DNA from: Spirulinaceae cyanobacterium SM2_1_0
GTDB taxonomy: Bacteria; Cyanobacteriota; Cyanobacteriia; Cyanobacteriales; Spirulinaceae
Assembly (NCBI GenBank): GCA_012031265.1
Contig: JAAUTY010000006.1
Coordinates: forward strand, 1-64,000
Reading direction: 5' to 3'
DNA: 64,000 bases
Shown: positions 1 through 64,000 of the stretch, in pieces
How the letters are laid out: every line of letters begins with the position of its first letter
Numbering within the stretch: position 1 is the stretch's first letter
Program-made: the position numbers and the translations under genes
Notes under the pieces: generated by a model
What the model was told of the DNA's origin: nothing
Database searches by the model: none
Seen by the model: only the letters and a program-made list of their open reading frames with translations

Positions 1-156
1 GGGCTTTGCTGACCATCGCACCTTCAAGATGCCGCCGCGACGGATCCCAATTCGACACCTAGCTTGTTTGACCCACGCTACCAGCCGAAGCCTGCTTATT
101 TTGCGGTGGAGAGTGTGTTGCAGCGGGTGTCACTGCTCTCACAAGTTAGCGGTTAG
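1..156 (+). pseudogene. C-terminal end of a GH10-type endo-1,4-beta-xylanase, frameshifted, cut by the window edge
   Basis: Only the last ~50 codons are inside the window. The frame starting at base 2 reads GFADHRTF, and the frame starting at base 28 reads DAAATDPNSTPSLFDPRYQP and then KPAYFAVESVL before a TAG at 154-156. Family-10 xylanases typically end with a W-G-x-x-D-x-x-(S/T) segment followed by LFD-x-x-YQPKPAYxA, so both halves fit one protein. They are in different frames and join at about bases 22-27, where one missing T (TT for TTT) would restore the frame. The enzyme would hydrolyse xylan backbones and is usually secreted. Its 3' end overlaps the convergent gene on the other strand by 18 bp. 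The assignment rests on a short stretch and is moderate. Confidence 0.5.
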
Positions 157-699
157 GTCTTGGTCAAGCACCTGACTCCAGAGCGCTAAAGCCTCCTGAT
201 CCTCGCCTCGCACCGCCGCTGCTAGAGCCTGTTCGACCCTTGCCTGCACCGCCCACTCCGCCGCCCCTAGTGCGACCCAGTCGTCTTGGAAAAAGCCACC
301 CAGCACAGCTGTCAAACTCCTCAGCGGTAATGGCTGAGTTTGCAGCCATTGTTGTGTCCAGGCTTCGACAGCCGCTTCATCCTTCAATGCGGCCTGTCGC
401 GCCAACCAGAACTTGAACAATCGCAGTGCTAGCCTGGCCTGCCCCCGATAGCGGGCATCCAACTGCTCCCAGGTCTGCGGCTGTTGGGGGGGGGCGTTGC
501 CAACGGTTTCTACTGTCAGGGTTGTTGTCACCCCAGTCTCTGCTGCTGACTGCACCGTCTCTTCGAGAGCTGGCAAGACAGCCGCAGAGCTAACATAGCT
601 GCTCTCGTTACAGTAGCGGGTCAGTGAAGCTACGAGTTGATTGGGTTGCAGCCAGTAATGTTGGCGCTGCAAAGGGGGAAGCTTGCAAGCGGGTGCCAC
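139..699 (-). CDS. Hypothetical protein, 186 aa
   Basis: This is an open frame with a GTG start and coding-like composition, rich in Ala, Leu and Gln and with long predicted helices. There is no signal peptide, membrane span or catalytic motif that I recognise. The first in-frame stop upstream lies only about 27 bp before the GTG, so the start cannot move far. No clear ribosome binding site precedes it. It lies downstream of the HPr-kinase-like gene on the same strand, separated by a 360-bp gap that holds one tiny ORF. I looked for features of a lasso leader peptidase (transglutaminase-like Cys-His-Asp) or a PqqD-like recognition domain and saw none. Function unknown. Confidence 0.45.
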   Translation of the reverse strand: MAPACKLPPLQRQHYWLQPNQLVASLTRYCNESSYVSSAAVLPALEETVQSAAETGVTTTLTVETVGNAPPQQPQTWEQLDARYRGQARLALRLFKFWLARQAALKDEAAVEAWTQQWLQTQPLPLRSLTAVLGGFFQDDWVALGAAEWAVQARVEQALAAAVRGEDQEALALWSQVLDQDLTANL

Positions 700-775
700 G
701 ACTGTTGAGTGGTAGCCAGATTTCTAGGCTAGCTAGGGGCTGGATAGCGAGTTGGCAAGCGAGCGAGCCAGCCAT

Positions 776-949
776 TTAGCCCGCACCGGTTAGTGGCAAC
801 GTGTCTTCGGCGTTGGCGAGCCAGCGATTCAGGGTTTGGCCGTCAGCTTGGGCACAGGTGATTTGGCCGGGGGTGGGATTGATGACCTGAGTGGTGAGGT
901 TGCTCAATGTGGGGTCGGGAGCGAGCAGTATCGGTAGCCAGAGGGTCAT
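776..949 (-). CDS. Small ORF, 57 aa, unknown
   Basis: An ATG at 947-949 opens a 57-codon frame beginning MTLWLPILLAPDPTLSNL and ending LPLTGAG. It lies 111 bp downstream of the HPr-kinase-like gene on the same strand. There is one Cys and no recognisable domain. The reading frame continues after the stop as more plausible-looking peptide (MAGSLACQLAIQPL), so this may be debris of a decayed gene rather than a working small protein. I can assign no function. Confidence 0.25.
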   Translation of the reverse strand: MTLWLPILLAPDPTLSNLTTQVINPTPGQITCAQADGQTLNRWLANAEDTLPLTGAG

Positions 950-1060
950 TTTCCGTGAGTGTAATCATGCTTTTTCAGGCAATCAAAGTCTAAGCAACCG
1001 CTCCAGACCCTCCCAATAATGGCGATGTTCGAGCCCAATGACTGACTAGAATTTAAGCAT

Positions 1061-2044
1061 TTATACGGAAGGGATGGAGGCTTGGTAGTCAGCGAGCAGC
1101 AGCGTCAGGAAATCGGGTAAACGTGCCGGATCGCGATGGGGAACGGCGCGGCGCACGGGTAGGCACTGGAGCAGATGGCTAAGACTGGCAAACTCTTGCT
1201 GGCGGCGGGTTTTGTCTAGCAGGTAGTTCGTGTAAGTGTTGGCAATCAGTTCCACTAGTGCCTGGGAGGGGGCGATCGCCTCGAGCCGAGGTGCGTTTGA
1301 AGCTCCCTGCCGCGCGGCGAGCAGATAAACAGCCGCTAGGGGAAGTGGCTGGGTTTGAAAGCTTGCTTCCCCGGCGGGTGCCAAATCTAGATAACGCTTG
1401 TCCCAGTGGGGATGGTCAGGCACGAGACGCGGCAGTGCGTCGGCACGACCGTAAAGGAACTCTACAGCCTCCGACCAAAGCCGCAGCCGGGGGTAAGCCG
1501 GTTGGACGCAGAAGCCAGCGGCAGTTTCCGTCAGCGCCGCCACATCGTCGGTCAGGACGCGGTAACCTGCCTGGGCAAAAGCGGCGGCGGTTGTCGATTT
1601 TCCGGCCCCGGCCTGACCGACCAGGGCGATCGCCTGCTCTCCCACGGCGACGGCGCTAGCGTGCAAACAAGTCGTGCCGCGCCAACGCAGCAGGAAGCCG
1701 AGGATCGGGCCGAGCAGATAGGTAGCGATGTCTTCGCGCACCAACTTGCCTGACCAATTTGCCCAAATCTGTGCCGGTTGCAGCTGCACCAGGAACTCGG
1801 CGTCATCGTAGTAGCGGAAGTGGAATCGCTGGCGATCGCGATCACAAGTCACGCGCAGGCTCGGCGCATGTGCCAGCGGAGTCGCCGCACTCAGATACCA
1901 GGGCTGGCAAACGGCGGCGAGGTGCGGGGGCTGCGTCCCCATGACAATGCAAACATCGGCAGCCGCTTGCTCAGATAACGGTTGCAGTCCGGGCAACGGA
2001 CAATTAGCCGCCAAATGTAGCCCATAAGCACGGTAGTAGGGCAT
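1061..2044 (-). CDS. HPr kinase-like ATP-binding protein of a lasso-type RiPP cluster
   Basis: The protein has 327 aa. A P-loop GQAGAGKST lies at about residues 143-151, preceded by LHAS (127-130), and an acidic DD pair at 166-167 is placed like the HPr kinase/phosphorylase catalytic region. The N-terminal ~120 residues are the variable domain usual for the HPrK-like proteins found beside asparagine-synthetase homologues in RiPP clusters. In the paeninodin lasso cluster, a kinase of this kind phosphorylates the C-terminal residue of the precursor. Here the gene starts 20 bp after the stop of a lasso-like precursor gene, so a role in peptide tailoring is inferred. The true HPr/CcpA context is absent. 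The start is the ATG at 2042-2044. Confidence 0.75.
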   Translation of the reverse strand: MPYYRAYGLHLAANCPLPGLQPLSEQAAADVCIVMGTQPPHLAAVCQPWYLSAATPLAHAPSLRVTCDRDRQRFHFRYYDDAEFLVQLQPAQIWANWSGKLVREDIATYLLGPILGFLLRWRGTTCLHASAVAVGEQAIALVGQAGAGKSTTAAAFAQAGYRVLTDDVAALTETAAGFCVQPAYPRLRLWSEAVEFLYGRADALPRLVPDHPHWDKRYLDLAPAGEASFQTQPLPLAAVYLLAARQGASNAPRLEAIAPSQALVELIANTYTNYLLDKTRRQQEFASLSHLLQCLPVRRAVPHRDPARLPDFLTLLLADYQASIPSV

Positions 2045-2064
2045 TGGCGACGATTCGCAGTCAG

Positions 2065-2235
2065 TTAGAGAGTGCGATTGGGTGTGGTTCCCATCCCGGC
2101 ATTGTCCGGGTCGCCCAGGTCAGCAACTGCCTGAGTTAGGTATGTGATGTTGCCATAAACTGTGAGTTGGGGAGCGCGGTAGGGGCGCTTGCTGGCGGCT
2201 TGGGGGTGGGACATATCCGATCGCTCCATATCCAT
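2065..2235 (-). CDS. Lasso-peptide-like precursor (A gene), 56 aa
   Basis: The gene begins at the ATG at 2233-2235, with GGAAG 7 bp upstream. An internal ATG at 2212-2214, with GGAG 9 bp upstream, is an alternative. Residues 19-34 match the lasso leader motif: Y19, P22, L24, G28 and T34 (YRAPQLTVYGNITYLT). Lasso leaders carry Thr at position -2, so cleavage would fall after Q35. The core would then be 21 residues, starting AVADLGDPD and ending TTPNRTL. Ala1 could close a macrolactam on Asp7 or Asp9, both of which are permitted ring sizes. The cyclase homologue ends 14 bp upstream and the HPr-kinase-like gene starts 20 bp downstream, which fits one operon. The core boundary is inferred and not proven. 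Confidence 0.7.
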   Translation of the reverse strand: MDMERSDMSHPQAASKRPYRAPQLTVYGNITYLTQAVADLGDPDNAGMGTTPNRTL

Positions 2236-2249
2236 GAAAATACTTCCAA

Positions 2250-4124
2250 CTAGTTGCTATCCACAGTGTTAGCAGATGCCGACCGTCCAACGCATCCGCA
2301 ACTCCCGCAGTATCGCTGCAACCAGTAATGCAAACTGACGGGTCGCAGACAGCCCCAGGCTAGCATTGGGGGGAGGGAGGAGCCAGCGGCTATGGCGAGC
2401 AGGCGTTGGTTAACATAAGCATTTATACCACTATTGCTCTCGTGGCTGAAAATTTCTCCCGGAAACCCCTGCCGTTGCAGGGCAAGGTAGAAGGGTAGCC
2501 CGCCCAGAGCCGTCTTGGGGCGCTGGCAGATCGCCATTGGGAGGCGATCGCGCCCCGCCTGTCGCAGGATCTCCTTGCCGACGAACCACGGTAGCGGCGG
2601 CAGTGCCAACAAGAAATTGAGCAGCCGCAGATCCAAAAAAGGCAGCCGCGTCTCGACCGGCAGGTTCAAGAAGCCCGGATCGCAAGCCGCCAGCGTCGGC
2701 AGCCAGACTGGAGCCGTGAGCGCTCGGTAGGCACGCGATCGCCAGGGATGCGCTGGCCGCGTTGTCATTCTCCTTGCCCAAACCTGCTGCCAGCGATCGC
2801 GCGCCTGAGTCCGACGGACGAAATCCTCCTGCAACCAGTCCGGAAAGGCAGGTAATTCCTGCTGCCCCCGCCACTGTCGCCAGCGGGCCAGTGTGCCAGT
2901 TCCCCATTCGGGTCGCAGGCGCTGTTGTAAACATTGGGCGAGACCGCCGAGGCTGACCAGTAGCGGCAGACCGCGTAGGCTTTCCAGCACCGTCGAGGGC
3001 TGCAAGGCTTCGTCGGCTCCCTCACCGTAGAGGGCGACGCGACTGTGGCGGGCAATGCGGTGGAGTTGCTGGCGATCGCCCTGCAACAACGGGCTATGAC
3101 TTGGCTCTGGTGGCAGCGTCGTCGCGTCCGCCGTCGCCCAGTCTTGATACAGCCGATAATCGTCAGCCGCGAGAAGATGCAGCGGGATTTGCAGCGCCTG
3201 GGTGACCAAGGGCGTGTAGTGACGCTCGGAGTCGGTAAACAGGCGCTCGTAAACGGTGGTGTAAGCCTGCAAGTCAAGCTGAGGGGCGACCGCCCGCGCC
3301 GTCGCCGCCAGGGTGGACGAGTCGAGGCCGCCGCTGAGATAGATGGCGGCGCGATCGCCCGGTAGGCGATCGCGTACCGCTTGTTCCAAGTGATGGCGAA
3401 AGTCCGCGAGACAATCCTCAGCGCGACGGTAGCGGCGCAAGGCGGGGACCGGCAGCGTCCAGTAGCGCTGGCCGCGGCCAGCGTCAGGGTTGGCCCGTAG
3501 GCAATGACCGCCTGGTAAGCGCTGGATGTCGCGAAAACTGGTTGTCGTTGGCTCGCGGTTGAAGTCGAAGAGGAGGAAATCGGCGATCGCCGCTTCATTC
3601 AGCTCTGTGGAAATGGCCGGATGCTGGCACAGCACCCGTAAGTCGTTGCCGAGCAGCAGAGTTGCCCCCAAGCGGGCGTAGAACAATGGCTTGATGCCCA
3701 AGGGGTCGCGGGCGGCGAAGAGCGTTTGCTGCGATTGATCCCAGATCGCGAAGGCAAAGTCGCCTTGCAAGCGCTCCAGGGCGCGATCGCCCCAGGTCAA
3801 ATAGGCCTGACCGAGCAATTCTGGATCAGTCGGATCATCGGTCAAGGGGCGATTGCGCCGCCGGAGTTGCGCGCGCAGTTCGTCGCGCCCGTCGAGGCGG
3901 ACATCGGCAACCAAGATGATTCCGGGCGCGATCGCCCGGGGCTGCTGTTCACGGGCGGCGCGATCGCTCGTCGCCAGCAGCGCGTGCCCAAAACCCGCAT
4001 TCGCCTCGCACCAGACGGTTCGGCGATCGGGGCCGCGCTGGGCTAGCTGGGCAGTCAGCCGCACCAGCTCGGCGCGCTCCACCGGCTGACCGTCGCCGTG
4101 CAGCCAGCCGATGAAACCACTCAC
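2250..4124 (-). CDS. Asparagine synthetase homologue, probable lasso peptide cyclase (C protein)
   Basis: With the GTG at 4122-4124 as start, the protein has 624 aa. It has an N-terminal class-II glutamine amidotransferase-like domain (QRGPDRR near residue 32) and a C-terminal ATP-pyrophosphatase domain with the PP-loop SGGLDSS at about 264-270. The catalytic Cys expected at position 2 is replaced by Ser (MSGFIGWLHG), so glutamine hydrolysis is unlikely. This fits lasso cyclases, which adenylate an Asp/Glu side chain and join it to the core N-terminus. The upstream frame allows a start at 4181, but the GTG overlaps the yidD stop (GTGA) and carries GAGG upstream. Neighbours are yidD, then the precursor and the kinase-like gene. 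Confidence 0.75.
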   Translation of the reverse strand: MSGFIGWLHGDGQPVERAELVRLTAQLAQRGPDRRTVWCEANAGFGHALLATSDRAAREQQPRAIAPGIILVADVRLDGRDELRAQLRRRNRPLTDDPTDPELLGQAYLTWGDRALERLQGDFAFAIWDQSQQTLFAARDPLGIKPLFYARLGATLLLGNDLRVLCQHPAISTELNEAAIADFLLFDFNREPTTTSFRDIQRLPGGHCLRANPDAGRGQRYWTLPVPALRRYRRAEDCLADFRHHLEQAVRDRLPGDRAAIYLSGGLDSSTLAATARAVAPQLDLQAYTTVYERLFTDSERHYTPLVTQALQIPLHLLAADDYRLYQDWATADATTLPPEPSHSPLLQGDRQQLHRIARHSRVALYGEGADEALQPSTVLESLRGLPLLVSLGGLAQCLQQRLRPEWGTGTLARWRQWRGQQELPAFPDWLQEDFVRRTQARDRWQQVWARRMTTRPAHPWRSRAYRALTAPVWLPTLAACDPGFLNLPVETRLPFLDLRLLNFLLALPPLPWFVGKEILRQAGRDRLPMAICQRPKTALGGLPFYLALQRQGFPGEIFSHESNSGINAYVNQRLLAIAAGSSLPPMLAWGCLRPVSLHYWLQRYCGSCGCVGRSASANTVDSN

Positions 4125-4555
4125 CGCAGATGCCCTCGCCAAAAGCTGAAAGTGCAACCACTCGCGCCGCAATCGCCACAATCAAGAATGTCACAGCCGC
4201 CCAGATCGCAGTCCAACCCGTCACAGTCGAAGTCCAGGCCATCGCTGATACTGCCGCAATCGCACCAATTCGCGCCACGCTGACAGCAATGATCGCGATG
4301 CCGCCGTGACTCCTCACTCGCGACCCGACAAGCGGCAAAGCGCTGGCGGCTGGGTCGGATCGCATCGCGCAGGCCGCGATCGCGGATCTGCCACAACACG
4401 TAACCGGAACCAGACTCGCCGCCATAGCACACCCGGTAGGCGCAGCGAAAGCCTTTGTGCGGCGACAGATAGCGTTGATAGCCCTGGATCGCGGCGATCG
4501 CCAGTCTTGCCACTACGGAGAAGCGGGATCGCGGTCTCACACTGAACTCATTCAT
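4121..4555 (-). CDS. yidD: Membrane protein insertion efficiency factor YidD with Cys/Asp-rich tail
   Basis: The first ~75 residues carry the YidD signature: an amphipathic N-terminus, then IQGYQRYLSPHKGFRCAYR and a C-Y-G-G-E-S-G-S-G-Y segment. YidD assists YidC-mediated insertion of inner-membrane proteins. The protein has 144 aa, longer than the usual 70-90, because of a C-terminal tail dominated by Cys, Asp and Gly (WCDCGSISDG, then DCDGLDCDLGGCD). Such a tail could bind metal, but that is inference. The stop overlaps the GTG of the next gene by 4 bp and the start overlaps the end of the dynamin-like gene by 8 bp, so these genes are probably co-translated. Confidence 0.85.
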   Translation of the reverse strand: MNEFSVRPRSRFSVVARLAIAAIQGYQRYLSPHKGFRCAYRVCYGGESGSGYVLWQIRDRGLRDAIRPSRQRFAACRVASEESRRHRDHCCQRGANWCDCGSISDGLDFDCDGLDCDLGGCDILDCGDCGASGCTFSFWRGHLR

Positions 4556-6827
4556 GCGGCTGCCAGGTCATCAAATCTGCCCGTAGCGCCGTCAGCTCGG
4601 TTTGCAGAGCTGCAAATTGTTCTTTTTGTGCCTGCAAAGTGGCTAGAACTTCATCCGCCATCGCCTCACGTTGCTCGCGCTCCTGGAGCAGGCGATCAAA
4701 TTCAGCCAGGAAGCGATGGATGTACTCGCTGATCTGCTGTTCGGCTTCCCTAAAATCGTCCGCCACCTGTTGCTCGATCGCCTTTTTGACCACGGCCAAA
4801 CTACCAATGGTTTGGGCATCAATTTCGTGTTCAATCGCTTCCAGGGTCTGACGCAAATCGATTTCATAATAGGCGCGACAATCATCGACCTCAAAATCGA
4901 TTTCATAGTCGTAGCAAAAGGCGCGGCGGTGCTCCGTTTCTAAACGGGTATAATCCTCGGTTTGCTGTTGGACTTGTGCATCGATGCCTTGAAATTCAAA
5001 GGACAAGATTTGAATCGGATTGATATGCATGGCGATGTCCAGTCCTTCGCCAAGATGGGTGGAGATTTCGTCAGAGATTTTTTGAATGTTTTCACGAATT
5101 TCGGTGATTAATTCCTGACGAATCTGAGTGCCTTGGCGGGAGAGTTCATCTTGGGTCGTCGTCCACCAGTCTTTAATGGCGAGTGTACAAAATTGATTGA
5201 TCTCCTGTTTGACTTGCGCGACTTCTTCCAGACTCTCGCAGCGGATTTTGTAGGGGCTGTCGCTCATTTGCAAGAAGTTGCGAATGGCGGTGTGTAGGGA
5301 GTTGGCAATGCGGGTGGGGACAGGAAAAGGAGTGGCTAAGGGGGCAATTTCTACCTCAGCTTCGACGGCGATCGCCCCCGTGGCATCTTCGCTCGATTGA
5401 CTGATTTCGGCGACGGCGATTTCTGTCAGTTCTGATTCAGCCGCTGGCGCGAAACGAGTCTGGGCGAAGCGTTCAAATTCATTCTGTAGCGTGCGCTTGG
5501 CACGTTCGGCGAAGTGACTGATCTCGGTCTTGAATTGGGCGACAAGTTGTTGCTTTTGCCGCTCAACCAGTTTCTTGACATCGCGAATCTGGACAATCGC
5601 CGACTTGGTGAGCTGTTTGTAGGCTTCTACACGCTGGCGTAGCGGCTCGATGTCCAATGTCCAACCCCGGATGCGAGTGTTGATCAGGTCAATGCTAATC
5701 AGGGTGGATTTTTCGAGACTGTTGAGGACATTGCTGAGCAGATTCCAGCCCGAATTGGTGGTGATGCGGCGAATCACGACCTCCTCCAGGGTCGGGATGG
5801 CACTGTCGAGCAGAGCTTGCGGCGCAATCTTCGAGGGTGCGGGAGAAACCAGGTCACCGTCAGCGGTCTCGTGGGCGTAGCGACCGCTAAAAAACTGTTT
5901 AAAGTTTTTCAATTGCACGTCCGAGGCGGTCTGACTGGCGATCAGTTTTGCCAACAGACCCTGCCAAGCACTGACCGGATAAATCTGGGGCTGGGAGATG
6001 CCAAAGTGCTGGAGCAGTTGTTTCAAATCGGCGATCACCTCGGCGAGCGGGCGATCGCCCTCCGTCCGGCAATCCACCTTGTTGAGAATGAAGTAAATCG
6101 CCCCCCGGTTGCGCGCCAGAAATTCCTGACGCTGGCTGAGCAAGTCCTGTAACAACTCGGAATTGATGCTGTCCTTAAACGAGGTGTAGTCGAGGACGAA
6201 CAAGATCACATCGCAGTTGCGGAGCGCCTCCAGTGCCGTCGCCTTGAGCGCCACCGTGTCAAAGGCAGCCGTCGTCCACTCGTTGGGGCCGGGGGTATCG
6301 ACGAGCGTGAAGCCCGCCAGTGCCGGTTGTTCACCCAGGGCGGCAATTGGGTGCTCCAGCTCGAAGCGACGGGTGCGATCGCGATTCGCCGTCGCCCGAA
6401 TTTGATGGGTGCGTTCGAGAAATTGTTGGCGGATGTGGGCGGCATCGCCCTCAGCTAGCAGAATTGGCTCGCGCTCGCCGTCGCGATACTCCAGCAGGCG
6501 CGGCGTTTGCCCCGGCGCGAGCGGGCGGACATCGGTGCGGCAGACGGTGCAGGACTCGGACTCGCTGGCGAGCACTTCCGCCCCGATCAGGGCATTGAGC
6601 AAGGTACTTTTTCCCGCTTTCATCGCGGCGATCGCCGCCACTTGGTAACGCTGCGCCCGCAGGGCTTGTAGGGCGCGGGTGATGTTGGCTTGAATACCCG
6701 CAAAACCTTCTGCTGGATCCGACAGCTCGCCGCGCTCGGTTTGCAGCGCCTGCAAGGATTGCCCGAGGCGATCGCCAAAAGCTTGCAGACGGGCGTGCAT
6801 TTCCTGATAGCGTTGAGCAGTCATCAC
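4548..6827 (-). CDS. Dynamin-like GTPase
   Basis: The protein has 759 aa. The G domain lies at about residues 60-300: G1 AMKAGKST (68-75), G3 LVDTPGPNEW near 178, and G4 LNKVD near 247. It is followed by long helical, coiled-coil-rich segments to the C-terminus (repeated QQ/EE/R patterns), as expected for a bacterial dynamin stalk. Bacterial dynamin-like proteins remodel or tether membranes. No transmembrane span is obvious. It is the first gene of a minus-strand run with yidD and the lasso-like genes; the overlap with yidD is 8 bp. A membrane-related role is family knowledge, and a link to the peptide genes is speculation. Confidence 0.85.
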   Translation of the reverse strand: MMTAQRYQEMHARLQAFGDRLGQSLQALQTERGELSDPAEGFAGIQANITRALQALRAQRYQVAAIAAMKAGKSTLLNALIGAEVLASESESCTVCRTDVRPLAPGQTPRLLEYRDGEREPILLAEGDAAHIRQQFLERTHQIRATANRDRTRRFELEHPIAALGEQPALAGFTLVDTPGPNEWTTAAFDTVALKATALEALRNCDVILFVLDYTSFKDSINSELLQDLLSQRQEFLARNRGAIYFILNKVDCRTEGDRPLAEVIADLKQLLQHFGISQPQIYPVSAWQGLLAKLIASQTASDVQLKNFKQFFSGRYAHETADGDLVSPAPSKIAPQALLDSAIPTLEEVVIRRITTNSGWNLLSNVLNSLEKSTLISIDLINTRIRGWTLDIEPLRQRVEAYKQLTKSAIVQIRDVKKLVERQKQQLVAQFKTEISHFAERAKRTLQNEFERFAQTRFAPAAESELTEIAVAEISQSSEDATGAIAVEAEVEIAPLATPFPVPTRIANSLHTAIRNFLQMSDSPYKIRCESLEEVAQVKQEINQFCTLAIKDWWTTTQDELSRQGTQIRQELITEIRENIQKISDEISTHLGEGLDIAMHINPIQILSFEFQGIDAQVQQQTEDYTRLETEHRRAFCYDYEIDFEVDDCRAYYEIDLRQTLEAIEHEIDAQTIGSLAVVKKAIEQQVADDFREAEQQISEYIHRFLAEFDRLLQEREQREAMADEVLATLQAQKEQFAALQTELTALRADLMTWQPHE

Positions 6828-6913
6828 CCGATTCCAACGTCTAAATTTCTAGCTTCCAGCTTCTCACGTCTGAGCTTGTAGCTGTCAACTTCTAACGGTG
6901 GCAACGATGGGCA

Positions 6914-7228
6914 TTAGGCATCGGCCTTGGGGGCGCGCCGTCGAAGCAATTGCAGCGCCAGGAGCAAGAGGCCCAGGGTCACCAGCCCAAACACGCCGGT
7001 CGCCAGCGTCGCCGCGCCAATAACTAAGGTTCGCACGGCGATCGCAATATTCGTCGCTGTGACATTGACTGTCGGCAGAGGCTGGGCTGCGAGATTGGTG
7101 GCGATCGCCCGGGTCAGCGCATACATCGCACTTGCCAGCGCCCCGGCAATGACCGCGCCGATGAAGCAACGCAATGGTGTTGTCGTGGGATTCGGGATGG
7201 ACGCCGGGCTGGAGGGCTGATCAGTCAT
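6914..7228 (-). CDS. DUF3082 family membrane protein
   Basis: The 104-aa cyanobacterial protein has a short Pro/Thr-rich N-terminus, then PLRCFIGAVIAGALASAMY (first span), a second hydrophobic segment and a third span near the C-terminus that ends in RRRAPKADA. This layout matches the DUF3082 family, whose function is not established. I prefer the ATG at 7226-7228 to the TTG four codons upstream. It lies 86 bp upstream of the dynamin-like gene on the same strand, but no shared function is evident. Confidence 0.75.
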   Translation of the reverse strand: MTDQPSSPASIPNPTTTPLRCFIGAVIAGALASAMYALTRAIATNLAAQPLPTVNVTATNIAIAVRTLVIGAATLATGVFGLVTLGLLLLALQLLRRRAPKADA

Positions 7229-7395
7229 GAGTTGGGACAAATAGCGGTTCCGTGAAATTTGCAGCCAGAGCGAGGACTGACCGGCGCAGCCGTGCTCAGG
7301 CCACCGCTCTCCAACCTTACGACAAAACTGCCCCCAGCCAAATTGTGGTTGGGAACAGTCGTCGTTGAGAAAATGCAGGCGACGCCAGTAACGAT

Positions 7396-7617
7396 TTAAA
7401 GACCAGTGGCTTGCTGTTGCGGGGTCGCGTTGCGGGGAGTGAGGGCGGAGCTGACGATGGCGGTCAGACCGGCGAGGGTGAGCAGCGAGGCGATCACGAT
7501 CGCGCTCGTTACTCGCTGCCAGCGGCAGTGGGGTGATGGCTCAAAGGAGCGAATCCCCAGCGGCCCATACGATTCTTCGTAAGCCATTGCCATGTGCGTA
7601 TAGCCAAGCGTATCCAT
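7396..7617 (-). CDS. Small single-span membrane protein, unknown
   Basis: The 73-aa protein starts at ATG 7615-7617. The N-terminal half is soluble and tyrosine-rich (MDTLGYTHMAMAYEESYG). A single hydrophobic helix (about residues 38-60) follows, and then a short polar tail. No named domain is recognised. Codon use matches its neighbours. It stands alone between the DUF3082 gene and rimM, all on the same strand. Confidence 0.5.
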   Translation of the reverse strand: MDTLGYTHMAMAYEESYGPLGIRSFEPSPHCRWQRVTSAIVIASLLTLAGLTAIVSSALTPRNATPQQQATGL

Positions 7618-7706
7618 GACGGTCTCCTCAATGATGCTGGTGAGAGGGGCAACAGGGTTAGGGATTACTGACTACCGGGTATGTGACCGATGCACCGGAT
7701 CAATAC

Positions 7707-8323
7707 TTACAGCTCAATCATATCTTGATTTTCTGAAGCTGCCTTTTTCCCCGGTTGATTCAGTTCCAGTAATCCCGGCGGCGGCACAATTTCTAACCGC
7801 GCGGCGATCAGATCGACGACCGGGACAATCGCTTTGACGAAGGGAATCAGGATCGGTGCCGCCGTCGGCTCAGCCGTGCGCTGGACGGCGAGTAGATCGT
7901 TGCCGGCCCGCAGCACATCCACGACGGTGCCGATGGTTTCGCCAGTCGTTTGCAGCACGACGGTTAAGCCGACCAGATCGGCGACGTGATATTCGTCAGG
8001 GTCATTCAGAGGGGGCGATCGCCTGCCTTAACCAAGATTTTGCTGCCGCGTAGGGTCTCGGCTTGCGTGCGATTCTCGATCCCCGCCAGCCGAATCACAT
8101 ACAAGCTCTTACCCGCCAGCCAACGGCCACTCAGCAACTCGACGGGCTGCGGGTCGCTGGCAGGCGAGGTTTGCAGCCAGCGGGAGCCGGGTTGCTCAAA
8201 GCGCTCCGGAAAATCGGTGTCGGGGTAGACGCGCAATTCCCCTTGCAAGCCCTGGGGCGCGACAATCGTGCCGACCACGAGCCAGTCATCAGCAGCAGCA
8301 GTTTGAGCCATCAGGTCGGGCAT
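7707..8323 (-). pseudogene. rimM: Ribosome maturation factor RimM, interrupted by a one-base frameshift
   Basis: Two frames together make one RimM. The 5' part has LVVGTIVAPQGLQGELRVYP and runs to KAGDRPL*. The 3' part resumes as NDPDEYHVADLVGLTVVLQ and ends NQDMIEL. RimM binds S19 and assists 30S maturation; the normal ~170-200 aa length is reached when the parts are joined. On the plus strand the break falls in a run of five G at 8011-8015. A sixth G gives GDRPPLNDPDEYH without a gap. RimM is widely conserved, so a sequencing error is more likely than true loss. The start is probably the Met at 8323 (MPDLMAQ) or 8311; the frame stays open to 8386. Confidence 0.85.
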
Positions 8324-8429
8324 CGGCGATTTCATGCCTGAAAAATTCTCAACCAGCAGTGGAGACACAGTAGACCATGCCTCCACTCAGGTTTTAACGC
8401 CAGCGAGTGTGATACGACAATACCCGCGC

Positions 8430-9065
8430 CTACTTGTTCGGCTGCGGCGTCATGCGGAGGTAGGGCTTGATCTCGGTCACGCCTTTCGGGAACTGCTTCT
8501 TGGCGTCTTCCGTGGCGATCTTCGGCGAGACCACGCAGTCTTCGCCATCTTGCCAGTTGACGGGTGTGGCCACTTTGTAGTTATCGGTCAACTGGAGTGA
8601 GTCGAGCACCCGCAGGATCTCTTGGAAGTTGCGGCCGGTGCTCGGCGGATAGGTCAGCGTCAGGCGCAGCTTGCGGTTGGGGTCGATCACGAATACAGTG
8701 CGCACCGTCACTTTGGCGTCGGCATTGGGGTGAATCATGCCGTACAGATCGGACACTTTCTTATCAGAGTCAGCCAAGATCGGATAGTTGACGGTGGTGC
8801 TCTGCGTCTCGTTGATGTCACCGATCCAGCCCTTGTGGGAGTCGGCATCATCTACGCTCAGAGCAATCACCTTGGCATTGCGCTTGGCAAATTCGGGCTT
8901 GAGCTTCGCGACTTCGCCCAGCTCGGTGGTGCAAACCGGCGTGTAGTCGGCCGGGTGGGAAAAGAGTACGACCCAGCTATCGCCAGCCCAGTCGTAGAAG
9001 GAAATTTCGCCCTCGCTGGAGGCCTGGGTAAAATCGGGGACTTGGTCGCCTAATTGTAGAACCAT
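8430..9065 (-). CDS. 1-Cys peroxiredoxin (Prx6 type)
   Basis: The protein has 211 aa, the normal length for the Prx6 group. The peroxidatic site PVCTTE places the catalytic Cys at residue 45 (preceded by SHPADYT). The C-terminal half has the Prx6-type extension (YPPSTGRNF near 140, then VATPVNWQDGEDCVV). It reduces hydrogen peroxide and organic peroxides in the cytosol. Cys also occurs near residue 175, in the DCVV of the extension, which is common in this group and is not a resolving Cys. It is divergent from the gamma-glutamyltransferase gene, with a 288-bp shared upstream region that contains a strong inverted repeat. Confidence 0.9.
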   Translation of the reverse strand: MVLQLGDQVPDFTQASSEGEISFYDWAGDSWVVLFSHPADYTPVCTTELGEVAKLKPEFAKRNAKVIALSVDDADSHKGWIGDINETQSTTVNYPILADSDKKVSDLYGMIHPNADAKVTVRTVFVIDPNRKLRLTLTYPPSTGRNFQEILRVLDSLQLTDNYKVATPVNWQDGEDCVVSPKIATEDAKKQFPKGVTEIKPYLRMTPQPNK

Positions 9066-9125
9066 CTGCGTTAATCTCCTTTGCTGAACTCAGACTCTTG
9101 GGACACCAAGTTTTGATTGTGGCAT

Positions 9126-9153
9126 AAAACCCCAGTATCCCGATGGGGTTTTA
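9126..9153. promoter_or_regulatory. Inverted repeat in the divergent prx-ggt intergenic region
   Basis: AAAACCCCA and TGGGGTTTT form a perfect 9-bp stem with a 9-base loop, ending in T4. It looks like a terminator, but it lies about 60 bp upstream of the peroxiredoxin start and 200 bp upstream of ggt, where neither gene ends. It could be an operator, an attenuator in the prx leader, or an incidental hairpin. Confidence 0.35.
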
Positions 9154-9353
9154 GTGCTTGCTTACAATTCTAGACATTTTGAGATAAATTACTGCGGGTG
9201 GGCTGACCGATCAGTGTAAAGAGTCATGAGGCGCAGACTCTACGGCTTTTGATACCTAACCAGACTGCTCCTCACGGCCGACTTGAAGGCGATGTTCCTA
9301 CTCCTAACCATTTTGCCAGTCGCGTAGAATAATCGAAACATTGCCGCGCGCTC

Positions 9354-11117
9354 ATGCCCTCCTCCAAGTTCTCGCGCCGCCAGCTTCTCCTCGGTGCAGC
9401 GGCTTTTAGCGGCCGCCTCTTGGCTACCGCTGGTCAGGCTCAAGTCGAGTCGCCACCTGCACCCATCTACAGCCGCGATGACCGCTGGCATCCGGTCATG
9501 GGTGTGGCGGGCATGGTCGCTAGCCAGGAGGCGATCGCCAGTCGTGTCGGTCGTTCGATCCTAGCGGCGGGGGGCAATGCCGTCGATGCCGCCGTCGCCA
9601 TCGGCCTCGCCCTCGCCGTCACCCTCCCCCGCGCGGGCAACCTCGGCGGCGGCGGTTTTATGCTGATTCACCCAGCGGCGACGCGCGAGACTATTGCCCT
9701 CGACTACCGCGAGAAAGCACCGCTCGCCGCCAGCCGCGAGATGTTTCTCGATGCGGCGGGCAATGCGGATCCGGAGCAGTCGCGCGACAGTCACCTCGCC
9801 GTCGGGGTGCCCGGAACTGTCGCCGGTTTTGCCTTGGCACTGGCGCGCTACGGCACTTTCACTTGGGCGGAGGTGCTGCAACCGGCGATCGCCCTCGCTG
9901 AGCAGGGTTTCCCCGTCAGCCAGGACTTGCATGAATCCCTCGCCTTTGCCCGCGCGCGCCTGAGTCGCTCCCCCGCCAGTCGCGCCGCCTTTTTTAAACC
10001 CGACGGTAGCCTATACGCGATCGGCGAGACCCTGGTGCAGCCGGATTTGGCGCGGACGCTGCGGTTGCTGGCCAGCGAGGGGCCGAGCGCGTTTTATCAG
10101 GGGGCGATCGCACTGGCGATCGCCGACGATATGGCAGCCAATGGCGGCCTGATCACCCAGGCTGACCTCGCGCGCTACCAGCCGGTCATCCGTCAGCCGG
10201 TGCGCGGACGCTATCGCGGCTACGACATCGAGTCCATGCCGCCGCCCAGTTCCGGCGGTGTGCATCTGGTGCAGATGCTCAATCTGCTGGAACCCTTTCA
10301 ACTCGCCAATCTCGGTCACAACAGCGCCCAGACGATTCACCTCATGGCCGAGAGCATGAAGCTCGCCTACGCCGATCGCTCCCGCTATCTCGGCGATCCC
10401 GATTTTGTCCCGGTACCAGTGGCCGGACTGACGGCGCGCCGCTATGCCGACCAACTGCGATCGCGCCTCAATCCCTACCAGGCGACGCCGAGTGTGGCGA
10501 TCGCTCCCGGCAATCCCCAAGCGGCGCAACGGTTTGAAAGCAACGAAACCACTCACTATTCGGTCATCGACCGCGCGGGCAATGCCGTCAGCAACACCTA
10601 CACGCTCAACTTCAGCTACGGCACAGGCTGGATGGTTCCCGGCACCGGCATTTTGCTTAACAATGAAATGGACGACTTCTCGGCGCAACCGGGAGTTCCG
10701 AACGCTTACGGGCTGATCGGCGGCGAGTTCAATGCCGTGGAGCCGGAGAAGCGGATGCTGAGTTCGATGACACCGACGCTGGTGAGCCGCGACGGACAGA
10801 TTTACTTCGCGACCGGCAGTCCCGGCGGCAGTCGTATTATCACCACGGTCTTACAGGTCGTGCTGAATGTGCTGGAGCATGACTTGAACCTCGCCGTTGC
10901 CGCCGCCGCGCCACGCATCCATCACCAGTGGCTACCGGATGAGTTGCGCGTAGAGTCGGGGCTGAGTGCTGATACACTCCGCTTGCTAGCACGCCGGGGA
11001 CACACGGTGATTGAACGGGCGACGATGGGCAGTGTGCAGAGTGTCGGGCGAGTGGGCGATCGCTTCTTTGGAGCCGCCGATCCCCGCAGTCCCGGCGCAC
11101 TGGCGATTGGGCTTTAG
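9354..11117 (+). CDS. ggt: Gamma-glutamyltransferase
   Basis: The 587-aa precursor begins with a twin-arginine-like signal (SRRQLLLGAAAF, residues 8-19), so export to the periplasm is likely. The autocleavage site TTHYSVID places the catalytic Thr at about residue 399. Upstream, GGNAVDAAVAIGLALAVT and the GNLGGGGFM segment are typical of the large subunit. The enzyme cleaves gamma-glutamyl bonds, for example of glutathione, and transfers the glutamyl group to water or amino acids. The small subunit carries the GSPGGSRIITTV motif. The length is normal and no key residue is missing. Confidence 0.93.
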   Translation: MPSSKFSRRQLLLGAAAFSGRLLATAGQAQVESPPAPIYSRDDRWHPVMGVAGMVASQEAIASRVGRSILAAGGNAVDAAVAIGLALAVTLPRAGNLGGGGFMLIHPAATRETIALDYREKAPLAASREMFLDAAGNADPEQSRDSHLAVGVPGTVAGFALALARYGTFTWAEVLQPAIALAEQGFPVSQDLHESLAFARARLSRSPASRAAFFKPDGSLYAIGETLVQPDLARTLRLLASEGPSAFYQGAIALAIADDMAANGGLITQADLARYQPVIRQPVRGRYRGYDIESMPPPSSGGVHLVQMLNLLEPFQLANLGHNSAQTIHLMAESMKLAYADRSRYLGDPDFVPVPVAGLTARRYADQLRSRLNPYQATPSVAIAPGNPQAAQRFESNETTHYSVIDRAGNAVSNTYTLNFSYGTGWMVPGTGILLNNEMDDFSAQPGVPNAYGLIGGEFNAVEPEKRMLSSMTPTLVSRDGQIYFATGSPGGSRIITTVLQVVLNVLEHDLNLAVAAAAPRIHHQWLPDELRVESGLSADTLRLLARRGHTVIERATMGSVQSVGRVGDRFFGAADPRSPGALAIGL

Positions 11118-11215
11118 ACCGGGCGGCGGCAGAATCGCCAGTGAAGGGCAAAAACCACATTTTTTCCGGAACGCGAGCGTTACAATGCATTTTGCAAGCT
11201 ACGACCGCAAGACCT

Positions 11216-12157
11216 GTGTCTCAGTCCCCTCCCGAAGCCCCATCGGCTACACCCGCATCGGCATCCTCCCCCCCACCAACCAAATCCTCGCGTTCGTTTC
11301 GACCGCTTGCCTGGTTGGGCGGTCTACTCTTCCGGTTGATCCTGTTGGGGATGGCGGGGGGCGTTGCGGCAGCCATTGGCATTGTGTTGGCGATCGCCGG
11401 TGAACCCCCGGAAACCGTGGAGAAACCCCTGGCACTGACCACCTGGGAACAGCTCCAAAATCCCTCCCCCAGCCCGACACCGATCCCAGAACCGCTGGCT
11501 AGCCCGACCCCGACGCCAGAGCCAACCGATGGCTCCGTGACGCCGGAACAGCGGACACAATTGCAACAGCAGGTGAATGCCCTCAATGAACAGCTGAATG
11601 CGGCAATCGCTGGGGCTGCTGAACTAGAGGAGCGCTTAGGGATCGAGGTGGATGAGCCGCTGCCAGATGTGCAACCAGCCGAGGAGCAAACGCTATCGCA
11701 GCGCTTGCAAGCGATTACCCAGGCGATCCAGGCTCTACCGGCTGCCCCCGAACCGCCGCCGCCGGTGCTACCGCCCTTAGCGGCGAATGCCGAGATTCAG
11801 CTCGGTCGCAAGTTGCGCTGGAGCTACGATCTCGACTCGATCTTTGATGAGAATAATGCGATTTCTGAACAGGGCGATCGCCAACTCTTTCACCTCGTCC
11901 AGCAGGAGCTAGCCCAATACCCCGGCGCGACGGTTCGCATTGGCGTCCACCTCGATAATGAAACCGAACCAGAAGCCAGCCGCCAGCTTTCGCTGCAACT
12001 GGCACAAACGTTGGAGCAATATCTGCGCAACGAACTCGGCAACAGTGACACCCACACCTGGCTGCCGATCGGCTTTGGCGCGTCTCGCCCGCTAGTTCCC
12101 AATGACTCCGATGCCAATCGTCAACGCAATCGCCGTGTCGAAATTGGCATTGACTGA
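11216..12157 (+). CDS. OmpA/MotB-domain membrane protein with Pro-rich linker
   Basis: The layout is a Pro/Ser-rich cytoplasmic N-terminus, one transmembrane helix (LILLGMAGGVAAAIGIVLAI), a Pro-Thr-Glu linker, a coiled-coil Gln-rich segment and a C-terminal OmpA-like domain (about 100 aa). The domain ends in the peptidoglycan-binding signature: GFGASRPLVPND, then NRQRNRRVEI. It would anchor to peptidoglycan. I use the GTG at 11216 because the preceding 25 codons (open to 11141) look non-coding. It follows ggt on the same strand, with 98 bp between. The exact role is unknown. Confidence 0.75.
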   Translation: MSQSPPEAPSATPASASSPPPTKSSRSFRPLAWLGGLLFRLILLGMAGGVAAAIGIVLAIAGEPPETVEKPLALTTWEQLQNPSPSPTPIPEPLASPTPTPEPTDGSVTPEQRTQLQQQVNALNEQLNAAIAGAAELEERLGIEVDEPLPDVQPAEEQTLSQRLQAITQAIQALPAAPEPPPPVLPPLAANAEIQLGRKLRWSYDLDSIFDENNAISEQGDRQLFHLVQQELAQYPGATVRIGVHLDNETEPEASRQLSLQLAQTLEQYLRNELGNSDTHTWLPIGFGASRPLVPNDSDANRQRNRRVEIGID

Positions 12158-12274
12158 GCCACTCAACGAGGGCGATCGCCTGCTTAGTCCAGTTGCGCGC
12201 CGCTGCAATCTATGGCTTAATAACCTTGTTAAGAATTGTAAAGCAACTATAACCACTGCAATTTAGCATCCATC

Positions 12275-12445
12275 ATGTCTGAATCCACCCCGACGCCAAC
12301 GCCGAATCTCCCCGAACCGAAGTTTGGGTTCAATGACTATGCCGAACGCCTCAATGGCCGCGCGGCGATGATTGGCTTCATTCTTGCCCTGCTGATCGAA
12401 GCACTCAGCGGTCAGGGTGTGCTGGGCTGGCTGGGCTTGTACTAG
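12275..12445 (+). CDS. High-light-inducible / CAB-ELIP-like protein
   Basis: The 56-aa protein carries a single chlorophyll-binding-type helix, with the hallmark ERLNGRAAMIGF (about residues 24-35) followed by a hydrophobic stretch. The Pro/Thr-rich N-terminus is typical of short Hli/Scp proteins. These bind chlorophyll and carotenoid in thylakoids and protect photosystem assembly under excess light. The TAG stop is part of the CTAG that opens the adjacent repeat element. Upstream is an AT-rich stretch (about 12220-12270) that probably holds its promoter. Confidence 0.88.
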   Translation: MSESTPTPTPNLPEPKFGFNDYAERLNGRAAMIGFILALLIEALSGQGVLGWLGLY

Positions 12446-12687
12446 TGCAAGAGGGCGGAAATGAGATGCCTATTCAAAATCCCCAGGCTTCCCGTATTGC
12501 AGGCACTCAAAACTCAGAACTCAAAATTCCGCGTAGCGGTACTAGTACAAGGCGGCAGAAATAAGATGCCCATTCAAGATCCGTAGGATGCCCGTATTGT
12601 CTACACTCAAAACTCAGAACTCCCCGTATCCGTAGGATGCCCGTATTGTCTACACTCAGCACTCAAAACTCCCCGTAGCGGTACTAG
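12442..12687. repeat. Two tandem copies of a CTAG-bounded interspersed element
   Basis: One unit runs from CTAG at 12442-12445 to CTAG at 12542-12545. The second shares that CTAG and ends at CTAG 12684-12687, with an internal duplication of the segment GGATGCCCGTATTGTCTACA. Each ends in CCGCGTAGCGGTACTAG or CCCCGTAGCGGTACTAG. The TAG stop of the hli gene and, on the other strand, the TAG stop of the DUF3318 gene lie exactly on the outer CTAGs. Related copies lie at 19438, 20417, 34615, 38260, 53652 and 60774. Confidence 0.85.
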
Positions 12688-13286
12688 ACACTCCAAGTCG
12701 CCATCGCGGGATCGGCAAGCACGCGCAGATTTTGAGCGCGCAAAGCTTCGCGGAAGCTGAGACCGCGCCGACCTTCGAGGCGGGCCGTGGCTTCTAGAGC
12801 GGCGAGGAGATTGGCGGCGGCGGCGGCACGACTGTAGCCGCGTCGTTGGGCCGTGGCGATCGCCCCTTCATCCGCCTCGACTTCCCGTTGCGCGCCGCGA
12901 AAACTCTGCCAGAGTTGGCGCACGGCGATCGCGCTCAACCCGCCCGCGACCAGCACTCCCATCGCATCCCCCTGCGACAATTCCACCGCCGTACCCACGA
13001 CACCCGCGAGTGCCAGACCCTGATACCAGTCCGGCTTCAGCCACTTGATCCCCACCAGCCAGGTCACGGCACGGAGGAAGAGGAGATCGCGCTGTTCCAG
13101 CGGCAGCTCCTGCCAGAGATCAAAGTTGATCTGCACGGGTCGCACGTCACGCTTCCAGGGTTTTGGGAACGGCGTCTCGAGCACCACCGCTTGCTGAGGT
13201 TTGTTGTAAACCCGCACAAACATTCGCCCAGAAGCGGGCATCAATTCGCGCAGGCGGGCAATTTCTACATCTGGATTCACAGCCAT
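12684..13286 (-). CDS. DUF3318 family protein
   Basis: The protein has 200 aa. The N-terminal half carries the family signature: LRELMPASGRM, then PFPKPW and INFDLWQELP. A hydrophobic central segment (about residues 90-125, ALAGVVGTAVELSQGDAMGV) suggests membrane association, and the C-terminus is helical and Ala-rich. The family is widespread in cyanobacteria and its function is unknown. The stop codon lies within the CTAG of the adjacent repeat. It follows the Pro-rich secreted protein gene on the same strand with a 6-bp gap, so the two are likely co-transcribed. Confidence 0.8.
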   Translation of the reverse strand: MAVNPDVEIARLRELMPASGRMFVRVYNKPQQAVVLETPFPKPWKRDVRPVQINFDLWQELPLEQRDLLFLRAVTWLVGIKWLKPDWYQGLALAGVVGTAVELSQGDAMGVLVAGGLSAIAVRQLWQSFRGAQREVEADEGAIATAQRRGYSRAAAAANLLAALEATARLEGRRGLSFREALRAQNLRVLADPAMATWSV

Positions 13287-13292
13287 CTCCCC

Positions 13293-14126
13293 CTAGCCAT
13301 TGCCCCGTGTGACCGGTTGCAAGGTCGGTGTCAGCGTCGCATAGACCGGCTCAACCTGACCCGCCGCCTCTTCCGTCGCGGCGATCGTCAAAATCAGCAA
13401 GCGACCAGCAATCTGCTGCGAGAGCATCACCCCCTGCATCGGCTGACTATTGCGCCCCTGGGACAGCGTCGCCATCCAGGGAATGCGCGCCCCGCCCGTC
13501 GGCGTCGGCTCAAAGGCTCCTGGTTGCAGATTTTCGCCGCGCGAGAAAGTATCGATCGCCACTTGGGCTAACGCAGCCGGGGCAACGGCCGCATCATTGG
13601 CACGCGGTCGCACCGCTACCGTGTAAGCCACCTGACCGTCCGGTGACTCGAACAGGGGAACGCCGCTGACACTGCTCTGAGTGTAGTCTTGGATGACGCC
13701 GATCTGAAACCGGTTGCCGGGGTCTTGGTAAAGCTCCGCCGCGAGTGGTAGGGTAACCGGCTGTACCGTCGTCGTCGGTACCGGTGAGTCTACCGGCGTC
13801 GGACTCACTTCAGGGCTAGGAGTGGGGGTAACGGCGGGGGCAGGACTGGGACTCAGTTCTGGACTCGGACTCACTGCCGGGTCTGGGCTGGGGCTAATCG
13901 CGGGACTGGGACTGACCGCCGGTACCGGGCTAACGGCGGGGCTGGGGTCAATAGCCGGGGCGGGACTCGGACTGACTGCTGGCGTAGGACTGGGACTCAC
14001 CGCCGGGCTAGGAGTGGGTGCTTGTGCCAACCCCTGGGGTTGCCAGCTCGCGAGGCTGCCGACGGTGACGAGGGCGATCGCCGTCGCGAAAACCAAACCG
14101 AGAAACCAAAGTCGCTTGCGTTGCAT
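13293..14126 (-). CDS. Secreted protein with Pro/Ser-rich repeats, unknown
   Basis: The 277-aa protein begins with a signal sequence (RKRLWFLGLVFATAIALVTV). A ~90-residue low-complexity region built on SPSP, PAVSPSP and PTP repeats comes next. A C-terminal globular domain of ~140 aa (YQDPGNRFQIGVIQDY onward) resembles periplasmic PsbP-like or small lipoprotein folds only loosely. The repeat region should lie outside the membrane and span the wall. It is upstream of the DUF3318 gene with a 6-bp gap. I recognise no enzyme motif. Confidence 0.6.
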   Translation of the reverse strand: MQRKRLWFLGLVFATAIALVTVGSLASWQPQGLAQAPTPSPAVSPSPTPAVSPSPAPAIDPSPAVSPVPAVSPSPAISPSPDPAVSPSPELSPSPAPAVTPTPSPEVSPTPVDSPVPTTTVQPVTLPLAAELYQDPGNRFQIGVIQDYTQSSVSGVPLFESPDGQVAYTVAVRPRANDAAVAPAALAQVAIDTFSRGENLQPGAFEPTPTGGARIPWMATLSQGRNSQPMQGVMLSQQIAGRLLILTIAATEEAAGQVEPVYATLTPTLQPVTRGNG

Positions 14127-14177
14127 CGTTCAAAACACCGGCGAGATTTGCGTAAAACCGAATCATCACAGCAGACA

Positions 14178-15617
14178 CTACTGATTCAAGCCCAAGGCAC
14201 CCGGCTGACCAAAGTAGAAAAGGCCAGCCACACAACCCGTCATCAATGTGGCTAAAGTTGCCGCCCAGAGTGCCTTGAAGCCCAGGGCCGACACTTCGGA
14301 GCGCCGCTCCGGGATCAGCGCTGCCAAACCGCCGACAAAGATACCGTAGGAGGCGAAGTGAGTGAAGCCGCAGAGCACATAGCTGACGATCAGCAGCGCC
14401 CGACCGCTGAGCACGCCCTCGCCTGCCAAGCTCGCCAAGGTCAGGTAGGGAGGAATATTAGTCTCGAATAGGCGGCGACCGATGATCAGCGAACTCTGCC
14501 AAAGTTCTGACCAGTCGAGCGAGATGCCGGTCAAGAAGGTCAGCGGCACAAAGAGGATGCCGAGAATATTCTGAATGGTGATGAATTGGAAAGCGACGCC
14601 GATCGGTTGGAAGAGCACCGGGCCTTCGCTCAGTCCAGCTAGGCTGGCGAAGAGGGCATTCACCAAGGCAAGGAGACCGAGGATGGCGATGATCACTGCC
14701 GCAATGCCGACTGCCATCTTGACGCCATCCAGCGCCCCGACGATCAGGCTGTCCATCGGGTTGAGACGGTTGCTGGGGTCTTCGTCTTCGTCTTCTGGGA
14801 GCGTGCCCATCGTCTTTGGCTCATCGGTTTCCGGGACGAGCAGTTTTGAGATCACAAAGCAGGCTGGGATTGTCAGGATCGAGGCCGAGACTAAGTGACC
14901 GGTGATCGCCGGAAAAACGCCGCGCAGCAGCCCCGCGTAGAGGGCGAGCACTGAGGAGGCAATCGAGCCGAAGCAACTGGTGAGGATGGCGCAGAGTTCG
15001 CTGCGGGTCATGTCCAGGAGGAAAGGCTTGACGGCTAGTGCTGACTCGATGCCGACGAAAATGTTGGCGGCGCCGGCGAGGGATTCTGCACCGCTGATTT
15101 TCATCGTGCGCTGGAAGATCCAAGCGAAGACGCGGACGACGGGCTGAATGACCTGGAGGCGATAGAGCAGGCTGACCAGGGCGGCGAAGAAGATGACCTG
15201 GGGCAGCGAGCGGAAGGCAATGATGAAGCCGAGGTTGAGGTTGTCGTTGCCGATGCGATCGCCCGGAACTGGCACAAATGGCTCACCCAGCGCTCGCACC
15301 AGCCAGCGGCCGGCGGGGCCGGGGCCGACGACGCGATTGGGGTCGGGCACAATCGCGGAGTCACCGCCCCCGAAGAGGAAACGTGCCCCGGCTTCTGAAG
15401 CATCGAGCACGACATTCAACAGGTTATTTAGCCCTTCTACTGCCTGACTGCCGACGAGGAAGACGAAGGCCCCGACGAGTAGTTGCAGCAAAATCCCGAA
15501 AACAATGACGTTCCAAGGGATGACGCGCTTGTTCTCCGAGCCGAGCCAAGCGATTAGGCACAGCCCCAACATCCCAGCGGCGGAAATAATGTTGAGGTAG
15601 TAACTCGTATATTCCAC
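14178..15617 (-). CDS. Concentrative nucleoside transporter (NupC/CNT family)
   Basis: The protein has about 479 aa and many hydrophobic helices. The CNT core motifs are clear: SGAESLAGAANIFVGIESAL, then a transport-domain helix with MTRSEL, and in the second half FVPLTFLTGISLDW followed by the GFTHFASYGIFVGGLAALIP segment. The family moves nucleosides by Na+ or H+ symport across the plasma membrane. An acidic loop (EDEDEDPSN) lies in the middle. I chose the GTG at 15615-15617 (VEYTSYYLN), which has GAGG eight bases upstream; the TTG seven codons earlier is less convincing. Confidence 0.88.
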   Translation of the reverse strand: MEYTSYYLNIISAAGMLGLCLIAWLGSENKRVIPWNVIVFGILLQLLVGAFVFLVGSQAVEGLNNLLNVVLDASEAGARFLFGGGDSAIVPDPNRVVGPGPAGRWLVRALGEPFVPVPGDRIGNDNLNLGFIIAFRSLPQVIFFAALVSLLYRLQVIQPVVRVFAWIFQRTMKISGAESLAGAANIFVGIESALAVKPFLLDMTRSELCAILTSCFGSIASSVLALYAGLLRGVFPAITGHLVSASILTIPACFVISKLLVPETDEPKTMGTLPEDEDEDPSNRLNPMDSLIVGALDGVKMAVGIAAVIIAILGLLALVNALFASLAGLSEGPVLFQPIGVAFQFITIQNILGILFVPLTFLTGISLDWSELWQSSLIIGRRLFETNIPPYLTLASLAGEGVLSGRALLIVSYVLCGFTHFASYGIFVGGLAALIPERRSEVSALGFKALWAATLATLMTGCVAGLFYFGQPGALGLNQ

Positions 15618-15883
15618 AGCGGCGTCCTCACCTCCCAAATGGCGGATTCGTCTGGCTTCAGGCAGCTTACACCAAAGACAATAGCGGAAAATGCGGCGTT
15701 TTTTTAGATTGGCGGCAAGAGTGCGGGCGATCCGCCCATTTACCGGAATCCCAGCGAAATCCTTGATAAGCTACGGACAGATAGAGCCAGTGGTGCGCTC
15801 AGCTCGGCCATGATCGCCAACGGGTTCCGGCTGGCTCGGTCGCTCTCGACGCTGGCATTGCATTGCTTGAGGTGACGGTCAAT

Positions 15884-16159
15884 ATGGAAGCGTTCAGCCC
15901 GACGCCGCCTGCTTGGACAGAGAAAGCGGCTCATGCGCTGCATTTTTGCTGTCCGCGCTGTGGTGCCTCGTCCTACCAAGCCCAGCGGGTCTGGATCAAC
16001 CGCCGTGCCCCCGTGCTCAGCGAGGATTATCAACGCAAGTGGCAGGAATTTTATCAGTGTGAATGTGAGCAGGCTTGGTGGGCCTGGAGTAGCGATCGCC
16101 CGCCGTCCAATCTGCTGGAGCGCGATCACCCCGACCCAGAAGATGCTGACGAACGCTAG
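15884..16159 (+). CDS. Small zinc-ribbon-like protein
   Basis: The 91-aa protein has the Cys pattern CCPRCGASS near the N-terminus and CECEQAW further on, about 35 residues apart, consistent with one zinc-binding site. The remainder is rich in Trp and acidic residues. The ATG at 15884 is preceded by GAGGTGA. An in-frame TTG at 15863 is possible. The function is unknown. It lies 71 bp before accC on the same strand. Confidence 0.6.
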   Translation: MEAFSPTPPAWTEKAAHALHFCCPRCGASSYQAQRVWINRRAPVLSEDYQRKWQEFYQCECEQAWWAWSSDRPPSNLLERDHPDPEDADER

Positions 16160-16230
16160 CCGCTGCCTGAGCCAACGCCGGAGGGCGCGGAAACTGTATA
16201 GTTGATCCACCACTGAACCCCGCGAGAGCG

Positions 16231-17574
<1,344 letters not shown>

Positions 17575-17577
17575 GTC

Positions 17578-18933
17578 GTGATGCCTGGAAACTCGATGGC
17601 TGACGCACGCCAACTCGCCCTGCAAGCGCTGCTCGATATTAACCAGCATGGAGCCTATGCCGATATTGCCCTGGAGCGCGTCTTGGTGGGGACGGTCTTG
17701 GGGCAGAGCGATCGCGGCCTACTGACTGAGTTAGTCTATGGCAGTGTTCGCCGCCAACGCACTCTCGATGCGCTCCTCGACCACTTAGCCACCAAACCGG
17801 CTCACCAGCAACCGCCGAAGTTACGCGCCATTTTGCACCTGGGTCTCTATCAACTGCGCTACCTCGACCACGTTCCTCACTCAGCCGCCGTGCATACCAG
17901 CGTCGAGTTGGCCAAGGCGAATCGACTCGGCAAGCTTGCGGGGGTAGTCAACAGTATTTTGCGGCGCTATTTGCGGGAGGCTGAGGCCGGTGATCCGTTG
18001 CCCTTGCCCAGTGAGGCGATCGCGCGTCTAGGCGTCCAACACAGCTTCCCCGACTGGATTGTGCAGCTCTGGGTTGAGCAATTCGACCCGACCACGGCGA
18101 CGCAACTGTGCCAGTGGTTCAATCAACCGCCCAGCCTCGATCTGCGGGTTAATCTCCTGAAAACCTCGCGCGCGGCGGTGCAAGCGGCCTTGGCCGCTCG
18201 CGACCTAGACGCGCAACCCTTGCCCCACTTGCCACAAGCCTTACGCCTGCGGGGGGCGACGGGCGCAATTCAGAACTTGCCGGGCTTTGCCGACGGCGAG
18301 TGGACAGTGCAGGATGGCGGCGCGCAACTGGCAGCGCATCTGCTCGACCCGCAGCCCGGGGAAACGGTGATCGATGCTTGCGCGGCTCCCGGTGGCAAGA
18401 CGACGCACCTGGCGGAGCTGATGGGCGATCGCGGCACGATCTGGGCGGGCGATCGCCACGGCAAGCGTCTGGCAAAAGTCGGCCACGCCGCCACGCGCCT
18501 GGGTTTGCGATCCATTCAATATTGCCCCGGCGATGCGCGCCAACTGAAGCAATTTTCCGAACAAGCTGATCGCGTGCTGGTCGATGTGCCCTGCTCGGGG
18601 CTAGGTACGCTGCACCGCCATGCGGATTTGCGCTGGCGGCAGACTCCCGCGCGTGTTGCCGAATTAACGCAATTGCAGCAAGAATTGCTCGCCACTGCCG
18701 CCACTTGGGTCAAACCCGGCGGCGTCCTGGTTTATGCCACTTGCACCCTGAACGCGGCTGAGAATGAGAAAATAGTGACAGCCTTTTTGGGCGATCGCCC
18801 CGATTGGCAACTCCAGCCGCCACCGCCGGATTCTCCAGGCGCGCCGTTTACAACGTCTGCGGGTTGGCTCCAGATCGTCCCCTCGGAGCAACAACTGGAC
18901 GGGTTCTTTATGGCACGCTTGCAGCGAGTCTGA
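17578..18933 (+). CDS. rsmB: 16S rRNA (cytosine967-C5)-methyltransferase
   Basis: The protein has 451 aa. The NusB-like N-terminal domain begins ARQLALQALLDINQHGAYAD and reaches about residue 150. The C-terminal Rossmann domain has the SAM motif CAAPGGKTTHLAELMGD at about 268-284, the motif DVPCSGLGTLHRH at about 337, and the catalytic Cys motif YATCTL at about 388. It methylates C967 of 16S rRNA. The GTG at 17578, ATG at 17581 or ATG at 17596 could each be the start. Tight spacing to accC suggests co-transcription. Confidence 0.93.
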   Translation: MMPGNSMADARQLALQALLDINQHGAYADIALERVLVGTVLGQSDRGLLTELVYGSVRRQRTLDALLDHLATKPAHQQPPKLRAILHLGLYQLRYLDHVPHSAAVHTSVELAKANRLGKLAGVVNSILRRYLREAEAGDPLPLPSEAIARLGVQHSFPDWIVQLWVEQFDPTTATQLCQWFNQPPSLDLRVNLLKTSRAAVQAALAARDLDAQPLPHLPQALRLRGATGAIQNLPGFADGEWTVQDGGAQLAAHLLDPQPGETVIDACAAPGGKTTHLAELMGDRGTIWAGDRHGKRLAKVGHAATRLGLRSIQYCPGDARQLKQFSEQADRVLVDVPCSGLGTLHRHADLRWRQTPARVAELTQLQQELLATAATWVKPGGVLVYATCTLNAAENEKIVTAFLGDRPDWQLQPPPPDSPGAPFTTSAGWLQIVPSEQQLDGFFMARLQRV

Positions 18934-19018
18934 ATTCTGCCTTGGTGACGGGTGTCGAGGGCGCTAGTAACGGTCATACTGGCGCGTGCATTACTCCATT
19001 CAAACCTTTTTAATCACC

Positions 19019-19441
19019 ATGACAGATTCAGAAACGCGAACCAAACAACTGTTCAAAATTCTCATCGGCGTCGCTTGGATTGACGGTACGATCCAGCCCG
19101 AAGAACGCCAATACTTGCACCAACTTGCCAACGAGCGGGGTTTGGCGGGCGATCGCGAGATTGCCGCCTTGCTGACCGAGGCGCAGCCCGTGCCAGCAGC
19201 AGAATGCTACACCTGGCTGCGGGAGTATCTCGGCGATCCTCCCGACCGCCAAGCCTATCCGGCGCTGGTCGAGCGGCTCAGCGCCCTGATCTACAGCGAT
19301 GGTCAGGTCGATACGGAGGAAGCGAAGTTGCTGGCCGAGTTGCAGGCCCTCGACCCGGCGCAACAGCCGCCAAAATCGGGCTTAGACAAGGCACTGACAG
19401 CGATTCAAAGTTTCTACCGCCGTGCGGTGGGATCACGCTAG
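19019..19441 (+). CDS. TerB-like (tellurite-resistance TerB fold) protein
   Basis: The 140-aa all-helical protein matches the TerB fold: KILIGVAWIDGTIQPEERQ near the N-terminus, and the second half repeats the pattern with ALIYSDGQVDTEEAKLL. Both resemble the acidic D-G-x-(I/V)-x-x-x-E metal-binding repeats of TerB. The stand-alone domain is common in cyanobacteria and need not give tellurite resistance. I chose the ATG at 19019; the GTG at 18986 is in frame but its residues look untranslated. The TAG stop is part of the CTAG that begins the next repeat element. Confidence 0.75.
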   Translation: MTDSETRTKQLFKILIGVAWIDGTIQPEERQYLHQLANERGLAGDREIAALLTEAQPVPAAECYTWLREYLGDPPDRQAYPALVERLSALIYSDGQVDTEEAKLLAELQALDPAQQPPKSGLDKALTAIQSFYRRAVGSR

Positions 19442-19548
19442 TACCGCTACGCGGAGTTTTGAGTTCTAAATTTTGAGTTCTGAGTGCCTGCAATCCGGGA
19501 ATCCTGGGGATTTTGAATGGGCATCTCATTGCCGCTGTCCTGTACTAG
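19438..19548. repeat. CTAG-bounded interspersed element (copy 2)
   Basis: The element runs from CTAG at 19438 to CTAG at 19545-19548, 111 bp. It starts CTAGTACCGCTACGCGG and continues with TTTTGAGTTCTAAATTTTGA repeats. The 3' half reads GAATCCTGGGGATTTTGAAT and then GGGCATCTCATTGCCGC before GTACTAG. The first CTAG supplies the TAG stop of the TerB-like gene. Confidence 0.85.
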
Positions 19549-19569
19549 TAACCAGCCAAGCCTTTGCCG

Positions 19570-20097
19570 TTATTCTGGGTGGTCAGCTGCCCGCTGGTAG
19601 TCACCGGAGCGGCCGCCGGTCTTGCGCTGCAAGCAGATCGCCTCGATGCTCATCGCTTTGTCGAGCGCCTTCGCCATGTCGTAGAGGGTGAGGGCGGCGA
19701 CGGATACGGCGGTGAGTGCCTCCATCTCGACACCGGTGTGGGCCGTGGCGATCGCCGTCGCCTGAATCTGATAACCCGGCAACTGGGGAGCCGGCGTGAG
19801 TTCCACCCGCACCTGCTGCAACGGGAGCGGGTGGCAGAGCGGGATCAACTGGCTGGTCTGCTTCGCCGCCATGATCCCGGCGAGCTTGGCGGTGGCGATG
19901 ACATCGCCTTTGGGAGTGTTGCCCGCTTCGATGGCGGCGAGGGTGGCAGCGCTCATGCGTACTTGGCCGGTGGCGATCGCCTCGCGTCGGGTCACACCTT
20001 TCACCGAAACATCGACCATCTGCACACTACCGCTGGCATCGAGATGGCTCAGGGTTTCCTGGCGGTTGGCGGCGGAGGATTGGGGGTTGTCAACCAT
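19570..20097 (-). CDS. moaC: Cyclic pyranopterin monophosphate synthase
   Basis: The 175-aa protein carries the MoaC signatures: [20 protein letters not shown] near residue 27, [20 protein letters not shown] near 69, and a C-terminal region [20 protein letters not shown] then [10 protein letters not shown]. It converts the 8-cyclo-GTP intermediate to cyclic pyranopterin monophosphate in molybdenum cofactor synthesis. The tail ([17 protein letters not shown]) is the usual disordered end. No other moa gene is in the window. It is divergent from the tRNA-Arg gene. Confidence 0.95.
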
Positions 20098-20150
20098 TGG
20101 CTTCGCTGTGTTATAGTGATCAAGCTGTTGGAATCAGCAAGACGCTTCAA

Positions 20151-20224
20151 GGGCTTGTAGCTCAGTGGACTAGAGCACGTGACTACGGATCACGGTGTCG
20201 GGGGTTCGAATCCCTCCTGGCCCG
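20151..20224 (+). tRNA. tRNA-Arg (anticodon ACG)
   Basis: The 74-nt cloverleaf starts GGGCTTGTAGCTCAG and ends TGGCCCG. The anticodon arm is CGTGA-CTACGGA-TCACG with anticodon ACG. The T arm is GGGGG-TTCGAAT-CCCTC. The acceptor stem has one T-T mismatch (bases 6 and 67) and a G-T pair. CCA is not encoded (GTTA follows). It decodes CGN codons after A34-to-inosine editing. Confidence 0.95.
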
Positions 20225-20416
20225 TTACTTTCAAGGGACTTTTGGGAAGTGATTCCCAAACTGCTCCCCAGACAGGACAGTGCGAAAATGTAGGGTTGAT
20301 GCAAGTATAGTCCTCGCTTCTGCAAAGTTTTTCAGAGTGCTCTTGTCCAGCGCGCAGGCGCATCCCAGATAGGTAGTCCGAATATTTGTGCAAAACGGAC
20401 TGAGGTCTCCAACACG

Positions 20417-20513
20417 CTAGTACCGCTACGCGGAATTTTGAGTTCTGAGTGCAGACAATACGGGCATCCTACGGATCCTGAATTGGCATCTCATTTCCGC
20501 CGCCTGGTACTAG
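20417..20513. repeat. CTAG-bounded interspersed element (copy 3)
   Basis: The 97-bp copy starts CTAGTACCGCTACGCGG and ends CCTGGTACTAG. Compared with copy 2 it has a shorter TTTTGAGTTCTGAGT segment and reads CCTACGGATCCTGAATTGG in the 3' half. It lies in the gap between the tRNA and the helicase gene, whose stop codon is about 40 bp further on. The rest of the 20225-20553 gap shows no other convincing feature. Confidence 0.85.
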
Positions 20514-20553
20514 CGCGAACGCCAAAACTCTTTGGCTCAGTGGATGGTTCGCC

Positions 20554-23500
20554 TTAGCGCTCGCTGAGCAGTTGCAGCAGTTCGTTGGTTGAGAGCTTGC
20601 CGCCGCCGTCGCTGTCGGCGAGCAGACTGTCGGCGAGGTCACGTTTGTGTTGGTGGAGTTGGACGATTTTTTCCTCGATTGTGTGCTGGGCGACGAGGCG
20701 ATAGATCGTCACTGGGCGCTGTTGACCAATACGGTGGGCACGATCTGAGGCTTGGTCTTCTACCGCTGGATTCCACCAGGGATCCATGTGAATCACATAA
20801 TCCGCGGCGGTCAGGTTCAGACCCGTGCCCCCAGCCTTGAGACTGATCAGGAAAATATCGCCATCGCCAGACTGAAACGCATCGACACGCTGCTTGCGAA
20901 CCTTAGCCGGAGTGCTGCCATCAAGATATTGATAGCGAATGTTTTGGGTATCCAGATAGTCGCGCAGAATTTTCAGGTGATCGACAAACTGACTGAAAAC
21001 CAGCGCTTTGTGCCGATTCGCCAGTAATTCCTCGACCGTCTCGCCAAAGACTTCCAGCTTCGAGCCGGTCAGCTCCAGTTCGGGTTTGACGAGATTGGGA
21101 TTGCAACAGAAGCGGCGCAGGCGCATGATTTCAGCCAGCACTTGCAGATGCTTGGCTCCTGCTTCTGCGTCGGTTTCTTCCAGTTTCTTCACGGCTTCCC
21201 GGCGTAGGGCTTCGTAAAGCGCGATTTCTTCACGGCTCAGCTCCACGGGTAGCAGAATCTCGGTGCGCGAGGGCAGTTCATCCAGCACCTGACTCTTGGT
21301 GCGCCGCAGCAAGAAGGGTTGAATGAGCTTTTTGAGCTTGGCTTTCGCGCCTTTGTCTTTGTAGCGCTCGATCGGGACGGCAAAAACTTGATTGAAGCGT
21401 TTCTGCGATCCCAACAAACCGGGATTAATGAAGCGGAATAAATTCCACAATTCACCCAAGTGATTCTCGATCGGCGTGCCGGTGGCGATCATTTTGAAAC
21501 CGGCGCGCAGTTGCATGGCGGCTTGCGATCGCTTCGTTTCAGAATTCTTAATCGCCTGTGCCTCGTCCAGCACGATCGTTTGCCATTCGACTGCTGCCAT
21601 CATCGCCGCCACCTCGGGCTGTTGCAGCAGGCCGTAGCTACAGACAACGAGATCGAAGGGCTGCAAGTTGTTGAGCATGGCTTGGCGATCGCCCGTGCCA
21701 AAAAACAGCGGCTTCAAGGTCGGCGCAAAGCGCTGGGCTTCGCTGAGCCAGTTCGTCCCCACCGAAGTTGGGGCAACCACCAGTGTCGGCCCCTGTGGCG
21801 CACGGGTGAGGATGACCGCGAGGGCTTGGAGCGTTTTGCCCAGACCCATATCGTCGGCGAGGCAAGCGCCGACTCCCCAGTGGGCGAGCCGCGCCAGCCA
21901 GCGGAAGCCGTCGATTTGATAATCACGCAGTTCCGCTTGTAAGGTCGAGGGCACCTCGGGTTGTAGGGACTGGATTTCCTCGAAGCGGCGCAGGTGCTCG
22001 CGCCAATGCTGGTCAGCTTCAAATTCACCAATCGCGTCAGCAAAGTCGGCGAGCGCCGGGATGGCGAGTGGGTTCAGGCGGGTGTGCTTGCCGTGTTGCT
22101 CACTGAAAGCGCGTAGCTCTTCCAGCCGCTTGCGGAAGCTCTGGGTCAGGGCGAGGAATTGGCCGTCGCCGAGCGGCAGAAAGCGACCGGGAGCTTCGTC
22201 GAGCAGCGCCAGTAGTTGCTGCATATCCAGGACGCGCTCGTCATCGACCGGCAACTCGCCGCTGGCTTCAAACCAGTCGCGTTGTTGCCGCACACTCATG
22301 CGGAAGGCCCCGGCGTCGGCGATCGCGCTGACCCGCAAATTTTCGCCCTCCGGCCACTCGATCATGATGCGATCGCCCAGCTCCCGCAACTCCAGCAGCA
22401 ACTCCAGGCAAACCTCCGGCTCCTCCAGTTGCCACTCGCCGAGTGCCGTTTCGCCGTTGGCCAAGGCCGGGCAAGCCGCGATCACCTGGTCTGCTAACTG
22501 TTGCTCCAGCGCCAGATCGCGGCGGGTCTGCACACGGCGACCATCGAGATCGCCAATGACCGTTTCGCCGCCAGTCGCCGGTGCGTAGTAGGGGCCGCCG
22601 GTCGCAAAGGGCCGGACTAACAATTGCACCCGCAACCCCTCACCCACGGGCAACAAATGCACATGGGGCGTGGCATCAGGTTCGACGGCTTCGACATCAA
22701 TATTGCCGCCGCCGATGTCGGACTGGATGGCGACGAGCGACGACATCGAGTTGATCGCGGTGAGGACGCGATCGCGAGCGGCGAGCGGCACCGTCAGGGC
22801 ATTATGACTGCCGACAATCTCAGCAATCTGGCGGTGACCGGGTTGGATCGCGACCACTTTCAGTCGGGTCGGCGTCTCTTTTACCGCCACGACTTCACTC
22901 TCAGGGTCGATCGCAGGCGAGAGCGAAATCTTCAGAGACTCTTGGTCTTGCTGCACCAGCAACTCAGGCTCCCCGGTCACGATCTCGATCCGGCTCGTGG
23001 GTGAATCTTCCCAAAAAACCAGCGGATGACCCACTAATTCTTGCAAGGCTCGTTTCTTGAAGCGATAGTCCCAGCGACTGTAGTAGTAGCCGCTGTCATA
23101 AGAGCTGTATTCCTCAATGCAGCCACAGATACGAATATCCTGAGCCGTAAAATAGTCAAACTCACTGGGATGCGCCAGTCGCTTGATCGAGACTTGGCGA
23201 CCCTTGCCCCATTCCCCATTGGCCTTGATCTTCTGCTCGCGGGCCTGGAGTTGCCAACTGGTCGGCCCGTAATAGGTGAGAAACCAGGCGAGACGCAGGG
23301 TCGCGGATTTTTGCTGGCTGGCTTGCGAGTCGAGGTTGGTCAAGGCCTGCAAGCATAAATCCCAGGTTTCGAGACGCGCCACGCTTTCCGCCAAGGGGAC
23401 ACAACCGATTTCAGCCCGTTGATGTGTCAGCTTCGCCTCGTTTTTGGGCTGAGGTTCTAGGCGCTGCAACAGGTCAGCCGCTTCTAGCGCCAGCCAATGG

Positions 23501-24771
23501 TAGTTGGCGCTGCGCGCACGTTTGACGAGCGCTTTTAATACCGGAGGAGCCTTCTGAGCGGCAACATCAGGATCGAGCCAGTACAAGCACAGGGCTGTGA
23601 GCAAGATATTGAGGCCGGTCGAGTCCGCGATCTGCGGGAGCGTTTGTTGCAACATCTGTCGCCGTTCTTGGAGGTCGCCTTGCTGCGCTTGCAGGAGGCT
23701 ATTGAGCCACTCGTAGCTATCGATGAGCCAGTGTACTTCTTGGCGGGCGAGGAGGTTGGCATAGGCCTCGGCTTCTAACTCATGCTCCGGTGCTTGGCTT
23801 TTGAGTAGGGCGAGTATGAAGAAATAGCCGCTGTTGTCAGCGATAAAGTGCGTCGCATTTTTGTCCTTCTGCTGCGCTTTTTTGACCTGGTCGAGCGCGA
23901 TCTGATAGCGGGCTAGCGCTGCGTCATTATCCCCTGACATGAAGGCCAACCAACCGCTGATGGCAATCACAGCCGGCGAGGGAGTTTCGATCGCCGTCAG
24001 CAATTCCTGCACGGTGGCAAGTTCTCCCCGCAGCAAGTGCATTTCCAGGATGATGGCACCGAGCGACAGGGAGCGATCGCGCTGATAGGCGGCGGTGGCT
24101 AGCTTCAGCGGGATTTCGACCGCTTGACAGCGATTCATGCCATCCATCAGCATCGTGCTCAAGACCAATTGCAAGAGTGCAGGCGGCAACTGCCACAGCC
24201 AGTCGGGATCGAGGGGCTGGCTGAAGATGAGGTTGATAACGTCCGCAAAACTTAAGGATTGCCGAAAGGTCGGGTGACGCTGCTCGTACTCGGCGAGCGC
24301 CTGAAATGCCTCTTCAAAGTTGTTTTGATACAAGGCAATGCGCACTTCGCGCACCAATTCATCCGGATTGGTGAAGAAACGTGCCCCTGATTTGCCCCCT
24401 AATCCCAGTCTGCGAATTGGGAAATGCTGGCGAACCTGGTTCACAGCGGTTGCCAAAAAACCACTGCTGAGGGCTTCGCCCATGATGCGCTCGCGCAGGA
24501 GCGGCGTACATTGGAGCAAAAAGTTTTTGTTTTGTTGCAGCAGACCGCTGTCGCGCAGGCGGTCGATGCGAGTGAGCAAGCGGCTCCTGTTCGCCAGCTT
24601 GCCCTCTTCTTGAAGCTGCAACTGCTCGAGACAACGGCTTAGCTCGGCACGGGTCGTCGGCTGGTAGAGGATGGCAGCAAACTGCAATATTTGCTGTTCA
24701 AGAAGCGATCGCTGCTGATAGTCAGCCCATAAGTCTTCCCGTTCGCGAGTTGAATTGTTGGCGGCAACCAT
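20554..24771 (-). CDS. SNF2-family DNA helicase/ATPase
   Basis: From the Met at 24769-24771 the protein has 1405 aa. The C-terminal ~480 residues form a SNF2 ATPase with Walker A DDMGLGKTLQALAVIL, motif II DEAQAIKN, TGTPIENH (motif III), and helicase-C motifs (LVFSQFVDHLKIL, SLKAGGTGLNLTAADYVIH, then DRAHRIGQ). The N-terminal ~900 residues are helical and poorly conserved. Members of this group are ATP-driven DNA translocases whose targets are mostly unknown. A further 59 codons upstream are open to 24948, but they look non-coding and lack a binding site. The gene is divergent from lgt. Confidence 0.88.
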   Translation of the reverse strand: MVAANNSTREREDLWADYQQRSLLEQQILQFAAILYQPTTRAELSRCLEQLQLQEEGKLANRSRLLTRIDRLRDSGLLQQNKNFLLQCTPLLRERIMGEALSSGFLATAVNQVRQHFPIRRLGLGGKSGARFFTNPDELVREVRIALYQNNFEEAFQALAEYEQRHPTFRQSLSFADVINLIFSQPLDPDWLWQLPPALLQLVLSTMLMDGMNRCQAVEIPLKLATAAYQRDRSLSLGAIILEMHLLRGELATVQELLTAIETPSPAVIAISGWLAFMSGDNDAALARYQIALDQVKKAQQKDKNATHFIADNSGYFFILALLKSQAPEHELEAEAYANLLARQEVHWLIDSYEWLNSLLQAQQGDLQERRQMLQQTLPQIADSTGLNILLTALCLYWLDPDVAAQKAPPVLKALVKRARSANYHWLALEAADLLQRLEPQPKNEAKLTHQRAEIGCVPLAESVARLETWDLCLQALTNLDSQASQQKSATLRLAWFLTYYGPTSWQLQAREQKIKANGEWGKGRQVSIKRLAHPSEFDYFTAQDIRICGCIEEYSSYDSGYYYSRWDYRFKKRALQELVGHPLVFWEDSPTSRIEIVTGEPELLVQQDQESLKISLSPAIDPESEVVAVKETPTRLKVVAIQPGHRQIAEIVGSHNALTVPLAARDRVLTAINSMSSLVAIQSDIGGGNIDVEAVEPDATPHVHLLPVGEGLRVQLLVRPFATGGPYYAPATGGETVIGDLDGRRVQTRRDLALEQQLADQVIAACPALANGETALGEWQLEEPEVCLELLLELRELGDRIMIEWPEGENLRVSAIADAGAFRMSVRQQRDWFEASGELPVDDERVLDMQQLLALLDEAPGRFLPLGDGQFLALTQSFRKRLEELRAFSEQHGKHTRLNPLAIPALADFADAIGEFEADQHWREHLRRFEEIQSLQPEVPSTLQAELRDYQIDGFRWLARLAHWGVGACLADDMGLGKTLQALAVILTRAPQGPTLVVAPTSVGTNWLSEAQRFAPTLKPLFFGTGDRQAMLNNLQPFDLVVCSYGLLQQPEVAAMMAAVEWQTIVLDEAQAIKNSETKRSQAAMQLRAGFKMIATGTPIENHLGELWNLFRFINPGLLGSQKRFNQVFAVPIERYKDKGAKAKLKKLIQPFLLRRTKSQVLDELPSRTEILLPVELSREEIALYEALRREAVKKLEETDAEAGAKHLQVLAEIMRLRRFCCNPNLVKPELELTGSKLEVFGETVEELLANRHKALVFSQFVDHLKILRDYLDTQNIRYQYLDGSTPAKVRKQRVDAFQSGDGDIFLISLKAGGTGLNLTAADYVIHMDPWWNPAVEDQASDRAHRIGQQRPVTIYRLVAQHTIEEKIVQLHQHKRDLADSLLADSDGGGKLSTNELLQLLSER

Positions 24772-24997
24772 AATCGGTTCTAACAGAGATTTCCCTATGA
24801 TAATCTTAGAAGCCTTCGACAGTTGCTGGGCGATCGCGGTCGAGTGGTCAGAATATGGCTCCGACCGCGCTGCCGCCTCCCTGTCGCGAGCGTACGACAC
24901 TTTTTCCCTGCACCTGGGTGCAGCCAAGCCGGTCAACACCACTGCCACTCTGAGTTAAGCTGAGAAGCTGAACTGAATGGTTGCTGCCTGAGCGCCT

Positions 24998-25834
24998 ATG
25001 TATCCTCCTGTCGATCCGATTTTGTTCCAACTTGGCCCGCTCGTGCTGCGTTGGTACGGCGTGCTGATGATGAGCGCCATTCTGCTGGGAGCCTGGATCG
25101 CCAGTCGCCATGTCAAACGTCGCGGTCAAAATCCCGACGATCTTTGGGATATGTTGCTCTGGATTCTCATTCCTGGCTTCATTGGCGCACGGCTCTACTA
25201 CGTCTTTGTGCAGTCACCACGCAGTGAAGCCGGCATCGGCTACTACCTCAGTAATCCCGGGCAAATCCTGCAAATCTGGAGCGGCGGCATCCACATTTTT
25301 GGCGGCTTTATTTTTGGGGGTCTAGCCCTCTGGCTCTTCGCGCGCTGGCGGCGGTTGCCGACGCTGGAGTTTCTCGATGGGATTGCCCTCGGCCTGCCCT
25401 TAGCACAAGCCATCGGTCGCTGGGGCAACTTCATCAACCAAGAACTCTACGGGCCGCCTACCACTTTGCCGTGGGGCTTGCGGATCGATCCACGCCACCG
25501 CCTGCGCCCCTACAACGACTTAGCCACTTACCCAGAAAGCACCCGTTTTCACCCCCTTTTCCTCTACGAATCCCTCTGGAATCTCCTCGGCTTTGCGCTG
25601 ATTTTCTGGATTTCGCGGCGTTTTGCCAAGCAATTGCAACCGGGCGATCTGACGCTGCTTTATCTGCTTTGGTATCCGAGTGGTCGCTTCTGGATTGAGT
25701 TTTTACGCACCGATTCCTGGTTTTTTCCGGGTACACCGTTCAATGTTGTTCACATTTTGACGGCGATCGCCGTGATTGGCAGCGCTCTCGTGCTGGGACG
25801 ACGCAAGCTGATGCCGAGCCGTGCTCAGAACTAG
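24998..25834 (+). CDS. lgt: Prolipoprotein diacylglyceryl transferase
   Basis: The 278-aa protein has about seven membrane spans. Typical motifs are WYGVLMMSAILLGAW near the start, the Lgt signature GRWGNFINQELYGPPT at about 146-161, and HPLFLYES later. It transfers diacylglycerol from phosphatidylglycerol to the lipobox Cys of prolipoproteins, at the cytoplasmic membrane. Length and motifs are normal. The ATG at 24998 follows a short shared promoter region with the divergent SNF2 gene. Confidence 0.96.
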   Translation: MYPPVDPILFQLGPLVLRWYGVLMMSAILLGAWIASRHVKRRGQNPDDLWDMLLWILIPGFIGARLYYVFVQSPRSEAGIGYYLSNPGQILQIWSGGIHIFGGFIFGGLALWLFARWRRLPTLEFLDGIALGLPLAQAIGRWGNFINQELYGPPTTLPWGLRIDPRHRLRPYNDLATYPESTRFHPLFLYESLWNLLGFALIFWISRRFAKQLQPGDLTLLYLLWYPSGRFWIEFLRTDSWFFPGTPFNVVHILTAIAVIGSALVLGRRKLMPSRAQN

Positions 25835-25903
25835 GCTGCCCCGGGTTCACCCAGCCCGATACACCACTGACGAGCACCGGTCGTCTGGAGATGGCAACGC
25901 ACC

Positions 25904-26686
25904 ATGACCGCTGACCTCAAAGCTGTGATCTTCGATGTTGACGGTACGCTGGCTGAAACCGAACGCGACGGGCATCGTGTCGCCTTCAACCAAGCGTTTG
26001 CGGCAGCGGGGCTGGACTGGGATTGGTCGGTTGAATTGTATGGCGAATTGCTCGCCGTGGCAGGGGGCAAGGAGCGCTTGCTCGCTTATGTGCAGCGCCA
26101 GCAGCCCGACTTTCAGCCCGCGACGGGGGATTTGACCCGTGTGATCGCCCAGTTGCACGCGGCGAAAACGACCTACTATCAACAGCTCCTGGCCAACGGC
26201 GCGATCGCCCTGCGGCCGGGGGTGCGGCGGTTGCTAGCGGAGCTGCGCGCGGCTGGGATACGGCTGGCGATCGCCACCACCAGCGCCCTACCGAACGCGC
26301 TGGCGCTGTTGGAGCAAACCCTAGAGCCAGGCTGGTTTGAGGTGATCGCTGCGGGCGACATCGTACCCGCCAAGAAGCCCGCCCCGGACATCTACCAATA
26401 CGTGCTGCAACAACTGGCGCTCCCGGCTGCCGCTTGTCTGGCTATTGAGGATTCTGAGGCCGGGGCGATCGCCGCCCAACGTGCCGATCTCCCCGTCGTG
26501 GTGACGGTCAATGACTATACCCGCCAGCAAAATTTTCGCTGCGCCGCCTTGGTGCTCGATGGTCTCGGCACACTGGAGCAGCCCTGTCGCTGTTTGGCTG
26601 GCAATCTCGATCCAGCACCGATACTGCGCCTAAGCCATTTGCGCCGTTTGGTCGCTCAGACGCAGGGCAAAAAATCGTGGAGTTGA
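25904..26686 (+). CDS. HAD-superfamily phosphatase (CbbY-like)
   Basis: The protein has 260 aa. HAD motif I is FDVDGTLAETERDGHRVAF (residues 9-27), motif II ATTSALPNA about residue 125, motif III around KKPAPDIY and motif IV IEDSEAGAIAA. An alpha-helical cap lies between motifs I and II. This resembles CbbY/Gph-type phosphatases that remove phosphate from sugar phosphates; CbbY degrades xylulose-1,5-bisphosphate, a Rubisco inhibitor. The exact substrate is not predictable. No cbb genes are adjacent. It is 69 bp downstream of lgt. Confidence 0.82.
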   Translation: MTADLKAVIFDVDGTLAETERDGHRVAFNQAFAAAGLDWDWSVELYGELLAVAGGKERLLAYVQRQQPDFQPATGDLTRVIAQLHAAKTTYYQQLLANGAIALRPGVRRLLAELRAAGIRLAIATTSALPNALALLEQTLEPGWFEVIAAGDIVPAKKPAPDIYQYVLQQLALPAAACLAIEDSEAGAIAAQRADLPVVVTVNDYTRQQNFRCAALVLDGLGTLEQPCRCLAGNLDPAPILRLSHLRRLVAQTQGKKSWS

Positions 26687-27224
26687 GCAGGAGTATGCTT
26701 CATTGACAAACCGGATTTGGCCAGTTGTGCGATGCCTGTGAACCATCTGGCGACTTTTTGCCGGTATAAATACTCAATCTATGTAGCGGGGCTGAAGGCA
26801 TTCACCCGTGACTGCGCGCAAGCCACGAAAACGGCGCGCTAACAATCTACGACGCAAATTTGATTTGCTATAGATCGTCAAGCTGCTGAATAATAGACAG
26901 GCTAGGCGATCCCCGCTGTTTGATGCCACAGCAGCCGTCAGTCAGGTTGAAAATCATGGCGAAAAACTTGTACATTCATTAAGAATTTCTATCAGTTAGT
27001 AGCGGTTGGGCGGCGCTCACAATGTAAAGTTTTGAAATGGGTAAGCAGACAAAAGCGACCTGGACAAAGCCTGAAATGACAGGTGGTTGCGGCATTTAAG
27101 CACCTGCCCATCTACCGCTAGGCTGAGAGTGGAATATTGGTTTCGCTCCGTTTTGGAGCCTTAATGCCCAGTGATACTATCGCAATCATTGTGGTGAGAT
27201 GTTGAGAATAGGGGAATTATTATT
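26687..27224. other. 538-bp non-coding gap upstream of gpmI
   Basis: No convincing ORF on either strand. A short inverted repeat GCTCC-GTTTT-GGAGC lies at about 27147-27161 in the leader of gpmI. An AGGTG/CACCT pair around 27080-27105 is a weak hairpin. The stretch is AT-richer than flanking coding DNA. It may hold the gpmI promoter and a 5' leader, or an unrecognised small RNA. I could not match it to 6S RNA, tmRNA or RNase P RNA. Confidence 0.4.
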
Positions 27225-28829
27225 ATGAGTATGAGCCAAGCACCAGTTTCTCCCGCAGTGCTCGTTATTCTAGACGGCTGGGGTTATCGTGATGCGGCGG
27301 ATGGTAACGCGATCGCGCTCGCCAAGACACCGGTTATGGATAGTCTTTGGCAAACTTATCCGCATACATTGATTCGCACCTCGGGCAAAGATGTGGGTCT
27401 GCCGGACGGGCAGATGGGGAATTCCGAAGTCGGACATCTAAACATCGGTGCCGGCCGGATCGTCCCCCAGGAACTCGTGCGGATTACCGATGCGGTGAAC
27501 GACGGCTCATTACTTCAAAATCAGGCCTTGGTCGAGATGTGTCGCGCCGTACGCGATCGCGGCGGTAAGCTGCACTTCCTGGGACTCTGTTCTGAGGGCG
27601 GCGTCCACTCACATCTGCTGCATCTCTTTGGCTTACTGAAATTGGCGAAAGCGCAACAGATCGACGATGTTTGCATTCATGCCTTCATGGACGGTCGCGA
27701 CACTCCCCCCAAATCTGGCATCAGCGAGATCGCTAAACTGCAAGCCGGCATTGATGATCTGGGGATCGGTCGGATCGCCACGCTTGGCGGTCGCTACTAT
27801 GCGATGGATCGCGATCACCGCTGGGATCGCATCCGCAAAGCCTACGACCTGTTGGTTCAAGACGGGCCAGGCGACGGCCGCAGTGCCGTGCAAGTCTTGC
27901 AAGATGCCTACAACCAAGACATTACCGACGAGTTTGTGCTACCGACACGCCTTACCCCAGGCGCGATCGAGCCAGGCGATGGCGTCGTATTCTTCAACTT
28001 CCGCCCCGACCGCGCTCGCCAACTCACCGCTGCCTTGGTGCAGCCGGATTTTGACGGCTTCGAGCGCCAGCAAATCGTACCCCTAGGCTTTGTCACCTTC
28101 ACCCAGTACGATCCCCGCTTTCCAGTCACCGTCGCCTTCGAGCCACAAAATCTCACCAACATCTTCGGTGAGGTCGTCGCTCGTCATGGCTTGCGCCAGT
28201 TTCGCACGGCGGAAACGGAGAAATATCCACACGTCACCTACTTCTTCAACGGCGGCATCGAACAACCGCTCGAGGGCGAAGACCGCGAGCTGATCCCCAG
28301 CCCGATGGTGACAACTTATGACAAGCAACCGGCGATGTCGGCGGTAAAAGTCACCGATGCCGCCTGCCAAGCTCTGGCTAAGGGGGTTTACTCCTTGGTG
28401 ATCATGAACTACGCCAACCCCGATATGGTCGGGCATACTGGCAATATGCCAGCGGCGATTGAAGCGGTAGAAACCGTTGATACTTGCTTGGGTCGTTTGG
28501 TCGCTGCCGTCATTGACCAGGGTGGCACGATGCTGATCACGGCGGACCACGGCAATGCCGAGATGATGTGGGACGAACAGGGAAATCCCTGGACGGCCCA
28601 CACCACCAATCTCGTGCCGCTGATTCTGGTTGAGGGCGAAGGTTTGAAAATTCCCGGACGCGGTACCGATGTCCAGTTGCGCGAGGACGGTCGCCTCTGT
28701 GACCTAGCGCCGACGCTGCTGGAAATCATGCAGTTGCCGCAGCCGTCGGAAATGACCGGGCGATCGCTACTCAAACCAGTTGAGTTTGAACTGCGCCAAA
28801 GCCGCACCCCCGTGCGCCTTTCACTCTAG
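27225..28829 (+). CDS. gpmI: 2,3-bisphosphoglycerate-independent phosphoglycerate mutase
   Basis: The 534-aa protein has the alkaline-phosphatase-fold signatures: VLVILDGWGYRD near the start, the phosphorylatable Ser in GNSEVGHLNIGAGR about residue 66-79, and NYANPDMVGHTG and ADHGNAEMMWDE in the C-terminal part that bind two metal ions. It interconverts 3- and 2-phosphoglycerate in lower glycolysis. The start ATG is preceded by GGGGAA. Its TAG overlaps the TAG of the convergent pentapeptide gene: the two stops share one palindromic CTAG at 28826-28829. Confidence 0.96.
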   Translation: MSMSQAPVSPAVLVILDGWGYRDAADGNAIALAKTPVMDSLWQTYPHTLIRTSGKDVGLPDGQMGNSEVGHLNIGAGRIVPQELVRITDAVNDGSLLQNQALVEMCRAVRDRGGKLHFLGLCSEGGVHSHLLHLFGLLKLAKAQQIDDVCIHAFMDGRDTPPKSGISEIAKLQAGIDDLGIGRIATLGGRYYAMDRDHRWDRIRKAYDLLVQDGPGDGRSAVQVLQDAYNQDITDEFVLPTRLTPGAIEPGDGVVFFNFRPDRARQLTAALVQPDFDGFERQQIVPLGFVTFTQYDPRFPVTVAFEPQNLTNIFGEVVARHGLRQFRTAETEKYPHVTYFFNGGIEQPLEGEDRELIPSPMVTTYDKQPAMSAVKVTDAACQALAKGVYSLVIMNYANPDMVGHTGNMPAAIEAVETVDTCLGRLVAAVIDQGGTMLITADHGNAEMMWDEQGNPWTAHTTNLVPLILVEGEGLKIPGRGTDVQLREDGRLCDLAPTLLEIMQLPQPSEMTGRSLLKPVEFELRQSRTPVRLSL

Positions 28830-30034
28830 CGACCGAGCTTGTTGGGGATGCCCTCACAGCCACCGGGGATGGTGTTGCGCGTCTGCTCACCCCCCCAACA
28901 ACAGCAGTAGTAACGCTGTTCGTCGCTGAGTCGCTGCACCCGACTGAAATCGGCCTTCTCAACAACCGTACCGCTGTGCGCGCCGGTCTGATAGTCTGGC
29001 GGCAGCGTCAAGCTACGGGGACTCGCTGTTTCGACCGGGCCGTAGAACAGTCTCGCCCCTTTCAGATCGGCATCAGCTAGCTTGGCTTCGTAGAGCACGG
29101 CTCGCGAGAGATTCGCCTTCACCAAGTCACTGCGCTGCAAGTCCGCCCCGACCATGTAGGCATCGCTGAGGTCAGTCCAGCGCAGATCCGTTCCGGCCAG
29201 ATCGGCCCGGGCGAGCATGACGCCTAGGTCGATGACGCGCAGACCATCAGCGCGGTCTTCCTGGTAGCCGCCGACGCCATCGAGAATGGCGCGGCCGAGC
29301 AAGCCATCACGCCGCAGTGGCGTCAGCAGCTTCGATTGGGAGAGGAAGCGCAGGATTTTTGCCTTGCCGGCTGCATCGACACTGCTGAGGATTGCCGCCG
29401 TGCGTCCCTCTGCGAAGGCTCGCTCCTGGGGCCAGTCCTCGAGCAAGCCTTCGTCACTGAGCGCCAGATCCGAGATGCCCTGGAAGTAGGCGTCGATGGT
29501 TTGCTGCTGGGTGATTGCATTCTGGCGCAGGGTGAGATCGCGGGAGATCACATACTGTTGCCAGGCGACATAGACCGCGATCACGGCGATCGCGATCTGA
29601 CCGACCGCTCCCACCCATTCCGCCCAGGAACCAAATTCATCCCATTTGATCCGCGCCAACCACTGATTCACCGCCGCATAGAAGCCGAGTAACTCACCCA
29701 GACCGATGAGCGCCGCGACAATGCCGAACAGTCCCCAGACCGTTTGCCGCTCTGCGGGGGTGAGAAAGCGCAGGAGCCAGCGCTGGATTCCTGGCAGGAC
29801 GACTTGCAGCGAGAGCAGCAGGGTGACGAGGGTGCTGGCGAAGAGCAGCCAGAACAGGTGCAAGGCCCAACCTGCGACACCAAGGGCGATCGCCAGGCCA
29901 ATCAGTCCTGAACGCGGCAGTTCACTCGCCAAGCGTCGTTGGGGACTGGGTTCAGGGATCGTGAAATCTGCCGAGCGCTCGGCCAGCGCGGGGGCCGGTG
30001 CCGCCGCCGCCTCAGGGAGTTTGGAATCGGACAC
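28826..30034 (-). CDS. Membrane protein with a C-terminal pentapeptide-repeat domain
   Basis: The protein has 402 aa. Three or four hydrophobic segments occupy roughly residues 40-165. A soluble region (PQERAFAEGRTAAILSSVDA) comes next, then a pentapeptide A(D/N)L repeat run: ARADLAGTDLRWTDLSDAYM then GADLQRSDLVKANLSRAVL, about residues 270-335. The C-terminal ~60 residues are Cys-containing (YYCCCWGG). Pentapeptide repeats form a right-handed quadrilateral beta helix; their roles vary and none is predictable here. The gene is convergent with gpmI. Confidence 0.75.
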   Translation of the reverse strand: MSDSKLPEAAAAPAPALAERSADFTIPEPSPQRRLASELPRSGLIGLAIALGVAGWALHLFWLLFASTLVTLLLSLQVVLPGIQRWLLRFLTPAERQTVWGLFGIVAALIGLGELLGFYAAVNQWLARIKWDEFGSWAEWVGAVGQIAIAVIAVYVAWQQYVISRDLTLRQNAITQQQTIDAYFQGISDLALSDEGLLEDWPQERAFAEGRTAAILSSVDAAGKAKILRFLSQSKLLTPLRRDGLLGRAILDGVGGYQEDRADGLRVIDLGVMLARADLAGTDLRWTDLSDAYMVGADLQRSDLVKANLSRAVLYEAKLADADLKGARLFYGPVETASPRSLTLPPDYQTGAHSGTVVEKADFSRVQRLSDEQRYYCCCWGGEQTRNTIPGGCEGIPNKLGR

Positions 30035-30062
30035 AGTGAATTAGGCGAGCAGATTGAGTCAT

Positions 30063-31061
30063 CTAACCAGGCAGATTTTCCGCCTGGTTGGCTTGTTGCA
30101 CGGCAGTGATGAGCGATCGCACCGTCGCCGTGCCCTCCGACGGCTCGAAACGCAGCGGAAACTTGCCGCGCGCCAACAGCCGTAGCCCCAGGGGCATGAT
30201 GCTCAGCAAGCCGCGCAAATCGCGAAAATAGTTACCGACCACCTGCACCCCAAACTGCCGCTCATCCACCCAGCCCCCCGACTTGACCAGCTCGACCATC
30301 CGCTTGCGGTGGCGAATCGGGCGGCTAGTCTGGTCGTCGTGGCGAGCGAGGAGTTGCCGCTTAATCTGGCTGATCTGCTCCATCGGGGCGACGCCCATCG
30401 GGCAGACCTCGTTACACAGGTAGCAGCGCGTACAGCCCCAAACCGCGTTGGTGTCATTGTATTGGGCGAGGCGCGTGTCGGTTTGTTGGTCGCGCGCGTC
30501 CGCGACGGTTCGCCAAGCTTTAGCTAGGGCGTGTGGGCCAGCAAACTGGGGATTGACCTCACGGGCATTGCATTCCGAGTAGCACGCCCCACACATGATG
30601 CAGTTACCCATCTGCTCAAGCTGGGCGCGCTCCGCTGGCGTTTGCAAAAATTCGCGTTCTGGAACCTGCCGCCCCTGGGTACTGATGTAAGGTTCAACGG
30701 CGTCGAGGTTATCCCAAAACGGCTGCATCTCGACAATCAAGTCCTTGACAACTGGCAGATTGCCCAGGGGGGCGATCGCGATCACTGCCGTCCCATCGCC
30801 CGCATTCGCCTGCGCCCGAGCCAATTCACTGCCGACATTTTCCTTACAGGCGAGCGCCGAGCGACCGTTAATTCGCATCGCACAACTGCCACAAATGGTA
30901 TTACGACAATTTTTGCGGAAAGCCAGCGAACCATCGAGTTCCCACTTGATGTGATTGAGGCAATCGAGGATCGTTTGACCAGCTTCGGCCTCGATGGTGT
31001 AGCTCTCGACACGCGCGGGAGCCGTTGAACGCTGCCGCACGATGTTAAAGGTCACTTGCAT
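30063..31061 (-). CDS. sdhB: Succinate dehydrogenase/fumarate reductase iron-sulfur subunit
   Basis: The protein has 332 aa from the Met at 31059-31061 (52 further upstream codons look non-coding). The N-terminal plant-type [2Fe-2S] site is CRNTICGSC about residue 56-64, followed by LACKENV. The C-terminal part has [4Fe-4S] and [3Fe-4S] sites: CIMCGACYSEC and CTRCYLCNEVCPMG. It passes electrons from succinate oxidation to plastoquinone. In cyanobacteria sdhA and sdhB are separate, consistent with its isolation. It is 28 bp downstream of the pentapeptide protein gene on the same strand. Confidence 0.9.
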   Translation of the reverse strand: MQVTFNIVRQRSTAPARVESYTIEAEAGQTILDCLNHIKWELDGSLAFRKNCRNTICGSCAMRINGRSALACKENVGSELARAQANAGDGTAVIAIAPLGNLPVVKDLIVEMQPFWDNLDAVEPYISTQGRQVPEREFLQTPAERAQLEQMGNCIMCGACYSECNAREVNPQFAGPHALAKAWRTVADARDQQTDTRLAQYNDTNAVWGCTRCYLCNEVCPMGVAPMEQISQIKRQLLARHDDQTSRPIRHRKRMVELVKSGGWVDERQFGVQVVGNYFRDLRGLLSIMPLGLRLLARGKFPLRFEPSEGTATVRSLITAVQQANQAENLPG

Positions 31062-31532
31062 GGTGATGATTCGGGATAAGCTCAAAGTTTTTGGGAGCAC
31101 TGCCAGCCCCAAATGCCAATTCACTGGCTCTACTAGTCTAAACCAGACCGAGGGAGTCGTTACAGCCAAGATGGGGCGCTCACTGTCTTGGCGCGGATCG
31201 CTGGGGACTGGTCGCACAGGATGCCATCAGGGAGACATCCGCAATCTGGCTGGGGCGCGATCGCCTAGAGAGCCTTTTGGCAGCAAACTGACCCAAAATG
31301 CTCCGTTTGTACACAAGCCGCTGCAAAGCTGTGGAAATCCCTAAATAGTCTAGTAGTGCTGATTTTCTGCTAGCTCAAGCCCGCTTTTTTCCACAGGCAG
31401 ACCTCACTACGAGTCGGCGATCGCGCTGCTAAAACTGGCGATGGGTTAGGCAGCGTCTGATGTTTTCGATCGGAATAGCTACATTGGTTGATAGCGAAGC
31501 TGCCAACCGCACAAAAAAAGCAAAAAAGACCG

Positions 31533-31560
31533 TTGCAAATTCCAAAATTAGCGGTATATT
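31533..31560 (+). promoter_or_regulatory. Sigma70-like promoter of the cyAbrB gene
   Basis: A TTGCAA -35 element (31533-31538) and a TATATT -10 element (31555-31560) are separated by 16 bp. They are followed by an untranslated leader of about 60 bp and GAGGAAG eleven bases before the ATG of the AbrB-like gene. The surrounding sequence is AT-rich. Beyond this, the 31062-31629 gap shows no other clear gene or feature. Confidence 0.5.
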
Positions 31561-31629
31561 TTTATTACGAACACGGTAAAGTAGTTAACTACGACAACGA
31601 CCGAGCAAACTTTGAGGAAGTTTTTAGAT

Positions 31630-32031
31630 ATGCCCGAAACGCACCCCAACCCAGTTACAGGAAAAGCCTTACTTCAAAAAGTAAAAGAGCTGGCTAACCT
31701 GCCCCGCCGTGAAAAAGCGAAGCGTTGCGGCTATTACACAGTGACCAAGGATGGTCAGACGCGGGTTAACTTGACCGAGTTTTATGATGCCGTACTCGCT
31801 GCTAAGGATGTTCCACTTGATCCAGGTGGCTCGAAGGATGGTCGGGGTCGCGAACCGACTTACCGCGTCAGCGTTCACAAGAATGGTCAAATCGTGATTG
31901 GCTCTACCTATACACAGGAAATGAGCTTGAAGCCTGGCGATGAATTCGAAATCAAGCTCGGCTACAAGCACATTCACCTCAAGCAGATTGATAGCGATGC
32001 CACCGATATCGATGAAGATGCTGTCGCCTAA
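31630..32031 (+). CDS. cyAbrB-family transcriptional regulator
   Basis: The 133-aa protein is a cyanobacteria-type AbrB regulator. The N-terminal part reads NPVTGKALLQKVKELANLPR and then KAKRCGYYTVTKDGQTRVNL. The AbrB DNA-binding swapped-hairpin domain sits near the C-terminus (TYRVSVHKNGQIVIGSTYTQ, then KPGDEFEIKLGYKHIHLKQ). cyAbrB proteins repress or modulate carbon, nitrogen and hydrogenase genes. The start ATG has GAGGAAG upstream; an in-frame Met six codons earlier lacks one. The CPBP protease gene follows after 30 bp. Confidence 0.9.
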   Translation: MPETHPNPVTGKALLQKVKELANLPRREKAKRCGYYTVTKDGQTRVNLTEFYDAVLAAKDVPLDPGGSKDGRGREPTYRVSVHKNGQIVIGSTYTQEMSLKPGDEFEIKLGYKHIHLKQIDSDATDIDEDAVA

Positions 32032-32061
32032 GGGGAGCCTCCGTAAGCCATTGGTAATTGA

Positions 32062-32967
32062 ATGCACACGCACCAGCTATTTCCGAGGCTAGCCACGAGT
32101 GTGATACCCACCGCCAACTGGCTATTTGACCATGCGATCGAGACCTTGGCAGGATTCAATGTCTGGCAGCGTACGCTTGCTTTTTTCGTGCTCTGGATTT
32201 TCGTTTGGCTGCCAGTTATCATCCCGTTAGCTCGGGCACTGACCTGGCAGCCTCATCAGCCGCTGCAACCCTCGCAAAAAATCGCCTTTGTCGCCTCACT
32301 TTATTTGGTTGCTTGGCCGATCTTGTGGGTGGCTGCTCAACTCCCTGCCTACAGTTGGCATGATTACGGTCTCGCAAGCGGGTATATTTTGGGCGTCGGA
32401 GGAGCCGCCGGACTGGGATTAGCACTGCTGGGCTTAGCGGTTGTGTTTGCAACTGAATCATGGCTTGGCTGGCTGACCTGGAGGCCGCAAAATTTGCCAC
32501 GCCTTGTCCCACTGGCTCTGCCAATCTTGGCGATCGCTCTATGGGTGAGCTGCACGGAAGAGGTCATTTTTCGCGGCGTTTTGTTGAGCTGGTTTGCGGC
32601 TGAGTACGGCGGCTGGCTGGCACTACTGATTACCAGTGCGGCGTTCGCCTTGGCACATTTAGTCTGGGGCTGGCGACAGGCTCTGCCACAACTGCCTGGC
32701 TTATTTTTTATGGCCGTAGTTTTGGTGCTGGCACGCCAAGTCGCGGCTGGTAACCTGGGTCTCGCCTGTGGCCTGCACGCAGGTTGGATTTGGGGTCTGA
32801 CGGCCCTCGATACGGCCGCGCTGATGCAGTACAGCGATCGCGCCTCCCCCTGGCTGACCGGCCTAGACGGTCAACCACTGGCGGGCTTAGCGGGCGGGCT
32901 GTGCCTGCTACTCACAGCAGCCGCTTTAGTGCTGTGGTCAGGTGGCCTTGCCCTCGCTTGGGGCTGA
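32062..32967 (+). CDS. CPBP family intramembrane metalloprotease
   Basis: The 301-aa protein has about eight hydrophobic segments. The CPBP (CAAX protease/bacteriocin-processing) motifs are CTEEVIFRG (about residue 169-177) with the paired Glu, and LAHLVWGW (about 195) with a His. The family cleaves peptide bonds within the membrane or handles bacteriocin immunity; the substrate is unknown. It follows the cyAbrB gene by 30 bp on the same strand, so shared transcription is plausible. Confidence 0.83.
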   Translation: MHTHQLFPRLATSVIPTANWLFDHAIETLAGFNVWQRTLAFFVLWIFVWLPVIIPLARALTWQPHQPLQPSQKIAFVASLYLVAWPILWVAAQLPAYSWHDYGLASGYILGVGGAAGLGLALLGLAVVFATESWLGWLTWRPQNLPRLVPLALPILAIALWVSCTEEVIFRGVLLSWFAAEYGGWLALLITSAAFALAHLVWGWRQALPQLPGLFFMAVVLVLARQVAAGNLGLACGLHAGWIWGLTALDTAALMQYSDRASPWLTGLDGQPLAGLAGGLCLLLTAAALVLWSGGLALAWG

Positions 32968-33130
32968 GGATACGCCCGGAAAATCCCGACTGTTAAGCAT
33001 CGGACGGCACCAGAGGCGATCGCGCTCCTCACCCAGACGCTCCTGCTGCACTTTACCGCGCTAGAAACTTGCTGTTGGGTGCGCGTTCACTCGCCATCTC
33101 CACCTAGCGCTCCACTTCTCATCACCCCCT

Positions 33131-34618
33131 ATGCTTGCTACTCTCGATCTCGACCGCTCACTCAGCAAAGACATTTACAACGAACAAATCGAAGACCTCA
33201 TGCGCCAACTGCGGGCGCTGCAACAGGCCTGCTGGACGCAAAAACTGCCATTCGTAATCGTGCTAGAAGGCTGGGCAGCGGCGGGCAAAGGGGCGCTGGT
33301 CAAAAAAATGGTCAACTACATGGATCCGCGCGGCTTTGTCGTGCATCCGATCCTCGCGCCCAATGCCCTGGAGCAACAATACCCCTGGCTTCGGCGCTTC
33401 TGGGAGCGGCTACCACCCCACGGTAGTTTTGGCATTTTCTACCACAGTTGGTATACACACGTTTTAGAGGATCGTCTCTTTGAGCGCCTGCCAGACGCGC
33501 AGGTGCCTGTAGCACTGGCCGAGATCAATGCCTTTGAGCGCCAGCTTGTAGAGGACGGTTTGGCGATCGCCAAGTTCTTCATTCACCTCAGCCGCAAGGA
33601 GCTGAAGAAACGCCTGAAAAAAGCCGCCGACGACGAGCTGACCGCCTGGCGGGTTCGCCCCGAAGACTGGCAACAACACGAAAACTATGAGCACTACAGC
33701 GCTCTCGTCGAACAGATGCTGCTGCACACCAGCACCGGGACGGCTCCCTGGACACTGGTTGAGGGCGACTGCAAGCGCTGGGCACAGTTGAAAGTCCTCT
33801 CGCAACTGGTCGCGACCTTGACTGAAGCCCTGGATCGTCGCGACAGCCAAGCCCCCGCCCCGCCACTGCCACCCCAAGCCGCCTTGCTGCCCACGGAGCC
33901 AAACCCCCTCGCCCAGGTTGATCTCAGCACTCAACTGGCGCGGCCGGAATACAAGCAACGCCTGCGCGATGCTCAGCTTGCCCTGCTGAAACTCCAGCGC
34001 AGCATCCACGAGCAGCAAATCTCGGTGCTACTGCTATTTGAAGGCTGGGATGCCGCTGGCAAGGGCGGCGCAATCAAACGCTTGACCGACAGCCTCGATC
34101 CGCGCAGCTACAAGGTTCAGGCCTATGCCGCACCGACGGATGAGGAGCAACGATATCACTATCTCTGGCGCTTCTGGCGACGGCTGCCGCCCGCCGGCAA
34201 GATCGGCATCTTCGACCGCAGTTGGTACGGCCGCGTCCTCGTGGAGCGGGTCGAAGGCTTCGCCACCGACGCCGAGTGGCGGCGTGCCTATCGTGAGATC
34301 AATGAGTTTGAAGCACAACTCCTCGCCAGCAGCTGCGTGCTAGTCAAATTCTGGCTGCACATCAGTCCGGAAGAACAATTGCAGCGCTTTGAGCAGCGAC
34401 AACAAAATCCCTTCAAGCGCTACAAGCTCACCGACGAAGACTGGCGCAACCGCGAACGTCGGCCGCTGTATGATGTAGCCGTCAACCAGGCGATCGCCCG
34501 CACGAGCACCCTCGCCGCCCCCTGGACACTAGTCCCCGCCAATGACAAGTACTTTGCTCGCGTCTTTGTGCTGGAAACGGCGATCCAAGCCATCGCAGCG
34601 AAATTGCAGGGTCACTAG
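33131..34618 (+). CDS. pap: Polyphosphate:AMP phosphotransferase (two-domain PPK2)
   Basis: The 495-aa protein contains two PPK2 domains in tandem. Each has a Walker A, EGWAAAGKGALVK (about residue 40) and EGWDAAGKGGAIKR (about 302), followed by a lid region: DPRGF with HGSFGIFYHSWY, and DPRSYKV with GKIGIFDRSWYGRV. This class phosphorylates AMP to ADP with polyphosphate. The two-domain length matches the family. The N-terminal domain often lacks full activity. The TAG stop is part of the CTAG starting a compound repeat. Confidence 0.9.
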   Translation: MLATLDLDRSLSKDIYNEQIEDLMRQLRALQQACWTQKLPFVIVLEGWAAAGKGALVKKMVNYMDPRGFVVHPILAPNALEQQYPWLRRFWERLPPHGSFGIFYHSWYTHVLEDRLFERLPDAQVPVALAEINAFERQLVEDGLAIAKFFIHLSRKELKKRLKKAADDELTAWRVRPEDWQQHENYEHYSALVEQMLLHTSTGTAPWTLVEGDCKRWAQLKVLSQLVATLTEALDRRDSQAPAPPLPPQAALLPTEPNPLAQVDLSTQLARPEYKQRLRDAQLALLKLQRSIHEQQISVLLLFEGWDAAGKGGAIKRLTDSLDPRSYKVQAYAAPTDEEQRYHYLWRFWRRLPPAGKIGIFDRSWYGRVLVERVEGFATDAEWRRAYREINEFEAQLLASSCVLVKFWLHISPEEQLQRFEQRQQNPFKRYKLTDEDWRNRERRPLYDVAVNQAIARTSTLAAPWTLVPANDKYFARVFVLETAIQAIAAKLQGH

Positions 34619-34943
34619 TGCCGCTATGCAGAGTTTTAAGTTCTAAATTTTGAGTTCTAAGTTCTAAGTACTGGCAATACGGGAATCCTGGGGATGATGC
34701 CGCTGCGCGGAGTTCTGAATTTTGAGTTCTAAGTACTGGCAATCCGGGAATCCTAGGGATTTTGGATGGGCATCTCATTGCCGCCGTCCTGTACTAGTAA
34801 CGCTACGCGGAAGTCAAACCCCAAAACCCAAAACTCAAAACCCAAAACTCAAACCTCAAAACCCAAAACTCAAACCTCAAAACCCAAACCCCAAAACTCA
34901 AAACCCAAAACTCAAAACCCAAACCTCCGCATAGCGGTACTAA
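34615..34943. repeat. Compound CTAG-bounded element with a heptanucleotide-like array
   Basis: From CTAG at 34615 to CTAG at 34794-34797 there are two fused copies of the usual unit, the second starting GCCGCTGCGCGG near 34700. From 34794 to 34943 another unit has near-perfect terminal inverted repeats (CTAGTAACGCTACGCGG and CCGCATAGCGGTACTA). Its interior (about 34809-34926) is an array of CAAAACC, CAAAACT and CAAACCT units. The first CTAG supplies the PPK2 stop. The YdcF frame runs open through the array. Confidence 0.85.
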
Positions 34944-34966
34944 CCCCACACCTCACATCCCGCGCC

Positions 34967-36016
34967 ATGTTTGAGATCCTGACACTGGCTCTACTGCTAC
35001 TGATCCTCGGGTGGTTCATCTACTGGCTGCTAGTAAAGGCCATCCCCAAGGCAGCGCTGACCGTCGTCGGCGGCGTTTTCATTCTGACTCTACTCGGCCT
35101 GGTCTTTTTCATCCCCAGTTATCGTCCGACCGCCCTGTTATGGAATGCGGCGGCAACACCTCTGGAGCCGTTAGGGTTTTCGATATTATTGCTGGCACTG
35201 GGAGCGCGATCATTCACCAAAAGCGCCAAAAAACCGGCTCCAGGACTGATTTGGGCAGGACTGCTGATCCTGATCATCACCAGCACTCCCTTCCTCTCCT
35301 TTCACCTCACCCGCACTGTCGAGCAGGAAGCCATCAATTATGAAGAGCGTCTCCGTGCCCTCTGCACGGTCGATTGTCCCACTACGCTCATCCAACGCGA
35401 AACTACACCCGTCACGGCAATCGTGTTAATTGCCGCTGGGACAACGGAAGCCAACCTACCTTATCGACGGCAAGTCCAACTGACCTGGCAGGGCAATGTC
35501 TTAATTTATGGTGCCGCCTTATTCCGCAGGCAGGTTGCCCAGGGTGCGGCTCCCCCGCGAGTCATCGTTTGTGCTGACCTGCGCCCTGATCTGCAAGGGA
35601 ATGACAATGCCCAGATCAATGAAGCCGAGGATATTCGGGGTGTATTGCAATTATTGGGTGTACCACCTCCACAGATTATTTTGGAAACGACGGGATTTGA
35701 TATCCGCAGTCACGCGCTCGAAGTTCGCGAACTCATGAACGAGATAGCGACTGTAGAAGCACCAATCTCGCTAGTGACCACGGGGCTGGAGAGCCGTCGG
35801 GCTACTCAGGCATTTCGCGAAGTCGATCTCAGTGTGATCCCGCGTCCCGCTGCCTTTTACACATTTGAGGAGCAGGCGACCCCGAAGCGCCGTTGGCGGC
35901 CCGAGGATTTTTTGCCCTCCGTCCAAGCGCTGGAAATGACCACAGCGGTCATTCATGAATTTTGGCTCTCGCTTTACTACTTCCTACGGGGTTGGCTATT
36001 CACGGTTGGATTCTGA
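34967..36016 (+). CDS. YdcF/DUF218-type membrane protein
   Basis: From the ATG at 34967 the protein has 349 aa. Four N-terminal hydrophobic segments occupy residues 1-120. A cytoplasmic or periplasmic DUF218 domain follows: AIVLIAAGTTEANL, VIVCADLR, the ILETTGFDIRSHALEV region and LVTTGLESRRATQAFRE. YdcF-like proteins are linked to envelope biogenesis. The frame extends upstream to 34766 only through repeat DNA, so I reject that longer start. The fold is clear but the role is not. Confidence 0.75.
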   Translation: MFEILTLALLLLILGWFIYWLLVKAIPKAALTVVGGVFILTLLGLVFFIPSYRPTALLWNAAATPLEPLGFSILLLALGARSFTKSAKKPAPGLIWAGLLILIITSTPFLSFHLTRTVEQEAINYEERLRALCTVDCPTTLIQRETTPVTAIVLIAAGTTEANLPYRRQVQLTWQGNVLIYGAALFRRQVAQGAAPPRVIVCADLRPDLQGNDNAQINEAEDIRGVLQLLGVPPPQIILETTGFDIRSHALEVRELMNEIATVEAPISLVTTGLESRRATQAFREVDLSVIPRPAAFYTFEEQATPKRRWRPEDFLPSVQALEMTTAVIHEFWLSLYYFLRGWLFTVGF

Positions 36017-36119
36017 TGGCGCATGTCGGCAGCCGAGCCTTAAACTTGCGCGGCAACATAGCTGTGGCGACCGGAAAGATATGGCAAGATCAGGACACAA
36101 TCGCCGCATTAGGCTGGAT

Positions 36120-36563
36120 ATGGAACTATTTGACCTGATCACTTGGCTGGGGACAATTTTCACCATCGTCGGTCTTGGCCTCGGGGCGATGCTCTGGGCC
36201 TATCGCGGCGCGGGTAGCGTCGATGTCCTCTTTGACCAGCCAGTCGCCGCTGACATCGCCCGTGATGCCCAATCAGTCTGGCAGTTGGGGCTTGCGGCCT
36301 TTGCTGGTGGCGACTTTCGCCAGGCTAAGGAGCAGTTTAGTCGGGTGGTGCGATCGCACCCTGACTGTGGCGCGGCTTATCACAATCTCGGCTTAGTCCA
36401 TGCCAATCTGCGCCAGGATGACGATGCCGTGGCCTGCCTGCTGCAAGCGGGCGATCGCTATGCCGCCGCCGACGACGGTGCAGCTTTGGGTCTGGTGAAG
36501 CAACATCTCAGCGCGTTGCGCGTCCGTAAAGAAGCGATGGTCGCTGCGCGTGAACACGCTTGA
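36120..36563 (+). CDS. TPR-repeat protein with an N-terminal membrane anchor
   Basis: The protein has 147 aa. One N-terminal transmembrane helix (LITWLGTIFTIVGLGLGAML) is followed by about two tetratricopeptide repeats: WQLGLAAFAGGDFRQAKEQF and AYHNLGLVHANLRQDDDAV. TPRs mediate protein contacts; the partner is unknown. I chose the ATG at 36120 because the preceding frame (open to 35955) overlaps the end of the YdcF gene and lacks coding character. Confidence 0.7.
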   Translation: MELFDLITWLGTIFTIVGLGLGAMLWAYRGAGSVDVLFDQPVAADIARDAQSVWQLGLAAFAGGDFRQAKEQFSRVVRSHPDCGAAYHNLGLVHANLRQDDDAVACLLQAGDRYAAADDGAALGLVKQHLSALRVRKEAMVAAREHA

Positions 36564-36920
36564 GCATCCCTCCGGGTGCCGAGGTGTGTAACCCCAGATA
36601 CAGCTTGGCGGTCAATTACTGGCAAGATTGGCTAATCTATTCCGGGATATTGCGGAGCATTGCTGTAGGGTCTGGCAGCAAGGGCACGGATTACAATCTT
36701 CGGTTGTGCCGTCAGTGCGCCCACCCCAAAGTCGTTCCTGTGATGGTGTATGGTGGCGAATGCAGCCGACGCTCTCGCGACAATCACCCCAATGCTTGTC
36801 ATCGTCAATGCTAGCGCTGGCCTCAGTATGCAACCGCTATTGCTAGGCGATCGCTCATCCGCTGCTCATCTCGCCTAGCTACACTCGGACGGATATCAGA
36901 TTTGTGAGGAGTCAAAATTA
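36564..36920. other. Non-coding gap upstream of the terpene synthase gene
   Basis: The 357 bp hold no ORF I believe. A short one at 36560-36814 has an unusual Cys/Arg composition and no binding site. The 3' end carries GTGAGGAGTC before the ATG at 36921 (Shine-Dalgarno GAGGAG). No hairpin or promoter is convincing. Confidence 0.35.
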
Positions 36921-37757
36921 ATGAACGAGTCTAAGGATGCTCTCGATGTTCTCAAGCAGACCAGCCGTACTTTCTTTATCCCCATCAGCCGCCTACCGGT
37001 CGGCCTAAAAGAAGCGGTTGCCTCTGCCTATCTTTGTATGCGTGCGATTGATGAAGTGGAGGATCATCCCACCCTCGATAATGCGGTTAAAGCGCAACTC
37101 TTGCAACAGATGAGCTCGAGCTTGCAGGCCGGTGGCGGACGCACGACACGCAACCACTTTCAAGCCGATTGGGGGGCTAACGCTGAGCTGCTTCCTGACG
37201 TGACCCTGCGCTTCGGTGACTGGGCCGCACTTGCTCCGGACAGTATCGCGCCCCGCATCTGGGATGCCACCGCAGCCATGGCTGATCGCATGGCGCACTG
37301 GGCTTCTGTAAACTGGCAGATTGACACCGAAAGCGATCTCGATCGCTATACCTTTAGCGTCGCCGGGGCTGTCGGTCTGCTGCTATCCGACCTGTGGGCT
37401 TGGCATGATGGTACTCTCACAGATCGCACCCAAGCGATTGGTTTCGGTCGCGGTTTACAAGCGGTCAATGTGCTGCGGAACTACAAAGAAGATCGCCAGC
37501 GAGGCGTGAGCTTCTTTCCGGAAGGTTGGGATGTTGGCGATTTGCAAAACTACGCGCGGCGCAATCTGTTACTGGCCGATTCTTACACGAACTCCCTGCC
37601 CAAGGGGCCGGCTAAAACCTTCTGTCAGATTCCCCTGGTGCTTGCCTGGGGTACGCTCGATACCCTCGCCCTCGGCAAGGACAAGCTCAGCCGCAGTGAC
37701 GTGATGGCGCTGATTGCCCCGTTCACCAATCGCCAGCCCGTGGAGTCGGTCAAGTAG
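36921..37757 (+). CDS. Squalene/phytoene synthase family enzyme
   Basis: The 278-aa protein belongs to the trans-isoprenyl diphosphate head-to-head synthases. The first Asp-rich motif is CMRAIDEVEDHP at about 34-45. The second motif, normally D-x-x-x-D with NxxRDxxED, reads NVLRNYKEDRQRG at about 182: N replaces the first Asp while ED is kept. The RTFFIPISRLP start is typical. These enzymes condense two FPP or GGPP units to squalene or phytoene. The nearby hpnA (hopanoid-associated) fits a triterpenoid role but does not prove it. GTGAGGAG lies before the ATG. Confidence 0.75.
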   Translation: MNESKDALDVLKQTSRTFFIPISRLPVGLKEAVASAYLCMRAIDEVEDHPTLDNAVKAQLLQQMSSSLQAGGGRTTRNHFQADWGANAELLPDVTLRFGDWAALAPDSIAPRIWDATAAMADRMAHWASVNWQIDTESDLDRYTFSVAGAVGLLLSDLWAWHDGTLTDRTQAIGFGRGLQAVNVLRNYKEDRQRGVSFFPEGWDVGDLQNYARRNLLLADSYTNSLPKGPAKTFCQIPLVLAWGTLDTLALGKDKLSRSDVMALIAPFTNRQPVESVK

Positions 37758-37889
37758 GCTGCTGGCAATGGGAGGCGATCGCGATTCAGTCGGAGCATGG
37801 TGGTCATCCAGTCCCAATAGCCCCCCAGACTCGGCTCGATGAATTCATGGTTACTGCCTCTGCCGTCGGCCGTCGCGCGAACAAACCGT

Positions 37890-38126
37890 TCAAGCCGTCA
37901 GCCTGATCCTTAAACCGGCTGACCCTGCCACACTCGGAAGCTCACAATAACCCACGAGCGCTTCGATTTCTGTGGCTAGGGATTCAGCCTGCTCAGCAAG
38001 GTTGGTGAGCTGACGGCGCTGTCTTGCGGTTGCCTGCTCGCTAGCCTTGAGCTTGAGCCAGCGGGAGGTGTCACGGTGTTGCTTTGCGTGCAGAGCAGCA
38101 ATGCGGCGATCGATAGGGGCAAGCAT
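37890..38126 (-). CDS. Doubtful ORF with coiled-coil character in a gene-poor stretch
   Basis: The 78-codon frame starts MLAPIDRRIAALHAKQHRD and is Gln-, Arg- and Lys-rich with coiled-coil spacing. It lies in the 37758-38260 stretch, which otherwise shows no clear gene on either strand. The opposite strand reads DVSAARNLRD near 38165-38200, vaguely like the end of a TnpB-type transposase, so the region may be transposon debris. I assign no function. Confidence 0.2.
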   Translation of the reverse strand: MLAPIDRRIAALHAKQHRDTSRWLKLKASEQATARQRRQLTNLAEQAESLATEIEALVGYCELPSVAGSAGLRIRLTA

Positions 38127-38259
38127 ACGCTCCGAGTGTTGCCGACAGTTCAGTTATGGCACGAAGACGTTAGCGCGGCGAGAAACTTAAGAGATGCTTC
38201 AAGAAGTTCGCTCACGGGTCACTTTGGTGGCGAATCTGCCCTGTCGCCTCCTGGCCAGC

Positions 38260-38384
38260 ATGGGGGTTTGGGTTTTGGGTTTTGAGGTTTGACTTCCGCG
38301 CAGCGGCATCATCCCCAGGATTCCCGGATTGCCAGTACTTAGAACTTAGAACTCAAAATTCAGAACTCCGCGCAGCGGTACTAG
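38260..38384. repeat. CTAG-bounded interspersed element (copy 5), reverse orientation
   Basis: Read on the minus strand it starts CTAGTACCGCTGCGCGG, then GAGTTCTGAATTTTGAGTTC, and the GGAATCCTGGGGATGATGCC segment. Its far end carries CGCTGCGCGG plus a TTTGGGTTTTGGGTTTTGAGG run, which mirrors part of the heptanucleotide array at 34809-34926. The TAG stop of hpnA lies in its CTAG at 38381-38384. Confidence 0.8.
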
Positions 38385-39385
38385 GCGCGATCGCCCCGCC
38401 GCAGTGGCGACGCCGGAGCGGTTTGGAACCAATGCACCGCTGCCCGCACGGCCTCGGGCAGGGACGATTGCGGCAGGCCCAGCTCGCGCCGTGCCTTGCT
38501 GGCGTCGTAGTACATCGCCTGCGCCGCCATACGCACTCCATCCAACGGCACACTCGGCTGTTTTCCCAATGGAGCCAGTAGGCGCTCGTCCACCCAAGCG
38601 ACGGCTAGAGGCAGCCACAATGGCACTTGCCGCTGGGGGGCTGGGTGACCCGTCGCGGCGGCGAGTTGCTGTAGAAATTCGGCCAGCGTCCAGTTTTGAC
38701 CGCCGAGGATGTAGCGATCGCCCGTCTGCCCCTTTTGCCAAGCCAACCAGTGCCCCGCCGCCACATCGCGCACGTCGATGAAATTCAAGCCCGTATTCAC
38801 ATAGGCCGGCATCTGCCCGCGCAAAAAGCGCAAAATCGTCGCACCCGTTGGCGTCGGCTTGCAATCCCAAGGGCCGATCGGCGTGCTGGGGTTGACAATA
38901 ACCAGGTCTTGACCGGCCGCTACCGCTGCGTGAGCGACTTGTTCAGCCCAATATTTCGACTGCTTGTACGCGCCGATCAGTTGATCGGGCGGACTCTGGT
39001 AGGTTTCATCGGCCGGTTGCCCCCCCGGTCGCACGCCGATCGCCGCCACCGAGCTGGTGTAGACCGTGCGCTCGACCCCGGCCGCCCGTGCGGCAGCGAG
39101 AATGTGGCGCGTACCCAGGACATTGCTGCTGTGGAGCGCCGCGCGATCGCGCTGCCAGAGTGAGTAATGTGCCGCGACGTGAAATAGCGCCTGACACCCC
39201 TGCATCAGCTCAGCCAAGTTCGGGGCGAGTAAGTCACCCGCCACTAGCTCCAGATTCAGGCCTTGTAGTGCCACCCGTGAACTGCCCGGCCGCACCAAGG
39301 CGCGCACCGTACAGCCGCGATCGCACAGCAAACGCGCCAGATTTGCACCGATAAACCCCGTTGCCCCCGTCAAAAAAACTTGCAT
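38381..39385 (-). CDS. hpnA: NAD-dependent epimerase/dehydratase, HpnA type
   Basis: The 334-aa protein is an extended short-chain dehydrogenase. The NAD(P)-binding GATGFIGANLARLL is at residues 7-20. The catalytic Y-x-x-x-K is in GAYKQSKYWAE at about 139-149. DRYILGGQNWTLAEF is characteristic of the hopanoid-associated sugar epimerase group. HpnA occurs with hopanoid genes, with a role not fully established. Here it is 0.6 kb from a squalene/phytoene-synthase-family gene on the opposite strand. No shc is in the window. The stop is in the repeat CTAG. Confidence 0.8.
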   Translation of the reverse strand: MQVFLTGATGFIGANLARLLCDRGCTVRALVRPGSSRVALQGLNLELVAGDLLAPNLAELMQGCQALFHVAAHYSLWQRDRAALHSSNVLGTRHILAAARAAGVERTVYTSSVAAIGVRPGGQPADETYQSPPDQLIGAYKQSKYWAEQVAHAAVAAGQDLVIVNPSTPIGPWDCKPTPTGATILRFLRGQMPAYVNTGLNFIDVRDVAAGHWLAWQKGQTGDRYILGGQNWTLAEFLQQLAAATGHPAPQRQVPLWLPLAVAWVDERLLAPLGKQPSVPLDGVRMAAQAMYYDASKARRELGLPQSSLPEAVRAAVHWFQTAPASPLRRGDRA

Positions 39386-39422
39386 CGGTCGCCATTGCAG
39401 AAGATCAAGCCGGAACAGCAGT

Positions 39423-40586
39423 TTAGCCGATCAGGGCTGGCTCGGGTAAGAGGCGGGCCAGCACCTGGCGCAGCACCAGCGCCGTCCACTCAACGTCGGC
39501 CGGTTCAGTCAGGCGGCCGAGCGTCAGACGAATTCCTGACAAAGCTTGAGCGTCGTCGTAGCCCATCGCCTTGAGGATTGGGCTGGGACTCGGCTTGCCG
39601 CTGTGGCACGCAGAGCCAGCACTGATACCAATCCCGGCTAGGTTCAACTGCCGCACGAGGGTGCGGCCGGTCAGGCCCGGCTGGGGCGATCGCAAACAGA
39701 AGCTGACATGGTGGGGCAAGCGCTGCTGGCGATCACCGGTCGGCCGCAGATGGGGTGAGTCGGCGAGCAAGGCAAAGAGGCGATCGCGCAACTCGCACAA
39801 GCGCTGGCGCTCAGCAGGCAGTTCTTGGGCGGCTCGCTCAGCAGCGACACCAAATCCGGCCAGGGTCGCCACCGCCTGCGTCCCCGAACGCCGCCGATTC
39901 TCCTGACCCCCACCTTGCAACAAAGGCTCCAGCTCCAGACCGGATCGGACGTACAGCGCCCCCGCACCTTGTGGCCCATAGAGCTTGTGGCTCGACAGCG
40001 AGAGCAGATCGACACCCAAAGCTGCCACGTCCAGCGGCAAGCGACCAGCAACCTGCACGGCATCGGTGTGGAAGGGAATGCCGCGTGACCGGGCGATCGC
40101 CGCCAGTTCACGAATGGGCTGTAGCGTGCCCACCTCACTCTGACCATAGATCGTCGAAATCAACACCGTATCCGGCCGCATCGCCGCCGCCAAATCTGCT
40201 GGTGCTACCCGTCCCCGGGCATTGACCGGCAGCTCACTGACCTGCCAACCCCGCGCCGCCAGCCAGCGCACCGGTTCCGCCACAGCCGAATGCTCCACGC
40301 TGGAGATAATCAGGTGCTGGGGCGTGGTGTATTGATGAGCGATCCCAAAAATCGCCAAGTTGTTCGCCTCGGTGCCACTGGCGGTAAATGTGAGCGTACC
40401 GGGATCGCGCGCGCCAATGAGCTGTGCCACCTGGCTGCGGGCCTCCTCAACGACCATCGCCGCCTGCTGACCCCAACTGTGCAAGCTGGAAGGATTGCCC
40501 CACTGCTCAGTCAAGATGGTTTGCATCCGGGCGATCGCCTCCGGTCGGGTCGGCGTTGTTGCGCTGTAGTCGAGATAAATCTGCAT
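39423..40586 (-). CDS. Cysteine desulfurase (IscS/NifS-like)
   Basis: The 387-aa PLP enzyme starts MQIYLDYSATTPTRPEAI. The PLP Lys is in SLSSHKLYGPQGAGALYVR at about 200. The catalytic Cys loop is GISAGSACHSG at about 326. It mobilises sulfur from L-cysteine for Fe-S clusters, tRNA thiolation or other pathways. The N-terminal HxxxEH-like SSVEHSAV is typical of the group I (NifS/IscS) enzymes. No isc or suf genes adjoin, so the sulfur acceptor is unclear. Confidence 0.9.
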   Translation of the reverse strand: MQIYLDYSATTPTRPEAIARMQTILTEQWGNPSSLHSWGQQAAMVVEEARSQVAQLIGARDPGTLTFTASGTEANNLAIFGIAHQYTTPQHLIISSVEHSAVAEPVRWLAARGWQVSELPVNARGRVAPADLAAAMRPDTVLISTIYGQSEVGTLQPIRELAAIARSRGIPFHTDAVQVAGRLPLDVAALGVDLLSLSSHKLYGPQGAGALYVRSGLELEPLLQGGGQENRRRSGTQAVATLAGFGVAAERAAQELPAERQRLCELRDRLFALLADSPHLRPTGDRQQRLPHHVSFCLRSPQPGLTGRTLVRQLNLAGIGISAGSACHSGKPSPSPILKAMGYDDAQALSGIRLTLGRLTEPADVEWTALVLRQVLARLLPEPALIG

Positions 40587-40739
40587 TCCCTAAATCATTC
40601 CCCTAGCAAACGGCATACAGCACATGCAGGCATAACACGGCTGGCGGCTCGCGATCGCTGGACATACGGACCGCCCTACATCCAATGGGTTCAGAAGTCC
40701 CTCGGCATTCTAAACCCCAAACAGATCTCCGCCTCAAAA

Positions 40740-41120
40740 CTAGCCTCCCGGCTTGGCCACATTGTAATCTTCATGCGACATCGCGGCTTCCGGGACAAGG
40801 ATGCCGCCCTCGTAGCGACAGAGCAAGCGGTAACTGCGTGTCACGGGAATACTGACAACGGTGCGATCATGGCGCAAGCGCTTGCCACCGAACTGTCGGT
40901 AGTCTTGTTGTTCCGCAAGGGCTTGGATAATGTCGCGCGTTTTGCGAACCACATGCTTCGGCAAAGCGCGCAAATCGATCGGGTCACGTTCAAAGCTAGC
41001 CTGCCAATCATGGCGCTCAGCCTGCTCTTGGGCACGGACAGCCTCCTGCTGAGCGCAGCGGTGACATTGTTGTCCGTAGCCCTTGTGGCCACAGGGGAAT
41101 TGTTTTTTTCGTCTTGCCAT
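40740..41120 (-). CDS. Small protein with an N-terminal zinc-binding motif
   Basis: The 126-aa protein begins MARRKKQFPCGHKGYGQQ and then CHRCAQQEAVR. The C-G-H and C-x-x-C spacing suggests one zinc site. The middle includes LRALPKHVVRKTRDIIQALA and a C-terminal RSYRLLCRYEGG segment. The combination is familiar from conserved cyanobacterial proteins without a known role (DUF7682-like). It lies alone between the desulfurase and DUF3531 genes, on the same strand. Confidence 0.6.
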   Translation of the reverse strand: MARRKKQFPCGHKGYGQQCHRCAQQEAVRAQEQAERHDWQASFERDPIDLRALPKHVVRKTRDIIQALAEQQDYRQFGGKRLRHDRTVVSIPVTRSYRLLCRYEGGILVPEAAMSHEDYNVAKPGG

Positions 41121-41443
41121 GAGCCTTTGAGGATGCAGAGCACCTACAAAATATTGAGCCGAGGATTAACGCCAAGAGTCGCTCTGTAGAATCGTGATTG
41201 CCCACTTGACGCGCCACTAAGAGCGGTTTCAGAACAACAACATCAGGACTGACATTGTTGGCCAAGACCCCCTTGCCAATCAACAACTCGTCGATTACAG
41301 CACTCGCGCCGTTTAACTCTGAAAAATGACAATCTCACTGGCACTCTCACACTGAATCGATCCGGTGCGATCCAGCCACCACGCTGATTTAGCCAGCCTA
41401 TTGACTCATACTAATAGATTGCTTCTGAGCGAGACAAAATTTA
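41121..41443. other. Gap between two conserved small genes
   Basis: The 323 bp contain no convincing ORF, hairpin or promoter. The stretch is AT-richer than the flanks. It presumably holds the promoter of the zinc-motif gene at its left end and the 3' end of the DUF3531 transcript at its right end. Confidence 0.3.
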
Positions 41444-41893
41444 TCACTCGCCTTCGGTGAACAAGGCTGGGTGATGACCGGCGATCTGCCAATCCGGGTT
41501 TTGACCGCCCACAATCAACTGTTGCAGCAGGACATATTCTTGACTCAACTGCCGCAGAGCATTGATCAAAATGTCAAGGGCAATCGGGTCGCTAGTGCCG
41601 AGATCGAGCCAGCAGCGTCCCCAATTACCGCGATACTCGCAGTCGCTCATATTGTGCATCGGGGCCATGAGGGCGCGCTCCGCCGCGTCGCGGTCGTAGT
41701 CCATATAGCTCAGATCGACACCGGTTTCCATGACTTGCAGATTTTCGGCGTTGAACGCGCCCAGCTTACCGAGGTAATACCAAGAATTGAGAGTTTCTTC
41801 GACATACTGCCGATCGATCGGTGTCGGCAAGGTTGCAAATTCCCACCATAGCCAGAGGTCGAAGGGGTTAAATTCACGAAACTGGATATCCAT
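41444..41893 (-). CDS. DUF3531 family protein
   Basis: The 149-aa protein starts MDIQFREFNPFDLWLWWEF and contains WCWLDLGTSDP-like residues (GRCWLDLGTSDPIALDIL near 90-107). The acidic, Trp-rich N-terminus and conserved NPFDLW are typical of this cyanobacterial family of unknown function. It is soluble and has no signal. The ATG at 41891-41893 is the only good start. Neighbours give no functional clue. Confidence 0.8.
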   Translation of the reverse strand: MDIQFREFNPFDLWLWWEFATLPTPIDRQYVEETLNSWYYLGKLGAFNAENLQVMETGVDLSYMDYDRDAAERALMAPMHNMSDCEYRGNWGRCWLDLGTSDPIALDILINALRQLSQEYVLLQQLIVGGQNPDWQIAGHHPALFTEGE

Positions 41894-42131
41894 AGGTCAA
41901 AACTAAGCGTACTGGGTTCGGAAGGCCGGGGGGGTGATCGCTGCACCATCTAGATCGCTAAGCTATGCCACCAGGTTACCTGAGAGCGAGTATTGCAAGT
42001 TGTTGCAGGCTGACCAGTACTGGGTAAGATCCGGTATCTTATTTAGGGATGACAAAATCTTAAGCAAATCTTAAGTACAGCGCCGATGCCGTTGGTGATC
42101 GGTCGCGCACGCGCAGAGTTTAGCAGGAGCA

Positions 42132-42356
42132 ATGAGCAGTCTTATGACACCAGCCATCATGCGCCAAGTTTGGGAACTGATCGAGAATACCCAAGCTAGT
42201 ATGTTGCTTAGGCAAGATGACCCTAGCCTTGTGGCTTGGGTGCTGTCACAACTGGCCAATCGTCGCTCTCTCGAACAGCAGGAGGCGATTGTGCTGCGCG
42301 ACTATCTGCGATCGCGCACCGCTCTCATTCGTGACCTCGCAGCGCAGCGCAGCTGA
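42132..42356 (+). CDS. Conserved hypothetical protein, 74 aa
   Basis: This is a small helical protein: MSSLMTPAIMRQVWELIENT, then LRQDDPSLVAWVLSQL and QQEAIVLRDYLRSR. It has no membrane span. The ATG has AGGAG five bases upstream (GCAGGAGCAATG). It precedes the amino-acid transporter genes on the same strand by 175 bp. A similar short protein is common in cyanobacteria, but I know no role. Confidence 0.6.
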   Translation: MSSLMTPAIMRQVWELIENTQASMLLRQDDPSLVAWVLSQLANRRSLEQQEAIVLRDYLRSRTALIRDLAAQRS

Positions 42357-42531
42357 AATACCAAGGGTGATCGCCTTGCTCCCGCTCTGCATTCGCGTCA
42401 CATATTTTACAAAACGTCACGGAACTCTAAGAATTTCAATCCTCAATCCGCTTTTTGTAGCTATTTACACGCAAACCTACCCTTGAGTAGCTAAATATAG
42501 AGGGTAATTTATCTGTGATGGCGTGAAATTA

Positions 42532-43623
42532 ATGCGTAAGTGGAGTTCTGTATTCCTGACAACCTTGTTTGCGGCTGGATTGATGACAGCTTGTGCAAGT
42601 GCGCCCGAAACCGACACGGCGGGCGGTGCTGAAGGCGGCGATGATACCGAAGAAACCACAGCAGCCAGTGGTGACAGCCGCCTAGATACCATCAAAGAGC
42701 GGGGTACGCTGATCTGCGGTGTCGATGGCGGCATTCCGGGCTTTAGCTTTGTGGATGAGTCGGGTGAGTATTCGGGCATCGATGTGGATATCTGCAAAGC
42801 CGTCGCAGCGGCTGTGCTGGGCGATCCAGAAGCAGTTGAGTATCGCAACCTGGACTCGACCGAGCGTTTCACGGCTCTAGCCGGTGGCGAAGTCGATATG
42901 CTCTCGCGCAACACGACCTGGACGATCAGCCGCGATACTTCCGTCGGTTTGGAGTTTGCGCCGACCACCTTCTACGACGGTCAGGGCATGATGGTGCGCG
43001 CCGACGCCGGCATTGAGACCATCGAAGACCTAGCCGGTAAGGCAATCTGCGTGGAAGCCGGAACAACGACCGAGCTGAACCTGACTGACAACCTGCGGAA
43101 AGCCGAAGTCGAGGCCGAGACTGTGACCTTTCAACAGGCTGATCCGGCCTATGCGGCCTATGCCGAAGGTCGCTGCGAAGGCATGACCTCTGACAAGTCG
43201 CAGTTGATCGCTCGCCGCAGCACCTTGCCCAATCCGGACGAGCACGTGCTTATGGATATCACGATGTCGAAGGAGCCGCTCGGCCCGGTGACGATCAACA
43301 ATGACTCGGCTTGGTTCGATGTCGTCAAGTGGGTCACCTACGGCTTGATCGAGGCTGAAGAGCTGGAAATCAATCAGGGTAATGTCCAAGAGCAGTTGGA
43401 GAGTGAAGATCCCAACATCCGCCGCTTCCTTGGCGTTGAGGGTGACTTGGGTGAAGGCATCAATCTCAACAATGACTTCATGGTCGTGGTGATCGAGTCT
43501 GTGGGCAACTACGGCGAGATCTACGAGCGCAACCTGGGTGCGGACTCGGAGTTCAACCTGCCGCGTGGTCAAAATGACCTGTGGACTCGGGGTGGCTTGC
43601 TCTATGCACCGCCGTTCCGTTAA
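42532..43623 (+). CDS. natF: Amino-acid ABC transporter substrate-binding lipoprotein
   Basis: The 363-aa protein starts with a lipoprotein signal (MRKWSSVFLTTLFAAGLMTA, then C) and an acidic linker. The family-3 binding-protein signature is present: GTLICGVDGGIPGFSF then DIDICKAVAAAVLG-like DVDICKAV, and LDSTERFTALAGGEVDML. This AapJ/BztA-type protein captures amino acids in the periplasm for the NatFGH-type permease complex. I chose the ATG at 42532 over the GTG at 42523. A strong hairpin follows the gene before the permease genes. Confidence 0.85.
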   Translation: MRKWSSVFLTTLFAAGLMTACASAPETDTAGGAEGGDDTEETTAASGDSRLDTIKERGTLICGVDGGIPGFSFVDESGEYSGIDVDICKAVAAAVLGDPEAVEYRNLDSTERFTALAGGEVDMLSRNTTWTISRDTSVGLEFAPTTFYDGQGMMVRADAGIETIEDLAGKAICVEAGTTTELNLTDNLRKAEVEAETVTFQQADPAYAAYAEGRCEGMTSDKSQLIARRSTLPNPDEHVLMDITMSKEPLGPVTINNDSAWFDVVKWVTYGLIEAEELEINQGNVQEQLESEDPNIRRFLGVEGDLGEGINLNNDFMVVVIESVGNYGEIYERNLGADSEFNLPRGQNDLWTRGGLLYAPPFR

Positions 43624-43649
43624 TTAACGCCCGCCTAGTGTTGGGCTTG

Positions 43650-43675
43650 GCAGCCAGGGGATTCCCTGGCTGCCG
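43650..43675 (+). terminator. Strong hairpin between binding-protein and permease genes
   Basis: GGCAGCCAGGG-GATT-CCCTGGCTGCC forms a perfect 11-bp stem with a 4-base loop. No U tract follows, so it is probably a transcript-stabilising or partially terminating structure. Such hairpins commonly keep periplasmic binding-protein mRNA more abundant than downstream permease mRNA. Confidence 0.6.
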
Positions 43676-43747
43676 CTTCTGTCACCATTGACACCCCTGC
43701 TCGCTTGACCTGAGCGCTCCTTCTGGTCTCAATTTCTTGGCTGATTC

Positions 43748-44919
43748 ATGATTACGGGTAACGACGAGCAAAGTATCCCCTTGTGGCGTGACGAACGCTT
43801 CTGGCGGGTGGCCCTCCAGATTGGCGTTTTGGTGGTGGTGATTGCGATCGCTCTCTACTCGTACACAATGTCAGCGTCAACTTGCAACGCACGGGAACTG
43901 AGTTCGGATTTGGCTTTCTCAACACCCAAGCTGCTTTCGACATTCAAGAAAGCATCATCCCCTACGATCCAGCGACCGATTCCTACGGTCGCGTTTTGCT
44001 GGCGGGCTTTCTCAATTCGTTGCGTGTCATTATTCCGGGTCTGATCCTGACCACTTTGCTCGGCATCCTGGCAGGAGTCGTAAGCTTCTCCGATAACTGG
44101 CTGCTCCGCAAGGGCAGTCTCCTGTACGTCGAGATCATCCGCAATATCCCCCTGCTGTTGCAGCTCTACTTTTGGTATCGCGCGGTTTTCTCGAAGCTCC
44201 CCAACCCAGACAATCGCCTTGCCTGGTTTGGCAGTATCTATCTCAGCAATCGCGGCGTATTTTTGCCCTGGCCAGCGATGAATTGGCAGTTTGGGAGCAG
44301 CGCGATCGCCCTGCTCGTTCTCGTGATTGCCGTCGGCTGGCTCTGGCGCTGGCGCACCCAGTTGATGGTCGAGACCGGTCAGTCTGGGCAGTCGCAATTG
44401 TTGGCGCTGTGGGCACTGGCCGCGATCGCCCTGCTGCTAGTGGTCTTCGGCTTCGGCTGGCAAATTCCCCAGGAGACCGACTCAGCGGTCTTTGATGGCG
44501 GTCTCCGCTTGAGCGCCGAGTTCTCTGCGATCCTCTTCGGCCTCGTCATCTACACCAGTGCCTATGTCTCCGAGATCGTCCGCGCCGGGATTCAGTCCGT
44601 GGCGAAAGGTCAGTGGGAAGCCGCGCGGGCACTGGGTCTGAAGTCAGGTCTGACGATGCGCTTGGTGGTGTTTCCCCAAGCGCTGCGGGTGATTATCCCG
44701 CCGTTGAATAGCCAGTACATGAACTTGGCGAAGAACTCTAGCTTGGCGATCGCCGTGGGCTATGTCGATATCTATTCCGTCGCCAACACCACCTATAACC
44801 AGGCCGGTCGTCCGGTGGAAGTCATGCTGATCATCATGGTGACTTATCTGATCTTGGACTTGATGATCTCAGCGGTGATGAATACCCTGAATAATCTCGT
44901 GCAAATTCGCGAACGTTAA
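43748..44919 (+). pseudogene. natG: Amino-acid ABC transporter permease, interrupted by a one-base frameshift
   Basis: Two frames make one permease. The first part reads SIPLWRDERFWRVALQIGVL to IALYSY. The second resumes at HNVSVNLQRTGTEFGFGFLN and continues with the transport domain, EYA-type motif region QWEAARALGLKSGLTMRLVV and VNTTYNQAGRP-like end. The join lies near 43863-43866, where TACAC would need one extra C (TACCAC). The rest is intact: about five or six spans and the EAARALGL loop that contacts the ATPase. The full-length product would have about 390 aa. A sequencing error is the simplest explanation. Confidence 0.8.
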
Positions 44920-44970
44920 GCGATTTCAACCGACTGTGTTTCTTCTACGTCCTTTCAATTCCCCTTATTG

Positions 44971-46191
44971 ATGACCGCGCTCACCCCCCAAACTGCTGAC
45001 TTCGGCCCTCCCGCCGCGATGCGGGATACCCCCATCAACTGGCTCAAGAAAAACCTCTTCAGCCCCTGGTACAACACGATCATCACCCTCGTGATCGGGG
45101 CGATCGCCCTTTACGCGGCCTACACCTTTGGCAACTGGGCTTTGACGACGGCACAGTGGGATGTGATTCCCCGCAACCTACAGCTGCTGATGGTCGGGCG
45201 CTACCCCAGCGAGCTGTACTGGCGGCTCTGGGTGTTGCTGGGTTTGGTCGCGGTCTTTTCGGGCTTGTCCTGGGGGGTCGTCGCTCGCCGCGCTCCGCAG
45301 CTCTACAGTCGGAATATTCTCATCGGCCTGGCGATCGCGGCTGGCGTCTGCCTGCTAGTGCCCACACCCCTACCCTATCGCTTGCTTCTCCTCGCCTTGC
45401 TGCTGGTGATCGCGATCACAGCTTGGGTGGGTCAGCAGGCGGGGCAACGCTTACCAGCGCTCGGCACTTGGATTTCATTCGGTTGGTTTGGCGTTTTTGT
45501 GACCGGTCTGATTCTGATTGGCGGCGGCTTCTTTGGTCTGGAATCAGTCGGCACGAATGAATGGCAAGGTCTACTCCTCACCGCGTTGACAGCGGCGATC
45601 AGCATCGTCCTCTGCTTCCCAATCGGGGTCATCGTTGCCCTGGGTCGCCGCAGCCCACTACCCATTCTGCGCTGGCTTTGCGTCGCCTACATTGAGGTCA
45701 TTCGGGGCGTACCACTGATCACCATCCTATTCATGGGGCAGGTGATGATTCCGCTCTTTTTGCCGGAAGGAATGCGCCCCGACCGCGTGATCCGTGCCAT
45801 TGTCGGTCTGACCCTGTTCAGTTCTGCCTACCTAGCAGAGAATGTGCGAGGGGGCCTACAGTCAATCCCACGCGGTCAAGGTGAAGCCGCCCGCGCCCTG
45901 GGACTTAATCCGGTGCTCACCGTTAGTCTGATTGTTTTACCCCAAGCGCTCAAGGCCGTGATTCCGGCGATCGTGGGACAATTTATTAGCCTGTTTCAGG
46001 ACACCACATTGCTGGCGATCGTGGGCTTGGTTGAGTTATTGGGCATTAGCAATTCAATTTTGGCGAACCCGCAGTTTCTCGGCCGCTTCTCAGAGGTCTA
46101 TCTCTTTGATGCTTTGCTATTCTGGGGATTCTGCTACGCGATGTCCGCCGCGAGTCGTTGGGTTGAAGCGAAAGTAAATGTTGACCATTAG
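44971..46191 (+). CDS. natH: Amino-acid ABC transporter permease
   Basis: The protein has 406 aa. It has about eight hydrophobic spans, more than the core five. The N-terminal extension (residues 30-200) resembles AapM/BztC. The transport domain includes YIEVIRGVPLITILFMGQVM and the EAA loop GQGEAARALGLNPVLTVSL about residue 305. It forms the channel with the preceding permease. It lies 51 bp after that gene. The ATG at 44971 is preceded by an in-frame TTG. Confidence 0.88.
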   Translation: MTALTPQTADFGPPAAMRDTPINWLKKNLFSPWYNTIITLVIGAIALYAAYTFGNWALTTAQWDVIPRNLQLLMVGRYPSELYWRLWVLLGLVAVFSGLSWGVVARRAPQLYSRNILIGLAIAAGVCLLVPTPLPYRLLLLALLLVIAITAWVGQQAGQRLPALGTWISFGWFGVFVTGLILIGGGFFGLESVGTNEWQGLLLTALTAAISIVLCFPIGVIVALGRRSPLPILRWLCVAYIEVIRGVPLITILFMGQVMIPLFLPEGMRPDRVIRAIVGLTLFSSAYLAENVRGGLQSIPRGQGEAARALGLNPVLTVSLIVLPQALKAVIPAIVGQFISLFQDTTLLAIVGLVELLGISNSILANPQFLGRFSEVYLFDALLFWGFCYAMSAASRWVEAKVNVDH

Positions 46192-46296
46192 TCGTTGCCG
46201 GGTAAAGTGACTCGCTAGATCGCTGCGAAATTTGCTATGACGTTAACTAACCCCATCCTCTCGCTGTCGTCTTAACCACTGCTCAGGAGAGCAAAT

Positions 46297-47088
46297 ATGA
46301 CCTATCAAGAACCAATTGGTGCCACAAAAACTGTTGACCGGGCTGGGAGATCGGACGCCATGATCGTGGCGCAGGATGTTGAGAAGTGGTATGCCAGCAA
46401 CCAATTTCATGTTTTGCGGGGGGTCAGCCTTTCGATCCACAAGGGCGAAGTAGTCGTAGTGATGGGGCCGTCGGGATCGGGAAAATCTACTTTTATCCGC
46501 ACCTTCAATGCCCTGGAAGAATATCAGAAAGGCAAGATCACTATTGATGGTATCGAGCTATCCCACGATTTAAAGAAAATTGATGAGATCCGTCGCGAAG
46601 TGGGGATGGTTTTTCAGCAATTCAACCTCTTTCCCCACATGACTGTCTTGCAAAACGTGATGCTGGCACCGATCTGGGTGCGGCGGCGCAAAAAGGCCGA
46701 GGCTGAGGCGATCGCCATGCAACTCCTGGAAAAGGTCGGCATTCTGGAACAGGCCAAGAAGTTTCCCGGTCAACTGTCGGGCGGTCAGCAACAGCGGGTG
46801 GCGATCGCCCGTGCCTTGGCGATGCAACCAAAAATCATGCTCTTCGACGAACCAACCTCCGCACTCGATCCGGAAATGGTGCGCGAGGTGTTGGATACTA
46901 TGCGGTCGCTGGCGAAGGAAGGCATGACGATGGTGTGCGTCACTCACGAGGTTGGCTTCGCCCGCGAGGTCGCCGACCGCGTGGTGCTGATGGCTGACGG
47001 TCTCCTAGTTGAAGAAGCGCCCCCAGAGGAATTTTTTAACAATCCCCGGCACGACCGCACCAAGCAATTCTTGTCGCAAATTCTCTAA
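46297..47088 (+). CDS. Amino-acid ABC transporter ATP-binding protein
   Basis: The 263-aa ATPase has Walker [10 protein letters not shown] (about 52-60), the Q loop [18 protein letters not shown], signature [16 protein letters not shown] (about 154-169) and Walker [17 protein letters not shown]. It is of the GlnQ/AapP type that powers polar amino-acid uptake. The ATG at 46297 has AGGAGAGC upstream. It lies 105 bp after the second permease gene, completing the binding-protein, two-permease, ATPase set. In cyanobacteria the ATPase is often shared between transporters. Confidence 0.92.
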
Positions 47089-47166
47089 CCAGTGACTGGT
47101 ATTGGAGCCAGGGTCGGCTCTTGACGCTCTCCGCCCGCGTAGATGTCAATTGGGTAGCTGTAAATA

Positions 47167-48180
47167 ATGGTGACGGCTCAAGTTGCAGCCCGCCTAGTAC
47201 GGGCGCGCGCCGCCGGTCAACAGGCGATCGCCCTCGTCGGTGATGCCAGTTTAGTGAAATGGTCGCTCGTCGGCGATCGCCTCCAGCCGGTCGCGAGTAT
47301 CATTGGCGAAATTCCCATTGCCGCCCTCTCAGCGCCGCCTGATAGCGAGCTATTCGCGGCTGCCACTCTAGCTGGTACTGTGGAACTCCGGCGCTGGGAT
47401 GATCTGAGTCTGGCCGCTGCACCCCTCCAGGCCCCCGCAATTTCCAGCAATGGCGAGGTGGACTCTGAGATCACGGCGATCGCCCTCTCGCCGGACCAAA
47501 AATGGCTGGCGATCGCCCGTGAAGACGACGACATCTATCTCTGCGACAGTCAGCGCGGTGAACTAGTTGCAACCGCAGAAGGCAGCGACTGGACTTCCAC
47601 GCTTGCCTTTAGTCCCACCGATCGCCAGTTGGCGATCGCCTGCTCCTTTCCCGGCGGCAGCTACGCCCGCATCGATGCCCTGCAAGCGGGTGCCCTCGAA
47701 CCCGTCTACGACTTTGTTCGCAGCAACAACCAGACACCAGCCGCCGATTTTGTCGATGCCCTCGCCTACCTGACCTTCAGCCCCGATGCGCGCTGGCTCG
47801 CCTTGTTCGAGACGGCGACCAATCATCATGACCAGCACAGCCCCGGCTGGCGTGGCAACCTGGCGCTCTATTCGCTCGCCACGGGTCAGCTCGCCTGGTG
47901 TGCGGCCGTCGATGCGGCCGCGACGGGAGACGGGCGATCGCTTGCCCAAAGCGGCTGTCACAACGGCTTCTACACCGAACTCAGCTTCCTAGACGCGCAA
48001 ACCCTCGCCTGCGGGGCAACAGCGGGCAAACTGCTGCTCTACGATGTCGCCACGGGTCAATTGCGGCGACGACTGGATCTCGGTCGCGGCGCAGCGGTGC
48101 GATCGCTCGCCAGCGACAGCAGCGGCACCCTCTGGCTCGTCCTCACCGACGGCGAACTCCTCGCCATCCCCCCCGACTAG
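47167..48180 (+). CDS. WD40-like beta-propeller protein
   Basis: The 337-aa protein has several repeats of WD type: IAALSPDQKWLAIAREDDDI-like (ITAIALSPDQKWLAIAREDD), LAFSPTDRQLAIACSFP and LTFSPDARWLALFE, each with the S-P-D-x-x-x-L-A pattern. There is no signal peptide. Such propellers are scaffolds for protein contacts. It starts 78 bp after the ATPase gene. Its role is unknown. Confidence 0.6.
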   Translation: MVTAQVAARLVRARAAGQQAIALVGDASLVKWSLVGDRLQPVASIIGEIPIAALSAPPDSELFAAATLAGTVELRRWDDLSLAAAPLQAPAISSNGEVDSEITAIALSPDQKWLAIAREDDDIYLCDSQRGELVATAEGSDWTSTLAFSPTDRQLAIACSFPGGSYARIDALQAGALEPVYDFVRSNNQTPAADFVDALAYLTFSPDARWLALFETATNHHDQHSPGWRGNLALYSLATGQLAWCAAVDAAATGDGRSLAQSGCHNGFYTELSFLDAQTLACGATAGKLLLYDVATGQLRRRLDLGRGAAVRSLASDSSGTLWLVLTDGELLAIPPD

Positions 48181-48201
48181 CCGTTAGCACAACCTATTTC
48201 A

Positions 48202-48990
48202 CTAAGCTTCGTTGAAGGTTGCTTGCCACTGCAACTGTAGGGTTTCGAGACGGTGTTCCGGCTTCACTTCCACATTGACCATGACCTCAGCACACAATAT
48301 CAACCGAGGATCTTCATGAATTTCTGCTGGCTCCACAAACAAATAGGGCGAAGGGAGACGTTGTGACATCCGTGCTAAATCCTGTTGCTCATCACGCCGG
48401 AAGTGATAGTGATAAGTTTTAATGGTCTTGGATGAGTTCTTGCAGAGAAAACCCGAAGTATGTAAAATCAATGCAATTTTATTGTCAAATCCCAATCGCC
48501 CAACCTCAATCTGAGAAGCAGTTAAACCTGTAAATGGATCGGCAACAAGTGGGATTTGAGGAGTTAAGAATATCCAGCTATCTTGGGAATCTGGTCGCGG
48601 AGCATTGCTACCACCAAATAATTCCCAACCACCGCCAGTTCGCTCATAACGAGTCAGACAGTGAACCACATTGGCTTGGTCAAAGTCAACTTTATTGAGC
48701 GTTTTATCGAAGGCAATATCACAATTGGCCAGGCACCAAGCACAGGCTGAGTGATCATGTCTATTGGCATAGTCGTAGGCAGCTTGAAGGGTTAAGCGGT
48801 GACCTAAATTAACCTGGCGTATTTTCTTGTGCTCAAATGGCAGTTCATAAATTTGTTCATTCAGCAGTACGATTTCATCGATCGCAGGGTTATCACAGTT
48901 TGCGCGCAAAGCCATGCTTATTTCTTGATACCGCTCGGTTTGTTCAGGCAAATACCACTGCGTTAACAAGCAAAATCCCTTGGGTATCAT
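48202..48990 (-). CDS. Hypothetical protein in a glycosylation region
   Basis: The 262-aa protein starts MIPKGFCLLTQWYLPEQTER. It includes ALRANCDNPAIDEIVLLNEQ and an NCDIAF-like segment (CLANCDIAFDKTLNKVD), with no membrane span. I do not recognise a catalytic site with certainty; the arrangement recalls glycosyltransferase-like neighbours of O-GlcNAc-transferase genes. The gene and the next one are clearly AT-richer than the rest of the window, which suggests lateral transfer. It lies 50 bp downstream of the O-GlcNAc-transferase-like gene on the same strand. Confidence 0.5.
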   Translation of the reverse strand: MIPKGFCLLTQWYLPEQTERYQEISMALRANCDNPAIDEIVLLNEQIYELPFEHKKIRQVNLGHRLTLQAAYDYANRHDHSACAWCLANCDIAFDKTLNKVDFDQANVVHCLTRYERTGGGWELFGGSNAPRPDSQDSWIFLTPQIPLVADPFTGLTASQIEVGRLGFDNKIALILHTSGFLCKNSSKTIKTYHYHFRRDEQQDLARMSQRLPSPYLFVEPAEIHEDPRLILCAEVMVNVEVKPEHRLETLQLQWQATFNEA

Positions 48991-49040
48991 ATTGAGTTGC
49001 CCCCAGTCTTACACATCGTTTTTTGCTCCTATAGACGAAG

Positions 49041-51251
49041 CTAAGTACTGAGTTGACAATAATTATTCCACATGTCTAGGTAAGCCGCTTCCATATTTCG
49101 AGCAAACTGGCGTCCATTCCACAAGGGGGCAGTTCGGCGAGAGCGACTGAGTTGCCAAACGACTTTCTGACGCAACTGAGCATCAGTTCCGAAACGAATA
49201 CCCCACTCGACATACTCTTCAGCACTCCAAGCGATTCCCTCTTCCACACCGACATTCATCAACATCGTGTAGCTATTTCGTGCTGAAAACTGCTGACCAA
49301 CCCGTGTTACTAATGGTATGCCCATCCAAAGAGTTTCCATCGTTGTCGTAGCACCATTGTAAGGATAAGTATCCAGCACAATATCCGCAATGCCCAAATT
49401 TGCACGATGAACTGCCTCGGTAAGATCGACATCTAGAAACCGGAGGCGATCATAGGCAACCCCTACGTCATCTGCTAATTTATAAAAAGCTTCCTGAACG
49501 GCATCTTTGCCAGAGGAGCCTTTGATTAAAAGATAGCTATTAGGAACTGCCTTGATAATCTCCAACTGCAAACGCATCGTTTCGGGATGGCGCTTATAGC
49601 CTTTTTGGGCACTGTAGTAAAGAATGGCATCATCAGAAACACCCAACATTTCCCGACGCAGAGTGGGAATGTCTACCTCAAATCCATCAACCGCGAGATA
49701 TGTATTTGGCAGACGATAAATATTTTCACGATAGTACGATTCAGCACCTTCAGGGAGGACATAGGGGTCGGCTACGAAGTGATCAATCTTTGAAATACCT
49801 GAAGCATCCCAGCCCAGCCATGTTACCTGTACTGGTGCTGGTTTCAACGAAGTGATAATGCAGGTAGAATCTATAGTCATGCTGTCAAGCTCAATCAGTA
49901 CGTCAATTTCATCCTGAAAGATGACCTCTGCCATCTCATCAGCCTTTGACGACTTGACTGCTTTGTAAGCTTGGCTCATATACCAATCTTGTATGGGGTC
50001 AGCATTTTCGGGTGTTGCAATCAGATAAATATACAGCTCGAATCTTTCGCGGTCATGATGTTGGATTAATGAGCGTGCTAACCACCCAACAGAATGAGAC
50101 TTCAAGCAATAAGACAGGTAGCCAATGCGAAGTTTCCGAGTTTGCTCTCGCTTAGCAAGATTCTGCTTGTGCCCCTGAGCGTAGAGATCGAGCTTTTCCT
50201 GCATATGGTTAGCCAGATTGTTCTGGCACAGTTCGATCACTCGATTCTGAAGGGAGCGATTTTCGACGGGAGAATCTTGGCAGTACGGGCCGAAAAAACA
50301 AGCATTGAAGAGGCGAAAAATCTGCGCTATGGTCAGGTCATTGGGGGCCAGTTTAGTGATTTCAGCTAATAGATTTTGATATTCTTCACGAACTGCTTGT
50401 GCTGCATCCCAATGCCCACCCGTAACGAGTAGTGCTTTGACGAGATTCTTATTGGCAGCAATGCGATCTGGCAAACTTTCCGTCAGCGATAGGTAAAGCT
50501 CTGCAAATCGAATGCCATCTTCATAGTTATCAATTTCTTGACAGAAGCAAGATAGGTAAAATGCTAGATCCGCACTATTTGGGTTTAGTTGTAAGCCCAG
50601 TCGGCAAAGCCTCTCCGCAATTGCAGCCTGGTGCATCAGATAACCAATATCAACCGCTGATCTCAGTAGCAACTCCGCCAAGCTCTCCTTTCGCTCGGTA
50701 GTTTTAGCCCAGCTTTTACTGAGGGAAATAAAATCCAAAACCTGTGGATTAAAAGAGTCTTGATCGAGCAGTCCTTGTACGACTATGGGCAATGCTGATA
50801 ACTCAGTATCACTAGGATCTATATCCTGCAAAAGAGGAAGAGCTTCAGCCAGCTGATTGCTGTCATAACACTTTAGCTCTAGGGCAAGTTTGAGGCAGTG
50901 TAGAATATTTGCGCCTCGATTTGGATAGAGTTCGTAGAGCTGCTGGCGAATCAAGTAAGCTTGAGTATTGTTTTCTAGCTGCTCTTGCTGGACAGCTTCC
51001 TGCTCAAGCAACTGTGCCAAGTCCCTGTTCAGCTCTTCTACTTGCTCAGATGTTTGGTTGACCACTGCCATAAACCACGTCGTCTGAGCCTCGGCAACCT
51101 GCCCTTGTAGCAGTAGGAGTAAACCTAGAAACCAATAGTGGGATTGTTGCTCAGGCTGTTCGACTAATGCTTTTTCGTAAAGTTCGATGGCTCTTGCATA
51201 ATTACCTTTTAAGTAATAATCGTGTGCAATATTCTGCCAGTCGTCATGCAT
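49041..51251 (-). CDS. TPR + O-GlcNAc-transferase-like (SPINDLY family) protein
   Basis: From the Met at 51249-51251 the protein has 736 aa. The N-terminal ~340 residues contain tetratricopeptide repeats (HDYYLKGNYARAIELYEKAL). The C-terminal ~400 residues match the SPINDLY/OGT fold: LRIGYLSYCLKSHSVGWLAR, APVQVTWLGWDASGISKIDH and ADIVLDTYPYNGATTTMETL. It would transfer a sugar from a nucleotide sugar to Ser/Thr of a target protein. The frame is open upstream to 51296, but that part covers a terminator hairpin. A type IV pilin gene lies next upstream. Confidence 0.85.
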   Translation of the reverse strand: MHDDWQNIAHDYYLKGNYARAIELYEKALVEQPEQQSHYWFLGLLLLLQGQVAEAQTTWFMAVVNQTSEQVEELNRDLAQLLEQEAVQQEQLENNTQAYLIRQQLYELYPNRGANILHCLKLALELKCYDSNQLAEALPLLQDIDPSDTELSALPIVVQGLLDQDSFNPQVLDFISLSKSWAKTTERKESLAELLLRSAVDIGYLMHQAAIAERLCRLGLQLNPNSADLAFYLSCFCQEIDNYEDGIRFAELYLSLTESLPDRIAANKNLVKALLVTGGHWDAAQAVREEYQNLLAEITKLAPNDLTIAQIFRLFNACFFGPYCQDSPVENRSLQNRVIELCQNNLANHMQEKLDLYAQGHKQNLAKREQTRKLRIGYLSYCLKSHSVGWLARSLIQHHDRERFELYIYLIATPENADPIQDWYMSQAYKAVKSSKADEMAEVIFQDEIDVLIELDSMTIDSTCIITSLKPAPVQVTWLGWDASGISKIDHFVADPYVLPEGAESYYRENIYRLPNTYLAVDGFEVDIPTLRREMLGVSDDAILYYSAQKGYKRHPETMRLQLEIIKAVPNSYLLIKGSSGKDAVQEAFYKLADDVGVAYDRLRFLDVDLTEAVHRANLGIADIVLDTYPYNGATTTMETLWMGIPLVTRVGQQFSARNSYTMLMNVGVEEGIAWSAEEYVEWGIRFGTDAQLRQKVVWQLSRSRRTAPLWNGRQFARNMEAAYLDMWNNYCQLST

Positions 51252-51277
51252 GATCTTAAAGTTATTCTGATAAACAT

Positions 51278-51309
51278 AAAAAAGCGAGCAACTCAATCAG
51301 GTTGCTCGC
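51278..51309 (-). terminator. Intrinsic terminator of the pilin gene
   Basis: On the minus strand GCGAGCAAC-CTGATTGA-GTTGCTCGC forms a perfect 9-bp stem and is followed by T6. It lies 67 bp after the pilin stop and 27 bp before the OGT-like start. It should end the pilin transcript, so OGT expression would need read-through or its own promoter. Confidence 0.88.
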
Positions 51310-51375
51310 TCCTCTCAACATTTCGTACCCTTTCGACAGCCAGCGAGTACTATGCTGTCAGGCGAAATATCACTT

Positions 51376-51987
51376 CTACGAGCCTAGATCCTTCCAGTCA
51401 CTACCCAAGGGGTTAACGTTACCCAAGTTCGCACAGTTTGACTGAGCTGAACCAGTAGGAGCAGTAACTGTGTAAGCTGTTGTGCCATCCCAGGGATTCT
51501 GGCTCTCGCAAACAGTCGCGACAGTCGTCGCCTCACGGTCACCGATGACCGTACTAGAGAAGTTGGTCGCTGCAATGCCCACATAGGCCTTGAGCGCTGG
51601 CTTTAGGGTCTGTGCCCAGGTGTAGACGATCGGCACTACCGGCACAGTGCTAGGCGCAATGGTAGCCGTGAAGCCCTTGAGCGTGTAGAGATAGTTGGTA
51701 GACTGCTCTTTGATGCCGAGACCCAGTTGGACAAGCTGCGTCCCAAAACTCTGACGTTCGAGGTAGAACGCTTGCTGGGCGCGGTTGATTGCACCAACAT
51801 TGTTCCGAGCTTCTGACTGCTTTGCCTTGTTGGCTTGACCCAACAGCGAGGGCAGAGCGATCGCTGCCAAGATACCGATAATGATGATCACGACCAGCAG
51901 CTCAATCAGTGTGAAGCCTTCTTCTTGACGCTTCTGCTCGTTGAGAACCTTCAGGAATTTCACCTGAAAATCGGGTTTTAAATTCAT
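51376..51987 (-). CDS. Type IV pilin-like protein
   Basis: The 203-aa prepilin has a 24-residue leader ending QEEG and then FTLIELLVVIIIIGILAAIA, a standard prepilin site with Glu at mature position 5. The globular part resembles the cyanobacterial PilA group: RNNVGAINRAQQAFYLE, later GDREATTVATVCESQNPW, with a pair of Cys (CESQ and NCAN) that may form the D-loop disulfide. It would be a major or minor pilin for twitching, adhesion or DNA uptake. Its terminator is clear. The OGT-like gene downstream makes it a candidate glycosylation target. Confidence 0.9.
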   Translation of the reverse strand: MNLKPDFQVKFLKVLNEQKRQEEGFTLIELLVVIIIIGILAAIALPSLLGQANKAKQSEARNNVGAINRAQQAFYLERQSFGTQLVQLGLGIKEQSTNYLYTLKGFTATIAPSTVPVVPIVYTWAQTLKPALKAYVGIAATNFSSTVIGDREATTVATVCESQNPWDGTTAYTVTAPTGSAQSNCANLGNVNPLGSDWKDLGS

Positions 51988-52120
51988 CTTTGACTCTCTC
52001 CTAAACCGTTCAAAAGGGATAATCGCACAATGCGTGACTCGAAGTCTAACCGTAGGTTACCCAGCAAGTCGGCTAGGCCTATCACCTCAATTGCAAAAGG
52101 GTTTGATGGCGAAGGGTGAG

Positions 52121-53460
52121 CTATTGGGAGCGCTCCACCAACAGGTAGCCGGATGCGACTAAACCAGCAATCGCATCTTGTAACATCGCAGTCGCCCCAG
52201 CAGCCCCGTTAGAGGCTAAGGTCAGCGGGTCTAAGGGTCGCAACTGCTGCCAACGTTCTAGTAGCGCTGTGAGAGGTTGCGGCGACTGGAGCAATGGGAG
52301 CAGTATACAGCCGACAATTGTACTATCCACAAGGTAGGGCGCATTGCTGGCTCTGTTGGGCAGAAGGCGGCTGAGTTCCAGAGGGTGCAAACCAGATACG
52401 CTATCTTGCAGGGCGGCGTGCGCGTCAGCCGTATTGAGTTGGGGATGGATATAGACTACGGCTCGCTGCCAGTCACCAGAGGTCCAAGTCTCGATGGCGG
52501 TGATCGGGGATGCACCTACGTTGCTACACCATAGATCGATTAGACGATTAGCTGGATTCAGTAGCTCGTATAGTGCTAGTTTCTCTTCAGGAAGCGCCTC
52601 GAGCAGCCCCATGCCTAAAAACACAGGTAGATTCTCTGGCTCCTTGAACAGGTTTGCCATGAGCCACTGCTGTGGACAAACCATCTCGACAAACTCTAGC
52701 TCAGCTGCACGTAGTAGCTCGAAGAACTGTGGCACTGTGTAGCCTTTGTCGCCTACGAGCAGTGCATTGGCCAGGACTGCGCCCTTGTCATCATCTCCGC
52801 CGCCTGCTGACTGCGGTCGCCAAGAAAACCGTTTGACAATGACTTCGTCTCGGAGCGCTGTCATGGTGTCGATGACGATCTGCACTTCTTCATCGCCTGG
52901 GTTGTCGTTGAGGGCACCCAACATGGCAAATACCTCCTGAAGGCGAAAGACATAACTCCGACCGTGGAGACTGTGGAGATTGGTACGGATGATGCCATCG
53001 GGCTTCAGAACAGCGCGCATTGCCTGGAGGCCGGCGAGTGGATCAGGTAGGAGGTAGAGAACTTCGTCACAATTGATATAGTCAAAACGCCAGCTTTGCT
53101 GCGCTAGATCTTCGATCGATAAGGGTAGAACTCGCAGCGATCGAAGCCATGATACTGCAAGCGTTTGCTGGCAAATTCCACCGATTCAGCGGAAATATCA
53201 ATGCCGATGATATGTGCGCCAGGATTGGCTTGTGCGAGTGCCAATGCCTTTAGGCCGGTGCCGCAGCCAGCGTCCAGAATCCACTTGCCTTCAGTGTTGA
53301 TGACTTGCTGGTAGCGCTGATAGTAGGGGGTAACCAGATTATGGATATAGAGTAACTCTGGGTTGCGCTCGTGCGAGACGTCAATCGGGGTCTGGGGGTA
53401 GGGGCAGTAGTCGAACTGGGCGCGGATGCGATCGCGCATTTCCGGATCGGGCAGCGGCAT
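52121..53460 (-). pseudogene. SAM-dependent methyltransferase, interrupted by a one-base frameshift
   Basis: Two frames together make one ~446-aa protein. The first part has MPLPDPEMRDRIRAQFDYCP and the SAM motif ILDAGCGTGLKALALAQANP, running to CEFYPYRSKI*. The second resumes as LSIEDLAQQSWRFDYINCDE, then VLYLLPDPLAGLQAMRAVLK, and runs to VASGYLLVERSQ. The join lies near plus-strand 53122-53126, in a GGG run where one more G would give CEFYPLSIEDL. The N-terminal methyltransferase domain is class I; the C-terminal half is a regulatory or substrate domain. Neighbours are pilin and glycosyltransferase genes. Confidence 0.75.
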
Positions 53461-53513
53461 AAGCGTTCAAAGTGCGGGGCTACCTTTCAAGATTCCCATG
53501 TTTGCCGCCGGAG

Positions 53514-54117
53514 TTAAACATTGGGGTCAATCCCTTGGGCACGGAGGAGTGCGACCAAGCGTTCGGCGCGGGCTGCGGCAGCGGTGATGCGGGCTTCAGC
53601 CTGAGCGAGTTGCTCGTCACCGGTCGGCAAGAGTCGGCCCTCGCTGTCCCACTAGTACCGCTACGCGGAATTTTGAGTTCTGAGTTTTGAGTTCTGAGTG
53701 CCTGCAATACGGGAATCTTGGGGATTTTGAATGGGCATCTCATTGCCGCCGTCCTGTACTAGTGCAACCAGGGCAGATCAAGATTGCGGTAGTGGCCTGA
53801 CCAGATGCCCAGTTCCACGTCTATCGTGGCGATCGCGTAGTGGCCGCGTTCATTAGCCGCGATCCGCTCGTAGTTTGCGGCAACGAGCTGGTAGACCTCG
53901 ACTCGCTTGCTCATAAATCCAGAATTGGCCGCTCCAAGGCGTGCGATCGCGCTCGGCCTGCCCATCCCCCGAGACAAACTCAATCAATCGTTGCTGTCAG
54001 CAGCACACTCTGCGGGTGTTCTTGAAAATTCTTCACGAAGCTGCCATCTTCGCAGGGAAGCTGGGTGTGGTCAGGGAGTGGCGGCGTTGCAAGATTAGGC
54101 AAGCCGGTAAATGTCAT
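53514..54117 (-). pseudogene. Decayed Uma2-family endonuclease gene with an inserted repeat element
   Basis: Pieces of one Uma2 (DUF820) protein lie in several frames. From 54117: MTFTGLPNLATPPLPDHTQL, then CEDGSFVKNFQEHPQSVLL to a stop. Then EFVSGDGQAERDRTPWSGQF and WIYEQ, then VEVYQLVAANYERIAANERG and VELGIWSGHYRNLDLPWLH. Beyond the repeat at 53652-53762 it resumes with WDSEGRLLPTGDEQ and ends in RAERLVALLRAQGIDPNV. A central part is missing and the frame breaks at least twice. Removing the element plus one CTAG leaves WLH-stop-WDS in one frame, so a nonsense change also existed. The product is non-functional. Confidence 0.8.
53652..53762. repeat. CTAG-bounded interspersed element (copy 6) inside the Uma2 pseudogene
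   Basis: The 111-bp copy starts CTAGTACCGCTACGCGGAAT and ends CCGTCCTGTACTAG. Both ends are CTAG, and the flanking Uma2 reading frame is continuous when one CTAG is kept and the rest removed. This is the clearest insertion in the window and suggests a 4-bp CTAG target duplication. Confidence 0.9.
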
Positions 54118-54230
54118 GTCCTTATCTGATCACCGGATGAACGTAAGTTTTTATGATAGTTAGCAAGTTGGGGGAGTGACTTTCCTGATGTGATTGGTGT
54201 CAATCACCATACCAAGAGGCTCGGTCACTC

Positions 54231-55424
54231 ATGGCTTTCCCACTCAGTGCCGATATTTTGGTTTTGAAGCAAACGATGTCTGAGTCCCCGCCTACCGTGA
54301 GCCTTTGTCTGATCGCCAAGGATGAGCGAGTCGATTTGCCCCGCTGCCTCGCCAGCGTTCAGCCGCATGTAGACGAAATGGTGGTCATTGACACCGGTTC
54401 CGGTGATGATACCCCTGAACTTGCGGCGCAACTGGGAGCACGGGTCGAGTATTTTACCTGGTGTGATGATTTCGCGGCGGCTCGGAACTATGCGCTGGCA
54501 CAGGTACGGACGGATTGGGTGCTCGTGCTAGATGCGGACGAAGAGTTAGTCGTTGCAGCCGTGAATTGGCGAGACGCACTCACACAGCCGTTGCTGGCCT
54601 ACAGTCTGCCACTAACCGATGCTGGTAATCCCCATGATCTGACGCCGTTATGGGTACCGCGCTTGTTCCGTCAGCACCCTGATCTTCGCTATGTGGGCAA
54701 TTACCACGAGCGGCTGTTCTATCGCGGTGGTGCGCTGCCAATGACTAGAACTGCGACTCTGAGTGACTTGGGTCTGATCCACTATGGCTATAGCCCTGAG
54801 CGCTTACAGGATAAGGAGTTACACCGCAATATTCCGATGCTGGAGCGGCTGCGTCATCGTCAAGGGCTGAGTTTTCTCCTGCTGTACTCGCTGGCAGGGA
54901 TGTACACCAACACTGGACAGCTTGATGAGGCGCAATCTTGCTATGCCGAAGCGGGCGATCGCCTTCTGCCGCACTTGCTGACTGGCGAGCCACCGACTGA
55001 ATTTGGTTACGTGCCCTCACTACTGTTCAATCTGGGCGTTCAGGCGCTGCAAGCACAAGATTTAGAAACGGCACAGTTGCTCGCTCAACGTGGTTTGGAG
55101 TGGTGCCCAACCTTTCCGCCCCTAATTTACTTCGCCGGGGCAACGGTAAGGGCTTTGGGATTTCGGCGTGGGGCGATCGCTTATTTTGAGTACTGTCTAG
55201 ACCTGGGTAAGACCGGCCAGTTCTATCGTGATGAACCCTTTGAACGCCGCCTTATGACCATCTCCCCCGCTTACGACCTCGGCTGCTTGCACCTAGAACT
55301 TGGTCATGAGCAAGCAGCTTTATCAGCCTTCCAATTGGCGCTCGAATTTGATCCCGACTGCACACCGGCTCAGATTGAAGTGGCTAGGCTCCGCACCGCC
55401 TCAGCCCAGAGAACTATGGAATAA
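54231..55424 (+). CDS. GT2 glycosyltransferase with C-terminal TPR repeats
   Basis: The 397-aa protein has a GT-A family-2 domain: SLCLIAKDERVDLPRCLASV at about residue 25, then VIDTGSGDDTPELA and LVLDADEE. The C-terminal half contains TPR-like helices (GQLDEAQSCYAEAG; QAALSAFQLALEFDPDC). This group is widespread in cyanobacteria and transfers sugars to unknown acceptors. The ATG at 54276 (MSESPPTVS) may be the real start, because the first 15 codons look weak. It is the last gene of the pilus/glycan-like region. Confidence 0.8.
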   Translation: MAFPLSADILVLKQTMSESPPTVSLCLIAKDERVDLPRCLASVQPHVDEMVVIDTGSGDDTPELAAQLGARVEYFTWCDDFAAARNYALAQVRTDWVLVLDADEELVVAAVNWRDALTQPLLAYSLPLTDAGNPHDLTPLWVPRLFRQHPDLRYVGNYHERLFYRGGALPMTRTATLSDLGLIHYGYSPERLQDKELHRNIPMLERLRHRQGLSFLLLYSLAGMYTNTGQLDEAQSCYAEAGDRLLPHLLTGEPPTEFGYVPSLLFNLGVQALQAQDLETAQLLAQRGLEWCPTFPPLIYFAGATVRALGFRRGAIAYFEYCLDLGKTGQFYRDEPFERRLMTISPAYDLGCLHLELGHEQAALSAFQLALEFDPDCTPAQIEVARLRTASAQRTME

Positions 55425-55490
55425 TGGGGAGCGCATCGACGAGCTATCTTGCTAACAGCCGTATAACGCTTTGCCCTTTCCCAACCCGTC

Positions 55491-55790
55491 ATGACCAGCA
55501 TTGATCGCGAACAAGTCAAAAAAGTCGCTCACCTCGCGCGTCTCGAGCTGACGCCCGAGGAAGAGGTGGCATTTACCAGTCAGCTCAGTCGCATCCTTGA
55601 CTATGCCGAGCAACTGAGCGAGCTAGACACCGAGGGCGTGCCGCCGACGACGCGGGCGATCGAGACCAGCAATATCACGCGCCCGGATACCCTGGAACCG
55701 TTTCCGAATCGTGAGGCGCTCCTGTCCGAGGCACCTGAGCGTGACGACGAGTTTTTCCGCGTCCCGCAGATCCTGGATTCTGAGGATTGA
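55491..55790 (+). CDS. gatC: Glutamyl-tRNA(Gln) amidotransferase subunit C
   Basis: The 99-aa protein has the GatC pattern: [17 protein letters not shown] near residue 9, then [20 protein letters not shown] and [12 protein letters not shown] with FFRVPQIL at the end. It stabilises the GatAB complex that converts Glu-tRNA(Gln) to Gln-tRNA(Gln). The length is typical. In cyanobacteria the gat genes are dispersed, as here. It is convergent with mtnP, 13 bp away. Confidence 0.93.
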
Positions 55791-55803
55791 GGGCGATGGC
55801 AAG

Positions 55804-56676
55804 CTAGAGATAGTTTTGCAGGAGCAGTGCCAGTTTCTCCCTCGTTGTCTCTGGGGCACGGTCAAGCGGCGTCAGGATGGCGTATTTCAGGGCCGAGTGA
55901 GCTTCGGAGTTGGGTGGGTTGGCGGCGAGCGATCGCACTGCCGCGCGGATCACCTGCCGGGCATTGGTGGCATTGCGCTGCAAGTTGCCAATGATCATCT
56001 CGACGGTGACGCTATCGTGGTCGGGATGCCAGCAGTCGTAGTCGGTCACGAGGGCGAGGGTGGCGTAGGCGATCTCGGCCTCGCGAGCTAGCTTTGCCTC
56101 GGTCAGGTTGGTCATGCCGATCACCGCTGCGCCCCAACTGCGGTACAGATGCGACTCCGCCTTGGTGGAAAAAGCAGGGCCCTCCATGCAAAGGTACGTG
56201 CCGCCCCGGTGCAGGTTGACATCGGGCAGTTCCAGACTGGCAACCGCATCCGCCACGACTTGGGCCAACTGCGAGCAGATCGGGTCACCAAAGGCGATGT
56301 GAGCCACGATGCCTTCGCCGAAAAAGGTGGCGGTGCGGTCTTTGGTGCGGTCAATGAACTGGTCAGGAACCACCATATCGAGGGGCTTGATCTCGGCTTG
56401 CAGTGAGCCGACTGCCGAAGCAGAAATCAGGTATTCGACGCCCAGTTGCTTCATGGCGTGAATATTGGCGCGAAACGGGAGTTCTGAGGGCAGCAGATGG
56501 TGGTTGCGGCCGTGGCGGGCGAGGAAAGCGACGGGGATGCAATCCAGTTGACCGACGATGATCGCGTCGGACGGCGCACCAAAGGGGGTGGTGAGTTGGA
56601 TTTCTTCCAGGTCAGTCAGCGCCTCCATTTTGTAGAGACCACTGCCACCAATGATGCCAATCTGAGCTTCAATCAC
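55804..56676 (-). CDS. mtnP: S-methyl-5'-thioadenosine phosphorylase
   Basis: The 290-aa protein has the PNP/MTAP fold: [15 protein letters not shown] at the N-terminus, the [15 protein letters not shown] motif about residue 53 (MTAP type) and [15 protein letters not shown]. The [14 protein letters not shown]-like segment ([20 protein letters not shown]) marks the purine-binding side. It phosphorolyses methylthioadenosine to adenine and methylthioribose-1-phosphate in methionine salvage. The start is GTG at 56674-56676. Confidence 0.92.
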
Positions 56677-56700
56677 GATTTTCGCCTCGTATCGTATGTT

Positions 56701-57312
56701 TTAGTTCGCCTGATCGAGATCGCTCAAAAACTCCCACCAGCGGTTCAGGGGATAGTAGACGACGGGAGCCCAGAGGCTGCTGAGGATCGCCGACGACAGG
56801 GCAATGCGTTGGTGATCAGCCCAGACCGCAGATACTTCGCGCGCACTTTGCAGGGAATATTGCAAGGCAGTAACCGTTTCGGCGACCACCGCCATGCCAA
56901 AGACGATCAGGGCGATTGAGATAAAGTCTTCTTGAATGTAGCGCTGCTTTTGGATGCGGGCGGTGAGGATACCGACGATGGTGAGGCTAACGATGTGGGA
57001 GGGGTAGTTGAAGACGACTTCTTGTGCGAAGGGATCACTCGCAGCGCCGAGGGGCAGGATGAGGGTATGGATTGAGGAGAGGCCGTCTTGGATGAGACCG
57101 AGGACGATACCGGCGATCGCCCCTTGCCAGGCGGTTCGTTTGACGCTCCAAACCACGACCCAAATCAACAGCCAATTGGGCCGAATCCCTAGCAACTCAG
57201 CACCAGGAAGTCGGGCGGGCAGGATGAGCAGACACAAGAGGACAGAGGCAACAACGACTAGCCAATCACAGAGCCGCCGCAAGCGCGGCGAGAATTCAAA
57301 TAGCCTTAACAT
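56701..57312 (-). CDS. mreD: Rod shape-determining protein MreD
   Basis: The 203-aa protein has about five hydrophobic spans and the MreD-like pattern, with GAIAGIVLGLIQDGLSSIHT in the middle. It belongs to the elongation complex that positions cell-wall synthesis. The order mreB-mreC-mreD is standard. It begins 21 bp after mreC and ends before mtnP, so the three genes probably form one transcript. The GTG/ATG choice at the ATG 57310-57312 is straightforward. Confidence 0.85.
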   Translation of the reverse strand: MLRLFEFSPRLRRLCDWLVVVASVLLCLLILPARLPGAELLGIRPNWLLIWVVVWSVKRTAWQGAIAGIVLGLIQDGLSSIHTLILPLGAASDPFAQEVVFNYPSHIVSLTIVGILTARIQKQRYIQEDFISIALIVFGMAVVAETVTALQYSLQSAREVSAVWADHQRIALSSAILSSLWAPVVYYPLNRWWEFLSDLDQAN

Positions 57313-57333
57313 GGCTCAAACCCTATCGGGCAC

Positions 57334-58080
57334 TCAGTACTTGCTCTCGAACGGATGCACGACGACCCACTCTAGGAAATCGATGGGAGCCGTGAGCCGC
57401 ACGGCAATCTCCGGTGCGGGACTCTTCTCCAAATTAACCGTCTCCACCTTGCCAACTGGGATGCCGGGTGGGAACAGATTACTGACCGGCGAAGTGACTA
57501 CTTGATCCCCTTCCTTGACATCAGGGACTTTTTCGTAAAACTCCATCACCGCTAGCTCCGAGCCATCACCACGCATGAAGCCCATGAAGCGGCTACGGGC
57601 GATCGCCGCACCCACTCGGCTAGCCGAATCGCTCACCAGAAGCACGCGGCTAGTGTGGGGCGTCACTTTGATCACGCGACCGACCAAGCCACCGGGACTG
57701 GTCACGACATCGCCTTCCTTAATGCCATGATCGCTTCCGCGTCCCAGAATTGCTTGCTTCCACCAGTGATCGACGCTGCGGCCGATGACCGGTGCCGTTA
57801 TCGACGGCAACTGCTGCGCCTCAGCATATTCCAGTAACTGCTTGAGCTGCGCGTTCTGCTGTTGCAACTCGACCAACTGAGTTTCCAGCTCGGTGACGCG
57901 CGCCGTTTGTAGGCGTTCCTCCAGCGGCGGGTCAGTCTGAAATGGTTGCACAAGTTGGGAGTACATTTCCGCAATCAGTGCGCCTTGGGTCTGACGAATG
58001 AACAGGGCAATCCCCAGAACAATCATCGCCAGAACCAACTGATAGCCGTACCGCTCCCACCAGCGACGCACTGAAAACAT
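57334..58080 (-). CDS. mreC: Rod shape-determining protein MreC
   Basis: The 248-aa protein has an N-terminal transmembrane helix (YGYQLVLAMIVLGIALFI), a coiled coil (about residues 50-90) and a periplasmic beta-domain with VIGRSVDHWWKQAILGRGSD, GLVGRVIKVTPHTSRVLLVS and GVKEGDQVVTSP-like DVKEGDQVVTSPVSNLFPPG. MreC bridges MreB and the peptidoglycan enzymes in the periplasm. It follows mreB by 77 bp. Confidence 0.93.
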   Translation of the reverse strand: MFSVRRWWERYGYQLVLAMIVLGIALFIRQTQGALIAEMYSQLVQPFQTDPPLEERLQTARVTELETQLVELQQQNAQLKQLLEYAEAQQLPSITAPVIGRSVDHWWKQAILGRGSDHGIKEGDVVTSPGGLVGRVIKVTPHTSRVLLVSDSASRVGAAIARSRFMGFMRGDGSELAVMEFYEKVPDVKEGDQVVTSPVSNLFPPGIPVGKVETVNLEKSPAPEIAVRLTAPIDFLEWVVVHPFESKY

Positions 58081-58157
58081 AATCCTTGCCTACCTGCTGT
58101 CGATTTTGAATCCTTGGCTGGAGCGATCGCACGGCGCGCGCCGCCCACAGCGGTTAT

Positions 58158-59201
58158 CTACAGGGTACGCGAACGACCACTAAAGACACGTTCGAGCTGT
58201 TTGAAGTTCTCCAGGACACGGCCAGTGCCCAAGACGACGCAGCTCAGGGGATCGGCGGCAATATGGGTCACGATGCCAGTCTCATGGCTGATCAGCGTAT
58301 CAATGCCATTCAGCAATGCGCCACCGCCCGCCAGCATGATGCCGCGATCAATGATGTCCGCTGCCAATTCCGGTGGCGTGCGCTCGAGGGTACGCTTCAC
58401 CGCATCAACAATCACCGAGAGCGGTTCAGACATACTCTCGCGGACTTCGGCGCTCTTGATCGTCACCGTCCGGGGCAGACCCGAAAGCAGGTGCAGACCG
58501 CGCACATCCATGGTGATCTCGTCATCGTCTGGGGTCGGATAGGCCGAGCCAACGGTGACTTTGATTTCCTCGGCGGTGCGTTCACCCACGACCAAGTTGT
58601 GGACTTTCTTCATGTACTGGGTGATCGACTCGCTGAGCTCGTCGCCCGCGACGCGCACCGATTCGCTGAGCACGGTGCCCTGCAAACTCAGCACTGCCAC
58701 TTCCGTCGTGCCGCCGCCGATGTCAATGATCATGTTGCCGGTCGGTTCCGCGACGGGCAACCCCGCCCCAATCGCTGCTGCTACTGGTTCGTCGATCAGA
58801 TATACATCGCGTGCGCCTGCTTGCGAAGCCGCTTCCATCACGGCTCGACGCTCGACCCCAGTGACCCCGCTGGGAATACCGATGACGATGCGCGGGGACA
58901 CGAGCGCGCGTCCTTCGTGAACTTGGCGAATGAAATGCTTGAGCATCAGCTCGGCGGTGTCGAAGTCGGCAATGACGCCATCGCGCAGGGGGCGCAAGGC
59001 AACGACATTGCCGGGAGTACGACCCAACATTTTCTTGGCATCTTCGCCGACCGCGAGCGGCACTTTCAGATCTTGGTCAATGGCCACGACCGATGGTTCC
59101 TGGAGCACAATGCCTTTGCCTGATACGTACACCAGTGTGTTCGCCGTACCGAGGTCAATACCCATGTCTCGCGACAGGGAGAAGCGACTAAAAAAACCCA
59201 C
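58158..59201 (-). CDS. mreB: Rod shape-determining protein MreB
   Basis: The 347-aa actin homologue starts GTG with MGIDLGTANTLVYVSGKGIV (phosphate 1 near residue 13), IIDIGGGTTEVAVLSLQGTV (phosphate 2) and GIMLAGGGALLNGIDTLISH (adenosine site). It forms membrane-bound filaments that organise the elongation machinery. The length is normal. The gene is divergent from ssb, and the intergenic region 59202-59489 is AT-rich. It leads the mreBCD run. Confidence 0.97.
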   Translation of the reverse strand: MGFFSRFSLSRDMGIDLGTANTLVYVSGKGIVLQEPSVVAIDQDLKVPLAVGEDAKKMLGRTPGNVVALRPLRDGVIADFDTAELMLKHFIRQVHEGRALVSPRIVIGIPSGVTGVERRAVMEAASQAGARDVYLIDEPVAAAIGAGLPVAEPTGNMIIDIGGGTTEVAVLSLQGTVLSESVRVAGDELSESITQYMKKVHNLVVGERTAEEIKVTVGSAYPTPDDDEITMDVRGLHLLSGLPRTVTIKSAEVRESMSEPLSVIVDAVKRTLERTPPELAADIIDRGIMLAGGGALLNGIDTLISHETGIVTHIAADPLSCVVLGTGRVLENFKQLERVFSGRSRTL

Positions 59202-59489
59202 GCGTTTCTACGCCCCTAACGTCTAACAGTTGCGTAATTGCTAATGCTGATTGGACATCTTACGATGTAATCGAAGTGGATCTTATTACGTTTTTCCACT
59301 TGCGTCTAGATAAATGCGACAATTTATATCACGCTCGTCTAGACAAACCGTCCACCAACTCACCTGCTTCTTTCGGGGGATGGGATGGGCATTCCGGATC
59401 GAGTGAGTGAGAAATTTTGGCGAACCGGATGGCGATCGCCATCTGCCCCCGCTTTGAGCCATGCCGCTGCGCCAGCAGAGACTGTAATT

Positions 59490-59855
59490 ATGGATCTAAA
59501 CCTTGTTAACTTGGTCGGTCGCGCCGGGGCTGACCCAGAATTGCGTTACTTCGACTCCGGCAAGGTCAAATGTACCTTTTCGCTCGCCGTCAATCGCCGC
59601 AGCCGCAAGGCGGATCAGCCCGACTGGTTCCGCCTCGAGCTTTGGGATCGCACCGCTGAGATCGCGGGCGATTATGTCAAGAAGGGTAGCCTAGTCGGGA
59701 TCCAGGGCACACTGAAGATTGACACTTGGACGGATCGCGACGGGCGCGATCGCTCCTCACCGGTCATTCGTGTCAGTCAGCTCGATCTCCTGGGATCACG
59801 ACGTGACAATGACCCCAGTAGTGTCGGCGGCTATGCAGAGGATGACGAGTTCTAG
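59490..59855 (+). CDS. ssb: Single-stranded DNA-binding protein
   Basis: The 121-aa protein has one OB fold: LNLVNLVGRAGADPELRYFD, FSLAVNRRSRKADQPDWF and GTLKIDTWTDRDGRDRSSPV. The acidic C-terminus ends GGYAEDDEF, close to the DDE-x-F tail that SSB uses to recruit partners (the common tail is DDDIPF). It is shorter than the E. coli protein, as is typical of cyanobacteria. I chose the ATG at 59490; the longer in-frame start at 59385 adds 35 residues that look untranslated. Confidence 0.9.
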   Translation: MDLNLVNLVGRAGADPELRYFDSGKVKCTFSLAVNRRSRKADQPDWFRLELWDRTAEIAGDYVKKGSLVGIQGTLKIDTWTDRDGRDRSSPVIRVSQLDLLGSRRDNDPSSVGGYAEDDEF

Positions 59856-59876
59856 CGATCGCCCCGCACTCTGGGT

Positions 59877-60593
59877 TTAGTAACCAATCTCCAGCGTGAC
59901 AGAAGCTTGCACCAATTGCTGACCGCCGATCACCGGCGTATCGGCTGGCGCACTTTCCAACATCGCGTTTTGCATTCGCGGCAGGGGGGCGGTTTGATTG
60001 TCATTAATATGAATGCGGACGATCTCTTGGGCACTGAGACCGAGGCTGTCGAGTACCACATCAGCTTGCTGACGAGCGTCGGCAGTGGCTTCACGCAAGG
60101 CGGCTTGTTCAGCCGTGGTGATCGCGGCTTCATCGGCCAGGAAATTGATGCCATCGATCTGGGTTGCCCCGGCTCGAATCGTCGCGTCGATGACCTCACC
60201 AGCGGCAGGGGTCGGAACCTGGAAAGCGACGCTATTCGTGCCGACGTAGCCCACCAAGCGGCGCTGGCGATTTTCAAACGTGTAGTCGGGCTGCAAGCGG
60301 ATGCCCGTGGTTTGCAAGCGCTCAACGGCGCGCGATCGCAACAAGTCCACCACTGCGGTTGTGCGCTCAGCCACCGCTGCCTGCACCTCAGCCGCGGTCG
60401 CGCCGCGTACCTCGACGCCAAGCTGGATGCGCGTGATCGTCGTCTCAACCGCGACTTCGCCGACGCCGGTAACCGTCAGGGTACGCTCTAGTGCCTCTTG
60501 GGCACGGGCGCTCAGCGGTAACAGTCCGCTGAACAAAGCCAGTCCACAGGCTAGAGCGGTTGTCCGGGGGTGTATCAGGGAATGGATCATCAC
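59877..60593 (-). CDS. SIMPL-domain (DUF541) secreted protein
   Basis: The 238-aa protein has a signal peptide (TALACGLALFSGLLPLSARA). The SIMPL domain follows: LERTLTVTGVGEVAVETTIT, RIQLGVEVRGATAAEVQ and LLRSRAVERLQTTGIRLQPD. Family members (for example YggE) are linked to oxidative stress tolerance, with no clear biochemistry. It ends 21 bp from the convergent ssb stop. Confidence 0.85.
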   Translation of the reverse strand: MMIHSLIHPRTTALACGLALFSGLLPLSARAQEALERTLTVTGVGEVAVETTITRIQLGVEVRGATAAEVQAAVAERTTAVVDLLRSRAVERLQTTGIRLQPDYTFENRQRRLVGYVGTNSVAFQVPTPAAGEVIDATIRAGATQIDGINFLADEAAITTAEQAALREATADARQQADVVLDSLGLSAQEIVRIHINDNQTAPLPRMQNAMLESAPADTPVIGGQQLVQASVTLEIGY

Positions 60594-60773
60594 TGTCGTT
60601 AAAACTCCTCCATGTTTGTTCTAGTCCGATGCTAGACGAGGGGCGTCCACACCAGCCTGGCGGTTACAAAAATGGTAGCCAGGAGGCTGCTGGCGATCGG
60701 GTTCATCCCACTTTGACGGTGCGGCAGCCCACTCTGTGAGCAGCCGCTGCTCGCAAGCGTCCATGACCAAAGA

Positions 60774-60878
60774 TGCCGTTATGCGGAGTTTTGAGTTTTG
60801 AGTTTTGAGTTCTGAGTCTCGGCAATACGGGAATCCTGTGGATTTTGAATGGGCATCTCATTGCCGCCGTCTTGTCTC
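60774..60878. repeat. Degenerate copy of the CTAG-bounded element (copy 7)
   Basis: The core reads GCCGTTATGCGGAGTTTTGA, then TTTTGAGTTCTGAGTCTCGG, GAATCCTGTGGATTTTGAAT and GGGCATCTCATTGCCGCC, in the same order as other copies. The CTAG boundaries are lost (the ends read GATGCCG and TTGTCTCGG). It lies in the gap between the SIMPL and pentapeptide genes; the rest of 60594-60945 shows no other feature. Confidence 0.7.
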
Positions 60879-60945
60879 GGCGCTCCGATCGATTGCACCG
60901 GGGAGTCGCTAAGCTGGCTGTATAGAGTCAGCGAACAGCCTGAGT

Positions 60946-62295
60946 GTGAGGCCTTTGTCTGTGATTTTTCCCCAGTTTATGGCGTTGGCGGCTCGACGGG
61001 CGGGTTGGGTTGTGGGTGGGCTGGCGATCGCCCTCACCCTCAATCCAACCGCCCAGGCTGCCGATGCCGAAGATCTTGCCCGCCTACTCGCTACCAACGA
61101 GTGCCGCAACTGCGACCTGCGCGACGCGGCCTTGGAGCGTGCCCAGTTGCAGAACGCCGATCTCTACCAAGCCGATCTCCGGGGCGCGCGCTTGCAGGGG
61201 GCAAATCTAGCCGGGGCAAATCTCGAACGCGCCGAGTTGCAGGGCGCGCAACTCACTGTGGCCAATCTCCGCGACGCCAACCTGTATCAAGCCCGCCTCG
61301 ACCCGCGCCGCCTCGACCCGCCAGACGGCAGCGACATCGCAGGCGATCTGTTGGTGATTACGAATCTGGACAGTGCCGACCTCCGAGGGGCCGACCTGCG
61401 GGCGGCAACGCTCGACGCGGCGACCTTGAGCCAGGCTGATCTGCGCGGCGCGAACTTGGCCTTTGCCAGCTTGCTCAGCACCAATCTGGTTCGGGCGAAT
61501 CTCGCGGACAGCATTCTGGCCGGCGCGCGCCTCTCGAGTGCGAATTTGACCAGTGCCAGCCTCAGCCGCGCCGATGCGCGGGGGACGCAACTCGATAGCA
61601 GCACGCTCAGCGGTGCCCAGCTTGATGCCGCCGATCTCAACACGGCGAATCTCCGGGGTGCGAATTTGAGCGCAGCGGCGGCGATCGCCACTAATTTCAG
61701 TGGGGCCGATCTGACGGGCGCGAATTTGTCCCGTGCTGACCTGACGGCAGCGGAGTTGCAGCGAGCGAATCTGAACAGTGTCAGTGCCCATGACCTCAAC
61801 CTCTTCCAGGCGGGGGGGCATTTTTCGACTTGGCGGGGAGCTGATCTACGGGAGGCGAATCTGTCTCGGGCAAAACTGGCGATCGCCGACCTCACGGCTG
61901 CCAACCTCAGCGGCGCGCAACTCGCCGATGCCTATCTCTACAGTGCTCAGTTGGGTCAGAGCAATCTCAGCGGCACTGATCTAACGCGGGCCGTGCTGCG
62001 AACGGCTAACCTGACCGATGCCAGTCTGATCGGCGCGACGCTAGCACAAGCGGATCTGACCCGTGCCCAGCTTGTCCGCGCTGACCTGACCTACAGCAAC
62101 CTCACGGAAACGGACTTCAGCGGCAGCAACCTGGCTGATGCTGATCTTCGCTACGCCAATCTACAAACCGTGGTGTTCGAGGCGGCCTACATCGCGGGCA
62201 TTGACCTGACTGAGGCGAATATTCAGGACACGGATTTTAAGGGGGTGATTCGGCCGGAGCGATCGCCCAATTTTCCCAGCGTGATCAACGAATGA
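60946..62295 (+). CDS. Secreted pentapeptide-repeat protein
   Basis: The 449-aa protein has a signal peptide (VVGGLAIALTLNPTAQA) and about 60 consecutive A-(D/N)-L-x-x pentapeptides, starting around residue 45 (ATNECRNCDLRDAALERAQL) and running to about 435. A short interruption holds DPRRLDPPDGSDIAGD, and another HDLNLFQAGGHFSTW. This should fold as a long right-handed quadrilateral helix in the periplasm or lumen. The ATG at 60979 is an alternative start that keeps the signal. The role is unknown. Confidence 0.78.
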   Translation: MRPLSVIFPQFMALAARRAGWVVGGLAIALTLNPTAQAADAEDLARLLATNECRNCDLRDAALERAQLQNADLYQADLRGARLQGANLAGANLERAELQGAQLTVANLRDANLYQARLDPRRLDPPDGSDIAGDLLVITNLDSADLRGADLRAATLDAATLSQADLRGANLAFASLLSTNLVRANLADSILAGARLSSANLTSASLSRADARGTQLDSSTLSGAQLDAADLNTANLRGANLSAAAAIATNFSGADLTGANLSRADLTAAELQRANLNSVSAHDLNLFQAGGHFSTWRGADLREANLSRAKLAIADLTAANLSGAQLADAYLYSAQLGQSNLSGTDLTRAVLRTANLTDASLIGATLAQADLTRAQLVRADLTYSNLTETDFSGSNLADADLRYANLQTVVFEAAYIAGIDLTEANIQDTDFKGVIRPERSPNFPSVINE

Positions 62296-62446
62296 GCCAG
62301 AGCCGCTGCGCCTGACGCCACACCGTAGTCAACACCAGCGTTTGCAGAATGTAACAATTGCCGACTTTGAGCGGGTTTGCGCCCCCGTTCCCCTATGATT
62401 GAGGTTAATCTTTGTAAAAAATTCTAAGATAACTGGAGGTTCAAAC

Positions 62447-63205
62447 GTGGCCATTCCTTTATTGGAATATGCGCCCAACAGCCAGAACCAGCGTGTTGCT
62501 GGCTACGAGGTGCCTGGTGAAGAGCAGCCGATGATGTATTCCACCGTCAGCTTGCCCGCAGGCGACGATATGCAGGGTCTCATCTGGGCAGCTTACCGGC
62601 AGATTTTTAGCGAACATCAGCTTCTGAAGTCCAACCGCCAAACGATCCTGGAATCGCAACTGCGGTTTGGGCAACTTCGCGTGCGCGACTTCATTCGTGG
62701 CTTGCTGCTTTCGGAGCCGTTCCGCCTGTGGAACTACGAGCCAAATGACAACTATCGCTTCGTGGAACTCTGCGTACAGCGGGTTCTCGGCCGCGATGTT
62801 TACAACGAGCGCGAAAAAATTGCTTGGTCGATCGTCCTGGGAACGCGGGGGATCGAGGGCTTCGTTGATGATTTGCTCGATAGCGACGAGTACATGGAGA
62901 GCTTTGGTTGGGACACCGTTCCCTATCAGAAGCGCCGCGTCCTGCCGCAGAAAGCGGCTGGTGAAACGCCGTTCAACCTGAAGACGCCGCGTTACGGCCC
63001 CTACCACCGCTCGCAGCTCGGCTTCCCGCAGATGGTTTGGCAAAATGCGGTGCGTCGCTTTGTGCCCCAGGAGAAGCAGCCTGCCGCCGGTAACCCGGTC
63101 AATTTCTTGGCGATGGCTCGTGGTCTGAACAGCGCTAAGGGGGTTCTTCCGCCCAAGGTCTCGGCCATGAGCATTAATATTGGTGCATCGGTGCCGCGTC
63201 GCTAA
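62447..63205 (+). CDS. cpcG: Phycobilisome rod-core linker polypeptide
   Basis: The 252-aa protein starts GTG with [20 protein letters not shown], close to the conserved CpcG N-terminus. The pfam00427-type linker domain reaches about residue 185: [40 protein letters not shown] and [20 protein letters not shown]. It attaches phycocyanin rods to the allophycocyanin core. The C-terminal tail ([13 protein letters not shown]) is the expected attachment part. GGAGG lies 7 bp before the GTG. Confidence 0.94.
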
Positions 63206-63351
63206 CGGGCGATCGCCGCTACTGCTGCACTAATTCAGCAGCCGCACGTGACAGGATCAGCAGGTTTTGGAGCCACTTGTTGAGTTTTGTTGGGTGCGGC
63301 TGCTTGGTGTCTGGCGATCGCCGTGCCACCGTCCAATTCAATCAGCCCCCT

Positions 63352-64000
63352 TCAGTCAGTAGGCATCTGACTCGGAAGCTGCCCCTGACCCTTCGCCGCA
63401 TACATGGCGCGATCAGCCAGCTCGATCAGAGCTTCTATCTCGCCGCCATCAGTAGGGTAAATGCTCGCGCCGATACTGGCCGCGATCGACACGCTCTGCC
63501 CCTCCAACATGAAAGACTGGGCGAGAGTGGCATGAATTTTGGCAATCACGATCTCGATATCATTAATCTCGGCAATCCCTGGCAAGATAGCCGTGAACTC
63601 GTCGCCGCCGAGACGCGCCACTACGTCGCTACCGCGCAGGCAATTTTTGAGGCGACCGGCAACGGCTTTGAGCAACAGATCGCCAATGTGGTGGCCGAGG
63701 CGGTCGTTCACCCCCTTAAAATCATCAAGGTCAAGGTAAAGTAGGCCGACATACTGGGCTTCGCGCTCAGCCCAGGCAAGAAATTGTTCGAGACTTTCAT
63801 AAAAATGCTTACGGTTGGGCAGCCCCGTCAGGGAGTCGTAGTAAGCCAGATGATGCAGTCGATGTTGGGCATCTTGGAGCTGGGCGTTGGAGCGGCTGAG
63901 TTCTACAGCCGTGCGGCGTAGGTCATCCTCGACCCGCTTGCGTTCGGTGATGTCGCGGATTGCCCCGACCAGAAAGACGTTACCAGCTGCATCGCAGTGT
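63352..64000 (-). CDS. PAS-GGDEF diguanylate cyclase (partial)
   Basis: The last ~216 residues are in the window and the gene continues beyond base 64000. A PAS/PAC C-terminus (VFLVGAIRDITERKRVEDDL) leads through a coiled linker to LAYYDSLTGLPNRKHFYESL and the active-site RLGGDEF. An inhibitory RxxD (RGSD) lies five residues before GGDEF, so product feedback is likely. It makes cyclic di-GMP. The C-terminus (MYAAKGQGQLPSQMPTD) ends at 63352. No EAL domain follows. Confidence 0.9.
   Translation of the reverse strand, partial: HCDAAGNVFLVGAIRDITERKRVEDDLRRTAVELSRSNAQLQDAQHRLHHLAYYDSLTGLPNRKHFYESLEQFLAWAEREAQYVGLLYLDLDDFKGVNDRLGHHIGDLLLKAVAGRLKNCLRGSDVVARLGGDEFTAILPGIAEINDIEIVIAKIHATLAQSFMLEGQSVSIAASIGASIYPTDGGEIEALIELADRAMYAAKGQGQLPSQMPTD

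Follow-up and report, generated by a model that had tools for sequence, protein, structure and literature searches.

Spirulinaceae cyanobacterium SM2_1_0 probably makes a lasso peptide from genes that are dispersed over its chromosome. The genes for the cyclase (C), the precursor (A) and a kinase (K) lie together in the stretch studied here, and those for B1 and B2 are found elsewhere and would act in trans. The most likely scheme is ordinary B1/B2/C maturation complemented by a precursor kinase, with the genes in separate loci, and at the sequence level the pathway is lasso-like in all core features tested, co-localisation excepted. The window, by which we mean the whole stretch of 64,000 nucleotides, opens contig C10 of the draft genome (5.03 Mb, 149 contigs), and position 1061, where the kinase gene ends, is just 1 kb from the contig edge. 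The family sample used for comparison consisted of 13 Spirulinaceae genomes from nine genera.

Table 1. Features of the proposed lasso pathway (window coordinates unless a contig is named)
Feature	Coordinates	Strand	Basis and remarks
Lasso precursor gene (A)	2065..2235	-	Leader motif; NCBIfam lasso_cyano 7e-6, below cut-off; alignment
Leader peptide	2131..2214	-	Ends T34-Q35; residue numbers count from the ATG at 2235, whereas the coordinates use the probable start at 2214
Predicted core AVADLGDPDNAGMGTTPNRTL	2068..2130	-	Predicted ring Ala1-Asp9; Asn18 and Thr20 invariant; ends NRTL
Lasso macrolactam cyclase (C), asparagine-synthetase-like	2250..4124	-	Start ATG 4124, stop 2250-2252; Pfam and NCBIfam
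HPr-kinase-like precursor kinase (K)	1061..2044	-	Hpr_kinase_C 1e-4; HprK_rel_A 1e-11
B1 (PqqD-like RRE)	C54:6661-6990	-	PF05402 1.7e-14; single PqqD-like gene of the genome
B2 (leader peptidase)	C54:6228-6689	-	Single Transglut_core3 gene of the genome; NCBIfam NF033537

An earlier note on this DNA had proposed the precursor from its leader motif. The reading frame is present, with Y19, P22, L24, G28 and T34 placed as described, and it does lie 14 bp past the cyclase stop on one side and 20 bp ahead of the kinase ATG on the other, as the note had it. The exact motif Y..P.L...G.....T occurs in one of the 828 short frames of the window, compared to 0.007 expected from shuffling. The match to the NCBIfam model NF033528 (lasso_cyano) reaches 25.9 bits, under the curated cut-off of 33 bits. 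The frame assigned by the note stands, its start at 2235 probably does not: the more likely start is the third in-frame ATG at 2214 (MSHPQAASKRPY...), since a GGAG lies nine bases upstream of it and the resulting length agrees with the homologues. By analogy with known lasso precursors, we infer that the leader is cleaved two residues past the motif Thr.

In an alignment of 13 precursors, the invariant positions include the leader residues Y, P and G, the Thr that precedes the cleavage site, and an Asp, an Asn and a Thr of the core. In the window precursor these core columns are Asp9, Asn18 and Thr20. Of Asp7 and Asp9, both proposed earlier as able to accept the ring, it is Asp9 that occupies the conserved acceptor column. 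The computed mass of the predicted core is 2066.97 Da when cyclised and 2146.94 Da with one phosphate added. Across the genera of the family, the cores share 49% identity, on par with the cyclases (46%); other cyanobacterial lasso cores share only 31%, although their cyclases share 58%. A side observation concerns genome G123, where two near-identical precursors alternate with two copies of B2, of which one is short (L188:12770-14580).

The cyclase shows the Pfam domains Asn_synthase (2e-26) and GATase_6, and its top NCBIfam match is lass_lactam_cya, the model of the cyanobacterial lasso cyclase (1e-85; 288.6 bits, under the cut-off of 525). The PP-loop, reported before as intact, is indeed present as SGGLDSS, and SGGLDS is invariant in 12 homologues. 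The catalytic glutaminase Cys is replaced by Ser (MSG) in all 12 aligned homologues, so that the enzyme combines a retained PP-loop with a lost glutaminase Cys, as is typical of the lasso kind. It is 42-48% identical to the cyclases of the other 12 family genomes. Upstream lie a YidD-like gene and a gene for a dynamin-like GTPase (4121-4555 and 4548-6827, both on the minus strand), neither with any sign of a tie to the lasso pathway.

The profile matches of the kinase are weak, both falling below cut-off (Table 1). H128, K149, D166 and D167 are invariant in 12 homologues, and His-Lys-Asp-Asp are the four residues reported as essential in lasso kinases (PMC9266682). An HPr-kinase-like enzyme with this set beside the precursor is what the locus shares with the paeninodin-type clusters of PadeK, ThcoK and SyanK, which make phosphorylated lasso peptides (PMC9266682). 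Unlike those, the window core has no C-terminal Ser as phosphoacceptor; the invariant Thr is the penultimate residue. A [K/R]-[S/T] pair close to the C-terminus is found in 25 of 25 precursors of the clade versus 8 of 41 others, and we therefore regard this pair as the candidate kinase target. Phosphorylation probably takes place on its invariant Thr. Downstream of the kinase, near the contig end, there is a 186-aa frame (139-699, minus strand) with no Pfam match above cut-off and no NCBIfam match. A dedicated transporter was not identified.

The earlier note had described the locus as lacking a leader peptidase. This holds for the first 7 kb of the window, where profile searches recognised neither B1 nor B2 among the genes scanned, but it is wrong for the genome, because both genes are located on contig C54. 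The genome-wide search that the note proposed yielded one PqqD-like RRE gene and one lasso B2 homologue, which overlap each other and adjoin a pentapeptide-repeat gene. The note had offered two alternatives, B genes working from another place in the genome or a pathway unlike the known lasso systems. With B1 and B2 on C54, the former applies and the latter is not needed; its reading of a lasso precursor beside its own cyclase and kinase is retained. B2 clearly passes the curated lasso_biosyn_B2 model (84.4 bits, cut-off 33), and its catalytic Cys and His are invariant among the family homologues. For the family B1 profile, the first match among solved structures was the lasso protein TbiB1 (5e-14); for B2, no solved-structure relative was found.

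No cyclase or precursor was found around B1/B2 on C54. C10 and C54 are separate contigs of the draft. We considered whether C54 is a mere continuation of C10, and rejected this: B1 and B2 lie more than 6 kb inside C54 with unrelated genes on both sides, and near-complete relatives have them far from the cyclase. Additional PqqD-like genes in two family genomes, G003 (L061) and G004 (L064), were also rejected as B1, as they are accompanied by no B2 and their neighbours are unrelated or glycosyltransferase-like. The glycosyltransferase-like neighbours are those of L064, and at L061 an HprK-like gene is found 3 kb off; possibly the two genes belong to another peptide or polysaccharide module. A pentapeptide-repeat protein is encoded near B1 in six genomes (L003:7026-7739; L049, L063, L067, L068, L069). 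It is 81-89% identical across genera, far above the conservation of B1 itself.

Taken together, the predicted order of events is as follows. The kinase would act close to the C-terminus of the precursor, with Thr20 of the [K/R]-T pair as the most likely phosphorylation site. B1 would be supplied from C54 and bind the leader motif YxxPxLxxxG, and B2, encoded next to it, would cleave after T34-Q35. The cyclase would then adenylate Asp9 and couple it with the Ala1 amine, which would close a nine-residue ring through which the 12-residue tail may be threaded.

The pathway genes are retained throughout the family. All 13 genomes have the cyclase, at least one B1 and one B2, and 12 each have the kinase and the precursor, both of which are absent only from G011, an 82%-complete MAG; these counts come from a single family, and common descent explains part of the co-retention. 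The expectation of the earlier note that related precursors would stand near homologous cyclases elsewhere was borne out: they were found beside cyclases or kinases in 11 other family genomes. Co-localised genes are usual for lasso pathways, though not needed for the chemistry. Neither in SM2_1_0 nor in the rest of the family are they co-localised, and B2 is beside the cyclase in none of the 13 genomes. Cyclase, precursor and kinase are together with B1-B2 elsewhere in five genomes (G000, G002, G005, G006, G010). In G009, cyclase and precursor are at 2.07 Mb, the kinase another 140 kb off at 2.21 Mb and B1-B2 at 4.44 Mb. Three genomes (G004, G007, G008) have B1 joined to cyclase, precursor and kinase with B2 elsewhere; in G007, for example, B2 is alone at 1.68 Mb and the remaining pathway genes are at 5.35 Mb. 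Finally, in G001, G003 and G012 precursor and kinase form one locus, the cyclase lies in another, and B1 and B2 are distant from both. G003 has four loci: precursor and kinase at 0.48 Mb, cyclase at 0.79, B2 at 2.29 and B1 at 2.52 Mb. Overall, pathway loci in near-complete family genomes are 0.14 to 2.4 Mb apart.

The solo B2 genes of G004 (C3, L065), G007 (C1 at 1.68 Mb, L072) and G008 (C20, L066) fall outside the main B2 group of the family. They are on the side of the tree with B2 from other cyanobacterial lasso clusters, several deep branches being moderately supported. The leader peptidase of these three genomes is probably a non-orthologous replacement.

Outside the family, in an order-wide sample, six close relatives from three further families (G062, G041, G126, G140, G052, G109) have a compact, contiguous B1-B2-C-A-K operon. 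The proteins are homologous for each role and the precursors share the [K/R]-[S/T] motif near the C-terminus, but here all five genes are adjacent and the core sequences variable. Among the 80 best cyclase loci from named genomes, a simple rule scored 60 non-family loci as missing the glutaminase Cys; in 56 of them B1, B2 or both are encoded within 5 kb. Two of the four exceptions (L156, L159) resemble normal asparagine synthetases picked up by that rule. In genus g39 of another family, B2 is elsewhere in five of six genomes (in G096 on the contig of the cyclase, 127 kb off), and in the sixth B1-B2 are apart from the cyclase. Since close relatives retain the compact operon, dispersal is probably a derived state, and it probably arose more than once. 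Compared with the canonical lasso pathway (A, split B1/B2, C), the family shares the leader motif, the RRE protein, the Cys-His leader peptidase and the Ser-for-Cys cyclase, but keeps B2, and usually B1 too, outside the C/A locus. Open-access papers yielded no description of a lasso pathway with dispersed core genes. The citrulassin deiminase is also encoded outside its lasso cluster (PMC8498205), but it is a tailoring enzyme, whereas the dispersed genes of Spirulinaceae encode core biosynthetic enzymes.

Lasso rings comprise 7-9 residues according to reviews (PMC9266682; PMC8498205), and the window core has its acid, Asp9, within this range. In four of the 13 family precursors (G004, G006, G010, G012), the first Asp or Glu, counting from position 7 onwards, comes at position 10. 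This is also so in 8 of 12 close relatives, and one has it at 11, compared to an acid at 7-9 in 38 of 41 other precursors; as the sets were collected by motif and cyclase similarity, these counts are valid for this sample only. The G002 precursor has Glu7 plus Asp10, the latter in the invariant Asp column. The position-10 precursors would either form ten-residue rings or be cleaved at a site displaced by one residue. A search of open-access papers for a natural ten-residue ring turned up just an analogue made in vitro (PMC8498205).

Those position-10 acids in the family and its relatives, outside the 7-9 range, are also a reason to consider that the product is not a true lasso, but a branched-cyclic peptide without threading, or one with another ring size. 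We consider this unlikely, given the lasso-type character of B1, B2, cyclase and leader and the presence of Asp9 in the window core. A pathway in decay, with dispersal as a step to loss and the precursor as a relic, is very unlikely. Loss of linkage is often followed by decay of a gene cluster, and G005 has two precursor copies where only one was found in its congener G009. However, the pathway is retained in every near-complete genome across nine genera, the catalytic residues and the core residues D, N and T are invariant, and even the outlying B2 of G004, G007 and G008 keep the Cys and the HAW motif.

The position of the kinase gene next to the precursor would also suit a linear (poly)phosphorylated peptide (LPP), with the kinase as main enzyme and B2 and cyclase serving something else. 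LPPs described in Bacillota are similar to paeninodin-like lasso clusters and occur together with them (PMC13381572), and in G001, G003 and G012 the precursor accompanies the kinase and not the cyclase. We regard this as highly improbable, because the precursor directly follows the cyclase in 9 of the 12 genomes that have one, the ring Asp is invariant, and no other cyclase partner was recognised for B1/B2. The physical separation of B1/B2 from the window precursor could likewise mean that the real substrate of the C54 pair is a second, unseen precursor. This deserves hardly any credence: no other lasso_cyano-like precursor rose above noise genome-wide, and no second lasso-type cyclase was recognised among the Asn_synthase matches of the genome.

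The dispersed lasso pathway has consequences for how such peptides are found. Lasso searches normally look for neighbouring B and C genes and would overlook a dispersed pathway or take it for an incomplete one. Ring sizes and phosphorylation sites beyond the described range are a further prediction from the precursors of this group. A tentative and rather doubtful extension is that the clade makes natural peptides that have ten-residue rings and carry phosphate at an internal [K/R]-[S/T] site, by a pathway that was dispersed and vertically kept in two lineages; its conserved core would then suggest a role in the physiology of the producer rather than that of an arms-race antibiotic. With family-wide retention and a conserved core, the function of lasso peptides for their producers becomes testable in a cyanobacterial lineage.
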